Positions 1-64,000 of a stretch of 64,000 nucleotides of DNA are shown piece by piece (the first letter of the stretch is position 1; each line of letters begins with the position of its first letter). The stretch spans positions 1 to 64,000 of the forward strand of contig JAKLGA010000014.1 of the NCBI GenBank assembly GCA_022710975.1, given 5' to 3'. The DNA comes from Myxococcota bacterium. Its GTDB lineage: Bacteria > Myxococcota > B64-G9. Made by a program: the position numbers and the translations under genes. The notes beneath the pieces were generated by a model. The model had not been told where the DNA came from. It did no database searches and saw only the letters and a list, made by a program, of their open reading frames with translations.

Positions 1-155
1 CCCTCGGCGATGTCCCGGTTGGAGACCACGACCGGCATGAGCGTCCAGCCCTCTTTGATCTTGTCTTCCTTGTGCTGGATGGTCTTGTAGGCGAGCAGCG
101 CGGCCATCAGCCCGAGCACCGCGGCGATGATGAGTGGCGTCTTCCCCTTAAGCAT
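1..155 (-). CDS. cpaB: CpaB/RcpC-like Flp pilus assembly protein (N-terminal fragment)
   Basis: Only the first 51 codons are present; the gene continues past the left edge. The protein opens with a short basic stretch (MLKGK) and one membrane helix (about residues 7-23). A segment with VVVSNRDIAEG follows, the usual start of the SAF domain in CpaB/RcpC. CpaB is an inner-membrane-anchored periplasmic protein thought to link the secretin CpaC/RcpA to the Tad machine. The ATG at 155 is preceded by AAGGAGAGCGAGAC, a good ribosome binding site. Upstream genes on the same strand are pseudopilin and pilin genes, which supports the assignment. The secretin and ATPase genes would be expected beyond the edge. 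The family call rests on a short fragment. Confidence 0.8.
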   Translation of the reverse strand, partial: MLKGKTPLIIAAVLGLMAALLAYKTIQHKEDKIKEGWTLMPVVVSNRDIAE

Positions 156-261
156 GTCTCGCTCTCCTTCGCGCCGGCCTCGAGGCCAGACCAACCCAGC
201 TCGCCTCGAAATGCCCCGAACGCGCTGATTTCCTGAGAACTTTCAACCACTTTGGTGGGCG

Positions 262-290
262 ATGATAGCACCCAGGGCGGAGCCTGTCAA
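262..290 (-). promoter_or_regulatory. Sigma-70-type promoter for cpaB
   Basis: On the minus strand TTGACA (290-285) and TATCAT (267-262) are separated by exactly 17 bases, in the 171-base gap between the short CpaC-N-like gene and cpaB. Transcription would start near 255, giving a leader of about 100 bases. This suggests that the cpaB-and-beyond part of the Tad locus can be expressed separately from the pseudopilin part. The rest of the gap (156-261 and 291-326) shows no gene and no convincing terminator. Confidence 0.7.
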
Positions 291-326
291 AGCCTTTTTC
301 GTCCGGGGAGGCCTCTCCCGGGCGGG

Positions 327-635
327 TCATTTGACGACGACAGTCCAACTCCCCTTCGAGGGCCGATTCAAGGTGGAGAAGGTATAGGTCACGGTCGTCT
401 TTCCGCGCCGCTTGGCGTTGAAGACCACCTTGCCGCCGACCAGCTTGACCGAGGCCACCGAGGGGTCCTGGGACTGGACCGCGGTGAACCCCCGGACCGC
501 GACGGCCTGGACCTCTCCCACCTTCAGCTGGATGACGGTCTTCTTTCCAGCGGCCTGTGCTGGCCCGGCTCCAAGCCAGCACAGCAGGAGCAGTCCCAAG
601 GCCAAGCCCCATCCACAGCGTCGCCCTAGGATCAT
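327..635 (-). CDS. Small secreted protein resembling the CpaC/RcpA N-terminal domain
   Basis: The 102-aa protein has a clear Sec signal peptide (basic MILGRRCG, hydrophobic core, AQA cleavage site near residue 28). A single beta-rich domain of about 70 residues follows. Its pattern (QLKVGEVQAV, then DPSVASV, then KTTVTYTF) resembles the pilus-formation N-terminal domain that precedes secretins such as CpaC/RcpA, but no secretin domain follows. The ATG at 635 is chosen over one at 668 because AAGGAGAGG sits just before it and because the upstream gene only stops at 669. It could be a periplasmic adaptor for the Tad secretin. The similarity is a pattern judgement, not a search result. Confidence 0.6.
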   Translation of the reverse strand: MILGRRCGWGLALGLLLLCWLGAGPAQAAGKKTVIQLKVGEVQAVAVRGFTAVQSQDPSVASVKLVGGKVVFNAKRRGKTTVTYTFSTLNRPSKGSWTVVVK

Positions 636-668
636 GCAGCCTCTCCTTTCACTCGCGCCGCGGCCCAC

Positions 669-1460
669 TCACTGGGCTGCGCCTTGCAGCTGCCTCTCGA
701 GGACCTTGGTATCCGGGAGAGGGACGGCCTGGGTCTCATCGATGCGCGAGAGGGCGCCGTCCCCGAAGCCTTCGAGCTCCAGGGAGACGCCGTTCTCCAT
801 GGTGGCCCGGACGAAACCGAGCACCGGCACCTTCCGCGAGACCCAGAACTCGCGGGTTCCCTTCTGTCCCGGAAGGCGAATGACCACGCTCTGGGCCTCG
901 AGCCAGCCGACCTTGGTGTAGATCCGCTTGGTCTGCCTCGTCTGGTGGTCTCCGCCCTTGGCACGGCAGCCCTCCGCGTCGCCGCGATCGCACGGGGTGC
1001 CAGGGTCGGCGGACTTCTTGAGCCGTTCCTCCGGGATCTCCAGCGGCGTTCGCTCGCCCGCCTTGATGAACATCCGCTTGACCGCGCCCGCCTGGCGGGG
1101 ATCCCCCTCGACCAGCATCTTCAGGACCATCACGTTCCCCGACACCCCGGCGGGGTCGGCCATCTCGAACTCCATCCAGAACTGTCCCGCGGCCAGCGGC
1201 TGATCGCCGACATGCAGAGGACAGCTAATCTTGACCAGACTCTCGATCCTGGCCAGGCCCGCCATGGTGGGGGTGTTGGTCCGGAAGAGGTAGGTGACCC
1301 AGTCCCCCGGCTTCAGACGAGGTTCCGCGCCACTCAGCAGCGCACGGTTGCCCTGGACGAAATCCTGGATGGGGGCCGGCCCCTCCGCGGACACCAGGCC
1401 CGCGGGGAGGCACACGAGCAGTCCGACCCCGCAGGCGAATACCCGGTGGAACGCCTTCAT
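669..1460 (-). CDS. Secreted protein of unknown function in the Tad locus
   Basis: The 263-aa protein starts with a signal peptide (MKAFHRVFACGVGLLVCLP, then a likely cut after VSA near residue 25). No membrane segment follows, so it is probably periplasmic or exported. Four later cysteines (one near residue 80, three clustered near 153-165) could form disulphides. I recognise no catalytic motif or known family. Its ATG overlaps the stop of the preceding gene by four bases (ATGA), so the two are translationally coupled. It sits between the Flp pilin and cpaB and probably contributes to pilus assembly, but this is inferred from position only. Confidence 0.7.
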   Translation of the reverse strand: MKAFHRVFACGVGLLVCLPAGLVSAEGPAPIQDFVQGNRALLSGAEPRLKPGDWVTYLFRTNTPTMAGLARIESLVKISCPLHVGDQPLAAGQFWMEFEMADPAGVSGNVMVLKMLVEGDPRQAGAVKRMFIKAGERTPLEIPEERLKKSADPGTPCDRGDAEGCRAKGGDHQTRQTKRIYTKVGWLEAQSVVIRLPGQKGTREFWVSRKVPVLGFVRATMENGVSLELEGFGDGALSRIDETQAVPLPDTKVLERQLQGAAQ

Positions 1461-2164
1461 CGATGGACCTCCAGGTCCGTCGCGGACAGGATGAGCGGCA
1501 ACCCATCCTCGCCACGCAGGACGCTCGGAGCACCTCGCGGCGCCTGCTCCATGCCGACCAGCGTGATCCAGTATCGACGCCGATCCGCATGGACAGCATA
1601 GACGATCGTTCCCGGCCTGTCATGCAGGACGTCCAGGGCAGGCCCGCTGGCGCCCGTGACGACCCGCACCTCCACCGCCAGCGGGAAGCCGTGCCCCCGC
1701 AGGCCCGAGAGCGGCGGGCCGCTCTGGCCGGCGACCAGAGCCTCGACCGCCTCGACGGTATCTGGCAGCGGCCGGCCGCCCGCGGTTTGCCGCGCCAGCC
1801 CGGTCTGGAGCCTGCCTGCGGCCACCGAGAGGCACACTGCGGGCGGCGGATCCGGGTGGCGCTCCGCCGGATCCGTGCCTTCCAGGATGCGCGCGAACAG
1901 GATGGCCCCGAACAGCACCAACACGGCCGCGTGATGCAGCAGCCCGATGCGCCAGCCTCGCACCGCACCCAACAGGAAGAAGCAGGTGTACCCCAGGATC
2001 AGCCCCGCGAGCGGCAGCCACAGGGCGGCCTCTGGCAGCCACGGGAAGTAGCAGGCGTCACAGGCCAAGGCCTGGCCGAGCAGGGCGAATCTCGGCCAGC
2101 CCACCGCAATCGCACCGGCCAACAAGCTGAAGTACACGCAGTGTTTCAGCAGGCGTATGCTCAC
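1457..2164 (-). CDS. Membrane protein of unknown function in the Tad locus
   Basis: This 235-aa protein has three likely membrane helices in its first 95 residues: about 10-30, 45-70 (LWLPLAGLILGYTCFFLLGA) and 78-92. A CDAC pair lies between the first two, in a segment likely outside the cytoplasm. The remaining 140 residues look like a soluble beta-rich domain. I do not recognise the family. It lacks the aspartate motifs of the prepilin peptidases TadV/CpaA. It starts 10 bases after the Flp pilin stop and overlaps the next gene by four bases, so it is part of the Tad transcription unit. Confidence 0.65.
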   Translation of the reverse strand: MSIRLLKHCVYFSLLAGAIAVGWPRFALLGQALACDACYFPWLPEAALWLPLAGLILGYTCFFLLGAVRGWRIGLLHHAAVLVLFGAILFARILEGTDPAERHPDPPPAVCLSVAAGRLQTGLARQTAGGRPLPDTVEAVEALVAGQSGPPLSGLRGHGFPLAVEVRVVTGASGPALDVLHDRPGTIVYAVHADRRRYWITLVGMEQAPRGAPSVLRGEDGLPLILSATDLEVHR

Positions 2165-2174
2165 CGGAGAGGGC

Positions 2175-2408
2175 TCACGGGATGGGCAGGTTCAGGATGG
2201 CGAAGAAGCTCTTGTAGTAGATGTTGTAGGCCCTGATCATGTTGGGCAAGAAGATCATCCCGGCCGTGGCCAGGCCGCCGAACATGAGCACGGAGATCAG
2301 TGCGTACTCGACCATGGCCTGCCCCCGACGCGCGAGGAGGAAGCGAGGGGCTCGACGGCGGACAGGGCCCATTCCCCGGCGACCATCCTGGACGAGCTTC
2401 GTGGTCAT
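2175..2408 (-). CDS. flp: Flp/Fap-type pilin (major Tad pilin subunit)
   Basis: The 77-aa prepilin has a positively charged leader (RRRAPRFLLARRG) followed by QAMVEYALI and one hydrophobic helix. The Gly before the cut and the Glu5-Tyr6 pair of the mature protein are hallmarks of Flp pilins, which are processed by a TadV-type prepilin peptidase and polymerised into tight-adherence pili. The mature chain would be about 48 residues. The ATG overlaps the stop of the upstream gene (ATGA). The leader is long for the family, so an internal ATG at residue 13 is a possible alternative start. No second pilin copy is seen in the window. Confidence 0.85.
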   Translation of the reverse strand: MTTKLVQDGRRGMGPVRRRAPRFLLARRGQAMVEYALISVLMFGGLATAGMIFLPNMIRAYNIYYKSFFAILNLPIP

Positions 2409-3154
2409 GGCTTGTCCTCCTGTTGCGCGTCCCTCATCGCGTTGGTCACGACGAACACGGCGCAGCGACCGTAGAACGAGGCCCAGGCAAGGGTGACGGT
2501 GATCTTGCGCTCACCCCGTGCGAAGTCGAGCATGACCGACTGGCCGGAGGTCTTGGAGCGCTGGGTGCCGGTCAACACGAAGCCCCGGGCTCCCAGCTCA
2601 CGCATGTAGAAGCGCTCGTTCTCCGCCAGCGGGGCAGCGACCGAGTAGCTCACGGTGCGAAAAGTCGCCGCCTGGTCCAGGCTGTCGTAGGTGATCAGGC
2701 CCTCTGCCCGTGGATGGACGGGCAGGTCGCCCGCCACGCCTGGGTCGGCCCGCAGCGCGGTCGCGAAACCAGCCAGCACGGCCGAGAAGCCGAAGGTCAG
2801 ATCGCGCTCCCGCCACAGCGACACCGTACGCGTCTTGCCATCGCGCAGATCCACGTAGCCCACGGATACGCCCGACCTACCCGTGCGCCGCAGAGACACC
2901 ACCTGGCCAGCCGCCTCCCACATCCGCTGGTAGTGCTCTGCGACCACCTCGGGCGAGGCCTGCGTGGTGAAGTAGTACATGCGCAGCTCTTCACCGTTGA
3001 CGCGGTTCATGTCCCCCAAGGAGAAGGTCGCCGAGCCGGGGTAAGAAGGGATGCCGGTTCCGCCGAGCTGGGCCCAGGCCGCGCCCGGCAGCAGATTCAG
3101 GAGCCATCCAACCAGCCCTAGGGAGACCAAGCGCATGGAGCCACCGTTCCGCAT
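2405..3154 (-). CDS. Secreted protein with internal duplication, Tad-locus associated
   Basis: The 249-aa protein has a signal peptide ending near AWA (residue 28). The mature part seems to hold two divergent copies of one unit. Each begins with a Pro-x-His/Tyr-Pro element (PSYPGS and PVHPRA). It then has a short strand with aromatic residues (YYFTT and VSYSV), and ends with a helix containing a Tyr (AEHYQRMWEAAG and ERFYMRELGARG). No enzyme motif is visible. The chosen ATG shares one base with the TadE-like stop (TGATG); an ATG at 3136 is an alternative. Its place between pseudopilin and pilin genes suggests a periplasmic assembly role, which is inference. Confidence 0.65.
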   Translation of the reverse strand: MRNGGSMRLVSLGLVGWLLNLLPGAAWAQLGGTGIPSYPGSATFSLGDMNRVNGEELRMYYFTTQASPEVVAEHYQRMWEAAGQVVSLRRTGRSGVSVGYVDLRDGKTRTVSLWRERDLTFGFSAVLAGFATALRADPGVAGDLPVHPRAEGLITYDSLDQAATFRTVSYSVAAPLAENERFYMRELGARGFVLTGTQRSKTSGQSVMLDFARGERKITVTLAWASFYGRCAVFVVTNAMRDAQQEDKP

Positions 3155-4206
3155 CACCAGCTGCACTTGAGCTGCTGGGACTGCTTGCAGCCCATGTACC
3201 AATCACCCCGCTTGTTGTAGGTCTTTCCGTATTCACTCGACATCGGGCTCAGATCCTTGTCCCGAATCGGGGTCGTGTGGAAGAACTTCTGGCCCACGTC
3301 CACGTTCACTTCGACGTCGTTGGCCTTGTTCAGGTCATCGCCCCGCGAGGCGATGGACACCATGCGCGTCCCCAGGGGAGCAGGATCGATGATCGAGTTG
3401 AGCACGGGCCAGTCCTGCATGCGGCTCATGAAGTTGAGGATGTCGCCGAGGATGGGGATGTTGTTTGCCCCGAGCCACACCAACCTGTTGACCTGCTTGT
3501 AGTACGGAGTTTCGCGCGTGCCCTTGGTGTAGCCACCGGGCACCTGGACGTCTTCCCCATCGAGCAGTGTCCAGGAGTCGACCACCATGACATAGGACTC
3601 GCGGAAAGTGAGTGTCTTGATGGTCTCCGGGAACAGATCGGCCTCGTAGAATTCCTGGGCGTACTGCTTCGGGATGAAGGTGTTCTCCACCTCGAGGGAG
3701 ACGTCCACCTTGGCCTGGCCCTTCGTGTTGAAACCCCAGAAGGCGAGGATCTTGTTGATCGTGCCGCTGATGGCGCCGAGGATCTCGCTGATCCCCTGGC
3801 CGCCGTTCTGCTGGAACGGCGTGTTGTTGGGGATGAAGTTGGCCTCCTGGTTGGTGAGCACGATCTGGGCGAGCCTCCAATGCGCGGTACTGTACTCCGT
3901 CTTCTCGTGGTCTTCCGTGTCCGCGAGCAGGTCGTCGGAGTAGCGCTTTTCGACGTCCGCGGCCACCTCGCCAGACGCGTACTCGAAGAGCCGATTGTGG
4001 TTCTTGTCGTTGTAGTCGGAATGCGGGAAGGAGGTCATCTCCCACACCGCATAGCGGGCGATCTCCGCGGTCTTCAGCCGCGCCTTGGCCAGGTCCACGA
4101 AGTACATGCTGTACATCATGAGCGGTACGAGCACCGTGGCCACGATGGCGAACTCCACCATCGCAGCGCCCGACTCCTGCTTGCAGCGTCGCACCCAGCA
4201 TCTCAT
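3154..4206 (-). CDS. TadE-like pseudopilin
   Basis: The 350-aa protein starts with a short basic segment, then GAAMVEFAIV and a hydrophobic helix, matching the TadE pseudopilin N-terminus (Gly, then Glu5). The helix is followed by KTAEIARYAVWEMTSF and a large hydrophilic domain with many aromatic and charged residues, presumably periplasmic. At 350 residues it is longer than typical TadE, which is common in delta-type lineages. It lies 23 bases after the TadG-like gene. TadE/F/G-type minor pseudopilins are thought to help initiate or anchor Flp pili. Confidence 0.75.
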   Translation of the reverse strand: MRCWVRRCKQESGAAMVEFAIVATVLVPLMMYSMYFVDLAKARLKTAEIARYAVWEMTSFPHSDYNDKNHNRLFEYASGEVAADVEKRYSDDLLADTEDHEKTEYSTAHWRLAQIVLTNQEANFIPNNTPFQQNGGQGISEILGAISGTINKILAFWGFNTKGQAKVDVSLEVENTFIPKQYAQEFYEADLFPETIKTLTFRESYVMVVDSWTLLDGEDVQVPGGYTKGTRETPYYKQVNRLVWLGANNIPILGDILNFMSRMQDWPVLNSIIDPAPLGTRMVSIASRGDDLNKANDVEVNVDVGQKFFHTTPIRDKDLSPMSSEYGKTYNKRGDWYMGCKQSQQLKCSW

Positions 4207-4229
4207 GGCGGTTCCCTCCGCGGCCCAGG

Positions 4230-5876
4230 TCAGTGGGTGATCAGCTCGCGGGTGAAGTAGTTCGCGAACTCACCGCTGATACCCAGCTGCCCGACCCACT
4301 CGTTCACCTTCTCGCCAATCGGCGCGAGCTTCGCCCGCCAGAACGGGTTGAAGAAGTTCGGATGTTCACGCCAGTTGCTCTCCCCGCTGCGGAAGGAAGG
4401 CCGGTGGTAGTACGCCATGCCCCGCGCCCAGGCGTTGAGCCCCGCCATCGCGTCCCCGCCGAGCAAGGGCTCCTTGCCGATGGTCGTGTCGATCTCCTCG
4501 GCGCGCGGGCCGTTGGTGAAAGTGAAGTTCTCCTGGTAGGCCTGGCCGCCGAGCTTCTCCGGCGACTTGTTGAGCATCACGTACACCGACGGCTGGTTGA
4601 AGGTCGCGTGCGACGAATCTGGCTTGAACTTCGCGTAGGGCTGGATGCCCTTCCACTTGTGGTTCTCATCGTCGCCATAGCACTTGGGCCAGGTGATATA
4701 GAAATCCTGGCAGATGAAGGTAGGCACATCGATGTTGTCGTGTGCGCAGTGCTCGCCGTCCCCGTTGGTCGAGGCCCACACGCTCACGTAGTCCTGGGGC
4801 AGCGGAACGTCGAACTCTTTGATGTTGATGATGTTGACGCTGATGGTCATGACCTCGTCGGCCGCGATCACGTTGCCCCGACCCAGCTGCGAGTGGTCGA
4901 TCTGGGTGCCGAAGCGCTTCTGCCCGCGGCAGCCCGGGCTCCAGCCGCACTTCTCCACCACCGTGGTCATCTTGGTCTGTCCGGTGACATCGATCTTAAT
5001 CGGGGCGAGCTCGAGCAGCCGCCCCGCGATAGCGCCGATGCCGGGGATCGAGGACAGGATGTTGCTCAGGCTGCGGTTGGAGATGAAATCCGGGTAACGG
5101 GTGGCGTTCGAGATCTCAGTCATCACTCGCATGGCCCCCAGCGTATCGCCAGAGGCATCCGGGTCGGGTAGCTTGAACATGCTCGCGGAGTCATCGATGC
5201 TGGAGTCGAACTCCAGGGCGTTCAGGCCTCCGGTGAGGATATCCCAGACCTGGTAGTCGATTTCCGGATCATTGGCCTTGACGATGTCCTTGCCGCTCAA
5301 GGCCACATTCGCCAAGACCATACCTCGCATCAGCATCTGGGTCGCGTAGAGGCCGAAGCGGTTCACCTCCGGCATGTACTGGATGGCCTTGCCCAGCACC
5401 TTGTCTGCGCCGTTGGCGAACTGCCGGAACACCCGGTGAGCGGCCCGCAGGGCGTTGTGCGCAGCGGCGGCGATGCCCTCCACCAGGCAGCCGAGCTCGA
5501 AGAAGATCAGGCACGCCCCGCGGCAGCAGACACATGCGATGAACTGGATCTCGCTACATAGATCGGCCAGCGTGCCCAGCACCATATCTATGAACCAGAT
5601 CATGGCCAGCCAGGATTGCAGGCTCATCATGCTCACGTAGTGAGACACCGCAGCCCGGTTGGTGAAGGCGAAGAAGTTGAACGCCCGGGCCTCCAGCGCC
5701 GCCATCGAGTAGGCCGCCGCGTCCGCGGTGTTCTGCAGGCGGATGCGCTCGTGGATGGCGTGGCCCAGGTTGATCGTGGCCAGCACGCCGATGGCCAGCA
5801 CCAGCAGGCCGACCGCGGCCAGCACGATGGCCTGGCCATCGCGGTGATCCTTCAGCCTCCGGATTCGGTTCAGCAT
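4230..5876 (-). CDS. TadG-like protein with Tad N-terminal domain
   Basis: The 548-aa protein begins with a basic leader (RIRRLKDHRDGQ), a membrane helix and the pattern RLQNTADAAAYSMAA. This is the signature of the putative Flp pilus-assembly TadE/G-like N-terminal domain. The rest is a long periplasmic domain with a cysteine cluster near residues 115-131 (CVCCRGAC) and further cysteines that may pair. The start at 5876 is the first ATG giving a proper pseudopilin leader. The frame stays open far upstream, but there it overlaps the preceding TadE-like gene. Function is assigned from the N-terminus and context. Confidence 0.75.
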   Translation of the reverse strand: MLNRIRRLKDHRDGQAIVLAAVGLLVLAIGVLATINLGHAIHERIRLQNTADAAAYSMAALEARAFNFFAFTNRAAVSHYVSMMSLQSWLAMIWFIDMVLGTLADLCSEIQFIACVCCRGACLIFFELGCLVEGIAAAAHNALRAAHRVFRQFANGADKVLGKAIQYMPEVNRFGLYATQMLMRGMVLANVALSGKDIVKANDPEIDYQVWDILTGGLNALEFDSSIDDSASMFKLPDPDASGDTLGAMRVMTEISNATRYPDFISNRSLSNILSSIPGIGAIAGRLLELAPIKIDVTGQTKMTTVVEKCGWSPGCRGQKRFGTQIDHSQLGRGNVIAADEVMTISVNIINIKEFDVPLPQDYVSVWASTNGDGEHCAHDNIDVPTFICQDFYITWPKCYGDDENHKWKGIQPYAKFKPDSSHATFNQPSVYVMLNKSPEKLGGQAYQENFTFTNGPRAEEIDTTIGKEPLLGGDAMAGLNAWARGMAYYHRPSFRSGESNWREHPNFFNPFWRAKLAPIGEKVNEWVGQLGISGEFANYFTRELITH

Positions 5877-5896
5877 GGCTCCACCTCGCCCAGCAG

Positions 5897-6826
5897 CTAC
5901 ATGTCCGTGTTGTCCACGAACGGGTTGGACTGCATGCGCATGCTGTAGGTGCCGTACATCGGGATGAAGTACATATGCGCCACCCGGCCCAGAGCCCACA
6001 GCCCCCGGAACAGGGTCGTGCGATCCTCCTCGTCGAACGGCTTGGAGTTGTCCTTGACCTTGCCGCTGATGTAGAGCGAGCGAGCCGCACCCTCGATCTT
6101 GGTCCCGAAGGGACCGACCCCGAGGGCCACGGCTGGCCGATCGATGGGGCCGGTCAAGGTCACGCCGGCCTCGCCGGCCAGCCATGCCATGTGGATGATC
6201 CAGTTGGCGAAGGGAATGCGCATCCAGTACAGGTACCGTACCCGGACGGTCAGGCGGGTGGCCTTGCGCAGGTCCTTGTTGCGGCTGCGAAACTGGTCGT
6301 CGAGCAGGAAATCGTCGAAGTGCAGCTCGGGCTGGTCGCCGAACATTTCCCGCTTCGGATTCAGCACCGTCACCTTGATGAAATCGAGCTGGCCGCCCTG
6401 CCCGCCGAGGTTCTCGAACAGCTTGCTGAGCATGGCAGAGCCGGCGGTCAGCAAGCGCATCTTGGCCCAGGTCTGGGCGATGCCTGGCCGATGGCCGCTG
6501 CTGCCGGGCGCGTCGTACTGGTGGCCCAGGATGGAGTCGTTGGTCCCCGCCAGAGTATCGGTGGCCTGGAATGTCGGCATCAGGCTGATCAGGGCCGCCC
6601 GGGTCATATAACCCTTGTCCATGTTGTAGACGATGCCCGCCCGGCAGGCGTTGAAGGCGGCGTACTCCACCATCAGCCGCGCCTGGTGCATCATGGTGAG
6701 CTGCACGATGCCCAGCAGCATGAAGACCATCAGGGGCAGGATGATGGCCGACTCCACCGCGGCCTGGCCGGACTGGCCCAGGTGCCCTGGATGGCCTCGA
6801 AGCGAGCTCCTCGTCTTCTTCAGCAT
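5897..6826 (-). CDS. TadE-like pseudopilin, first gene of the pseudopilin unit
   Basis: The 309-aa protein carries GQSGQAAVESAIILPLMVF followed by a membrane helix and MMHQARLMVEYAAFNACRAG, a good TadE pattern. The ATG at 6826 has an excellent ribosome binding site (GGAGGTGATC directly before it). An in-frame ATG at 6955 would add 43 residues with no pilin-like character, and the ribosome binding site argues against it. The C-terminal 220 residues form a basic, probably periplasmic domain. The gene starts a same-strand run of at least nine Tad-locus genes with gaps of 33 bases or less, broken only before cpaB. Confidence 0.75.
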   Translation of the reverse strand: MLKKTRSSLRGHPGHLGQSGQAAVESAIILPLMVFMLLGIVQLTMMHQARLMVEYAAFNACRAGIVYNMDKGYMTRAALISLMPTFQATDTLAGTNDSILGHQYDAPGSSGHRPGIAQTWAKMRLLTAGSAMLSKLFENLGGQGGQLDFIKVTVLNPKREMFGDQPELHFDDFLLDDQFRSRNKDLRKATRLTVRVRYLYWMRIPFANWIIHMAWLAGEAGVTLTGPIDRPAVALGVGPFGTKIEGAARSLYISGKVKDNSKPFDEEDRTTLFRGLWALGRVAHMYFIPMYGTYSMRMQSNPFVDNTDM

Positions 6827-6872
6827 GATCACCTCCGGCGAGGCCGGCGCGTGCACACCCTCTTTGGGATCG

Positions 6873-6901
6873 ATTGTAGCCGCAGGGCACGGCCGCTGCC
6901 A
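6873..6901 (-). promoter_or_regulatory. Candidate promoter region of the Tad pseudopilin genes
   Basis: The 211-base gap upstream of 6826 contains no gene. On the minus strand TACAAT (6878-6873) is a good -10 box, but no good -35 box stands 17 bases upstream. Just upstream lies TGGCAGCGGCCGTGCC (6901-6886). It keeps the GG and GC dinucleotides of a sigma-54 -24/-12 element at the right distance but deviates elsewhere. One or the other may drive the operon; the sequence does not decide. Confidence 0.35.
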
Positions 6902-7037
6902 TACGCCGATCGGTCGGTGTCCAACGGGCCCGGGAATCGTGGTTTCTGTCATCATTACGTAGGTTTAGGCGCGAATTCCGACCGCCTCGAACAGGCTCCA
7001 CCGGACCCCATCGGTCAAGTGGACGCGCGCGCGGGTC

Positions 7038-7289
7038 TCAGTGTACCTGCTCCAGGGGGAACTCGAACAGGCTGCCGCAGTGCGGGCAGCGGTAGCGCTC
7101 CACGATCTCGCCCTCCGGGTCGCGCTGGCAGAGGTAGCCGGAGAGGTCCGCCTCCTCCTCGCAGGCCGGGCACTGGTGGGCGCCGAGGAAGCGCAGGTAC
7201 TCGAGCTTCTTGAAGCCGGGCGGGCCGGGCCGGCGCCGCACCCGGCGCAGCGCCCGCAGGTACTCGCGGAGCAGCAACGGCGAGCTCAC
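7038..7289 (-). CDS. Small zinc-ribbon protein
   Basis: The 83-aa protein has two CxxC pairs (CPAC near residue 40 and CPHC near 69), spaced as in a zinc ribbon, with one extra Cys between them (GYLCQRD). The N-terminal third is rich in Arg and Leu and probably helical. The GTG start at 7289 overlaps the DUF2085 stop (GTGA), and the frame fits no other start near it. It is the last gene of the unit that begins with the MshEN proteins. No known family is recognised; metal binding is inferred from the cysteines. Confidence 0.65.
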   Translation of the reverse strand: MSSPLLLREYLRALRRVRRRPGPPGFKKLEYLRFLGAHQCPACEEEADLSGYLCQRDPEGEIVERYRCPHCGSLFEFPLEQVH

Positions 7290-7759
7290 GGGCGCCTCCG
7301 CAGCCGGGCGGCGAGCTCCACGCCGAGCGCGCAGGCGCCGAGCGCCAGCAGGTGCGCGACGGCCACCGGGTGGAAGGGCTGCAGCCCGTGGATGCCGGCC
7401 GTCCGACCGAGCGCCAGGCCCAGCAGGACGCCGGTCCAGGTGCGCCGCGGGTTGCTCCCGGGAGAGCGGCCCAGGCGGGCGAGCCCCCAGTCCAGCAGCG
7501 CCGGCAGCGTGCCCAGGGCCAACCAGGGCGCGTCCCAGGCGCCGGGTGGGATGGGCCAGACGAGCTGCGCCCCGAGGGTCAGGAGCAAGGCCGGCAGCAG
7601 GCCCAGGCAGCGCGCGCACACCCAGATGGGCCGCGCGCCGCGCCGGACGAGGTAGCAGCGTTCGAGCTGATCGGCGTGGTGATGGGCGAGCAGGAATCCG
7701 AGGAAGCCGGGACCACGGCGCAGAGCTCGCGCACGGGCGGGAGGGCTGGGCGCGCTCAT
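7286..7759 (-). CDS. DUF2085 membrane protein
   Basis: The 157-aa protein shows the DUF2085 pattern: a His-rich segment (HHHADQLERCY), then R-x-x-x-VCARCLG at about residues 47-53, followed by helices ending with a third hydrophobic segment near the C-terminus. DUF2085 proteins are small polytopic membrane proteins with conserved His/Cys residues and no established function. The ATG at 7759 lies 13 bases after the stop of the large MshEN gene and the gene overlaps the zinc-ribbon gene by four bases, so the three are probably co-transcribed. Confidence 0.7.
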   Translation of the reverse strand: MSAPSPPARARALRRGPGFLGFLLAHHHADQLERCYLVRRGARPIWVCARCLGLLPALLLTLGAQLVWPIPPGAWDAPWLALGTLPALLDWGLARLGRSPGSNPRRTWTGVLLGLALGRTAGIHGLQPFHPVAVAHLLALGACALGVELAARLRRRP

Positions 7760-7772
7760 CGAGGCAAGCTCC

Positions 7773-9764
7773 TCACCCGCGCAGCAGCTCCTCGATGATC
7801 TCGCGCTCGGTCACCAGGCCCTTGTCGGCCAGCACCTTGATCAGGGCGCGCAGCACCGGATCCGCCACGGTCAAGGCCCGCGGCTGGGTGCCCTCCTCTG
7901 GCGGTGCCGGCCGTAGGGTGTGGATCATGGTGGGGGCCTCCCGGGGCTGCGGGGCGACCTGATCGGAGTCCAGGCTCGCCTGCGGGGGCAGGGGCGAGCC
8001 CGATGAGGCCGGCGCTCTCTCCGGGGGGGCGGCCGGGGGCAAGGCCGGGACAGCGGCCGGGAGCGCCACGGGGGGCACGACCGGCAGCGCGGCCGGGACC
8101 CCCGCGGGCGGGGTCGCGCCGCCGGGGCCCACGGCCTCCTCGCCGGCCTTGCGAATCCCGAGCTTGGCCAGCAGGGCCTGCATGCTGGGCGAGCCGGGCG
8201 CGGCCTTGCCCGAACCGGTCTTGGGTCGGGCCGAGGGTGGCTCCACCTCAGCCACCGTGCTCCGGGCCGTGGCCGGCCGCGCGCTGGACGAGGGTGCTGA
8301 GACCGGAGCGGGCCTGGCGGCAGGCGCGGCGGGCAAGCCCTGCCTGCCCGGCTGGGCGACGACGGACGGCAAGGCTGGCGCCGGCTTCGCGGCCGGCCGC
8401 GCCGGCGACGGCGCGGCGGCGGCGGGCGCGGCCTGGGCGGGAGCAGGTCTGGGCACCGCGTCGGCCGCGCTCCGCTGCGCCTCGAGCCCGCGGGCCATCT
8501 GGGCGCTCACCCGGGACACCACGGTCGGCTCCCGATCCTGCGTCCCGAGGCTCGCGGCCTCCTCCGCGTCTCCGTCCAGGCTCAGGTCCACTGGCTCGCC
8601 GGCCGACTCGAGCGCGAGAGCCGCAGGCGGCGCGGCGGGCAGGTCCAGATCCGGCACGTCGGACAGGTCGGCCGGGCGCCCGAGATCCGGAGGCTCGGGC
8701 GCGCTCGGAGAAGGCGCGTCGAGCTCACCCACGGCCTCCATGGCGTCCGCGGCGAAGGCATCGGCCAGATCCGGCGGCAAGCTGGCTCCCTCGCCGCCGA
8801 AGTAACCCGGCAGGGCAACGCCCTCCGCCGGGGGCGCGGGAGCAGGCCCCGGCACGGGCGTGATCTGATCCGGCCCGGGCCCGCCCAGCTCCTCGATGTC
8901 CTCCACCAGCTCGAGCTCTTCGACCACCTCCCCGGCGTCCCCGGCATTGGGAGGAGGCGGAGCGCCGGTCCGGGGTGGATGGCTCCCTGTGCCCATGACC
9001 GAGTCATCGAACAGCACGTCCACCGTGCCGTCCAGGTCGAGCGGCGTGGAGGCCGGATGGACCAGGGAGGACGGCCCGGACCCGGCGGCGGAGTCAGGAG
9101 CCGGAGTCGACGGGGCAGGCGCAGGCGTCAGCCCGGCCGGGAAGGGCCTCCGACTCTGGGCCAGGGCGTCGAGCTCGGCGAACGGGTCCAGGGCCGCGCT
9201 CAGGGGCGCGCCCTGCGGCGGCGCCTCCAGGCGGCCCTGCACGAGGACCATCTCGGGCACGTCGTCCAGCACGGGCGGTGGCAGCTCGGTGCTGGCGGGC
9301 ATCGGCTGGGCCTGCCTGGCGCGGCCACGGTAGCTGCGCACGATGGCCCGGGCGATCGCGCCCTCCATGCCGATCACCGGCCGCACGCGCTTGCCCGTCC
9401 TGGCGCCGAGCTCCTCCAGGACCGCGGAGTTGGTGGGATCCGACATGGCCACAACCAGGGTCTCCTGCCCCGGACCGCCCTCGAGCACCACGGGGATGAG
9501 GTTGTTCGCCTCGGCCACCTCGACCGGCACCAGCTTGAGCAGGTACTCGGGGATGTTGCGCTGGTCCATCTCGACCAGCGCCAGCCCCGTCTGCTGCTTC
9601 AGCACCTGGGCCAGCGCCTCCTCGGTGATGAAGTGGTTGTCGACCAGGACCTGGCCCAGCCGGCCGCCCCACTTCTTCTGGAACCCGAGCGCCGATCTGA
9701 GCTGGTACTCGTCGAGCATGCCGGAGTCGACCAGCAGCTGTCCGAGTTTCTTCCTGATGGGCAT
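7773..9764 (-). CDS. MshEN-domain protein with long Pro/Ala-rich linker (predicted c-di-GMP receptor)
   Basis: The 663-aa protein begins with a GspE/PilB N-terminal (MshEN) domain, about residues 1-145. It contains two tandem c-di-GMP-binding-type motifs: KLGQLLVDSGMLDEYQL with a following Gln (residue 5 onward) and RLGQVLVDNHFITEEAL with a following Gln (about residue 35 onward). The known consensus is RLGxxLLxxGLLxxxxLxxxLxxQ. No Walker A, Asp box or other ATPase motif of GspE/PilB follows. Instead there are about 450 residues rich in Pro, Ala and acidic residues, probably disordered, and a conserved-looking C-terminal helix pair (LIKVLADKGLVTEREIIEELL). Start: ATG with GGAGGCTCG before it. 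It is probably a signalling or scaffold protein reading c-di-GMP. Confidence 0.75.
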   Translation of the reverse strand: MPIRKKLGQLLVDSGMLDEYQLRSALGFQKKWGGRLGQVLVDNHFITEEALAQVLKQQTGLALVEMDQRNIPEYLLKLVPVEVAEANNLIPVVLEGGPGQETLVVAMSDPTNSAVLEELGARTGKRVRPVIGMEGAIARAIVRSYRGRARQAQPMPASTELPPPVLDDVPEMVLVQGRLEAPPQGAPLSAALDPFAELDALAQSRRPFPAGLTPAPAPSTPAPDSAAGSGPSSLVHPASTPLDLDGTVDVLFDDSVMGTGSHPPRTGAPPPPNAGDAGEVVEELELVEDIEELGGPGPDQITPVPGPAPAPPAEGVALPGYFGGEGASLPPDLADAFAADAMEAVGELDAPSPSAPEPPDLGRPADLSDVPDLDLPAAPPAALALESAGEPVDLSLDGDAEEAASLGTQDREPTVVSRVSAQMARGLEAQRSAADAVPRPAPAQAAPAAAAPSPARPAAKPAPALPSVVAQPGRQGLPAAPAARPAPVSAPSSSARPATARSTVAEVEPPSARPKTGSGKAAPGSPSMQALLAKLGIRKAGEEAVGPGGATPPAGVPAALPVVPPVALPAAVPALPPAAPPERAPASSGSPLPPQASLDSDQVAPQPREAPTMIHTLRPAPPEEGTQPRALTVADPVLRALIKVLADKGLVTEREIIEELLRG

Positions 9765-9790
9765 CGAGCCTCCGGGCCTCCGCGAGGGAT

Positions 9791-10552
9791 CTAGCGCTCG
9801 ACGCGCTGCCGGTACTCGTCGCGCGAGATGAAACCCTTCTCGATCAGCAGCTCGACGATGGCCTTGAGCACCTGGACCTCCATCGCCTGCAAGGCTTCCA
9901 GCCGCTGGAGGCGCTGGTCGAAGGTCTGGGCCGGGCCCGCGGCCTGGGCCGGCGCAGGCGCCTGAGCAGGTGCGGGCGCTGCCGGCGGGGCGGGCCGCTG
10001 CCCGGGCTCGAGGCGGTCCACCTCGACGTCGCCGAGGGTGGAGGTCAGCTGCATCGGCTCGTCCGCGACCTCGATTGCCGCGGCGGCGGCCCCCGCGGGC
10101 TGCCCGCCGAAGTAGTGCTGGCTGATGGCCTGGGCCAGCATTCGCTCGCCGGCGATGGCCACCTTGACCCGGCAGCCCGTGCGGAACTGCAGCTCGTCCA
10201 CCAGGGCCAGGTTGTCCGCATCGGCCATGGCCACGACCAGCTGCTTCTTGGCGACGTCCAGCGCGATCGGCAGCACCTGGCGCGCCTGGGCGTACTCGCC
10301 GTCCAGCATGCGAAGGGCCGGTTCAGGGATCGAGAGCCCGGTGAAGTCCACCCGCGGCAAGCCGAGCTGCTTGCTGAGCGCCTTGACCAGCAGATCCTCG
10401 CTCAGGATGCGCAGCTCCACCAGCACGTGGCCCAGCTTGCCGCCCCACTTCTTCTGCTCGGCCAGGGCGTTTCGAAGCTGGTCCTCGTTGATCACGCCCG
10501 CGCGCAGCAGGAGGTCTCCAAGCCTGATCTTTTTCCCGTCGCTCGGACCCAT
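9791..10552 (-). CDS. MshEN-domain protein (predicted c-di-GMP receptor without ATPase domain)
   Basis: The 253-aa protein has an N-terminal MshEN domain. Its first motif, RLGDLLLRAGVINEDQL followed by RNALAEQ, fits the published c-di-GMP-binding consensus at every fixed position; the second, KLGHVLVELRILSEDLL, is slightly degenerate. After about residue 150 comes an Ala/Pro-rich linker and a C-terminal helix pair (VLKAIVELLIEKGFISRDEY). That pair matches the C-terminus of the next gene, so the two proteins share architecture and probably arose by duplication. No nucleotide-hydrolysis motif is present. The ATG at 10552 is preferred; an in-frame ATG at 10588 is possible. Confidence 0.75.
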   Translation of the reverse strand: MGPSDGKKIRLGDLLLRAGVINEDQLRNALAEQKKWGGKLGHVLVELRILSEDLLVKALSKQLGLPRVDFTGLSIPEPALRMLDGEYAQARQVLPIALDVAKKQLVVAMADADNLALVDELQFRTGCRVKVAIAGERMLAQAISQHYFGGQPAGAAAAAIEVADEPMQLTSTLGDVEVDRLEPGQRPAPPAAPAPAQAPAPAQAAGPAQTFDQRLQRLEALQAMEVQVLKAIVELLIEKGFISRDEYRQRVER

Positions 10553-10598
10553 GGACTGGCTCGCTCTCCCGGCGTCACCCCGGGGCATGGCTGGCAAG

Positions 10599-10628
10599 AC
10601 TGTAGCAGACTGCCCGCCCCGCCGGCAA
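10599..10628 (-). promoter_or_regulatory. Candidate promoter of the MshEN operon
   Basis: On the minus strand TTGCCG (10628-10623) and TACAGT (10604-10599) are separated by 18 bases in the short gap below the PilZ gene. A start near 10592 would leave a leader of about 40 bases for the ATG at 10552, or almost none for an in-frame ATG at 10588. The -35 box keeps only TTG plus a central match, so this is a moderate call. Confidence 0.4.
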
Positions 10629-10645
10629 GGAATGGCCCGGATGGG

Positions 10646-11317
10646 CTAGTTGCCGGCAAGGCTCCGGAAGCGCTGGAGATCGGAGGCGAAGCGCTTGACC
10701 AGCTGGGCCACGCGCTTGAGGGCGGGTTGGTCCTCCGCGAAGCGGATGCCCATGCCCTTCGTGTCCTCGAACGGATCGATCCAGGCCACGTGGGCCACGA
10801 TCTCGACGGGCTTGCCTCCGGAGCCGTCCAGGAACAGGCGCACCGGGAACGCCGCGCCCACGGTCAGGAGCGGTCCGGAGCAGCGCAGGAAGGCTCCGCT
10901 CTCGGACAGGTTGCGGGTCTCGGAGCGGTGGGACCCCTTGGCGGTCCGGTAGGAGGCCTCGAGCAGGATGGGAAAGCGCGGCTGCTTGCGCCGCTCGCTC
11001 CGGGCGCCGCCACCGCGCAGGTAGCGCAGCAGCCCGTCGATGCGCGCGCGGTCCCGATCCGAGAGCACCACGAACATGCCGGCAGGCAGGCCGGCTCCGG
11101 CGGACCGGAGCCGCCTCCAGGCCACGATGCCGTCGAGGAAGACCGCGGTGGAGATCCCGCGGATGGTCACCTTGAGGGTCATGCGCTGGCCGACCTGGAC
11201 ACTCTGCGCGGACTGGAAGAAGAACCCGGTCTCCGCCCCGTTGCGCTCGATGGCGCCCTCGAAATCATCCACGTCGCCGAAGTCGAGTGCGACCTCGAGG
11301 GCGGACTGCTCAGCCAT
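10646..11317 (-). CDS. PilZ-domain protein (predicted c-di-GMP effector)
   Basis: The 223-aa protein has a first domain (about residues 1-100) with PilZ-like strands (GQRMTLKVTIRG, DGIVAWRR). A basic linker with the RxxxR element (RRKQPRFPI, about residue 110) leads into a second, canonical PilZ barrel that contains NLSESGAFLRC. Both signatures are those that bind c-di-GMP in PilZ proteins. The ATG at 11317 is preceded by GGGAGGCAGC. It is transcribed away from the plus-strand membrane gene and towards the two MshEN genes, giving three predicted c-di-GMP readers in a row. The partner is unknown, but the Tad pilus genes nearby are a plausible output. Confidence 0.8.
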   Translation of the reverse strand: MAEQSALEVALDFGDVDDFEGAIERNGAETGFFFQSAQSVQVGQRMTLKVTIRGISTAVFLDGIVAWRRLRSAGAGLPAGMFVVLSDRDRARIDGLLRYLRGGGARSERRKQPRFPILLEASYRTAKGSHRSETRNLSESGAFLRCSGPLLTVGAAFPVRLFLDGSGGKPVEIVAHVAWIDPFEDTKGMGIRFAEDQPALKRVAQLVKRFASDLQRFRSLAGN

Positions 11318-11340
11318 GCTGCCTCCCAGATGACTCCCCC

Positions 11341-11370
11341 ATGCTAGCGACTGCCGGCCTCCCGGCACAA
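11341..11370 (-). promoter_or_regulatory. Candidate promoter of the PilZ gene
   Basis: Minus-strand TTGTGC (11370-11365) and TAGCAT (11346-11341) are 18 bases apart, placing transcription start near 11334, 17 bases before the PilZ start codon. The same TTGTGC hexamer serves as -35 box in the two promoters at 24410-24494. Confidence 0.45.
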
Positions 11371-11440
11371 TCCCCCGTTCGAGGTAGACCGCCCTCCCGA
11401 CATGGCGCCTGCCCGCCTGCCCGTGGTAGGCTGCCGGCCC

Positions 11441-14173
11441 GTGAACGTGCGCACCTGCATCGCGGCGGTCCTGGTCCTGGTTGGGGGGCTGCTCGCGGCG
11501 CTGGGCGGCGAGGGAGCCAGGATCCTCGGCACCGCCTGCCTGCTGGCCGTGGGGCTGTGGCTCCTCGACCTCGCCCGCGCGCGAGGCTGGCTCCGGCTCG
11601 GCCCGGCCTGGCTCAGGGAGGCCCTCGGGCCAGGGCTGATCGTCGCGCTCGCCACGGTGCTCTACGGCCGGCTGCTGCTGGGCGACATGCCGGTGAACCA
11701 CGATCACCCCATCATGCTGCTGCGCGCCTGGATCACCGGCAGCGAGCTGCTGCCGAGCGGGCGCTTGTCGGGGATCAGCCAGATCATGTTCGGCGGTTAC
11801 CCGGCCAACACGCTCTACCCGATGGGCACCGATCTGCTGGTGTGCGCCATGCGCTGGCTCGGCCTGGGGCTCGTCTCCTGGGAGACCGCCTACGCCTGGG
11901 CCCTGTACCTGGCGGTGCTGGCCTACCCCCTGGGCCTGTACGCGCTCGGCCGGCGCATGGGCGGGCCGGTGGCGGGCGCGCTGGCGGGCCTGCTGGGGTT
12001 GATCGATCGCGGCGCCTGGTTCGAGGGCGGCTGGGACTTCAACTTGAGCTGGGGCGTGTGGTCCATGGGCCTGTCCTTCTCCATGTGCCTGTGGAGCCTG
12101 TGGACCTTCGAGCGCCTGGCCCGCCTGGCCGGCCGCCCCGGCCTGTGGCTGGGCGCGGCCCTGAGCACGGCCTACGCGGTGATCTGCCACCCCATGGCGC
12201 TGGCCATCCTGGGCACCGGCCTGCCAGTGCTGCTGGTGGTCATGCTGCTGCAGGGCCAGCTCGGCGCGCCCGGTCGCTGGCTGGCCCGGGTCACCGGCGC
12301 CCTGGTCCTGGCCTTCGCCCTGACCGCCTTCTGGCTGCTGCCCTTCGTCGCCCACCAGGCCTGGTACGAGCCCCTGGCCAGCGCCTACCGGCCCTACACC
12401 GAGGTGGTGCGCGGGCTGCTGTCCGGCGCGTTGCTGGCCGCCATGGCCCCGGCACTCGCGCTGGGCGGGCTGCTCGGGCTGGCCCTGGGCGCCAGGCGCG
12501 GCGCGCCGACGGCGCTCGGCTGGTTGCTGTGGACGGGGCTGCTGCTGTTCCTGTCCAGCGACACCTTCCTGTCGTCCTTCGACGTGCTGGACCGGCTGCC
12601 CAGCCTGGGCCAGCTCCAACTCGAGCGGTTCATGTACCCCTGCCGGGCGGCCCTGCTCCTGGGCGCCGGGCTGCTCTCCGCCCTGCTGGTGGAGCGGGCC
12701 GCACCGGGGCCGAGCCTCACGCCGCCGCCCACGCCCTGGCGGGTCCACGGCCTGCGCGCCCTGGCCGCCCTGGCGCTGGCCCCGCTGCTCGTGCTCGCGC
12801 CCCAGGCGGCTCCCCTGCCCTGGTTCGCGCCGGCCCGGCCGCTGGACTGGGCCTCCCAGACTCCCTGGGTCGCCGACCTGCGCGCCGCGGCCGACCACCT
12901 CCTGCGCCTGCGCCGGGGGCCCGAGCCGCCCCGCAGGGTGGCCGTGCTGACCGCCAAGGACGACCACAGCCTGATGCTCCTGCCGGTGCTCACGGGGCTG
13001 CCCATCTTCAAGGTCGGCTTCACGCCCGAGAACAACTACCGCCTCAAGTTCACCTCCCGCGAGCCCGCCGTGTGGCGCGCGGTGGGAGTCACGCACGCGC
13101 TGAGCCTGGGGCCCCAGCCGGGCGCGGAGCTGGAGGAGCTGGGCCGGTACGGCCGCCTGGTGCTGTACCGCTTCCGCGGCGCGCCGACGCCTCGGGCGGC
13201 CCTGACCGGCCCCGGCGAGGCCGCGTTCGAGCGCGACGAGCCCGAGCGGCTCGAGGTGCGCCTGAAGGGCACCGGGCCGCAGAGCCGCCTCACCCTGCTC
13301 GCGCCGCGCTACGCGCTGTGGAGCGCGGAGCTGGATGGGCAGCCGCTGCCCATCGACGGCGCCAGGGTGGGCGACAGCCCGGACGTGTTCATGTCTCTGC
13401 CGGCCCGGGACGGGCGGCTCACCGTGCGCTACCGAAACGGCGTGGCCGAGTGGCTGGGCCGCGGCCTGAGCGCGCTCGGCCTGGCCATCGCCCTGCTGCT
13501 GTGCGCGGCCTGGCTGGCGCCGGGCCTGCGCGCCAGGCTGGCGCGCTGGCTGGGGCCCTGGGGCGAGCGGGCCCGACTGGCCACGACCCTGGCGGCGCTC
13601 GTCCTGGGCGCGCTCGGGGCGCTGGCCCTGCTGCTGCGCCTGGCGTTGCCGGGCGCCAGCCCCTTCCCGGGGCAGCGCGTGGTGACCCGCCTGGCCGACC
13701 TCTTGCCCGAGGCGCGCGCCGCGCTCGTCCGGCCGGAGCGCAGCGAGTCCTGCCAGCCCTTCGACGGCCAGCGGCTGCGCTGCCCCGGCCCCGAATGGAA
13801 CTTCTCCGGCCTGGTGCTGTTCAGCGCCGACCAGATCATCCGCCGCTGCATCTGGCTCCACCCGGTCGAGGGCGCCCGCCACACCCTGACCTTCGAGGGG
13901 GTGGAGCTGGGCGATCACCTGCGGGGCTTCTGCGCCCTGGACGACCGGGTGCTGCTGCCGAACGATCACCGCGACGTGGAGCTGGTGGTGTCGATCGACG
14001 GCCAGGAGCTCGGCCGCGCGGCCTGCCCGGCCAGGCGCGGCTGGCACGCCTGGTCCTTCCCCACGCCCGGGCTGGTCGGACGCCGGGCCGAGGTGAGCAT
14101 CGCCTCTCAGGCGGCCTTCACGGGGCGCCGCCACTTCTGTTTCACCGCCTACGCAACCCGGGAGGACCCTTGA
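11441..14173 (+). CDS. Large polytopic membrane protein, GT-C/YfhO-like
   Basis: The protein of about 910 residues has ten or more hydrophobic helices in its first 480 residues, then a long extracytoplasmic region and a further pair of helices near residues 660-725. An early loop contains NHDHPIMLL, like the acidic loop-1 motif of GT-C glycosyltransferases, and GGYPANTLYP follows. This suggests a YfhO-type or GT-C lipid-linked sugar transferase or surface polysaccharide protein. The acceptor is unknown. A GTG at 11441 is taken as start because it gives a normal signal-anchor beginning. TAGGCT at 11427-11432 would place a transcript start at about the GTG. An ATG at 11402 is the alternative. 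The stop overlaps truD by three bases. Confidence 0.6.
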   Translation: MNVRTCIAAVLVLVGGLLAALGGEGARILGTACLLAVGLWLLDLARARGWLRLGPAWLREALGPGLIVALATVLYGRLLLGDMPVNHDHPIMLLRAWITGSELLPSGRLSGISQIMFGGYPANTLYPMGTDLLVCAMRWLGLGLVSWETAYAWALYLAVLAYPLGLYALGRRMGGPVAGALAGLLGLIDRGAWFEGGWDFNLSWGVWSMGLSFSMCLWSLWTFERLARLAGRPGLWLGAALSTAYAVICHPMALAILGTGLPVLLVVMLLQGQLGAPGRWLARVTGALVLAFALTAFWLLPFVAHQAWYEPLASAYRPYTEVVRGLLSGALLAAMAPALALGGLLGLALGARRGAPTALGWLLWTGLLLFLSSDTFLSSFDVLDRLPSLGQLQLERFMYPCRAALLLGAGLLSALLVERAAPGPSLTPPPTPWRVHGLRALAALALAPLLVLAPQAAPLPWFAPARPLDWASQTPWVADLRAAADHLLRLRRGPEPPRRVAVLTAKDDHSLMLLPVLTGLPIFKVGFTPENNYRLKFTSREPAVWRAVGVTHALSLGPQPGAELEELGRYGRLVLYRFRGAPTPRAALTGPGEAAFERDEPERLEVRLKGTGPQSRLTLLAPRYALWSAELDGQPLPIDGARVGDSPDVFMSLPARDGRLTVRYRNGVAEWLGRGLSALGLAIALLLCAAWLAPGLRARLARWLGPWGERARLATTLAALVLGALGALALLLRLALPGASPFPGQRVVTRLADLLPEARAALVRPERSESCQPFDGQRLRCPGPEWNFSGLVLFSADQIIRRCIWLHPVEGARHTLTFEGVELGDHLRGFCALDDRVLLPNDHRDVELVVSIDGQELGRAACPARRGWHAWSFPTPGLVGRRAEVSIASQAAFTGRRHFCFTAYATREDP

Positions 14174-15252
14174 GCGCCGAACCCGACACCTTCGACACGC
14201 GCTGGCCCAGTCTGCTGCCGGCCCCCGCTGCCAGGGGCATGCTGCGCACCGAGCCCGAGGACTTCGAGGTCGAGGAGCTGCCCGCCTACCCGCTGAGCGG
14301 CGAGGGTGAGCACCTGTTCCTGTGGCTCGAGAAACGGCTGCGCACGACCGACCAGGTGGTGCGCGACCTGGCCGCCGGCCTGGGGGTGTCCGCCGACGAG
14401 ATCGGCAGCGCCGGACTCAAGGACCGGCGCGCCGTCACCCGCCAGTGGCTGTCGGTTCCGGCCCGCGCGGCCGAGCGCCTGGCGGGCCTGGAGCTCGCCG
14501 GGGCCAGGGTGCTCGAGAGCCGGCGCCACGGCAACAAGCTGCGCACCGGCCACCTGCGCGGGAACCGCTTCCGGCTCCTGGTGCGGGGGGTGGACCCGGG
14601 CCAGGCCCCCGAGCTCACGGCGCGCGCCGAGGAGCTCAGGCGGCGCGGGGCGCCGAATTACTTCGGCCCCCAGCGCTTCGGGCGCGGCCTGGCCAACGAG
14701 GCCGAGGGCCGCGCCGTGCTGGCCGGGCGCGGCCGTCGCCACGATCGCCGCGGCTTGCGTTTCGTGCTGAACGCGGCCCAGGCGGCCCTGTTCAACGATC
14801 TCCTGGCGCGCAGGCTGCGGGCCGACCTGCTCTCGCGCGTGCTCGAGGGCGACCTGCTGCTCAAAGCCGATTCAGGCGGCCAGTTCCTGTGCTGCGCGCC
14901 GGCGGAGGACCAGCCGCGGGCGGACCGCTTCGAGGTGCACCCCACCGGGCCGATGTTCGGGCCCAAGATGCGCGCGCCGCAGGGCGTTCCAGCCAGCATG
15001 GAGGCCGAGGTGCTGAGCGCGGCCGGGATCGGCCCCGAGACCTTCCAGCGTTTCGCCAAGCTCACCCAGGGCACCCGCCGGTCGCTGCGCCTGGCGTTGC
15101 CCGACCTGGAGCTCTCCTTCGAGCCGGCCGGGCTGCGGCTCGCGTTCAGCCTGCCCGCGGGGGCCTACGCCACGGTGGTGCTGCGGGAGCTCCTGCAGGT
15201 CGAGGAGCCGGCCGAGGAGGGCGCAGAGCACGAGCAGGCCGACGGGGCGTGA
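14170..15252 (+). CDS. truD: tRNA pseudouridine(13) synthase TruD
   Basis: The 360-aa protein matches TruD, which isomerises uridine 13 in the D arm of tRNA-Glu and others. Visible signatures are MLRTEPEDFEVEELP at the start and GSAGLKDRRAVTRQWLSV with the catalytic Asp (about residue 84). APNYFGPQRFGRG follows in the middle (about residues 160-172), and GPMFGPKM lies near residue 260. Length is close to the usual 350. The start is a TTG at 14170 sharing bases with the upstream stop (TTGA) and preceded by GGGAGGACC. No closer ATG preserves the N-terminal motif. It is translationally coupled to the membrane protein, with no evident functional link. Confidence 0.9.
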   Translation: MSAEPDTFDTRWPSLLPAPAARGMLRTEPEDFEVEELPAYPLSGEGEHLFLWLEKRLRTTDQVVRDLAAGLGVSADEIGSAGLKDRRAVTRQWLSVPARAAERLAGLELAGARVLESRRHGNKLRTGHLRGNRFRLLVRGVDPGQAPELTARAEELRRRGAPNYFGPQRFGRGLANEAEGRAVLAGRGRRHDRRGLRFVLNAAQAALFNDLLARRLRADLLSRVLEGDLLLKADSGGQFLCCAPAEDQPRADRFEVHPTGPMFGPKMRAPQGVPASMEAEVLSAAGIGPETFQRFAKLTQGTRRSLRLALPDLELSFEPAGLRLAFSLPAGAYATVVLRELLQVEEPAEEGAEHEQADGA

Positions 15253-15278
15253 GGGGCGCGCCCCGCCAGCCGCAGGGC

Positions 15279-18200
15279 TCAGTCGCAGAACGGCTCGTTC
15301 ACGTTGGCGTTGTTGTACACCGTCCAGTTGGGGACCTCGAAGCGCGGGATGGTGCCGTTCTCGCGCACGTTGGTCACGTGGAACTCGAACTGGTTCCAGA
15401 CCCGGCGCGTGGACACCCAGTCGTTGTCCAGGTTGCCGTACACCAGGATGCCCCCGCTCATGCCGAGGCCGTTCTGGTTGACGATCATCTCGGCGTGCCC
15501 GTCGTTGTCCGCGTCCACCACCACCGGGTGCTCCCAGCCGGTCACCGACCAGCGCTGGGCGTGGAAGATCACGTTGTGCGCCAGGCCCGCGTACACGTTC
15601 AGCCACTGCTCGTCGTTCTGGATCACCTCGACCGGGCCGTCGCCCTCGAAGTCGAAGCCGGTGTTCCCGCCGCCGAGGGTCTGGTCGTAGATCTCCTCCT
15701 TCCAGATCCTGCTCATGGCCAGGTTGGCCTCGTTCACCTCGATGCCGAAGAAGCACTCGCCGTCCGTCGGCCCCTCGGGGCCCTCGACCTGGCAGGTCCC
15801 CACCACGCCCACCTCGGGCCCACCGCTGCCGTCGATGTCGGCGATGACCGGGTTGATGATGGCGCTCACGTCGGGGTCGTTCAGCGTGCTCAGGATGGCG
15901 CCGGTCTGGCCGTTGACGATGAAGGTCCCGCCGTGCAGGCCGATGGAGAACAGGATCACCTCGGCCTGGCCGTCCAGGTTGAAGTCCGCGACGCCCACGA
16001 AGCCGTCGTCCTTGGCGACCTGCCACATGACCGTGCCGTCCGCGCGGTAGGCTGTGTTGCCGCACAGGAGCTCCATGTTGCCCTGCCGATCGAGATCGGC
16101 CGCGGTGCAGAACACCCCGTGACCGGCGCCGCCCCGGCCGGCGGTGCCTTCCCACAGGAGCTGGCCGTAGCGGTCGAACACGGCCGGGCCGCGGAAGATC
16201 TCGGGGTGGCCATCGTGGTCGAGATCGGCGATGCCGATGGCCGAGCCGTCCTCGATGTCGTCCTCGGGCGCGTGCCAGGGCTCGCTCTCCCACTTGAAGG
16301 TGCCGTCGTGCTCGAAGCAAAGCACGTTGCCGGTCACGAACTGGCCGGTGATGTCGCCCGACTCGGTGATCACCAGCTTGGAGGCCAGGATCTCGGGCAG
16401 GTTGTCGCCGTCGATGTCGCCCAGCGCGAGCTGCGTCTCGAAGTTGGTGCGGAAGCGCGGGTCGTCGATGGAGAAGAGCGTGCGCCCGTCGTCACCCGAC
16501 ATGGCCCGGATGATGGAGGGCTCCTTGACGCTCAGCCCGCCGGTGAAGGTGTTGAACACGACGTCGGGGACGTCCTGCTCGTTGATGAACCCGTCCGCGT
16601 TGTCGTCGGTCAGGTTGGCCACCACCGGCGTCATGAAGACCTGCTTGAAGGTCGGGCTGGGGAAGCTGTCGTGGGGCCACTCGATCTCCAGCGTGGGCTG
16701 GAACACCCGGGGGGTGATGCAGGGCGGCAGATCCGGCGTCACCCCCTCCGCCTCGAGGGCCACGGTGATCAGGGTGAAGCTGTCGCAGCCCGCGCTGGCG
16801 AAGGAGCTCTCCACCACCACCTCGCCCACCTCCAGGCCGAGGTCGGCCGGGGTGAAGGCCACCTCCACGAACAGCGCCTCGCCCGGGGCCACCGCGCGCG
16901 GCAGCCCGGGGGCCACCAGGCTGTACTCCGGGGAGGTGCCGGCGCCGAGCGCCACGGACTCGACCGTCAGCGGCTCGGTGCCGTGGTTGATGCAGGTGAA
17001 GCTCATCTCCGAGGAGAACCCCAGCTCGACCAGGCCGAAGCCCAGGCCGGTCGGCTCGCAGGAGAACACGGACGGGCAGGTGCCGGTGTAGTTGCCCTTG
17101 AGCTCCACCACGCCGTTGGGGGTCTGGTCGTCGTTGCCCGAGATGAGCACCCGGCCGAAGTCGGCGCCCGGGGCCGAGGGGCTGTACTGCACGTTCACCG
17201 TGTGGCTCTGGCCGGCCGGGATGGTGCGCGGGGCGCCGGGCACCGCGGCGAAGGTGAAGTCTGCGTTGCCGCCGTCGAAGGCGATCTGCCGCACGCGCAG
17301 GTTGCCCGGGCCGCAGGCGGTGATGGTGAAGCTCATCGCGCGGCTCTGGCCCACCGCGACCGGACCGAAGTCCAGGGTCTCGGGGTTGATGCACATGCGC
17401 GCGGCCTGGCCGCCCCCGGTGAGCGCCACGTTCACCCGCTGCAGGTGGAAGGGATCCTCCCCGGCCTTGACCTCCAGGGTGCCGGTCTGCAGGCCGTCGG
17501 ACTGCGGGTTGAAGGTCACGGTGATGTCGTAGCTCTGCCCCGGGTCGAGCTCCGGGCGAGGGAAGGGCGCGGCGCTGGGGATGAAAGAGGGGCTCGAACC
17601 TCCCAGCAGGCCCCAGTCCCACAGGGTGCAGGTCTCGCTGCCGAAGTTGTAGATCTTGGTCACCAGGTCAGCCGGCTGGCCCATGGGCACCGAGCCGAAG
17701 TTGAGCAGGCTTGGATCGGCCTGGATATCGCAGGGCGGCGGCGTCACGCCGGTGCCGATCAGGCTCACCTCGGTGGAGGGCTCGTCGGGATCATTGTCGC
17801 ACACCACCGTCACGGTGGCCTGCGCCTGGCCCTCGGCGCTCGGCTGGTAGCGCACCGAGAACTGCCTGAGCTCCCCGATGGGCACGGCCATGGGCAGGCC
17901 GGGCAGGCCGGACAGCGAGAAGTCGGCGCTGCCCACCGGTCCCTGGATGGCGCTGACCGTGCACTCGGCGTCGCCCACGTTGACGATGGACACGGGGCGG
18001 TTGGCGAACCCGCTGGTGGACACCTGGCCGAAGTCCACCGCCACCGGGCTGACCTCGATGTCACAGGTGGGGATGGGGGTGGCCCGGCCGCGCAACGCAA
18101 TGTAGCCCATGCCGGTGATGGGATCGTTGGTGCGGATGTTGAGCTGGCCCTGGTGGCTGCCGATCTCCGTCGGGGAGTAGTCAAGCTCCACGTCGAAGGT

Positions 18201-19280
18201 GGCGCCGGGTGGCAGATCGAGCGGGGTGGTGATCTGCGTGCTGAAGGAGAAGAAACCCTCCGGCCCGGCCTCGAGCTCCAGCCCGGTGACGGTCAGCACC
18301 TCGGTGCCGCAGGAGGAGAAGCGGTAGGGCTTGCGGGCGGTGGTGCCCACGCTCACGCTGCCGAAGTCCACCACGAAGGGGGGCTCCGGGCACAGCTTGG
18401 GCGCGATGCCGCTGCCGGCGAGGCTGATCACCACCACGGTCTCGTCCGGATCCGTGGAGGTCACCTCGATGCTGCCGGGCTCGGCGCCGCCGTCGAGGGG
18501 CGTGAAGGTCACGCTGAAGGTGCGCGACTCACCCGGGGCCAGGGTGCCCGTCCAGGGGCCGGTGTCCAGCTCGTACTCGCCGCTCGTGCCGGCGGCGAAG
18601 TCCACCCCGCCCTGCCCGCCGCTGGCCTGGAGCGTGAGCGCGAACACGCCCACGTTGCGCACCAGGAACTGCCGGCTGGCGGGCTGGTTCAGGTCGTTGC
18701 GGCCGAAGTCGACGCTCAGGTTCTGGGGCGCGACCTGGTCGTTGCACTGCTCCCCGGCGTCGCCCAGCAGGCAGACCTGCACGTCGGGGCTGACGCCCTC
18801 GCCGCGCAGGCGCACCCGCAGGCTGGGGCGCTCGGGGTCGTTGGTCTGGATCACCACCGCGGCGTCGTCCTGGCCGTCCTCGGCCGGCAGGTACTGGATG
18901 GTGAAGTAGGTGGCCTGGCCCGGGAGGATGTCGTTCGACGGGGGCAGCTCCAGCGTGAAGTCCGGGCTGCCGCCCGCTTCCAGGGCGATCGCGATCCAGG
19001 TCAGGTCGGCCCGGGCGCTGGGATCGTTGGCCAGCACGATCACCCTGCTCTCGCGCTGGCGCACCACCACCTGCCCGAAGTCGGCCAGGTAGCCGTCCGG
19101 CGCGTCCGGGTCCGCCGGCAGCGGCTCGACCGTCCCGTTCCCGTCCCAGTCCTGGCCGAGCGCCACGACCGGCTGGATGTCGCCCAGGTTGACCTCGTCC
19201 TCGCAGCCGAGTTGGAGCGAGCCGAGCACCAGGCCCAGGAGCAGCGACCAGCGGACGCCGATTCCGTGACTCGATCTCAT
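15279..19280 (-). CDS. Putative surface lipoprotein with choice-of-anchor (ASH-like) repeats and FG-GAP/VCBS repeats
   Basis: The 1333-aa protein has a signal peptide ending in LQLGC at about residue 26, a possible though not canonical lipobox. Residues about 60-860 hold at least seven ASH/Hydin-like immunoglobulin modules. Each starts with a motif like VDFGSVSVGT, LNFGSVPMGQ or LDFGPVAVGQ and carries an NDP-type turn later. Residues about 900-1300 contain calcium-binding-type FG-GAP/VCBS motifs (LGDIDGDNLPEI, IADLDHDGHPEIF, VADFNLDGQAEVIL, VVDADNDGHAEMIV), likely a beta-propeller. Such proteins are exported and mediate surface or matrix contacts. ATG at 19280 follows GGGAGGAACGCG. It is the last gene of the ECF-sigma operon, 30 bases after the MYXO-CTERM gene, and ends 26 bases from the convergent truD stop. 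Confidence 0.75.
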   Translation of the reverse strand: MRSSHGIGVRWSLLLGLVLGSLQLGCEDEVNLGDIQPVVALGQDWDGNGTVEPLPADPDAPDGYLADFGQVVVRQRESRVIVLANDPSARADLTWIAIALEAGGSPDFTLELPPSNDILPGQATYFTIQYLPAEDGQDDAAVVIQTNDPERPSLRVRLRGEGVSPDVQVCLLGDAGEQCNDQVAPQNLSVDFGRNDLNQPASRQFLVRNVGVFALTLQASGGQGGVDFAAGTSGEYELDTGPWTGTLAPGESRTFSVTFTPLDGGAEPGSIEVTSTDPDETVVVISLAGSGIAPKLCPEPPFVVDFGSVSVGTTARKPYRFSSCGTEVLTVTGLELEAGPEGFFSFSTQITTPLDLPPGATFDVELDYSPTEIGSHQGQLNIRTNDPITGMGYIALRGRATPIPTCDIEVSPVAVDFGQVSTSGFANRPVSIVNVGDAECTVSAIQGPVGSADFSLSGLPGLPMAVPIGELRQFSVRYQPSAEGQAQATVTVVCDNDPDEPSTEVSLIGTGVTPPPCDIQADPSLLNFGSVPMGQPADLVTKIYNFGSETCTLWDWGLLGGSSPSFIPSAAPFPRPELDPGQSYDITVTFNPQSDGLQTGTLEVKAGEDPFHLQRVNVALTGGGQAARMCINPETLDFGPVAVGQSRAMSFTITACGPGNLRVRQIAFDGGNADFTFAAVPGAPRTIPAGQSHTVNVQYSPSAPGADFGRVLISGNDDQTPNGVVELKGNYTGTCPSVFSCEPTGLGFGLVELGFSSEMSFTCINHGTEPLTVESVALGAGTSPEYSLVAPGLPRAVAPGEALFVEVAFTPADLGLEVGEVVVESSFASAGCDSFTLITVALEAEGVTPDLPPCITPRVFQPTLEIEWPHDSFPSPTFKQVFMTPVVANLTDDNADGFINEQDVPDVVFNTFTGGLSVKEPSIIRAMSGDDGRTLFSIDDPRFRTNFETQLALGDIDGDNLPEILASKLVITESGDITGQFVTGNVLCFEHDGTFKWESEPWHAPEDDIEDGSAIGIADLDHDGHPEIFRGPAVFDRYGQLLWEGTAGRGGAGHGVFCTAADLDRQGNMELLCGNTAYRADGTVMWQVAKDDGFVGVADFNLDGQAEVILFSIGLHGGTFIVNGQTGAILSTLNDPDVSAIINPVIADIDGSGGPEVGVVGTCQVEGPEGPTDGECFFGIEVNEANLAMSRIWKEEIYDQTLGGGNTGFDFEGDGPVEVIQNDEQWLNVYAGLAHNVIFHAQRWSVTGWEHPVVVDADNDGHAEMIVNQNGLGMSGGILVYGNLDNDWVSTRRVWNQFEFHVTNVRENGTIPRFEVPNWTVYNNANVNEPFCD

Positions 19281-19310
19281 CGCGTTCCTCCCGCAGGTGA
19301 GCAAGCGTGT

Positions 19311-21134
19311 TCAGCCGATCTGCCGCCGCCAGGCCCGGGCCGCGAGCCCGAGCAGCAGCAGCAGGCAAAGTCCGAGCGCCGAGCCCGGGGCCTGGCCGCA
19401 GCCCCCGGCGGACGGGGGCGGCCCGTCTCCGTCCCCTCCCCCGCCGCCGTCGGGTCCGCCGCCGTCGGGCAGCCCGCCGTCCGGCTCGTCCCCGCAGTCG
19501 GTCAGCCCCTCGTCGGCCTGGCCGTCGCAGTCGTCGTCCAGGCCGTTGCACAGCTCGGGCCCGGAGGGCGTGCAGGCGTACTCGCAGCCCGTCCCGTCGA
19601 TCTCGTCCAGATCCACCCAGCCGGCCTCGCAGGCGCCCAGCAGGCACGCCCCGTCCGCGCAGCTGGCCGCGGCGTGCGCGAAGTCGCAGGGCCGTTCGCA
19701 GCCGCCGCAGCGCGCGGGGTCGGTCTGCAGGTCGGCGCAGTACTGCTCGCAGCGGGTCAGCCCGGCCGGGCAGTCCAGGGCGCACAGGCTATCCCAGCAC
19801 ACCTGGGCCGGCTGGCAGTTGAAGCCGCACTCGCCACAGTTGCGCGGATCGCGCGTGAAGTCGAACCCGTCGTCTGCCACCCCGTCGCAGTTCTCGTCCA
19901 GGTGGTTGCACTGCTCCGGGGCCGCGGGGTGGACGTAGGGGTTCTGGTCGTCGCAGTCGTCCCCGCCACAGACCGCGCTCTGGTGACCGTCGGCGTCGGT
20001 GTCCTGGCAGAAGCCCTGCCCGGTGAAGCCCACCACCAGGGCGTTCTTGCCGCACACCATGCCCAGGCCCCTGGCCGGGAAGGAGGCCGCGGCCAGCACC
20101 GAGTAGGCCACGAAGCGGTCCATGCCGCTGAGATCGTCGAAGGCCGAGGCGTAGGTCGCGTCGAGCTGCCAGGTCTGGCCGTCGGCGGTGGTGTACACCA
20201 TGGGGTTGCCGTCCCCCACGTTGGCCACCGCGTAGCCCGCGTCCGGCGCGGCGAAGGTGACGTCCATGACGTAGGTCGGCGCGCCGCCCGCCCCGGCGGG
20301 CAGGCTGAGCGGGCTCCAGCTCTCGCCGCCATCCGCGCTCGCCACCAGCAGGTAGCCGGCGCCCCCTCCGCCCGCCCAGCCGTGCTGCGCGTCGGTGAAC
20401 GAGACCCGCTGCAGCGCGCCCGCCAGGCCGTCGGCCAGGAGCTGCCAGGAGCGGCCACCGTCCACGCTGCCGAGGACGAAGCCGCAGCAGGGTGGGACGG
20501 GCTCCTCCCACTCGTCGGCCGGCTCGACCCCGGGCTGGCCGCCCACCGCGAAGCCGTGCAGCGCGTCGACGAAGTAGAGCCCGTTGAGCTGCTGGCCCTC
20601 CGCCAGCGCGGGCAGCGCGGCCGCCTGCCAGCTGGCGCCGTCCTCGGTCCAGTAGGCCCCGGCCGGACCCACCGCCCAGCAGTGGCTCGCGTCCAGGCAG
20701 GTCAGATCGGTCAACATGCCCGGGGGAGCCTCCGCCAGGGTCTGGGGCGCCCAGGTCCGGCCGCCGTCGTCGGTGCGGTACAGCTTGGCCTGCGGCGTCC
20801 AGCCGGCCACCTCGAAGGTGGCCAGGTAGCCGACCAGGCCGTCCACCATGTCCACCGCCAGCGGCATGATCAGGCCCTGGCCGCCGACCTGGGCCGGCCG
20901 CCAGCTCTGCCCGCCGTCGTCGGTGCACACCACGCGCGGCTCGGAGTTGCCCGAGCTCGGGGACTTGACCACCCCCACCGCGCAGGCGGTGCGCTCGTCG
21001 GCCATGGATACGTCCAGGAGCGCGTTGTCGCTACCCAGCTCGTAGTACAGCCAGTGCCAGTCCGCCCGGGCTTCGAGGCCCAGGGCCAGGACCACGACCG
21101 CGGCCACCCGCGCCGACCTGTGCGCCGCACGCAT
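19311..21134 (-). CDS. BNR/YCF48-like propeller protein with MopE motifs and MYXO-CTERM-like tail
   Basis: The 607-aa protein has a signal peptide (cut near EARA, residue 24). BNR/Asp-box type propeller repeats follow (CTDDGGQSWRP, YRTDDGGRTWAP, SVDGGRSWQLL, SADGGESWSPL; about residues 60-330). A MopE-like metal-binding motif comes next (GDDCDDQNPYVHPAAPEQC), then a Cys-rich stretch, a second MopE motif (NGLDDDCDGQADEG), a Gly/Asp/Pro linker, and a tail (about 577-607) of GGCGQAPG, hydrophobic helix and RAWRR. That tail resembles MYXO-CTERM, a surface-sorting signal of myxobacteria. ATG at 21134 has GGAGGTGAGGCGC before it; the frame is open further upstream but only inside the neighbouring gene. 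Probably cell-surface anchored; ligand unknown. Confidence 0.8.
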   Translation of the reverse strand: MRAAHRSARVAAVVVLALGLEARADWHWLYYELGSDNALLDVSMADERTACAVGVVKSPSSGNSEPRVVCTDDGGQSWRPAQVGGQGLIMPLAVDMVDGLVGYLATFEVAGWTPQAKLYRTDDGGRTWAPQTLAEAPPGMLTDLTCLDASHCWAVGPAGAYWTEDGASWQAAALPALAEGQQLNGLYFVDALHGFAVGGQPGVEPADEWEEPVPPCCGFVLGSVDGGRSWQLLADGLAGALQRVSFTDAQHGWAGGGGAGYLLVASADGGESWSPLSLPAGAGGAPTYVMDVTFAAPDAGYAVANVGDGNPMVYTTADGQTWQLDATYASAFDDLSGMDRFVAYSVLAAASFPARGLGMVCGKNALVVGFTGQGFCQDTDADGHQSAVCGGDDCDDQNPYVHPAAPEQCNHLDENCDGVADDGFDFTRDPRNCGECGFNCQPAQVCWDSLCALDCPAGLTRCEQYCADLQTDPARCGGCERPCDFAHAAASCADGACLLGACEAGWVDLDEIDGTGCEYACTPSGPELCNGLDDDCDGQADEGLTDCGDEPDGGLPDGGGPDGGGGGDGDGPPPSAGGCGQAPGSALGLCLLLLLGLAARAWRRQIG

Positions 21135-21139
21135 GCGCC

Positions 21140-22627
21140 TCACCTCCAGCCTTTCGCCTCGAGCTCCAGGAGCCAGTCCCGGGCGGCCTGCGCCTGGGTG
21201 CCCGCGGGGTAGAGCCGCAGGTAGTCCTCCAGCGCACGACGCGCCCGGCGGAAATCGCCCAGGGCCAGGTAGCACTCGGCCAGGTGGAAGGCCACCTCCT
21301 GCCGCAGCAACCCGCGCGGGAAGCGCCGGCGCAGCTCGTCGAAGCGCTCGAGCGCTCGAGCCGGCGCCCCGAGCGAGCGCAGCTCCAGCAGCCCGGCCTC
21401 GAACAGGGCCGCCTCCTGCTGGGCGTGCCCGCCCCCCTGCTCGGCCAGCGCCAGGTAGGCGTCCCGCGCGGCGACCGGGTCCCCTCCCAGCCGCAGCGCA
21501 TCGGCGCGGAGCATCCGCGCCCGCGGATCGTCCGGGTTCTTCGCCAGGTGCGCGTCCAGCAGCCCGCGCGCTTCGGCCACCCGCCGCGCGGCCAGCAGCC
21601 TCCGCGCCCGGGCCAGCAGCTCGTCGCCGCCCTCCTCGCCCGCGAGCGGCGCCTGCAGCCCCGGCCGCGGCTCCGGGCGCGGCCGGGGAGTGGGCGCCCG
21701 GGGAGGGGCGTGGTAGGCGAGCCAGGCCAGGCGCGCGTCCTTCCGGCCTCGCTCCGGGAGCGCGTCCACCAGCCCGGCCGCCTCCTCGGCGGTCAGGGGG
21801 GCCAGGGGGCCGGGGCCCGCCGCGCCCAGCGTCAGGCGGGTCGGGCCCTGCACGTCGAAGTCGGCTCCACCCGCGGAGGAGACGTGCAGCTCACCCTCGA
21901 GCAGGGCCACCTCCGCCTCACCGTCCGGGCCGAGGCGCACGACGAAGGCCGTCCCCAGCGCCTCCAGCGAGCCAAACGGCAAACGCAGCGCCAGCCCGGC
22001 GCGGGAGCCGGGCGTGAGGTGCAAGCCCACGCGACCGCGCTCGAGCTGGACCTCGAAGCGCGCCGCGCCCACGCGGTGCACGCGGAAGGCGCCGCCCTCG
22101 TCGGCCGCGAGCGCGACCGACGGGTCCGGAGCCACCACCAGCCGGGCCCCCGGGGCCAGGCTCACCACCCCGTCGGCCGGCACGCAGGGCTCGGTCCGCG
22201 GACCGGGTTGCAGCCCCGCGGCGCTCCCCTGCAGCGCGAGCAGCGGGAAGCTCTCGCCGGCGCCGAGAGGTGGCCCCGGGTCTCGCCCCCGCGGGACGAG
22301 GAGCACGGCCAGGAGCAGGGCGGCGGCCGCGGCCCCGGCCGCCAGGACCGGCACCCAGCGGGGCAGCCGGAACCCCAGTCGCGGCGCGAGCCGGGAGAAG
22401 TTCGCGGCGGCCTCGAAGGGCGGAGGCGGCAGCGCCGCCGCCGCGCGCAGCACCTCGCGCAGCCTGCGGAGCGCCTCGAGCTCCGCCAGGCAGGCCGGGC
22501 AGGCCGTGGGCGCGTCCAGGTGGCGGAGGAGTTCGTCGGCGAGCGGTGGCGCGAGCTGGCCATCCAGGTGGTCCTGGAGGTGGCTCAGGAAGCGGCAGTC
22601 GGTGGGGCGCCCTCGATCTCGTACCAC
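21140..22627 (-). CDS. Transmembrane anti-sigma factor with FecR-like and TPR domains
   Basis: The 495-aa protein starts with an anti-sigma zinc-finger-like segment. His36, Cys43 and Cys46 (CPAC) resemble the zf-HC2 arrangement, with His spacing longer than usual. A membrane helix lies near residues 89-110. A FecR-type domain (LGAGESFPL, then LEALGTAFVVRLGPDGEAEVALLEGEL) sits around 110-265, and a Pro-rich linker leads to TPR-like repeats (about 330-490). The family role is to hold an ECF sigma factor at the membrane until a periplasmic signal arrives. The start chosen is GTG at 22627, with AGGAG seven bases upstream, giving a 43-base overlap with the sigma-factor gene and so strong coupling. 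This start is inferred. Confidence 0.75.
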   Translation of the reverse strand: MVRDRGRPTDCRFLSHLQDHLDGQLAPPLADELLRHLDAPTACPACLAELEALRRLREVLRAAAALPPPPFEAAANFSRLAPRLGFRLPRWVPVLAAGAAAAALLLAVLLVPRGRDPGPPLGAGESFPLLALQGSAAGLQPGPRTEPCVPADGVVSLAPGARLVVAPDPSVALAADEGGAFRVHRVGAARFEVQLERGRVGLHLTPGSRAGLALRLPFGSLEALGTAFVVRLGPDGEAEVALLEGELHVSSAGGADFDVQGPTRLTLGAAGPGPLAPLTAEEAAGLVDALPERGRKDARLAWLAYHAPPRAPTPRPRPEPRPGLQAPLAGEEGGDELLARARRLLAARRVAEARGLLDAHLAKNPDDPRARMLRADALRLGGDPVAARDAYLALAEQGGGHAQQEAALFEAGLLELRSLGAPARALERFDELRRRFPRGLLRQEVAFHLAECYLALGDFRRARRALEDYLRLYPAGTQAQAARDWLLELEAKGWR

Positions 22628-23178
22628 GGGAAGCTCCTGCGAAATTCCTTGCGCGCGTGGTGCAACCGGGTCCAGACCGTCTTCTCCGGGATTCCGAGCT
22701 GGGCGGCGATCTCCTTGCCGCTCAGCTCCTCCATCTCGAACAGCACCAGGACGCTGCGCAGCCTGAACGACAGGCCTGCCAGGGTGCGCTGGACCGCCTG
22801 GTCGAGCGCCGCGCGCTCCAGGGCGCGCTCCGGCCCGGCCCCGTGCTCCTCGCGCGGCTCGCGGGCGGCCGCCTCGCCCAGGCGCAGGCGCCGGAACCAG
22901 GAGCGGCCGCGGTGCTGGGCCACCCGCAAGCAGACGCCGTACACGAAGCTCGACAGGGCCGCCTGGCCGCGGAAACCGGGCAGCGCGCGCCAGAGCGCCA
23001 GGTAGGCCTCCTGGACCGCGTCGTCGAGCTCGGCGGCCGACCCCCCCGCCAGCCGGTGCAGGATCCGGTGCACGTGGGTGGCCGTCCTGCGGTGGAATTC
23101 CTGGAAGGCATCCTTGTCCCCGGCCCGGCAGCGGGCCAAACAATCCTCGGGCACCTGGAGCCGGTCTGCGGGGGGCAT
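22585..23178 (-). CDS. ECF-family RNA polymerase sigma factor
   Basis: The 197-aa protein has a region 2 with DDAVQEAYLALWRALPGF and SSFVYGVCLRVAQ (about residues 50-90) and a region 4 helix-turn-helix with LSGKEIAAQLGIPEKTVWTRL and HHARKEF (about 150-182). A variable Arg/Glu-rich linker separates them. This two-domain layout and length fit extracytoplasmic-function sigma factors. The ATG at 23178 has only a weak ribosome binding site; translation may depend on the preceding gene, whose stop is 48 bases upstream. The following gene encodes its likely anti-sigma factor. Target promoters are not known, but the mirrored TTGTGC promoters at 24410-24494 are worth considering. Confidence 0.88.
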   Translation of the reverse strand: MPPADRLQVPEDCLARCRAGDKDAFQEFHRRTATHVHRILHRLAGGSAAELDDAVQEAYLALWRALPGFRGQAALSSFVYGVCLRVAQHRGRSWFRRLRLGEAAAREPREEHGAGPERALERAALDQAVQRTLAGLSFRLRSVLVLFEMEELSGKEIAAQLGIPEKTVWTRLHHARKEFRRSFPWYEIEGAPPTAAS

Positions 23179-23226
23179 GGCGACCCGGGATTCTACTGCA
23201 TCTGTTCCCGCGCGCCCCAGAAACCT

Positions 23227-24399
23227 TCACTCGCCCTGGATCAGGGGGATGACCAGCCCGAGACCGGCTTCGAAGGAGACGGTCTGCATGGAGAGCACCG
23301 TGGATTCGATCGGCCCGCGCCCGACCACATAGCGCTGGTGGCGCAGGTGGACGCTGGTCCCGATCTCCAGCTGGATCGCGAAGTTCCATGGGGTCCAGTA
23401 CCGTCCGAGCAGCCGCCCCAGGACCGCCGGGTTCCAGCGCTCCACCACGCTGGTGGTGCCGAGCTCGGGCAACAGGGCGTCCAGCCGGGTCCAGCTCGCC
23501 TGCAGGCCCACGTCCAGGCCGAGCTGCCAAGCGTCGAGCCCCCACAGCCCGGCGACCCAGACCTGCAGCGGAACACTCCCGTGCAGCGCATCGACCTGAT
23601 CCACCCGCACCCGCCGGCCCTGGAAGACCGCCACCCCCAGGCAAACCTCGAGCCAGTCGAGCGGGGCCCAGGCCAGGGCCAGTTCGGGGCCCAGGCTGGC
23701 GGCCTCCCAGCTCGGCTGGGAGGAGAAGGCCCCGCCCACCCGCAGCCGGAGCACGCCCCGGCCGGGCGCGCTGGGCCCGGGACACCTGGGCGCCGGGCAC
23801 TCCGGGCAGGCCGAGCGGGCCGGGCACTCCGGGCAGGCGGGGGCCACCTCGATCGGCGCCCTGGCGGGGGCCGCCAGGACCAGCCCCGGCAGCTCCCCGG
23901 CCTGGAGTGCGTGCAGCGTGGCCAGGGCCATGGCCCGGGCCAGCTCCTCGCGCCCGCTCGTCGCGTCGCCGACCGCGGGGCAGAGATCCCGCTGGACGCT
24001 CTCGCCCGAGGCCGGATCCAGCAGCACCAGGCGCAGGAGCCGCGGGGCCGGGCAGCCCGCCTCGGGTGGCACCAGGCGGGCCCACAGCACCGCGCTCGCC
24101 CCGAGCTCCAGCCCCCGCGTGCGAGCCTCCCGCTCGCTCTCGGCGGGGTCGGCGTGCCCCGCGGGCTCGAGGGGCCCCACGCGCACGGCGGTCCCTCCGA
24201 GCTCGAGCTGCAGGGACTCGACCCACAGCTCGACCCCAGGCAGGGCCAGCTCCGGGGGGCAGGCGTCCAGCACCGGCAGCACCAGCAGCAGCTTGGTGGG
24301 CGCGGGGTCAGCCCCGGCCGCGCGCGCTCCACCGCCCGCCGCCGCCGCCAGGCAGGCGAGCATCGCCAGGGGTTGGAGCGTCCGCCCTCGATCCCGCAT
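23227..24399 (-). CDS. Secreted/envelope protein with Cys-Pro-rich linker, unknown function
   Basis: The 390-aa protein has a signal peptide (MRDRGRTLQPLAMLACLAAAA, cut near residue 27). A domain of about 180 residues follows, then a short linker with CPECPA repeated twice (about residues 205-222). The C-terminal half looks like an outer-membrane beta-barrel. It has alternating strands rich in Trp, Leu and Tyr (ELALAWAPLDWLEVCLGVAVFQ, WVAGLWGLDAWQLGLDVGLQ shortened) and ends in a strand (GLGLVIPLIQGE). No enzyme motif is seen. It is the first gene of the ECF-sigma unit and could be its surface sensor or a target. The ATG at 24399 is only a few bases from the predicted transcript start, so the mRNA may be nearly leaderless. 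Confidence 0.6.
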   Translation of the reverse strand: MRDRGRTLQPLAMLACLAAAAGGGARAAGADPAPTKLLLVLPVLDACPPELALPGVELWVESLQLELGGTAVRVGPLEPAGHADPAESEREARTRGLELGASAVLWARLVPPEAGCPAPRLLRLVLLDPASGESVQRDLCPAVGDATSGREELARAMALATLHALQAGELPGLVLAAPARAPIEVAPACPECPARSACPECPAPRCPGPSAPGRGVLRLRVGGAFSSQPSWEAASLGPELALAWAPLDWLEVCLGVAVFQGRRVRVDQVDALHGSVPLQVWVAGLWGLDAWQLGLDVGLQASWTRLDALLPELGTTSVVERWNPAVLGRLLGRYWTPWNFAIQLEIGTSVHLRHQRYVVGRGPIESTVLSMQTVSFEAGLGLVIPLIQGE

Positions 24400-24409
24400 C
24401 GTGTCTCGG

Positions 24410-24438
24410 AGGTTAGCCTTCCGCGGAGCACGGCACAA
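24410..24438 (-). promoter_or_regulatory. Candidate promoter of the ECF-sigma operon
   Basis: Minus-strand TTGTGC (24438-24433) and TAACCT (24415-24410) are 17 bases apart. Transcription would start about 4 bases before the ATG at 24399, which has no good ribosome binding site, consistent with a near-leaderless message. The -35 hexamer is the mirror image of that of the divergent promoter. Confidence 0.5.
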
Positions 24439-24465
24439 GGGCCCCCGGCGCCGCCCAGGCCGGCC

Positions 24466-24494
24466 TTGTGCAAGCGCCGGGCGCAAGCTACTGT
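24466..24494 (+). promoter_or_regulatory. Candidate divergent promoter for the unknown gene at 24523
   Basis: TTGTGC (24466-24471) and TACTGT (24489-24494) are separated by 17 bases. The leader of about 20 bases contains GGGGAGAGG before the start codon. With the opposite promoter it forms an inverted CCTTGTGC pair (24433-24440 and 24464-24471). Confidence 0.5.
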
Positions 24495-24522
24495 AGGGGG
24501 CGTGGGGAGAGGCGGTGGGCGC

Positions 24523-25482
24523 ATGAGCGCGGACAGCGATCGCAAGCTCGAGCGAATCGAACGGCACTACCTCAGGATCTTCGAGCACTTGGACCCGGGG
24601 CTGCTCACCTCCGGGCAGGCGCTCGAGTGGCCCGGAGGGCGGTCCGACGAGCCCGAGCGCAGCGTCCAGGGCAGCCCGGCCTTCCTCGGGTACTACACCC
24701 AGCGCGGCCTCGAGGTGGTCTTCGAGCGCTACGGACTCATGGAGCGCTTGCACGCCCTGGGCTTCCGCGAGCTGGAGCACTCCCTCGAGCGCCACCCCGA
24801 GGGCTACGACATCTTCCGGGTGTTCACCGCCGGGACGCGCCATCCGCTGATCGAGCTCATCGCCCGCATCGGGCCCCTGCCTCCGGAGACGCTCCACCTG
24901 GTGGGTGATGCGCTGCCGGCCTGCGAGAAGCGCCTCTTCCTCAACGTCAAGTGGCTCCGCATGCAGAACCCCTTCGTCCAGCAGCCCGCCGAGCGGCCGC
25001 TGTTCCCCGGGCAGGCCTTCCCGGGCCTGGGCATCGGTCGCGAGATGATGGCCCTGCTGCAGATGATCTGCGTGCGGCTGGAGCTGGACGGGGTGTACGA
25101 GCTCCCCGAGCGGCTGCACAACGCCGTGCTCTACTTCCGCCGTTTCCGCTTCCTGGACCCGGAGCTGCAGGGCGTGATGACGGCCATCCTGCGCGACACC
25201 CAGCAGCACCAGCTCGTGGATCTGGCCTGGAACGTCGAGTGCGGCAACCTGACCGACGAGCGCACGGGCAGGGCCTTCCGCTGGATCCCCTCGGAGCAGG
25301 TGCTGCCGCGCACCGGACCGGTGCGCGACTTCCTGGACTCCCCGGCGTACCGCGAGCAGGCCACCCGGGCCCTGGAACGGTCCCGGTTCCGTCTGGCCAG
25401 CGCGGATCTGGCCGTGGATCTGGCCGGCGGCGCGGACCTGCTCGGGGTGGGCGACAACCCGATCCCGGCCCGCATCAAGTAG
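24523..25482 (+). CDS. Conserved-looking hypothetical protein
   Basis: The 319-aa protein has no signal peptide or membrane helix and a balanced charged composition, so it is probably a soluble cytoplasmic protein. Segments that look structured include RKLERIERHYLRIFEHLDPG near the start, NVKWLRMQNPFVQQPAERPLF in the middle (shortened) and HNAVLYFRRFRFLDPELQG later, mostly helical. I recognise no family or active site. It is divergent from the ECF-sigma operon and shares a mirrored promoter with it, so it may belong to the same regulon. The ATG at 24523 follows GGGGAGAGGCGGTGGGCGC. Confidence 0.6.
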   Translation: MSADSDRKLERIERHYLRIFEHLDPGLLTSGQALEWPGGRSDEPERSVQGSPAFLGYYTQRGLEVVFERYGLMERLHALGFRELEHSLERHPEGYDIFRVFTAGTRHPLIELIARIGPLPPETLHLVGDALPACEKRLFLNVKWLRMQNPFVQQPAERPLFPGQAFPGLGIGREMMALLQMICVRLELDGVYELPERLHNAVLYFRRFRFLDPELQGVMTAILRDTQQHQLVDLAWNVECGNLTDERTGRAFRWIPSEQVLPRTGPVRDFLDSPAYREQATRALERSRFRLASADLAVDLAGGADLLGVGDNPIPARIK

Positions 25483-25511
25483 GCCCCCCTGCCCCGCTGG
25501 CCGGAAACCGA

Positions 25512-25540
25512 TTGCGCCCAGGTCCGATTCGCGGTACAAA
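25512..25540 (+). promoter_or_regulatory. Candidate promoter giving a near-leaderless transcript
   Basis: TTGCGC (25512-25517) and TACAAA (25535-25540) are 17 bases apart, 9 bases before the ATG at 25550. The transcript would start 1-3 bases before the start codon, and there is no ribosome binding site, so leaderless translation is likely. Confidence 0.45.
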
Positions 25541-25549
25541 CCGGCTGCC

Positions 25550-25849
25550 ATGAAATGCCGCGACTGCCTGCATTGGGCCCCGCCCCGCTCCGTGGAGTCG
25601 CTGCCGGACTACCCCATCGGCTACTGCGAGATCTTCCAGAAGGACGTGGCCGGGGAGTACGCCGGCTGCGCCGGGCGCTTCTTCCTGACCCGCAACCGGG
25701 ATGAGTGGAAGGGCACGCTGCACGAGCGCGAGGCCCCCGCGGACGCGCCCATCGAGATCCCCGAGGGCGCCAAGATCGTGTCCATCTCCGAGCCCATCAG
25801 CGCCACCGGCAAGGTCAAGATCGTCTTCCTGGTCCCCGACCAGGGTTGA
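25550..25849 (+). CDS. Small Cys-rich protein, probable metal binder
   Basis: The 99-aa protein has four cysteines in its first 40 residues (CRDC at 3-6, then GYCEIF near 26 and AGCAG near 40), a spacing that could hold zinc or iron. The rest is a short hydrophilic domain ending with strands ([20 protein letters not shown]). No signal peptide is seen. I do not recognise a named family. The gene stands alone on the plus strand, convergent with rplQ, and lies just before the terminator of the ribosomal protein operon. Confidence 0.6.
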
Positions 25850-25892
25850 GCCGGCCCGGCCCGTCCGGGGGGGCAGCGCAGCGCCCGTCCCC

Positions 25893-25927
25893 AAAAAGAA
25901 AACCGCCCCCGGAGGTCCGGGGGCGGT
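25893..25927 (-). terminator. Intrinsic terminator of the ribosomal protein superoperon
   Basis: A perfect 12-base-pair stem (25902-25913 with 25916-25927) with a 2-base loop is followed on the minus strand by TTTTCTTTTT. It lies 31 bases after the rplQ stop. The T-tract is only on the minus-strand side, so it ends the S10-spc-alpha transcript rather than the convergent small gene. Confidence 0.92.
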
Positions 25928-25958
25928 CTGTAGGAACACGGCTCGGGCCGGGGCCCAG

Positions 25959-26522
25959 CTACTCGGACTTCTCCCCGCCCTTCTTGGCCTTGGGGGCCTT
26001 GGCCTTGGCGGCCGGCTTGGCGGCCTTGGCGCCCTTGGGCTTGGAGGCCGCCTTGGTGGCCTTGGCGATCTTCTCCTTGCCGCTCACCTTCTTGTCGCCC
26101 TTCTCACCCTTGGCCGCGGAGGCCTTCTTCTCGTCGGGCAGCAGCTCGATGAAGGCCATCGGCGCGCAGTCGCCCACGCGGTTGCCCGTCTTGATGATAC
26201 GCGTGTAGCCACCCTGGCGGTCCTTGAAGCGCGGGGCCAGATCGCCGAACAGCTTGCGCAGGGCCTCGGGCTCGTTCACGCGCCGGTTCTCGACCACCTT
26301 GCCCGTGGTGTGGAGCTGCTCGGCCGCCAGGCGCCGCGCGGCCAGGTCGCCGCGCTTGCCGAGGGTGATCAGCTTCTCCGCCACCCTGCGGAGCTCCTTG
26401 GCCTTGGCCAGGGTGGTCAGGATGCGCTCCTTCAGGAACAGCGAGGTGACCAGGTTGCGGAACATCGCCAGCCGGTGGGCCGCGTCGCGTCCGAACTTTG
26501 CGTTTCTGCGATGGTGTCTCAT
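25959..26522 (-). CDS. rplQ: 50S ribosomal protein L17
   Basis: This 187-aa protein is L17 of the large subunit, lying near the exit side of the ribosome. The first 120 residues match the family ([11 protein letters not shown], then [14 protein letters not shown], then [22 protein letters not shown]). The last 60 residues are an added tail of Lys/Ala/Pro/Gly repeats (about residues 128-187) not found in typical 120-130-residue L17. The ATG overlaps the rpoA stop (ATGA) and has GAGGAGGAGG before it. It is the last gene of the alpha operon and is followed by a strong terminator. Confidence 0.95.
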
Positions 26523-27550
26523 GCCTCCTCCTCGACATTCTCCTGGCGGCTCCGCGGGAGCTCCTTGGGGGGCCAACCGTCGACCCGCATACCCAGGCTC
26601 AGGCCCATCTCGCCGAGGATGTCCTTGATCTCCTTCAGCGACTTGCGCCCGAAGTTCTTCGTCTTGAGCATCTCGGCCTCGGTCTTCTGCACCAGATCGC
26701 CGATGTACTTGATGTTGGCGTTCTCCAGGCAGTTGGCCGAGCGCACCGACAGCTCCAGCTCATCGACGCTGCGGAGCAGCGTCTCCATGAGGCGCTCCTG
26801 CTCCTCGTCCCGCCGATCCTCTCCGCACTCCCCGTCCTCCGGGAAGTTGATGAAGATCGTCAGCTGCTCCTTCAGGATCTTGCTGGCGTAGGCCACGGCG
26901 TCCTCGGGCTTCACGCTGCCGTCGGTCCACACCTCGAGGGTGAGCTTGTCGTAGTCGGTGATCTGCCCCACGCGGGCGTGGGTCACCTGGTAGTTGACCT
27001 TCCGGATGGGCGAGAAGATCGAGTCCACCGGGATGACGCTGACCGGATCACCCTCGTGCTTGTTGCCCTCGGCCGGCACGTAGCCCCGGCCGCGATCCGC
27101 GCCCAGCTCCATGCGCAGGCGGCCGCGCTCGGACACCGTGGCGACGTGCTTGTCGGGCGTCAGGATGGTCACCCCGGCGGGCACCTGGATGTCGCCGGCC
27201 TTCACCTCGCAGGGTCCCTTGGCGTCCACCTTGCAGGTGACCGGCTCCCAGCCTTCCATCTTGAGCCGGACTTCCTTGAGGTTGAGGATGATGTCGGTGA
27301 CGTCCTCGGCCACGTCCGCGACCGAGGTGAACTCGTGCAGCACCCCGTCGATCTTGACCGAGGTGAACGCCGCGCCCTGGATGCTGGACAGCAGCACCCG
27401 GCGCAGCGAGTTTCCCAACGTCTGGCCGAAGCCCCGCTCGAAGGGTTCGCCCACGAACTTGCCGTAGGTGGAGCTCAGGGACTCGCGGTCCACGATCAGG
27501 TTCCGCGGCTTGATCAGGTCTCGCCAGTTCCTGGAAACGCTCGAAATCAT
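26519..27550 (-). CDS. rpoA: DNA-directed RNA polymerase alpha subunit
   Basis: The 343-aa protein is RpoA, the assembly platform of RNA polymerase. The N-terminal dimerisation domain shows [19 protein letters not shown] (about residues 38-56) and the Asp/Glu-rich loop before residue 240. The C-terminal domain that contacts UP elements and activators shows [20 protein letters not shown] and [17 protein letters not shown] (about 270-325). Length and domains are normal. It follows rpsD by 46 bases and overlaps rplQ by four bases, the standard alpha-operon order. Confidence 0.98.
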
Positions 27551-27596
27551 GCTTCCTCCCGTCAGCGCATGCGACCGAACACCGGCGCCGGAGTGA

Positions 27597-28223
27597 TCAC
27601 TTCGAGTAGAGCTCGACGATCATCTGCTCGTGGATCGGCATGGAGATGTCTTCACGGCTCGGGAAGGCCTTCAGCGTCGCCTTGAAGTTGCCCCGTTCGA
27701 GCTCGACCCAGCCGGGGATGCCACGCCGCTCGGACGCGTCCAGCGCCTCGTTCAGCGAGCCCATCTTGCGGCTGGCCTCCTTCACCTGGACCACGTCGCC
27801 GACCTTGAGCAGGGCCGAGGGGATGTTGACCTTGCGGCCGTTGACGGTGAAGTGCCCGTGGCGCACCAGCTGCCGGGCCTCCCGGCGGGTGCGGGCGAAG
27901 CCCATGCGGAAGGCCATGTTGTCGAAGCGCCGCTCGAGCAGCAGCAGCAGGTTCTCGCCGGTGTGGCCCTTCTGCAGCGAGGCGCGGTCGAAGAACGTCC
28001 GGAACTGCCGCTCCAGCATGCCGTACAGGCGCTTGACCTTCTGCTTCTCGCGAAGCTGCTGGCCGTAGGACGAGAACCGGGTGCGCCCCTGACCGTGCTG
28101 ACCCGGGGGGTAGGGACGCCGGTCCACCGAGCACTTCTCGGTGAAGCAGCGATCGCCCTTGAGGAACAGCTTGAGCTTCTCGCGCCGGCAGTACTTGCAA
28201 ACAGAGCCCGTGTAACGCGCCAC
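27597..28223 (-). CDS. rpsD: 30S ribosomal protein S4
   Basis: The 208-aa protein is S4, a primary 16S rRNA binder and, in many bacteria, the translational repressor of the alpha operon. It is the zinc-binding form: CKYCRREK at residues 9-12 and two further Cys ([11 protein letters not shown]) precede PYPPGQHG. The S4 RNA-binding domain follows ([19 protein letters not shown], then [15 protein letters not shown]). Length is typical. It lies 46 bases after rpsK and before rpoA. Confidence 0.97.
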
Positions 28224-28269
28224 GTCTTCCTCCTTGACAACTGCAGCCGATCCGACGGCCCAGCCGAGC

Positions 28270-28752
<483 letters not shown>

Positions 28753-28779
28753 GATCGCCCTTCCTCAGGCAGCCGCGGC

Positions 28780-29172
28780 TCACGCCGTGGGCGCGGCGGT
28801 GGTGCCCTTGTTCTTCTTCATCAGGGTCTTGCGCGGGCCCTTGCGGGTCCGGGCGTTGGTGTGCGTGCGCTGCCCGCGGCAGGGCAGTCCCTTGCGGTGC
28901 CGCTGGCCACGGTAGGAGTTCAGGTCCATGAGCCGCTTGATGTTCATGGACACCTCGCGGCGGAGATCGCCCTCCACCTTGAAGTTGGCGTCGATGAACT
29001 CACGCAGCCGACGGACCTCGTCCTCGGTCAGGTTGTCGGTCCGGGTGTCCGGGTTCACCCCGGCGCCGGCGATGATCTTCATCGCGCGCGTCCGCGCGAT
29101 CCCGTAGATGTACGTGAGGGCGACAACGATTCTCTTGTTGCGTGGCAAATCCACGCCAGCGATACGAGCCAC
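28780..29172 (-). CDS. rpsM: 30S ribosomal protein S13
   Basis: The 130-aa protein is S13, which contacts the P-site tRNA and the 50S head bridge. Signatures are [25 protein letters not shown]-like start, the helix-hairpin region ([14 protein letters not shown]) and [18 protein letters not shown] near the end, followed by a Lys-rich tail reaching the tRNA. The start codon is GTG at 29172 with AGGAGGTGCCTG before it. It lies 18 bases after rpmJ at the head of the alpha operon. Confidence 0.97.
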
Positions 29173-29190
29173 CAGGCACCTCCTAACCGC

Positions 29191-29304
29191 TCAACCCTGA
29201 CGCTGCTTGTGCCGGGGATTCTCGCAGATCACCCGGACGATACCCTTGCGCCGCAGGATGCGGCACTTGGAACAGATCTTCTTGACCGACGCTCTGACCT
29301 TCAT
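29191..29304 (-). CDS. rpmJ: 50S ribosomal protein L36 (zinc form)
   Basis: The 37-aa protein is L36, the smallest large-subunit protein. It starts [15 protein letters not shown] and keeps Cys11, Cys14, Cys27 and His32, the zinc-binding C+ form, so it is not the zinc-free paralogue used under zinc shortage. The ATG overlaps the map stop (ATGA) and follows AAGGAGAGCTGTC. In most bacteria infA lies between map and rpmJ; here there is no room for it. Confidence 0.96.
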
Positions 29305-30086
29305 GACAGCTCTCCTTGAGCCAGCTTGCTCAGCACGATGGGCCCGTCGCCGCCGATGGCCACGGAATGCTCGAAGTGGGCGGACAGCTTGCGATCCCGG
29401 GTCACCTGCGTCCAGCCGTCCGCGGCCGCCTCCACCTGCCAGGTGCCCTCGTTGATCATGGGCTCGATGGCGATGACCAGGCCCGGGCGCAGCCGCTCGT
29501 TGTGGCCGGCGGAGCGGTAGTGCGGCACCTGGGGCTCCTCGTGCAGGGCCCGCCCGATGCCGTGGCCGACGAAGTCGCGCACCACCGAGAAGCCGGCCCC
29601 CTCGACGTGCCGCTGGATGGCGGCGCCGATGTCCGACAGGCGATTGCCCGGCCGGGCCTGCTGGATGGCCAGCTCCAGCGCCTCCTGCGTCACCTGCATG
29701 AGCCTCTCGGCCACCGGACTCACCGTGCCGATGGGGATGGTCACGGCCGAGTCCCCGTAGAAGCGGTCGTATAGCACCCCGCAGTCCACGCTGAGGATGT
29801 CCCCGGCCTTGAGCTTGCGCTGGTTGGACGGGATGCCGTGCACCACCTCCTCGTTGAGGGAGGTGCACAGGGTGGCCGGGAAGGGGTACGGGCCGCTGCC
29901 CTGGTAGCCCTTGAACGCGGGCTTGGCGCCCGCCTTGCGGATCCCCTCCTCCGCCAGCTCGTCGAGCTCGAGGGTAGTCACGCCCGGCTTGGCCGCCTGG
30001 CGTACCTCGGCCAGCGTGCGGGCCACGATCTGGTTGGCCTGCCGCATGACCTCGATCTCGGCCGCGGATTTGAGGTACACCGCCAT
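29301..30086 (-). CDS. map: Methionine aminopeptidase, type I
   Basis: The 261-aa enzyme removes the initiator Met from nascent proteins. The dinuclear-metal ligands are visible in order: the Asp of [17 protein letters not shown] (two Asp), the His of [14 protein letters not shown], and the Glu residues of [13 protein letters not shown] and near HFEHSVAI at the end. Length and motifs fit type Ia MetAP. The ATG at 30086 lies 5 bases after adk; the frame is open upstream but only within adk. The position after secY-adk is the usual one in the spc operon. Confidence 0.97.
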
Positions 30087-30091
30087 GCCGC

Positions 30092-30742
30092 TCACACCTT
30101 CACGCCCAGGGCCACGTAGATGCGCCGGGTGATGTCGTCCGGTGAGCCGAGCCCGTCGATGCCGCGCAGCGTGCCGCGCTTGCCGTAGTAGTCCTTGAGC
30201 GGCTCGGTCTGCTTGCGGTAGGCGACCATCCGCGAGCGAATGGTGGCCTCGTTGTCGTCCGCCCGCTGGACCAGCCCCGCTCCGCACCGATCGCAGCTGC
30301 CGGCCTTCTTGGGCGGGCTCGACTGCTTGTGGAACATGGCCCCGCAGGAGGGGCAGCTCAGGCGGCCGGTCAGCCGGCCGATCAGCTCCTCCTCGGCCAC
30401 CTCGATGCTGACGACGTGGTCGATGCCCTGGTTGCCCCTGGCCAGCATGCCGTCCAGGGCCTCGGCCTGGCTGACCGCGCGCGGGAAGCCGTCCAGCACG
30501 TAGCCTCGCTGGCAGTCGGGCCGGGCCAGACGTTCCTCGACCATGCCGATCACCACCCGGTCGGGCACCAGCTCGCCGCGGTCCATGAAGGCCTTGGCCT
30601 CCTTGCCGAGCGCCGTGCCCTCGCGCACCGCGGCCCGCAGTAGATCCCCGGTGGAGATCTGCGGGACGCCCAGCTTCTCGATCAGCCGCTGGGCTTGCGT
30701 TCCCTTGCCCGCGCCGGGAGGTCCTAGCAGGACGAGCCGCAT
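30092..30742 (-). CDS. adk: Adenylate kinase
   Basis: The 216-aa enzyme interconverts ATP plus AMP and two ADP. It begins [17 protein letters not shown] with the P-loop GxxGxGKGT at residues 7-15. The AMP-binding region [10 protein letters not shown] and the [12 protein letters not shown] segment follow. The long LID carries two Cys pairs (CPSC and CDRC, about 129-153), the zinc-stabilised form. The C-terminal domain is normal. The ATG at 30742 sits 17 bases after secY, the common secY-adk-map arrangement. Confidence 0.97.
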
Positions 30743-30759
30743 GACGCCTCCGACTCCTC

Positions 30760-32082
<1,323 letters not shown>

Positions 32083-32093
32083 TGGAGTCCTCC

Positions 32094-32567
32094 TCAGGGA
32101 GTGGACTTCGCCTGCACTCGGATCGGGGCGATGACTTCCGCCTGGCCGCCCGCGGCGGTGATCTTGGTTTTGGCCGACTCGCTGAAGCCCTGGGCCTTCA
32201 CGGTCAACGCGCGATCGAGCTCGCCGCTGCCCAAGATCTTCACCAGATCATGCGCGTGCGGGATGAGCCCCGCGTTCGCCAGGGCGGCCGGATCCACGAC
32301 CGAGCCGGCCTCGAACCGCTTGAGCGCCTGCACGTTCACCACCGTGAACTCCGTGCGCTCGCGGTGATGGAAGCCGCGCTTGGGCAGGCGCCGCTGCAGC
32401 GGCATCTGGCCGCCCTCGAAGCCGCGGCCGATCTGGACGCCCGAGCGCGACTTCTGGCCCTTGTGGCCCTTGCCCGCGGTGCTGCCCTGCCCGCTGGCGT
32501 CGCCGCGGCCGATGCGCTTCTTGGCGTGCGTGGCGCCCTTGGGTTTCTTCAGGTTGCCGAGTCCCAT
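32094..32567 (-). CDS. rplO: 50S ribosomal protein L15
   Basis: The 157-aa protein is L15 of the large subunit, binding 23S rRNA domains II and V. The Gly/Arg/Lys-rich N-terminus ([26 protein letters not shown]) is shown here in part: [18 protein letters not shown] is the classical signature. The globular part ends with the [19 protein letters not shown] motif. Normal length and the normal place between rpmD and secY. Confidence 0.96.
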
Positions 32568-32592
32568 CGCTTCCTCCGACTCCTGCCCCGCG

Positions 32593-32775
32593 TCAGACAG
32601 ACTCGACGCGCAGCATGAACGCGAGTTTCTGGACCATGCCCCGCACGGACGGGGAGTCCTCGCGCACGACCGAGTGGTGCATGCGCCTCAGCCCGAGCCC
32701 CTCGAGGACCTCGCGCTGCTTACGGCTGCGGCCGATGATGCTCCGCACCATGGTGATCTTCAGTTTGCCTGCCAT
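32593..32775 (-). CDS. rpmD: 50S ribosomal protein L30
   Basis: The 60-aa protein is L30. It starts with GKLKITMVRSIIGRS and continues with REVLEGLGLRRMHHSVVREDS, the usual helix and turn, ending at VQKLAFMLRVESV. The length of 60 residues is standard for the bacterial form. It lies 35 bases after rpsE and 25 bases before rplO in spc order. Confidence 0.95.
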   Translation of the reverse strand: MAGKLKITMVRSIIGRSRKQREVLEGLGLRRMHHSVVREDSPSVRGMVQKLAFMLRVESV

Positions 32776-32810
32776 GACTCCTTGACCTCACCCTCTGGCC
32801 AGCGCGGGGC

Positions 32811-33344
32811 TCAGGCCCCGGGCTTGGAATCAGCGGACTTCAGGCTCTCCAGGGGAACCCGCCGCCGCTTGGCCACCTGCTCGAAGCTCTCCAGAGACTG
32901 CAGCGCGTCCAGGGTCGCCCGCGACACGTTGTGCGGGTTGTTCCGCCCCAGGGACTTGGTCAGCACGTCCCGCACCCCGGCCACCTCGAGGATGGCGCGC
33001 ACCGCGCCACCGGCGATCACGCCCGTGCCGGGGGCGGCCGGCCGGAGCAGCACCTTGCCAGAGCCGTAGTGGCCCGTGACCTCGTGCGGGATGGTGCCCT
33101 GGAGGAGCGGGATGGTGAGCATCGCGCGCCGGGCGTACTCCGAGCCCTTGCGGATGGCCTCGGGCACCTCGTTCGCCTTGCCCTTGCCCACGCCCACGCG
33201 GCCCAGACCGTCGCCCACCACCACGATGGCGCTGAAGCTGAACCTGCGGCCGCCCTTGACGACCTTGGCCACGCGGTTCAGGGCGATCACGCGCTCCCGG
33301 AGCTCCTGGTCGTCGCCGCTATTGAAACTCTTCTTTGGATTCAA
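32811..33344 (-). CDS. rpsE: 30S ribosomal protein S5
   Basis: The 177-aa protein is S5, involved in decoding accuracy and mRNA entry. The dsRNA-like domain appears as [20 protein letters not shown] and [21 protein letters not shown]. The C-terminal domain contains [19 protein letters not shown] and [18 protein letters not shown]. The start is taken as TTG at 33344 because GGAGG stands six bases upstream and because the upstream in-frame ATG at 33389 lies inside rplR. Position and length are normal. Confidence 0.95.
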
Positions 33345-33357
33345 GACGATCCTCCGC

Positions 33358-33720
33358 CTAGAAAAGCAGGCCCTTGGCGCGGGCGCCATCGGCCAGCTTG
33401 GCCACGCGGCCGTGGTAGATGAAGCCGTTGCGGTCGAAGACCACCTGCTTGATGTTCTTCGCCAGGCAACGCACGGCCAGGAGCTGGCCCACCTTCTCCG
33501 CGAGCTGCGCCTTCTTCACCTTGTCGCCGCCCCGGAGCTCCTTGTCGAGCGAGCTGGCGGTGGCCAGGGTCTTGCCCGACTCGTCGTCGATCACCTGGGC
33601 GTAGATGTGCTTGGCGCTGCGGAAGACGCTCAGCCGGGGTCGCGCGGGATCCCCGTGGACGGACTTGCGCACCCGCGCCTTGCGGGCCAACCACTTCTCT
33701 CGGTTGCGGCTCTTGATCAT
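33358..33720 (-). CDS. rplR: 50S ribosomal protein L18
   Basis: The 120-aa protein is L18, which helps bring 5S rRNA into the large subunit together with L5 and L25. Visible signatures are [20 protein letters not shown] and [14 protein letters not shown] near the start. [22 protein letters not shown] is near the end (shown in part as [12 protein letters not shown]). Length is standard. It lies 13 bases before rpsE and 22 bases after rplF. Confidence 0.96.
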
Positions 33721-33742
33721 CGTTCACACCTCACGAAGCCGG

Positions 33743-34282
33743 TCAGCTGACGGCCTTCTTGCCCGCCTTGCGGCGGATGTGCTCACCGACATAGGTGACA
33801 CCCTTGGCCTTGAACGGATCCGCGTGCTTGGAGGACCGGATGCGGGCCGCCAGCAGGCCCACCGCCTGGCGGTCGATGCCCTTGACGGTGACCTTGGTCT
33901 GCTTCTCCACCGTCACCTCGATGCCCGCCGGCAACGCGAACACCACCGGGTGGGTGAAGCCGAGGAAGAGCTGGAGCTCCCGCCCGGACAGCTCGGCGCG
34001 GTAGCCGACGCCGCTGATCTCGAGCTGCCGCTCGAAGCCCTTGGTCACGCCCTCGACCATGTTGTTGACCATGGCCCGCAGCAGGCCGTGGTTGGCCCGG
34101 GTCTGGCGCAGCTCGTCGGCGCGCTCGAAGACCACCAGGCCCTTCTCGACCTTGGGCTGGATGCCGGCCACCAGCGGCTGGCTCAGCTTGCCCTTGGGCC
34201 CCTCGACCAGGACGCGGGTCGCGTCCACGCTCACCTTGACCCCGCTGGGGATCGCCACAGGTTTCTTTCCAATGCGAGACAC
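33743..34282 (-). CDS. rplF: 50S ribosomal protein L6
   Basis: The 179-aa protein is L6, located near the factor-binding site of the large subunit. It begins [19 protein letters not shown] and carries two similar domains; the second contains [20 protein letters not shown] and ends in a Lys-rich tail ([10 protein letters not shown]). The start is GTG at 34282, preceded by GAGGTGAGGCC; the in-frame ATG at 34330 lies inside rpsH. Normal spc position. Confidence 0.96.
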
Positions 34283-34301
34283 GGCCTCACCTCGCAGTCG
34301 C

Positions 34302-34703
34302 TCACCACACCGAGCAGATGAACTCGCCACCCACCTTCGCCTGCAGGGCCTGATGATCGGTCATCACGCCCTTGGAGGTCGAGAGGATGGCGGTGCCCAG
34401 GCCGCGGCGCACCCGCGGCATCTTGTCCACGTTCACGTACACGCGGCGCCCCGGGCGACTCTCGCGCCGGATGCCGCGCACGACGGGCTTGCCGTCGTCG
34501 TCGTAGCGCAGCTGCATCACCAGCAGGCCCTGCTGCTTGTCGGGCACGCGGGCGTAGTCGTCGATGTAGCCCTCGGCCTTCAGGATCTCCGCCAGGCGGA
34601 CCTTCAGGTTCGAGGCCGGGATGGACACCTCGATCTTGGAGATCCGGTACGCGTTGCGGATCCGCGTCAGGAAATCGGCAATCGGATCGTTGATCGCAGA
34701 CAT
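34302..34703 (-). CDS. rpsH: 30S ribosomal protein S8
   Basis: The 133-aa protein is S8, a core 16S rRNA binder and, in E. coli, the translational regulator of the spc operon. It starts [20 protein letters not shown], has the [19 protein letters not shown] turn in the middle (shown in part) and ends with [19 protein letters not shown] and GGEFICSVW, the family C-terminus. Length is typical. It lies between rpsN and rplF. Confidence 0.96.
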
Positions 34704-34742
34704 GGCCCTTCCACTCCTTGCGCTTGGAGCGCTCTCGACGCG

Positions 34743-34931
34743 CTACCAACTGGCCTTGATCACGCCCGGAATCTCACCCCGCAACGCCAGGTTGCGGAAG
34801 CAGATCCTGCACATGTCGAACCTGCGGATGTACGCCCGGGACCGACCGCACAGGGGGCAGCGATGGTAGCTCCGCACCTTGTACTTGAAGCGGTTCTTCT
34901 TCACCTGCACCATCTTCGAGATCTTGGCCAC
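34743..34931 (-). CDS. rpsN: 30S ribosomal protein S14, zinc type
   Basis: The 62-aa protein is the short, zinc-binding type Z S14. CPLC (about residues 25-28) and CRIC (about 41-44) hold the metal, and [13 protein letters not shown] is the normal C-terminus. The longer zinc-free type is not present here. It lies 13 bases after rplE in standard spc order. The short form together with zinc-type L36, L33 and S4 suggests an organism that normally has zinc available. Confidence 0.96.
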
Positions 34932-34944
34932 GGTGCGTCTCCTG

Positions 34945-35484
34945 TCACTTGCGGAACGGCATGCCCAGCCTGGTGAGCAGCGCCCGGCATTCCTCGTCGT
35001 TCTTGGCGGTGGTGACGATCGTCACGTTCATCCCCTTGACGCGGTCGATCTTGTCGTACTCGATCTCGGGGAAGATGATCTGCTCTCGCACGCCCAGGGT
35101 GAAGTTGCCCCGGCCGTCGAAGGAGCGGGTGGAGATCCCCTTGAAGTCGCGCACGCGCGGGATGGCGATGTTCACCAGCCGGTCGAAGAACTCGTACATA
35201 CGCTCCCGACGCAGGGTGACCATGCAGCCGATGGGCTGGTTCTCGCGCAGCTTGAAGTTGGCGATCGACTTGCGCGAGCGGGTGACCACCGGCTTCTGGC
35301 CGGTGATGGCCACCATCTCGGCCACGGCCGAGTCGATGATCTTGGGGTTGGACAGGGCCTCGCCCAGGCCCATGTTGACCACGATCTTGACCAGCTTGGG
35401 GACCTGCATCCGGCTCTTGAACTTGAACTCGGTCATCAAGCCCGGGATGACGTCCTGCTCATAGATCTTTCTAAGTCTCGCCAT
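34945..35484 (-). CDS. rplE: 50S ribosomal protein L5
   Basis: The 179-aa protein is L5, part of the 5S RNP and the bridge to the small-subunit head. Family signatures include [35 protein letters not shown] in the middle (shown in full at 20 residues), [19 protein letters not shown] and the C-terminal [18 protein letters not shown]. The ATG at 35484 is used; the open frame extends upstream into rplX. Length is normal. Confidence 0.97.
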
Positions 35485-35504
35485 GGCTGCCTCTCCGCGC
35501 GGAC

Positions 35505-35825
35505 TCACTTGTCGACGCTCTCGTTGCACTTCTTGCAGAAGCGCTCCTGGGAACCATCATCCAGCTTCCGCATCCCCGCCCGGGTGGGCTGTCCGCAGTG
35601 CTTGCACACCAGCTTGACGTTGGAGACGTGGATGAGCGCCGACACCTCGATAATCCCGCCCTGGGGGGCGGACTTGTCGCGGCCGGGCTTCACGTGGCGC
35701 TTGACCACGTTGATGCCCTCGACGCGCAGCTTCTCGCGGCCGCCCATCACCTCGAGGACCTTGCCGCGGCGGCCCTTGTCCTTGCCGGTCAGCACCACCA
35801 CCGTGTCGTTCTTCTTGATCCGCAT
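35505..35825 (-). CDS. rplX: 50S ribosomal protein L24
   Basis: The 106-aa protein is L24, an assembly initiator of the large subunit. The KOW motif is at the start ([20 protein letters not shown]), followed by [10 protein letters not shown] and the [12 protein letters not shown] strand. The C-terminus has two Cys pairs (CKHC and CKKC, about residues 74-99), as in many bacterial L24 proteins that bind zinc. Normal length and order between rplN and rplE. Confidence 0.96.
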
Positions 35826-35854
35826 GGTCTACCTCTCACCACCGCCCCGGGGGC

Positions 35855-36223
35855 TCACAGGACCTCGGGCGCCAGGGAGATGATGCGCATGAACCTCTTG
35901 CTGCGCAGCTCGCGGGCCACCGGCCCAAAGATGCGGGTGCCGATCGGCTCGAGTTGCGGGCTGATCAGCACGGCCGAGTTGTCGTCGAAACGGATGTAGG
36001 TCCCGTCGGGGCGGTGGATCTCCTTCGCGGTCCGCACGATCACCGCCCGCTTCACCTCGCCCTTCTTGACCTTGGACTCGGGCAAGGCCTCCTTCACGGA
36101 GACGACGATGACGTCCCCGATGCTGGCGCACTTGCGCTTGCTGCCACCCAGGACCTTGATGCACTGCACGCGCTTGGCGCCGGAGTTGTCCGCCACGTTC
36201 AGGATGGTCTGCATCTGGATCAT
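35855..36223 (-). CDS. rplN: 50S ribosomal protein L14
   Basis: The 122-aa protein is L14, at the subunit interface. It begins [20 protein letters not shown] and contains [13 protein letters not shown], the Lys-rich [18 protein letters not shown] and [13 protein letters not shown], all family hallmarks, and it has the standard length. It is the first gene of the spc group and lies 42 bases after rpsQ. Confidence 0.97.
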
Positions 36224-36265
36224 GGTCGTCTCCTTAGACTACCCACCACCGCCCACGGACGGCGC

Positions 36266-36547
36266 TCACACCGCCGCGGCCGCCGCGACCGTCGACCGGC
36301 CCAGGATCCGCAACACCCGCCAGCGCTTGGTCTTGCTCAGCGGCCGGGTCTCGACGATCTCGACCCGATCCCCGACCTTGCAGGTGTTCTGCTCGTCGTG
36401 CGCCTTGAACAGCCGACGCCGGCGGATGAACTTCTTGTACTGCGGGTGGAGGACGGTCGAGCGCACCTCGACCACGACGGTCTTCTCCATCTTGTCGCCC
36501 ACCACCGTCCCCGTCTGAACCTTCCGCTTGCCTCTGATGTCTGCCAT
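36266..36547 (-). CDS. rpsQ: 30S ribosomal protein S17
   Basis: The 93-aa protein is S17, an early 16S rRNA binder. Signatures are [20 protein letters not shown] and [19 protein letters not shown], then [20 protein letters not shown], ending in an Ala/Val tail slightly longer than usual. It follows rpmC by 31 bases and is the last gene of the S10 group before spc. Confidence 0.96.
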
Positions 36548-36578
36548 GGCTCTTCAACCTCTCGTCCGTCCGCCGGCC

Positions 36579-36812
36579 TCAGCCAGCGGCGCCGGCTTCC
36601 TTCTTGCTCACCACGGCGCGAATGCCGATCTCGTGCTCCCGGATGACGGTCTTCAGCCGGGCCAGGTCGCGCCGGGCCATCCGCAACCGCGAGATGTTGT
36701 CCAGCTGGCCGGTGGCGTGCTGGAAGCGGAGGTTGAAGATGTCCTGCTGGAGATCGCGCAGCATGAGGTTGAGCTCCTCCAGGGTCCGCTCACGGTACTC
36801 GGTAGCCTTCAT
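36579..36812 (-). CDS. rpmC: 50S ribosomal protein L29
   Basis: The 77-aa protein is L29, found near the polypeptide exit where SRP and trigger factor dock. It consists of two helices: [20 protein letters not shown] and [20 protein letters not shown], with [10 protein letters not shown] between. Its ATG overlaps the rplP stop by four bases. Length is normal, with a few extra residues at the end. Confidence 0.95.
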
Positions 36813-37225
36813 AGCTCGTCACTCCGGAAGACCGTCTTCGTGGTGAGCGGCAGCTTGTGCGAGGCCAGGCGAAAGGCCTCCCGCGCCACGGATTCGTCCA
36901 CGCCGACCATCTCGAACAGCACGCGGCCGGGCTTGACCACCGCAACCCACACCTCGGGCGCGCCCTTGCCCTTGCCCATGCGGGTCTCGAGGGGCTTCTT
37001 GGTCAGGGGCTTGTCCGGGAAGATCCGCACCCAGACCTTGCCGCCGCGCTTCACGTGCCTGGTGATGGCGATACGGCCGGCCTCGATCTGGCGCGCGGTC
37101 ACCCAGCCACACTCGGTGGCCACCAGCCCGCAGTCCCCGAAGTTCAGCTTGCTGCCGCGGTACGCCTTGCCGCGCATCTTGCCCTTCTGGGCTTTTCTCC
37201 ATTTGGTCCTGGCTGGCTGCAACAT
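36809..37225 (-). CDS. rplP: 50S ribosomal protein L16
   Basis: The 138-aa protein is L16, which helps shape the A site of the large subunit. Motifs are [20 protein letters not shown], the [20 protein letters not shown] element (shown in part) and [20 protein letters not shown], ending in the [17 protein letters not shown] signature. Normal length and place after rpsC. Confidence 0.97.
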
Positions 37226-37256
37226 GACTTAGCTCCCGCTTTCGCTCGAACAGCGG

Positions 37257-37904
37257 CTACTGGACGTTCCTGCGATTCCGGTCCAGGACCTCGCCCTTGA
37301 AGATCCAGGTCTTCACACCGATGGCGCCGTAGGTGGTCCTGGCGGTGGCCACTCCGAAGTCGATCTCCGCCCGCAGCGTGTGCAGCGGCACGCGGCCCTC
37401 GCGGTACCACTCGCGCCGCGCCAGCTCCGCGCCGCCCAGCCGGCCCGAGCAGGCGATCCTGATGCCCTTGGCGCCGAACTTCATGGCCGTGGAGACGGCC
37501 TTCTTCATGGCCCGGCGGAAGGCGATGCGGCTGACGAGCTGCTGGGCCACGTTCTCGGCCACGAGCTGCGCGTCCACCTCGGCCTTGCGAACCTCGCGGA
37601 TGTTGAGGAACACCTCACCCTTGACCAGCTTCTGGAGATCCTTCTTCAGGCTCTCGACGCCGGCGCCCTTCTTGCCGATCACGATGCCGGGGCGGGCGGT
37701 GTGCACGTTGATCTTCACCTTGTCGCCGGCCCGCTCGATCTGCACGCGGGAGATGCCGGCGCGGGACAGGTTGTCCCGGATGTAGCGGCGCAGCCGCACG
37801 TCCTCGTGCAACCAGGTGGCGAAGTTCTTCTTGGAGACCCAGATCGAGTCCCAAGTGCGAATGACGCCGAGCCGGAAGCCGATCGGGTTGACTTTCTGGC
37901 CCAA
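37257..37904 (-). CDS. rpsC: 30S ribosomal protein S3
   Basis: The 215-aa protein is S3, which forms part of the mRNA entry tunnel. It starts [20 protein letters not shown] and has the KH domain with [20 protein letters not shown] (about residues 75-95). [20 protein letters not shown] follows, then [12 protein letters not shown] near the end. Length is typical of S3 without a long tail. It lies 44 bases after rplV. Confidence 0.97.
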
Positions 37905-37948
37905 GGGGAACCTCCTTCGACAAGCCAGGCGCGCCCGCCCTGCGGGCG

Positions 37949-38344
37949 TCAGGCCTTGGCCTCCTCAAGCAACATGGACACGTGGCTGGTCTTCTTCTGG
38001 ATCTGCGTCGCGCGCCCCTGGGCCCGCGGCAGGTAGCGCTTCAGCATGGGACCCTGGTTGACCTGGATCTCCTTGACCACCAGGGTGTCCACGTCGATCT
38101 TCTCGGAGCTGGCGGCGTTGGCCGCGGCCGCGCGCAGCATGCGCGCCAGCGGCGCGGCGGCCGCCCGGTTCGTGAAGTCGAGGATGGCCAGAGCCGCCTC
38201 GACCCGCAGACCCCGAATGATGTCCGCCACCGCCCTGACCTTCCGCGGGGCGACGCGCAGGTAGTGGAGCTGGGCGCTCTTGAACTTGAGCGCGCTGCGC
38301 TGCTCCGCCGTCCTGGCCTTCCTTCTCTTTCCGCGCTGGCTCAT
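37949..38344 (-). CDS. rplV: 50S ribosomal protein L22
   Basis: The 131-aa protein is L22; its beta-hairpin lines the exit tunnel. Signatures are [40 protein letters not shown] and the C-terminal [20 protein letters not shown] with the usual loop. A basic N-terminus ([14 protein letters not shown]) is a bit longer than in E. coli. Standard order between rpsS and rpsC. Confidence 0.96.
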
Positions 38345-38401
38345 CTGCGTATCCTCTCGCCTTCCGCACGCCTACCGGTCGCCCTCGACGCCGCCTCGGG
38401 C

Positions 38402-38698
38402 CTAGCCCTTCTTGCCGGCGGGCTTGGGCTTGGCCTTGCGGTCACCCGAGTGGCCGCGGAACGTCCGCGTGGGCGAGAACTCGCCCAGCTTGTGGCCGAC
38501 CATGTTCTCGGTCACGAAGACCGGGATGAACTTGTTGCCGTTGTGCACCGCGAAGGTCAGGCCGACCATCTCGGGCAGGATGGTGGACCGGCGCGACCAG
38601 GTCTTGATGACCTTGCGGTCGCCGGTGCGCTGCGCGTCGTCCGCCTTCTTGCGCAGGTGCTCATCCACAAAAGGACCCTTCTTGATCGAGCGTGCCAC
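38402..38698 (-). CDS. rpsS: 30S ribosomal protein S19
   Basis: The 98-aa protein is S19, which contacts S13 and the A-site region. It begins [20 protein letters not shown] and carries [20 protein letters not shown], then [20 protein letters not shown] and [16 protein letters not shown] at the end, all typical. It lies 39 bases after rplB. Confidence 0.96.
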
Positions 38699-38737
38699 GT
38701 TCGTTCCCTCACTCTCGAGGCGTCTGACGCCGAGTCA

Positions 38738-39577
38738 TCACCTCACACCCTTGGGCCGCCGCCGCACGATCCACTTGTCCGTGCGGTGGTTCCGCTTGCG
38801 CGTCTTGTGGCCCTTGGTGTGAACGCCCCAGGGCGACACCGGGTGCGGGTTGCCCTGTCCGGAGCGACCCTCGCCGCCGCCGTGCGGGTGGTCGACCGGG
38901 TTCATGGCGAGGCCGCGCACCGTCGGGCGAATGCCCATCCAGCGCGTGCGACCGGCCTTGCCGATGCTCACGTTCTCGTGTTCGATGTTGCCCACCTGGC
39001 CGATGGTGGCCCAGCACTCGCGGTTGACCTTGCGCAGCTCGCCCGAGGGCAGCCGCACCAGCACGTACTTGCCTTCCTTGGCCATGAGCTGCCCGTAGTC
39101 ACCGGCCGAGCGCACCAGCTGGCCGCCCTTGCCGATCTTGACCTCGATGTTGTGGATCGAGGTGCCCAGGGGGATGCCGTGCAGCGGCAGGTGGTTGCCC
39201 GGGCGGATGTCGGCGGTGGCGCTGGCGACCACCGAGTCGCCCACCTTGAGATCGACGGGCCACAGGATGTAGGCCTTCTCGCCGTCGACGTAGTGCACCA
39301 GGGCCAGGTGGGCCGAGCGGTTCGGATCGTACTCGATGGCGGCCACCTTGGCCGGGATGTCGAGCTTCTTGCGCTTGAAGTCCACGATGCGGATCTTGCG
39401 CTTGTGCCCGCCGCCCCGGTGCCGGATGGTGATGCGGCCTCCGTTGTTGCGTCCGCTGCAGCGCTTCTTGTTGAAGACCAGCGACTTCTCCGGCACCGAC
39501 TTGGTCAACATGGAGAAGTCGTAGCCGGTCATGTGCCGCCGGCCGTTCGAGGTCGAGTTGTACGTCTTGAGAGCCAT
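38738..39577 (-). CDS. rplB: 50S ribosomal protein L2
   Basis: The 279-aa protein is L2, essential for peptidyl transfer and subunit association. It shows the RNA-binding core [20 protein letters not shown] and [20 protein letters not shown]. The C-terminal signature [20 protein letters not shown] holds the conserved His. [16 protein letters not shown]-type tail residues end the chain. The length is standard. Gene order rplW-rplB-rpsS is normal. Confidence 0.98.
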
Positions 39578-39595
39578 GGCAACCTCTCAGCGGGC

Positions 39596-39886
39596 TCACA
39601 CGCCCGAGAAGAACTCGATCTTGTCTCCCTCGCGCAGGCGCACGACCGCCTTCTTCCACGAGGGCCGCTGGCCGATGTTGCGGCCCACGCGCTTCCAGCG
39701 CTTGGGCAGCCGCATGGTGCGGACGTCGACCACCTTCACGCCGAACAGCTTCTCGACCGCCTGGCGGATCTCGATCTTGTTGGCGTCGCGGGCGACCCGG
39801 AAGATGACCTGGTTGCAGGTCTCCTGCAGGGAGTTGCTCTTCTCCGTGATCATCGGCCGCAGGATGATGCTCTCGGGCGACTTCAT
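39596..39886 (-). CDS. rplW: 50S ribosomal protein L23
   Basis: The 96-aa protein is L23, the docking site for trigger factor and SRP at the tunnel exit. It has SPESIILRPMITEKSNSLQE at the start and VIFRVARDANKIEIRQAVEK, then LFGVKVVDVRTMRLPKRWKR, as expected. Its ATG overlaps the rplD stop by four bases, so translation of the two is coupled. Confidence 0.96.
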   Translation of the reverse strand: MKSPESIILRPMITEKSNSLQETCNQVIFRVARDANKIEIRQAVEKLFGVKVVDVRTMRLPKRWKRVGRNIGQRPSWKKAVVRLREGDKIEFFSGV

Positions 39887-40506
39887 GACTTGAGCTCCCC
39901 TTCGAGCCGCTTGACCGACGACTCGCTGATCAGGAGATTCTCGTACTTCAGCAGGTCCACCAGGTTCAGGCCCTCCACGGGCCGGAAGGTGACCCGCGGC
40001 AGGTTGCGGACGGACAGCTTCAGCTTCACGTTATCCTTGTCGTCCACCAGCAGGGCCTTCTGCAGCCCCATGCGCTTGAGGACCTCGGACAGCCGCTTGG
40101 TCTTGATCTCCGCCAGCACGAAGTCCTTGACCACCCGGAGCTGGGCGCCGCGCACCTGGTCCGAGAGCGCCGTGCACAGGGCCAGGCGCTGGACCTTCCG
40201 GGGCACCCGGTAGGTGAAGGAGTGCGGGTGCGGGCCGAAGGCCACGCCGCCGCCGCGCTGGTGGGGCGCGACCTCGGTGCCCTGGCGGGCGCGGCCGGTG
40301 CGCTTCTGCTTGAAGGGCTTCTTGCCGGTGGCCGACACCATGGCCCGGGTCTTGGTCGAGGCGGTGCTGTTCCGCCGGCGGGCCATCTGGCACTTGACCA
40401 CTTCCCAGATGATCCCGTCGTGGGCCGGACGCCCGAACACGTCGTCGGACAGGGAGATGGTGCCGACCTTCTCGTTGTCCAGGTTGGTTACGTCCAGGGT
40501 GGGCAT
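39883..40506 (-). CDS. rplD: 50S ribosomal protein L4
   Basis: The 207-aa protein is L4, which lines the exit tunnel and, in E. coli, regulates the S10 operon. Signatures are [40 protein letters not shown] and [20 protein letters not shown], with the normal C-terminal domain. The ATG at 40506 lies only 13 bases after rpsJ, and those 13 bases hold its ribosome binding site (GGAGG). The gene for L3, which normally stands between rpsJ and rplD, is therefore absent from this operon. Confidence 0.97.
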
Positions 40507-40519
40507 GCTCGCCTCCGGA

Positions 40520-40828
40520 TCAGGACTTGATCTCGACATCGACGCCGGCCGACAGGTCGAGCCGCATCAGCGCGTCGAGGGTCTGTTGGGTCGGATCCAG
40601 GATGTCCAGCAGGCGCTTGTGCACCCGGATCTCGAACTGTTCGCGGGACTTCTTGTCCGCGTGCGGGGATCGCAGCACGGTGTAGCGGCTGATGCGGGTG
40701 GGCAGGGGGATCGGGCCCGCCACGCGCGCGCCGGTCTGCTTGGCCGTATCGATGATCTCGGTGGCCGACTGATCGAGCAGCTTGTGATCGTAGGCCTTCA
40801 ACCGGATTCGGATCTTCGGAATCGTCAT
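40520..40828 (-). CDS. rpsJ: 30S ribosomal protein S10
   Basis: The 102-aa protein is S10 (also the transcription factor NusE). It shows [40 protein letters not shown] and [20 protein letters not shown], all diagnostic, and standard length. It begins 10 bases after the tuf stop, so the S10 group is read through from tuf. It is followed at once by rplD rather than rplC. Confidence 0.97.
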
Positions 40829-40838
40829 GGTAGCTCCC

Positions 40839-42047
<1,209 letters not shown>

Positions 42048-42394
42048 CCTCGCTACCTCCACAGGCCTCGCGCCTGCATCATCCGGAGTTCCGCGCGGGC
42101 GTTTCGGTGGGTCGAGGTCCTACCTCGGAGAGGGCAGAAACCACGCGCGCGCGCTGCAGCTTGAGGGGGACGGAGGAATGCTCTGCTGGTTGAGGAGCTC
42201 TGTGGCGCACGGCCGACCGGTGGGCGCAACCACCGGCGGAACTGGCGGCCACGTGTTGAAGCGATTCCAGGAGGGAGGCGTGGCTCGAGACCTGTCGAGG
42301 CCGCTCTCGACGCCTGCTCGCGCAGGGCCGGGAGCCGACCCGGCGACCCGAAGGTCGCCCGCTCGGAATATCAAAGAGCTCGACTGCCTCGGGC
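42048..42394 (-). other. Non-coding gap between rpsG and tuf with several possible hairpins
   Basis: This 347-base stretch occupies the place where fusA normally lies. No credible gene or EF-G remnant is present. On the minus strand four perfect inverted repeats can fold. They are a stem of GGCGACC with a TTCG tetraloop (42342-42359), GTCGAG/CTCGAC (42294-42311), CCGGTGG/CCACCGG (42217-42236) and CGAGGT/ACCTCG (42113-42127). None is followed by a T-tract, and no clear promoter was found. It may be a structured leader for tuf, an RNA processing region or the scar of a fusA deletion. Confidence 0.5.
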
Positions 42395-42865
42395 CTACCA
42401 GCGGAAGTGGGCGAACGCCTTGTTCGCCTCCGCCATCTTGTGCGTGTCTTCGCGCTTCTTGATGCTGTTGCCGCGGTTGTTGGCCGCATCCACGATCTCG
42501 GCGGCCAGCTTGTCGGTCATGGTCTTCTCGCCCCGCGCGCGGGCGTAGTTGATCAGCCAGCGCATGCCCAGCGCCGTGCGGCGGTTGGGGCGGATCTCGA
42601 CCGGCACCTGGTAGGTGGCGCCGCCCACGCGGCGCGCCTTCACCTCGAGCACCGGCTTGACGTTCTCGAGGGCCCGCTTGAACAGCTTGAGGCCCTCCTC
42701 GTTGGCCCGCTTCTCGGCGATCTGCATGGCGCCGTAGAACACGCGCTCTGCGGTCGACTTCTTGCCGCCGACCATCATGGCGTTGACGAACTTGGCCACC
42801 ATCCGATCATGGAAGACCGGATCGGGCTGAATCCTGCGCTTGGCTACTTCACGGCGACGGGGCAT
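42395..42865 (-). CDS. rpsG: 30S ribosomal protein S7
   Basis: The 156-aa protein is S7, the organiser of the small-subunit head and, in E. coli, the repressor of the str operon. It starts [20 protein letters not shown] and carries [20 protein letters not shown], then [20 protein letters not shown] and [15 protein letters not shown]. Length is standard. It lies 16 bases after rpsL. In most bacteria fusA follows directly; here it does not. Confidence 0.97.
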
Positions 42866-42881
42866 GGTTCGTTCTCCCGAC

Positions 42882-43253
<372 letters not shown>

Positions 43254-43321
43254 TCCCTAAACCTCTCTTCGTTTCCAGGCCGGCCGGGCGCGATCCACGG
43301 CTCCTGGAAAATAGGGTGCGG

Positions 43322-43350
43322 ATAATAGAGGCGCGACCCACGCCTGTCAA
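43322..43350 (-). promoter_or_regulatory. Strong promoter of rpsL and the downstream ribosomal protein genes
   Basis: Minus-strand TTGACA (43350-43345) and TATTAT (43327-43322) are exactly 17 bases apart in the 139-base gap between rpoC and rpsL. The bases upstream are A/T-rich for this genome (ATAAATTGC), as in an UP element, and the discriminator after the -10 box is C/G-rich (CCGCACCC), as in promoters under stringent control. The start site would be near 43315. Confidence 0.85.
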
Positions 43351-43392
43351 GCAATTTATCGACGGCGGCGCAGCGCGTCGCCGGGCGCGTTC

Positions 43393-47565
<4,173 letters not shown>

Positions 47566-47599
47566 GACGATCTCCTTCTGTGCGGCTCGGCGTACGGCC

Positions 47600-51760
<4,161 letters not shown>

Positions 51761-51883
51761 GCGCTGCTCCTGAGCCGAACGGTGGAGGTTTTCCAGCTCT
51801 CTCGTCTCAGCGGTGGAAAACAACCCGACCGGCCGCGGTCAATCCGCCCGCGGCCGGTCGGCATCCGGATCCCACTCACAGCC

Positions 51884-52261
51884 TTACTTCAGTGACACCT
51901 TGGCGCCAGCTTCCTCGAGCTTCTTCTTGGCGTCCTCGGCGGCGGCCTTCTCGAGGCCCTCCTTCAGGGTCTTGGGGGCGCCGTCGACCATGTCCTTGGC
52001 GTCCTTCAGGCCCAGGCCGGTCAGCTCGCGGACGACCTTGATGACCTTGATCTTCTCGGCGCCGGCGTTCTCCAGCACCAGGTTGAACTCGGTCTTCTCC
52101 TCGACGGGAGCGGCGGCCGCGGCGGCGGCCGGCATGGCCATGGCCATGGGGGCGGCCGCGGTGACGCCCCACTTCTCCTCGAGGGCCTTGCGCAGGTCGT
52201 TCAGGTCCAGGACGCTCAGCTTGCTCAGGTGCTCCACCAACTGCTCACGGGTGATATCCAT
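51884..52261 (-). CDS. rplL: 50S ribosomal protein L7/L12
   Basis: The 125-aa protein is L7/L12, the multi-copy stalk protein that recruits translation factors. The N-terminal dimerisation helices ([20 protein letters not shown]) are followed by an Ala/Met/Pro hinge (about residues 36-52). The C-terminal domain holds [20 protein letters not shown] and [20 protein letters not shown]. The ATG at 52261 is chosen on alignment to the family; an earlier in-frame start is not needed. It lies 75 bases after rplJ. Confidence 0.97.
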
Positions 52262-52336
52262 GATCTCTCTCTCCTCACACGGCCCTGGGCTCCCTCCTCG
52301 GAGAGCCAGGGCGTTGGATGATCCTTCTTCCACTCC

Positions 52337-52876
52337 TCAGGCCGCCGTCCCCAGCTTGTCTGCCTGGGCCCGGAGCACCCCGAGGAACTTCTGCGGCACC
52401 GCGTTCAGCACGCCCAGCAGCTGCTGCGCCGGCGCGTTCAACGCGCCGAGCAACATCGCCGCCACCGTCGCGCGACCGCCGAGCTTGGACACCTCGGTCA
52501 CCTCGGCTGCGCTCAGCACCTTGTCGCCCAGGAAGCCGCCCTTGATCTGGAACTTGGCGTTGTCCTTGGCGAACTCCACGGCCACCCGGGCCGCGGCGAT
52601 GGGATCGGCGCCGCCGAACGCCACGCCGGTCGGGCCTTCGAGGAACTTGGCCAGCCCCTCGAGCGAGGTCCCCTTCACCGCGATGCGGGTCAGGGTGTTC
52701 TTGACCACGCGGTAGGCCACGTTGTGCTGTCGGAACTTCCGCCGGAGCTGGGAGACGCTCTCCACGGTCAGCCCACGGAAGTCGGCCACCACGCCGCCGT
52801 CGCTGGAGCCGAACATGCCCTTCAGCTCCTCGATGGCCGCGGTGCGCTCTGCCCTGCCTTTGCTCACTTTCTCCAC
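52337..52876 (-). CDS. rplJ: 50S ribosomal protein L10
   Basis: The 179-aa protein is L10, the base of the ribosomal stalk on which L7/L12 dimers sit. It shows GGVVADFRGLTVESVSQLRR, YRVVKNTLTRIAVKG and LEGPTGVAFGGADPIAAARV, with the C-terminal L12-binding helix (MLLGALNAPAQQLLGVLNAV). The start codon is GTG at 52876, preceded by AAAGGAGGTGAG. The 245-base leader upstream carries an L10-leader-like RNA, so L10 probably represses its own translation. Confidence 0.96.
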   Translation of the reverse strand: MEKVSKGRAERTAAIEELKGMFGSSDGGVVADFRGLTVESVSQLRRKFRQHNVAYRVVKNTLTRIAVKGTSLEGLAKFLEGPTGVAFGGADPIAAARVAVEFAKDNAKFQIKGGFLGDKVLSAAEVTEVSKLGGRATVAAMLLGALNAPAQQLLGVLNAVPQKFLGVLRAQADKLGTAA

Positions 52877-52989
52877 GTCTTTCTCACCTCCTTTCCCGGG
52901 CCCGACTCTCCGCGGGCCTTCGTCATTTGGGACTACCCCGGCAAAGAGCAGGTGAAAGGATGAGGATAGAAGAGAGACCGCATCGCTTT

Positions 52990-53070
52990 CTTCCCTGTCT
53001 CGGCAGGCGGAGCCGGATCCGGCGCTCCATTACCCCTCCACCCGGAGGGACCTGCTGTCTTTGACCGGAA
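52990..53070 (-). ncRNA. Ribosomal protein L10 leader (autoregulatory RNA element)
   Basis: The gap between rplA and rplJ (52877-53121) contains, on the minus strand, AAAGACAGCAGG (within 53051-53068), then TAAT near 53030, then CCTGCCGAGACAGG (53007-52994). This order, AGACAGCAGG ... TAAT ... CCTGCCGAG, is that of the known L10 leader family. There the GCAGG and CCTGC segments pair and a kink-turn binds the L10-L12 complex. A further GC hairpin (GGCCCG/CGGGCC) lies next to the rplJ ribosome binding site and could be the translational switch. Confidence 0.8.
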
Positions 53071-53121
53071 GCTGGCCGGCCCGGGGGATCCGACCCGGGG
53101 CGGCCTGGCTCACGGCCGAGC

Positions 53122-53826
<705 letters not shown>

Positions 53827-53893
53827 CGTGGTCCTCCTGGCAGTGCGAGCGCCGTCCCCGCGCCGGGGGATGCGGCTCCTGCCGTCGAAGTGT

Positions 53894-54322
53894 TCAGCCC
53901 TCGATCACGTCGAGACCCATGGAGCGCGCGGTGCCCTCCACGGTCTTGATCGCGGCGTCGAGATCGAAGCAGTTCAGATCGGCCAGCTTCATCTGGGCGA
54001 TCTCCTTGACCTTGCTGCGGGTCACCCGCCCCACCTTGTCCTTGCCGCTGGTGGCGCAGCCCTTCTCCACGCCCGCAGCGCGCTTGAGCAGCACCGAGGC
54101 CGGCGGGGTCTTGGTGATGAAGGTGAACGAGCGGTCCTGGAAGACCGTGATCACCACGGGGATGATCAGGCCCTGGTCCTTCTGGGTCCGGGCGTTGAAC
54201 TGCTTGCAGAACTCCATGATGTTGACGCCGTGCTGGCCCAGGGCCGGCCCCACCGGGGGCGCCGGGTTGGCAGCGCCGGCGGGAACCTGCAGCTTGATCT
54301 GTCCGATGATTTTCTTGGCCAT
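53894..54322 (-). CDS. rplK: 50S ribosomal protein L11
   Basis: The 142-aa protein is L11, which binds the GTPase-associated centre and is needed for the RelA response. It contains [40 protein letters not shown] and the C-terminal RNA-binding part ending [20 protein letters not shown]. It lies 43 bases after nusG, the classical nusG-rplK-rplA order. Confidence 0.97.
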
Positions 54323-54365
54323 GATCCTGCTCCACTGCTCTGCTCCCCGCGCGCGGGGGGCGATT

Positions 54366-54995
54366 TCAGGTCTTCTCCACCTGGATGAAATCCATCTCGA
54401 CCGGGGTCGCCCGCCCGAAGATGCTCACCAGGACGCGCAGCTTGCCCTTCTCCGATTCGACGTCGTCGATGACCCCGTTGAAGTTGGCGAACGGGCCGTC
54501 CACCACGCGCACCGCGTCGCCCTTCTCGAAGACGATCTTGGGCTTGACCCGCTCGGCGCCGGCGGCCAGCTGGCTGGTGATGCGCAGGACCTCCCCCTCG
54601 GGCACGGGCGGCGGCTTGGTCGAGCCGCCCACGAAGCCGGTGATCTTGGGGGTGGACTTGACCAGGTACCAGGTGTCCTCGGTCATGTCCATCTGCACCA
54701 GCATGTAGCCGGGGAAGAACTTGCGCCTCGAGGTGCGGCGCTTGCCCTGCTTCATCTCCACCACTTCCTCGGTGGGGATGAGGATCTGGCCGAAGCGCAG
54801 CTCCATGCCCTCGCGCCGGATGCGCTCCTCGAGGGCCTGCTTGGCCTTGTTCTCGTACCCGGAGTACGTGTGCACCACGTACCACTTGAGGTTCGCGTTC
54901 GGTGCCGGCGCGGCCGCCTCCACCGGGGGCATCACGGGCGGCGCGCTCTCGGCGGCGGTCTCCGCGGGACGATCCTTGAGGTCCGACGAACTCAT
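54366..54995 (-). CDS. nusG: Transcription termination/antitermination protein NusG
   Basis: The 209-aa protein couples RNA polymerase to Rho or to the ribosome via S10. The NGN domain begins near residue 35 ([20 protein letters not shown]) and includes [14 protein letters not shown]. The KOW domain has [19 protein letters not shown] and [18 protein letters not shown]. Residues 1-34 form an Ala/Pro/Glu-rich extension not found in typical 175-180-residue NusG. The gene lies 33 bases after secE. Confidence 0.97.
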
Positions 54996-55028
54996 GGCGT
55001 CACACCAGTCTCCGGCTCAGGGGGCGGC

Positions 55029-55430
55029 TCAGGTCGAGTGCATGCTGGGGTACAGCAGGTTCAGCAGCTTCGACCACAGCATGTCGAACAGGCCCAGGAA
55101 GATGGACATGATGAACACGGTCACGATCACCACGATGGTGGCCGCCCGGGTCTCCGCCGCGGTGGGCCAGGTGACCTTGCGCAGCTCCACCGCCACCTCG
55201 TTCGACAGGGTGGACAGGGTCGGGTGGCGCCAGGCCCACACGCCGACGCCGGCGGCCACCAGCAGCCCGATCAGCGTGGTCAGCGTGAAGCGCTCGCTGG
55301 GGATCTCGAAGTTGTAGTCCAAGATGCCCGCCCACCCCATCACGGTGGTCAGGAACTTGTCCGTCAGCACCCACAGCACGACGGCGAAGAAAAGATAACC
55401 AAGCGCGATCCACTTACGGTTCGGGTTCAT
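55029..55430 (-). CDS. secE: Protein translocase subunit SecE
   Basis: The 133-aa inner-membrane protein stabilises SecY. Three hydrophobic helices are visible: about residues 9-28, 50-67 and 95-120. The conserved cytoplasmic segment NEVAVELRKVTWPTAAETRA precedes the last helix and is the SecE signature. The three-helix form resembles E. coli SecE rather than the one-helix form. It follows the tRNA-Trp gene by 31 bases and precedes nusG. Confidence 0.95.
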   Translation of the reverse strand: MNPNRKWIALGYLFFAVVLWVLTDKFLTTVMGWAGILDYNFEIPSERFTLTTLIGLLVAAGVGVWAWRHPTLSTLSNEVAVELRKVTWPTAAETRAATIVVIVTVFIMSIFLGLFDMLWSKLLNLLYPSMHST

Positions 55431-55461
55431 GGGACCCTCTATCCGTTCACTTCCAAGAGTA

Positions 55462-55534
55462 CGGGCCAGGAAGGAATCGAACCCTCAGCCTACGGTTTTG
55501 GAGACCGCCGCTCTACCAGTTGAGCTACTGGCCC
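55462..55534 (-). tRNA. tRNA-Trp (anticodon CCA)
   Basis: The minus strand folds into a cloverleaf. The acceptor GGGCCAG (55534-55528) pairs with CTGGCCC (55469-55463), and the D arm includes TAGCTCAACTGGTAGAGC. The anticodon loop is CTCCAAA with anticodon CCA, the T arm carries GGTTCGATTCC, and the discriminator base is G. The 3' CCA is not encoded. It lies between rpmG and secE, a known arrangement in many bacteria. Confidence 0.96.
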
Positions 55535-55542
55535 GCAAAACA

Positions 55543-55576
55543 CCTCTCCGGCGCGACTCACACTGCGCCGGAGAGG
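55543..55576 (-). terminator. Hairpin between rpmG and tRNA-Trp (weak terminator or processing site)
   Basis: A perfect 12-base-pair stem (55565-55576 with 55543-55554) with a 10-base loop stands 9 bases after the rpmG stop. On the minus strand it is followed by TGTTTTGCGG, only a short T-run. It could attenuate transcription between tuf-rpmG and secE-nusG, or it could be an RNase III-type site releasing the tRNA. No new promoter is evident before tRNA-Trp, so complete termination seems unlikely. Confidence 0.6.
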
Positions 55577-55585
55577 CTTCCTCGA

Positions 55586-55738
55586 TTACTTGGACTCCTT
55601 GTGCTCCGTGTGCTTCCTGTCGAACGGGCAGTACTTCTTGATGCGATACTTCTCGGCGTGCAGGCGCTTGTTGCGCGTCGTGGTGTAGTTGCGCCGCTTG
55701 CACTCGGTGCACTCGAGCGTGACGATAATACGGTTCAT
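55586..55738 (-). CDS. rpmG: 50S ribosomal protein L33 (zinc form)
   Basis: The 50-aa protein is L33. It starts [20 protein letters not shown] and carries CTEC (10-13) and, further on, a single Cys in KYCPFDRKH. One cysteine of the second pair seems replaced, so this is a partial C+ form with His as possible fourth ligand. It ends with the Lys/Glu-rich HTEHKESK. The ATG at 55738 is 50 bases after the tuf stop. Confidence 0.93.
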
Positions 55739-55787
55739 CGACGGCTACCTCATCCGGCCCGCCCGCGGGCCGGCGAACGATTCCACC

Positions 55788-56996
<1,209 letters not shown>

Positions 56997-57044
56997 GACA
57001 CGCTCCTTTTCCTTGCCCAGCTTGCACGCGTTGTCTGTTTCGGA

Positions 57045-57117
57045 AGCCCACAATCGGAATCGAACCGATTACCTCTTCCTTACCAAGGAAGTGCTCTACC
57101 GACTGAGCTATGTGGGC
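57045..57117 (-). tRNA. tRNA-Thr (anticodon GGT)
   Basis: On the minus strand the acceptor GCCCACA (57117-57111) pairs with TGTGGGC (57052-57046). The D arm is TAGCTCAGTCGGTAGAGC, the anticodon loop is TTGGTAA with anticodon GGT, and the T arm holds GGTTCGATTCC. The CCA end is not encoded. It is the last tRNA before tuf, 48 bases upstream of its start codon. Confidence 0.95.
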
Positions 57118-57135
57118 ACATGACCTTTCAAAAAG

Positions 57136-57208
57136 AGCGGGAAACGGGTTTCGAACCCGCGACCCTCAGCTTGGAAGGCTGATGCTCTACCAACTGAGCT
57201 ATTCCCGC
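57136..57208 (-). tRNA. tRNA-Gly (anticodon TCC)
   Basis: On the minus strand the acceptor GCGGGAA (57208-57202) pairs with TTCCCGC (57143-57137). The D arm is TAGCTCAGTTGGTAGAGC, the anticodon loop CTTCCAA has anticodon TCC, and the T arm holds GGTTCGAAACC. It stands third in the four-tRNA cluster before tuf. Confidence 0.95.
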
Positions 57209-57223
57209 ACGACCGTCCAAAAA

Positions 57224-57305
57224 TGGTGAGGGGAGGATTTGAACCTCCGTAGGCATTGCCGGCAGATTTACAGTCTGCTCCCTTTGGCCTCTCGGGCACC
57301 TCACC
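57224..57305 (-). tRNA. tRNA-Tyr (anticodon GTA)
   Basis: On the minus strand the acceptor GGTGAGG (57305-57299) pairs with CCTCACC (57231-57225). The anticodon loop is CTGTAAA with anticodon GTA, a long variable arm (GGCAATGCC region) marks it as a class II tRNA, and the discriminator is A. At 82 bases it has the expected length. It is second in the cluster. Confidence 0.95.
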
Positions 57306-57369
57306 GTCTTCCTTCCCACTGCGACTTCAACGGGCCGCGGCCAGGTGCCGCGCAGCCCGACGGTCCACC

Positions 57370-57442
57370 AGCTGGCGAAGGGATTCGAACCCATGACCTG
57401 CTGATTACAAATCAGCTGCTCTACCACCTGAGCTACGCCAGC
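57370..57442 (-). tRNA. tRNA-Thr (anticodon TGT)
   Basis: On the minus strand the acceptor GCTGGCG (57442-57436) pairs with CGCCAGC (57377-57371). The D arm is TAGCTCAGGTGGTAGAGC, the anticodon loop TTTGTAA has anticodon TGT, and the T arm holds GGTTCGAATCC. It is first in the cluster, about 77 bases after the predicted transcription start. Confidence 0.95.
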
Positions 57443-57525
57443 GACGCGCACGCCGGATTCCAAAGATCCACGCCGAACCACACACACCACGGGCGCACAC
57501 GGCTCCCATGGTTTTGGAGCGCCAC

Positions 57526-57554
57526 CTTTTACGGGAATCGACCAGGGATGTCAA
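57526..57554 (-). promoter_or_regulatory. Strong stable-RNA-type promoter of the tRNA-tuf operon
   Basis: Minus-strand TTGACA (57554-57549) and TAAAAG (57531-57526) are 17 bases apart. The stretch upstream (about 57555-57590) is the most A/T-rich in the neighbourhood (AATTTCC, GTTATTTGG, GGAATTTGC), as in an UP element, and the discriminator is GTGGCGC. These are features of rRNA/tRNA promoters controlled by growth rate. It drives tRNAs, tuf and probably everything to rpoC. Confidence 0.85.
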
Positions 57555-57624
57555 GCAAATTCCGCGCCCAAATAACATCTGGAAATTCAGCAGCCTAGAC
57601 GGGTCGGCCGCTCCACCCTGGGGC

Positions 57625-58362
57625 TCACCTCCCGCGGCGGGGCCGCGACAGCCATTCGTACATCAGCAGCGCCCCGGCGACCGACACATTGAGCGACTCC
57701 ATCCCCGGCAACATCGGGATTTTCACGCGGAAATCGAGGCGTTGGGCGATCGAGGGGCGCAGGCCCCCGCCCTCGGAACCCAGCACCAGCGCCACGCGCT
57801 CGCCGGGATCGAGCTCCCAGGGCGCCTGATCTCCGTCCAGCACGGCGCCGGCCAGCCAGAAGCCCAGCTTCCGGAGCTGCTCCAGCCCCTGCCCCAGGTT
57901 GGTCACCCTGGCCACGGGTAGCCGGCACAGCGCGCCGGCCGAGGCCTTGACGGCCGCCGGGGTTACCCCCGCCGAGCGGCGCTCCGGCAGGACCAGCCCC
58001 GCGGCGCCGAAGGCGAGCGCGCTCCGCGCCAGGGCGCCCAGGTTGTGCGGATCCTGCACCTCGTCCAGGCACACCACCAGGCAGCGGCGCCCGGGGGTGT
58101 CCTGCGCCAGGTCCGCGAGGTCCACGGCCCTGGGCTGGCCCCAGAAGGCCAGCACACCCTGGTGCACGCCGCCCTCGGCCAGGTGATCCAGCTCCCGCCG
58201 ATCGGCCCGCATCACCGGCACGCCCCGCGCGCGGGCCGCCTCCTCGACGTCCCGCCGGGTGGCCTCGCGCAGGCCGACCGCCAGGTGCACGGACTCGACC
58301 GCGGCCCCCGTGGCCAGGGCCTCCATGACCGCGTTGTAGCCGTAGACCACCTGTCGGCTCAA
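57625..58362 (-). CDS. rlmB: 23S rRNA 2'-O-methyltransferase RlmB / TrmH-family methyltransferase
   Basis: The 245-aa protein is a SpoU-class (SPOUT-fold) methyltransferase, most like RlmB, which methylates a guanosine in the peptidyl-transferase loop of 23S rRNA. An N-terminal substrate-binding part (VVYGYNAVMEAL, about 6-17) precedes the knotted domain. That domain shows LDEVQDPHNLGALARSALAF, LVLGSEGGGLRP and IPMLPGMESLNVSVAGALL, the three SpoU motifs. The start is TTG at 58362, sharing bases with the pyrF stop and preceded by GGAGGTGCGCC. It is the last gene of the ispG operon. Confidence 0.9.
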   Translation of the reverse strand: MSRQVVYGYNAVMEALATGAAVESVHLAVGLREATRRDVEEAARARGVPVMRADRRELDHLAEGGVHQGVLAFWGQPRAVDLADLAQDTPGRRCLVVCLDEVQDPHNLGALARSALAFGAAGLVLPERRSAGVTPAAVKASAGALCRLPVARVTNLGQGLEQLRKLGFWLAGAVLDGDQAPWELDPGERVALVLGSEGGGLRPSIAQRLDFRVKIPMLPGMESLNVSVAGALLMYEWLSRPRRGR

Positions 58363-59099
58363 GGCGCACCTCCACCGAGCTCGGCCGCGATGGCGCGCGC
58401 CGCGGCCACCGGATCCGGCGCCTGGGTGATGGGCCGGCCGACCACGAGCACGTCGGCGCCGTCGGCCGCGGCCTGGCCCGGCGTGGCCACCCGGGCCTGA
58501 TCCTGGTGGCCCGCGCCGGCCGGGCGGATGCCGGGGGTGATCAGCCAGGGGGCGGTTCCCAGGCCCCGCCGGAGCCGGCCGACCTCCTGCGCCGAGGCCA
58601 CCAGGCCGTCCGCGCCCGCGCCGAGCGCCAGGCGCGCCAGGCGCTCGACCGCCTGGGCGACCGGGCCCGCCAGCCCGAGGCGCTCGAGATCCGCGTCCGC
58701 GAGGCTGGTCAGCACGGTGACGGCGATCACCAGGGGCGGCACGGCGGCGGCCTGGGCCGCCTCGTGCGCGGCCCGCAGCATGGCCTCCCCGCCGGAGGCG
58801 TGCACGGTCAGCATGCGCACGCCCAGCCGCCCGGCCGCGTGGACCGCGCCGGCCACGGTGTTGGGGATGTCGTGGTACTTCAGATCCAGGAACACCTGGG
58901 CGCCCTCGGCCCGCACCAGCTCCACGGCGGCCGGACCGAGCGCGGTGAACACCTCCTTGCCCAGCTTGAACAGGCCGACCTCGCCCTTGAGCGCCTGCAC
59001 GAGCTCGAGCAGCCTGACCCGGTCCGCCACGTCCACGGCCACGGCGATGCGCTCCGCGGGCCGCAGCGCCCGGGGCGGCGCGGTTTGCTCCACGCTCAC
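58359..59099 (-). CDS. pyrF: Orotidine 5'-phosphate decarboxylase
   Basis: The 246-aa enzyme makes UMP from OMP, the last step of pyrimidine synthesis. The active-site motif DLKYHDIPNTVAGAV with Asp, Lys and Asp is at about residues 73-87. An early VAVDVADRVRLLELV strand, TPGIRPAG and the phosphate-binding VVGRPITQAPDPVAAARAI end are also typical. Length fits the type 1 family. The start is GTG at 59099, which overlaps the previous stop (GTGA) and follows AAGGAGGGCAC. Confidence 0.95.
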   Translation of the reverse strand: MSVEQTAPPRALRPAERIAVAVDVADRVRLLELVQALKGEVGLFKLGKEVFTALGPAAVELVRAEGAQVFLDLKYHDIPNTVAGAVHAAGRLGVRMLTVHASGGEAMLRAAHEAAQAAAVPPLVIAVTVLTSLADADLERLGLAGPVAQAVERLARLALGAGADGLVASAQEVGRLRRGLGTAPWLITPGIRPAGAGHQDQARVATPGQAAADGADVLVVGRPITQAPDPVAAARAIAAELGGGAP

Positions 59100-60346
59100 G
59101 TGCCCTCCTTGGCCTGGCCCAGGCTGGCGCGCATCTGCTCGAGGCGCTCCATGAGCGCCTCGCACTCCTCCTCGTCCAGCACGTCCATGGCCTGAAACAC
59201 CGCGTAGTCGTACACGTCCCGCAGGGCCTCCAGGGCCAGCTCTCGCGCGCGCCCGGCGTCCAGGCCGCGGGCGTTCTCGGCCAGGCGCTCCACGTCCAGC
59301 CGCCCGTCGGCGTCGAAGCCCACCCCGACGAACACCGGCCGGTGGCGCGCGGGCGGGGACTGGAGGTACTGGGACAGGCGGGCCTCGCAGCCCGGGGCGT
59401 GGGCCACCAGGGTCTGGTGGATGCGCCGCAGCATGCGGGCCTGGCCCGACAGCACGTCGGCCAGCGCGCCCACCTCGCTCCGCTCGGCCCGGGTCCGGTC
59501 GCGCTGCTCGGCCAGCCCCTGACCGATCAGGTGGGCCAGCGCCCGCAGCGCCTCCACCTCGCCCAGGTGGCTGGCCGCCAGGATCTCGCCCACGCTGCGG
59601 CGCCCGTCGGCCAGCGCCAGCAGGTGGCGCTCGTGGGCCCCCAGGGGCACGTCCACCAGCGCCGGCCGCGCCACGAGCAGCGCCTGGCGATCGGCGAACT
59701 GCACCTCGAGGCGGTCCAGCTCCTGCAGCCGCTTCACGCCCTCGCGGATGAGCTCGTGGGTGGTCACCTCCAGGCGCACCGCGTTCTTGATCCCGGTCGC
59801 CCCCTCGAAGAACAGGAACTCGCCGCGCCGGATGGCGAAGGAGCCCTGCACGATGTCCACGACCTGTTCTTTCAGACAGTCGTAGAGCTCCCGCGGGGTC
59901 AGCAGGCCCTCCTCGACCAGCAGGGCCCCGAAGCGCTTGCCCGGACGCACCGCCTCCTGGACGCGGGAGAGCTGCTCCAGGCTCAGGCGGCCTCGGCGCC
60001 ACATCACCTCTCCCAAGCGGTCGTCGGCCACGGTCGAGGAGGCGTGGATGACCTCGCCGCCGCCCAGGGCGATGGTCTTTCGCGCCTGCGGCAGGAGGAG
60101 GCTCAGCAGCCCGTCCTTGCGCATCGACGAGATCAGCGCCAGCACCTCCGCCACGCTGAACAGGCGCAGATCGCCGTACAGCATCGGCCGCGGCCGCTGG
60201 CCGGGTTGGGGCTCGGCGCCCAGCAGCAGGTCGTCGCCCAGGGGCTCCAGGCGCAGCAGCCCGGCCTGGAGCCCGGCCAGCCGCCCGAGCCGGCCGGCCG
60301 GGATGACCAGCGCGCCCTGCGCGTCGAAGCGCACCTCGTCAGCCAT
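59096..60346 (-). CDS. DUF4388 (PatA N-terminal-like) protein
   Basis: The 416-aa soluble protein has an N-terminal segment and then the DUF4388/PATAN pattern LYGDLRLFSVAEVLALISSM with RKDGLLSLL (about residues 56-85). DRLGEVMWRRGRLSLEQL and FGALLVEEGLLTPRELYDCL follow (about 108-160); the latter two look like MshEN-type helical repeats. The C-terminal half carries a winged-helix-like stretch (ADGRRSVGEILAASHLGEVE). DUF4388 proteins are common in Myxococcota and are thought to act in two-component or gliding-related signalling; no catalytic motif is seen. Its ATG overlaps ispG by 8 bases, so it is coupled to housekeeping genes. Confidence 0.75.
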   Translation of the reverse strand: MADEVRFDAQGALVIPAGRLGRLAGLQAGLLRLEPLGDDLLLGAEPQPGQRPRPMLYGDLRLFSVAEVLALISSMRKDGLLSLLLPQARKTIALGGGEVIHASSTVADDRLGEVMWRRGRLSLEQLSRVQEAVRPGKRFGALLVEEGLLTPRELYDCLKEQVVDIVQGSFAIRRGEFLFFEGATGIKNAVRLEVTTHELIREGVKRLQELDRLEVQFADRQALLVARPALVDVPLGAHERHLLALADGRRSVGEILAASHLGEVEALRALAHLIGQGLAEQRDRTRAERSEVGALADVLSGQARMLRRIHQTLVAHAPGCEARLSQYLQSPPARHRPVFVGVGFDADGRLDVERLAENARGLDAGRARELALEALRDVYDYAVFQAMDVLDEEECEALMERLEQMRASLGQAKEGT

Positions 60347-61418
60347 GCTCCACCCCTTCCCGCGCCGCGCGGGCGCGCTCCCCGAGGTAGGCGCGCAGGG
60401 CCTCCTCCAGCTCGGCGTTCGGCCACGGGGGCCCCAGCACCTGCCCCGCGGCGAACAGCAGGCCCTTGCCGCCCGCGCCGAAGGCGATCCCGCAGTCGGC
60501 CGCCCGCGCCTCGCCCGGGCCGTTCACCTCGCAGCCCATCACCGCCACGGTGAGCGGCAGCCCCAGGGACTCCAGCAGCGCCTCCACGCGCTCGGCCACG
60601 GGCGAGAGATCGACGCGGGTCCGCCCGCAGGTCGGGCAGGAGACCACCTGGGGTCCGCGCCGCAGGCCCAGGGCCTGCAGCAGCAGGCGAGCCGCGCGCA
60701 CCTCGAGGGCGGGCGGCGCGGACAGCGAGACGCGCACCGTCTCGCCGATCCCGTCGCGCAGCAGCGGGGCCAGCCCCGCGGCCGAGCGCACGCTGCCGGC
60801 CAGCGGGGGACCGGCCTCGGTCACCCCGAGGTGCAGGGGCACGTCCGAGGCGGCCGCGAAACGCCGGTTGGCGGCGTCGAGCTCGGCCAGGTGGAAGGAC
60901 TTCATCGAGACCTTGATCCGCGGGTGCCCGAGCGCCTCGATCTCCGACACCCAGGTGAGCGCCGTCTCCACCATGCGCTCGGCCGAGGCCTCCACGGCCC
61001 GGCCGCCCTGGCGCGGCATGGAGCCCGAGTTCACCCCCACCCGGATGGGGATGCCGCGCTCCGCGGCGGCTGCCACCACCGCCCGCAGCGCGTCCTTGCC
61101 GCCCAGGTTGCCAGGGTTCACCCGCAGTCCGTCCGCGCCCTGGCGCGCCGCCTCGACCGCCAGGCGGTGATCGAAGTGTACGTCCGCGACGATGGGCAGC
61201 CCGCCCTCGGCGCGCACGCGCGGGATGGTGCGGGCGGCCGCGAGATCGGGCACGGCGATGCGGCCGATATCGCAGCCCGCGGCGCGCGCCTCGCGCAGCT
61301 GCCGCACGATGGTGTCCACGTCGGCCGGGTCGGCCTTGGCCATGCACTGGATGCTCACGGGCGCCCCGCCGCCGATCCGGACCGCGCCGACCTGGATGCT
61401 GCGGGTGAGCCTCGACAT
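60339..61418 (-). CDS. ispG: 4-hydroxy-3-methylbut-2-en-1-yl diphosphate synthase (IspG/GcpE)
   Basis: The 359-aa iron-sulphur enzyme carries out the penultimate step of the MEP isoprenoid pathway. The TIM-barrel domain shows VGAVRIGGGAPVSIQCMAKA, IVADVHFDHRLAVEAA and LRVNPGNLGGKDAL. The cluster-binding cysteines are in SCPTCGRTRVDL (about residues 265-268) and MGCEVNGPGEAR (about 299). Length is normal for the short bacterial form. The ATG at 61418 lies about one base from the predicted transcript start, which favours it over an ATG at 61427 and implies a leaderless message. Confidence 0.96.
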   Translation of the reverse strand: MSRLTRSIQVGAVRIGGGAPVSIQCMAKADPADVDTIVRQLREARAAGCDIGRIAVPDLAAARTIPRVRAEGGLPIVADVHFDHRLAVEAARQGADGLRVNPGNLGGKDALRAVVAAAAERGIPIRVGVNSGSMPRQGGRAVEASAERMVETALTWVSEIEALGHPRIKVSMKSFHLAELDAANRRFAAASDVPLHLGVTEAGPPLAGSVRSAAGLAPLLRDGIGETVRVSLSAPPALEVRAARLLLQALGLRRGPQVVSCPTCGRTRVDLSPVAERVEALLESLGLPLTVAVMGCEVNGPGEARAADCGIAFGAGGKGLLFAAGQVLGPPWPNAELEEALRAYLGERARAAREGVEHG

Positions 61419-61425
61419 CCCGCGC

Positions 61426-61454
61426 ATCTTAGAGGTGGGCGGCGCGGGGGTCAA
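61426..61454 (-). promoter_or_regulatory. Promoter of the ispG operon (leaderless)
   Basis: Minus-strand TTGACC (61454-61449) and TAAGAT (61431-61426) are 17 bases apart. The start site falls at 61419-61418, directly on the ispG ATG. The nearest CRP-like dyad (61465-61480) is centred about 54 bases upstream of this start. Confidence 0.7.
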
Positions 61455-61464
61455 CGCCCGCCGG

Positions 61465-61480
61465 CGTGAGCCGGCTCACG
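61465..61480. promoter_or_regulatory. CRP/FNR-like operator 1
   Basis: CGTGAGCCGGCTCACG is a perfect 16-base palindrome. It matches the CRP-type pattern TGTGA-N6-TCACA at the inner eight positions. It is the first of three similar dyads spaced 32 and 31 bases apart in the ispG-protease intergenic region. Confidence 0.55.
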
Positions 61481-61496
61481 TCCGCGGCCTGCGGGG

Positions 61497-61512
61497 TGTG
61501 ACGGGGATCAAA
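61497..61512. promoter_or_regulatory. CRP/FNR-like operator 2
   Basis: TGTGACGGGGATCAAA has the full left half-site TGTGA and a right half TCAAA, one base away from the CRP consensus TCACA, with the proper six-base spacer. It lies three helical turns from operators 1 and 3. Confidence 0.5.
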
Positions 61513-61527
61513 CCCGGGGGCCAGGAG

Positions 61528-61543
61528 TGTGACGCGCGTCATG
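61528..61543. promoter_or_regulatory. CRP/FNR-like operator 3
   Basis: TGTGACGCGCGTCATG has left half TGTGA and right half TCATG with a six-base spacer; its core TGACGCGCGTCA (61530-61541) is a perfect palindrome. It is the dyad nearest the protease gene, whose start codon is 120 bases downstream. The rest of that leader (61544-61662) shows no gene, only a small GGGGC/GCCCC hairpin (61578-61593). Confidence 0.5.
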
Positions 61544-61662
61544 ATCGGCCCTGTCCATCGGGCGATTCGCGCGCAAGGGGGCTGAATTGCCCCGCCGCCT
61601 CCGTCGTCCGTGGCGCAGCGCGAACGACGCGCGCCGCAGTGCAACCGAACGGAGGCTTGGCC

Positions 61663-64000
61663 ATGAGGACCGTCCACCCCACCACCCATCACCGTGTCCA
61701 TCAGGCGCTCGGCGCCTTCCTCGCGCTCAGGTTGAGCGTCGCGCTCCTGGGCTGCGGCCCCGGCGAGCCGCCCGGGCTCGACGGTCACGAGGAGTCGTTC
61801 CTGTCCCTGTCCGGGACGCGCACCGAGGGCGAGAGTTGGCTGGGCGCGAGCCAGGTGGCGGCCATCACGCTGCCGGCCAACTTCTCCACCGGCCACCGCT
61901 GGGAGGTCGAGGCGATCGAGACCGGACGGCTGCGGCTGCTCGGCTCGGTGTTCAGCCAGGACGACTCGGGCTTGCTCGGCGCGCCCGGCCGGCAGACCTT
62001 CTACCTGGCGGGCGTGAGGCCGGGCCGCGAGCAGGTGCGGCTGGCCTACCGCCCGGCCGGATCCGGGCGGGAGCCGCTCGAGCGCAGCGTGCTGTCCTTC
62101 CGGGTCGCGGGGGCCTACCAGGGCAAGTTCACCGTCCCGCCGGAGGAGGACGCGCCCCCCCGCCGGGAGCCGGCCCCCGACAGGAGCCTGGGTCTGCCGG
62201 CGAGCTTCAGCTGGTGCGATCAGGGCGCGTGCAGCCCGGTCCGCGATCAGGGCTCGTGCGGCAGCTGCTGGGCCTTCGCCACGGCGGCCCCGATGGAGAG
62301 CGCCATCCTCATCCACAACGGGCTGAGCAAGGATCTGGCCGAGCAGTACCTGGTCTCCTGCAACGCCTCGGGCTGGGGCTGCGGCGGCGGCTGGTGGGGC
62401 CACGACTACCACACCGACCTCATGGTCTCCGGCGAGGCGGCGGCCGGGGCGGTGCTGGAGGCGGACTTCCCCTACACGGCCACCGACCAGGCCTGCAACC
62501 CGCCGCACCCGAAGACCGACAAGCTCCAGTCCTGGAGCTACGTCGGCGACGCCAGCTCCGTGCCCTCCACCGACCAGCTCAAGCAGGCCATCTTCGAGCA
62601 CGGGCCGATCTCGGTCGCGGTGTGCGTCAACGGCGAGTTCCAGAGCTACGCGGGCGGCATATTCACCGGCCCGAGCTGCACCGGCGTCAACCACGGGGTG
62701 ACCCTGGTCGGCTGGGACGACGCCCAGGGCGCCTGGATCATGAAGAACTCCTGGGGCGCCTCCTGGGGCGAGCAGGGCTACATGCGCATCGGCTACGGCG
62801 TGAGCCAGATCGGCTACGCCGCGGCCTACGTGACGCTGGCCGACACCCTGAACCCCGTGGCCGCTTTCGGCGTCGTCGGCCAGGGCCGCAGCCTGCAGTT
62901 CAGCGACGTGAGCCAGCCCTCCTCGGGCCAGGCCCTGGCGGCCTGGGCCTGGGACTTCGGCGACGGCGTGGGCTCCGCGGAGCCGAACCCGGCCCACACC
63001 TACGCGCAGGACGGCAGCTACCTGGTGACCCTGAACGTGACCGACACGGCCGGCAAGACGGCCACGCTCACCCGGGAGGTGGCCGTGCCCTACGTGCCCC
63101 CGTACTGCGCGTCGCGCGGCGGCAACGCGACCGAGGAGTGGGTGAGCCAGGTGGACATCGGCCCCTTCAGCCACGCCTCGGGCGGCCAGGGCTACTCGGA
63201 CTTCACCGCGCTGGTGGCCGAGCTCGCGCCGGGCACCCACCCGGTGATCCTGCAGCCGAGCTTCGTGGGCGGGCCGTGGTCGGAGCACGTCGCCCTGTGG
63301 GTCGATCTCGACCGCGACGGCGACTTCGAGGACAGCGGCGAGCTGCTCCTGTCCATGTCCGGCACGAGCACCATGACCGGCTCGCTCACCCTGCCCGCAG
63401 GCGAGCTGACCACGCGGATGCGCATCTCCATGAAGTTCTCCGCGGCCCCTGGGCCGTGCGAGGTGTTCGCCTACGGCGAGGTCGAGGACTACACCCTGAG
63501 GATCGCGGCGCCGCCCGCGCCCCCAGCGCTGGTGCTGAACGAGCTGCTGGCCGATCCGCCGGCCGGCTTCGACGCGAACCGGGACGGCGTGGCGAACACC
63601 ACCCAGGACGAGTTCATCGAGCTGGTGAACGCGGGCGCGGCGCCGCTGGACCTGTCCGGGGCCAGCCTGTCGGACGCCATCGGCGTGCGCTTCACCTTCC
63701 CCGAGGGCGCGGTGCTCGAGCCGGGCGGGGTGCTGGTCGTCTTCGGCGGCGGCGCCCCCGATCTCCCGGGCGTCGCCACCCTGGCCGCCTCGGGCGCGGG
63801 CCTGGCGCTCAACAACGGCGGGGACACCCTCACCCTCGCGACCGCGGACGGCAGCGTGCTCGCGGCGCTGACCTACGGCACCGAGGGCGGCCGCGACCAG
63901 TCCCTGGTGCGCGCCGTGGACGGGGACGACGACGCCGCGTTCGTGCTGCATGGGAGCCTGTCCGCGCTGCCCGCCTCCCCGGGCGTCCGCAGCGACGGCA
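61663..64000 (+). CDS. Secreted papain-like (C1A) protease with PKD, GEVED and lamin-tail domains (partial)
   Basis: The gene is open to the right edge: 779 codons without a stop. ATG at 61663 follows GGAGG. A signal segment ends in LLGC (about residue 31), a possible lipobox. After an N-terminal region comes a papain-fold domain with Gln196 and Cys202 (DQGSCGSCWAFA), His344 (GVNHGVTLVGW) and Asn362 (MKNSWGASWGE), so the catalytic set is complete. A PKD-like domain (FGDGVGSAEPNPAHTY) follows near residues 405-475. Next is a GEVED domain (VDLDRDGDFEDSGELLL, YGEVEDYTLRI; about 480-610). Then a lamin-tail domain begins at LVLNELLADPP and contains DEFIELVNAGAAPLDLSGA (about 620-730). It is probably a surface or secreted cysteine protease; a sorting tail may lie beyond the edge. 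Confidence 0.9.
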   Translation, partial: MRTVHPTTHHRVHQALGAFLALRLSVALLGCGPGEPPGLDGHEESFLSLSGTRTEGESWLGASQVAAITLPANFSTGHRWEVEAIETGRLRLLGSVFSQDDSGLLGAPGRQTFYLAGVRPGREQVRLAYRPAGSGREPLERSVLSFRVAGAYQGKFTVPPEEDAPPRREPAPDRSLGLPASFSWCDQGACSPVRDQGSCGSCWAFATAAPMESAILIHNGLSKDLAEQYLVSCNASGWGCGGGWWGHDYHTDLMVSGEAAAGAVLEADFPYTATDQACNPPHPKTDKLQSWSYVGDASSVPSTDQLKQAIFEHGPISVAVCVNGEFQSYAGGIFTGPSCTGVNHGVTLVGWDDAQGAWIMKNSWGASWGEQGYMRIGYGVSQIGYAAAYVTLADTLNPVAAFGVVGQGRSLQFSDVSQPSSGQALAAWAWDFGDGVGSAEPNPAHTYAQDGSYLVTLNVTDTAGKTATLTREVAVPYVPPYCASRGGNATEEWVSQVDIGPFSHASGGQGYSDFTALVAELAPGTHPVILQPSFVGGPWSEHVALWVDLDRDGDFEDSGELLLSMSGTSTMTGSLTLPAGELTTRMRISMKFSAAPGPCEVFAYGEVEDYTLRIAAPPAPPALVLNELLADPPAGFDANRDGVANTTQDEFIELVNAGAAPLDLSGASLSDAIGVRFTFPEGAVLEPGGVLVVFGGGAPDLPGVATLAASGAGLALNNGGDTLTLATADGSVLAALTYGTEGGRDQSLVRAVDGDDDAAFVLHGSLSALPASPGVRSDG

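Follow-up and report, generated by a model that had tools for sequence, protein, structure and literature searches.

A Myxococcota bacterium carries three helically phased CRP-type dyads ahead of a predicted lipoprotein protease gene, and we consider it fairly likely that they form a tandem operator array for the CRP orthologue of this genome, which would activate the protease as at class III CRP promoters. The dyads are found in a window of 64,000 nucleotides, the whole stretch of DNA that was analyzed (contig JAKLGA010000014.1, positions 1 to 64,000). The direct basis for this proposal consists of the dyads, their phasing, their rarity, the presence of a CRP whose recognition helix suits such sites, and one similarly phased array at a protease homologue.

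The sequences, centers and spacing of the three dyads, as well as the palindromic nature of the first, are as given in the preliminary description of this DNA (Table 1). Dyad 1 is a perfect 16-bp palindrome. When compared to TGTGA/TCACA, dyads 1, 2 and 3 match at 8, 9 and 8 of 10 positions, respectively. The dyad symmetry of TGTGA-N6-TCACA is present and the TGA/TCA core is kept in all three, while dyads 2 and 3 each have one degenerate half that is far from consensus. Center-to-center distances are 32 and 31 bp, placing the dyads in helical phase. A search for structured RNA in the array region gave a single sub-threshold match (E 0.43), and no description of this protease array was found in the literature (open-licence papers only).

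Table 1. Positions of the array and its flanking features in the window, and of the arrays in genus g27 (given as genome:contig:positions).
Feature	Position	Strand	Sequence	Remarks
Dyad 1	61465..61480	.	CGTGAGCCGGCTCACG	center 61472.5, 190.5 bp before protease ATG
Dyad 2	61497..61512	.	TGTGACGGGGATCAAA	center 61504.5, 158.5 bp before protease ATG
Dyad 3	61528..61543	.	TGTGACGCGCGTCATG	center 61535.5, 127.5 bp before protease ATG
ispG (GcpE)	60339..61418	-		start ATG 61418; predicted leaderless; divergent neighbor, probably not the target
ispG promoter	61426..61454	-	TTGACC-N17-TAAGAT	7 nt to ispG start codon; separate from array
Protease ribosome-binding site	61651..61655	+	GGAGG	from sequence; 7 nt before ATG 61663
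Protease gene	61663..64000	+		frame continues past window end; probable array target
g27 arrays	G027:C15:120177-120320; G124:C2:4851466-4851610; G125:C1:9596557-9596701; G126:C13:90672-90816			

The protease, a predicted lipoprotein, has a lipoprotein-type N-terminus (LSVALLGC) and contains an N-terminal chagasin-like I42 domain followed by papain-family C1, PKD, GEVED and lamin-tail domains. The chagasin-like inhibitor domain, which precedes the C1 domain, may act as a built-in inhibitor. The frame, which stays open past the window, contains a further stretch there (G000:C6:64030-64515, G000 being the genome of the window) that is 92% identical to the lamin-tail domain. A consensus scan gave no sigma-70-like promoter for the protease, and distances from the array are given to its start codon.

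The rarity of the array was assessed against a dyad background sample of 464 kb of this genome, made up of the window and a further 400 kb of sampled sequence. Eight dyads in this sample have TGA/TCA cores and score at least 8/10, three of which are those of the array, and no second pair of dyads scoring at least 7 occurs within 60 bp in the 464 kb. The array was the sole match when the whole genome was searched for the tandem pattern. The genome scan for TGTGA-N6-TCA proposed in the preliminary description returned 29 strand matches, representing 26 distinct sites, in the 7.13 Mb genome, compared to approximately 34 expected from base composition. Single dyads of this type are no commoner than chance, and heuristic gene calls place several of the 26 sites inside coding sequence and several others ahead of genes. 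While both the chance-level frequency of single dyads and their occurrence inside coding DNA would favor weak palindromes having clustered by chance in GC-rich DNA, the phased cluster itself is exceptional: the dyad rate in the 464 kb predicts approximately 6e-7 phased triples per genome, two or more dyads never appeared in 20,000 first-order Markov resamplings of the 243-bp region, and the array is seen again at a homologous gene of a second genus. The three-dyad cluster is not due to chance, a reading to which we give almost no weight. As a separate observation, GTGA-N6-TCAC occurs at 84 places in the whole genome, compared to 23 for the reversed control (coding and intergenic DNA counted together), and a single perfect copy lies between two divergent lipoprotein-like genes (G000:C14:10905-10918).

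Conservation of the dyads among relatives, to which the preliminary description had looked, was observed in part. Upstream of a protease homologue from another genus of the same family (G008:C94), there are two strong dyads, AGTGACATCGATCACA and CGTGACGACGCTCACG, and one weak dyad, GGTAAAACCGGTCAAA, that are 30 and 31 bp apart and centered at -232.5, -202.5 and -171.5 from the ATG (see Table 1 for the corresponding distances of -190.5, -158.5 and -127.5 in the window). Dyads are absent upstream of the G004 and G003 homologues and of the paralogue G008:C82. Because the proteases of G000, G004 and G008:C94 are about equally distant and form a trichotomy, loss of the array is indistinguishable from two gains. 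The divergent neighbor of the array is ispG in the genome of the window and a lipoprotein gene in G008; as these flanking genes differ, the neighbor common to both arrays is the protease. The G008 array could serve either of its neighbors, since the ATG of the lipoprotein gene is 45–106 bp from its dyads. Judging from this sequence comparison, the most likely target of the array is the protease and not ispG.

The preliminary description had suggested that ispG is perhaps also under control of the array, and this link is not supported: those ispG orthologues whose upstream sequence is usable lack the dyads, relatives carry ispG and the protease on separate contigs, and ispG has a promoter of its own that is close to consensus, relative to which site 1 lies at about -54. 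We regard control of ispG, or of both divergent genes, by the same CRP as distinctly unlikely. In its favor, the array sits in the intergenic region shared by the two genes, with dyad 1 just 10 bp upstream of the ispG -35 hexamer. Against it, no such dyads precede the ispG orthologues where upstream sequence is usable (the upstream regions in G004 and G007 are shortened by contig ends), and the sigma-70-like promoter of ispG, which was also recovered by the consensus scan, is placed alike in four relatives. Furthermore, the center of dyad 1 is approximately 54 bp before the predicted ispG transcription start, away from the usual CRP activation positions of -61.5 (class I) and -41.5 (class II). 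At a sigma-28 promoter, however, a CRP site at -49.5 is functional (PMC2859248). In addition, ispG seems to be leaderless in five genera, with exactly 7 nt from the -10 hexamer to the start codon (window 61416-61454; G002, G003, G005 and G006).

Among the five HTH_Crp_2 matches in the genome, two of which are above the family cut-off, the strongest is the CRP orthologue (G000:C24:401640-402320; ORF L125:1045-1728), with the recognition helix SSRETVSRVL. This protein keeps the residues Arg180, Glu181 and Arg185 of E. coli CRP. In E. coli CRP, Arg180 contacts G2 of the half-site T1G2T3G4A5, while Glu181 and Arg185 read its G4:C4 pair (PMC11253593). The RETVSR motif does not vary among CRP orthologues within the family, nor across most of the phylum as sampled. 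Also conserved in the CRP orthologue is the cyclic-nucleotide phosphate-binding cassette (FGEMALLDDKPRSAN; FGEM(A/S)LLD..xRSAN in orthologues), and 17 class III nucleotidyl cyclase (Guanylate_cyc) domains are encoded in the genome. These features suggest that the CRP-type regulator probably senses cyclic AMP, and that the protease may be linked to a second messenger. The nearest solved structures to the CRP orthologue are actinobacterial and E. coli CRPs of the CRP/FNR family, for example 3d0s, 3i54 and 4byy, which we take to be the CRPs of Mycobacterium tuberculosis (Rv3676) and Corynebacterium glutamicum (GlxR).

A different dimeric regulator that recognizes a similar palindrome, either another CRP/FNR member or a protein of an unrelated helix-turn-helix family, might instead bind the dyads. 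Dyads 2 and 3 match imperfectly, and other Myxococcota arrays have altered cores, GTGAC-N4-GTCAC or GTGAA-N4-TTCAC, that are probably for other factors. However, just one CRP-type HTH in the genome both matches strongly and bears RETVSR, which the next two candidates lack, and the MrpC consensus is unmatched in the intergenic region; we thus judge a different regulator to be unlikely. Taken together, the matching CRP and the similarly phased array at the G008:C94 homologue lend support to the earlier claim that a CRP-family regulator acts on the protease.

We propose that the array would be occupied by as many as three CRP dimers, probably carrying a cyclic nucleotide, all on the same side of the helix and ahead of the protease promoter. 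In the manner of class III CRP promoters, they would recruit RNA polymerase, such that transcription of the protease would respond steeply to the CRP signal. Points against this model are the homologues and the paralogue that lack dyads, the second neighbor of the G008 array, the negative promoter scan for the protease, and the degenerate halves of dyads 2 and 3. Alternatively, the array could repress the protease through oligomerization or looping of CRP dimers, with release when the signal falls. We consider this highly unlikely, as distal tandem CRP sites are mostly activating and all three dyads, located 127–190 bp before the protease start codon, overlap no identifiable protease promoter. 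Nonetheless, CRP-family proteins can repress from distal sites, as exemplified by the repression of dmxB by MrpC from a site at least 112 bp upstream of its starts (PMC8844925). The array offers a specific testable target, comprising one CRP, one operator array and one surface protease, as well as a search pattern for a candidate regulon.

Similarly spaced dyads occur more widely, with at least two GTGA-N6-TCAC dyads at this spacing found in 32 of 195 Myxococcota genomes; the reversed control pattern was almost unmatched. Some arrays have other cores, namely GTGAC-N4-GTCAC in genus g42 and GTGAA-N4-TTCAC in genus g27, and some lie within coding DNA. The altered-core arrays of g42 and g27 probably bind other factors. 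In g27, arrays have up to five dyads that are 31–34 bp apart, many with the GTGAA-N4-TTCAC core. In g42, GTGAC-N4-GTCAC palindromes are paired at approximately 32–33 bp (L236, L238, L239 and L244, with similar places in G108, G114, G115, G116 and G119). The palindromes at the four loci read (L236, L238, L239 and L244) are beside a gene for a shared KVRLKLWVLSGP-type protein, and at three of the four they precede a gene starting M(F/I)SS(V/I)SSRSNPSS.

Arrays face lipoprotein genes in G008, G018, G030 (two arrays), G075 and one of the g27 group. Enrichment near secreted proteins, a check raised in the preliminary description for secreted hydrolase genes, was evaluated with a lipobox detector that was loosened after its first version missed several array-facing proteins judged to be lipoproteins by eye. 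With this second detector, 7 of 18 array-facing genes were lipobox-positive compared to 12.9% of 163 sampled genes (p ~0.005), an enrichment that is suggestive only because the detector had been retuned once the proteins were inspected, gene calls came from a GC-frame heuristic, array groups were hand-chosen and the baseline derives from one genome. That Myxococcota repeatedly use a regulatory module of two to five helically phased CRP-type dyads, preferentially placed before genes for surface lipoproteins or secreted hydrolases, is a tentative and rather doubtful generalization; if true, cyclic-nucleotide signaling would switch the cell surface cooperatively through such arrays.

The literature that we found on CRP-family regulation in Myxococcota mostly concerns MrpC of Myxococcus xanthus, a CRP-family protein that is likewise from this phylum and has several binding sites at promoters, for which no ligand is reported (PMC8844925) and whose consensus is TGTYN8RAC (PMC4320627). 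This consensus has no match in 61380-61662. Rv3676 and GlxR, taken to be the closest solved relatives of the CRP orthologue, belong to another phylum and have the recognition helix RETVNK in place of RETVSR. Both bind TGTGA-N6-TCACA-type sites. Class III CRP promoters are by definition those in which multiple CRP dyads, arranged in tandem and helically phased, precede a single gene and, like the array, those of E. coli have two or more TGTGA-N6-TCACA dyads in this arrangement. Unlike the E. coli examples, to which it is likened by site layout, the array has three sites, lies in a GC-rich Myxococcota genome, and includes two dyads with one half far from consensus. The array is most likely a tandem, class III-like CRP promoter, a kind of promoter that is already known.
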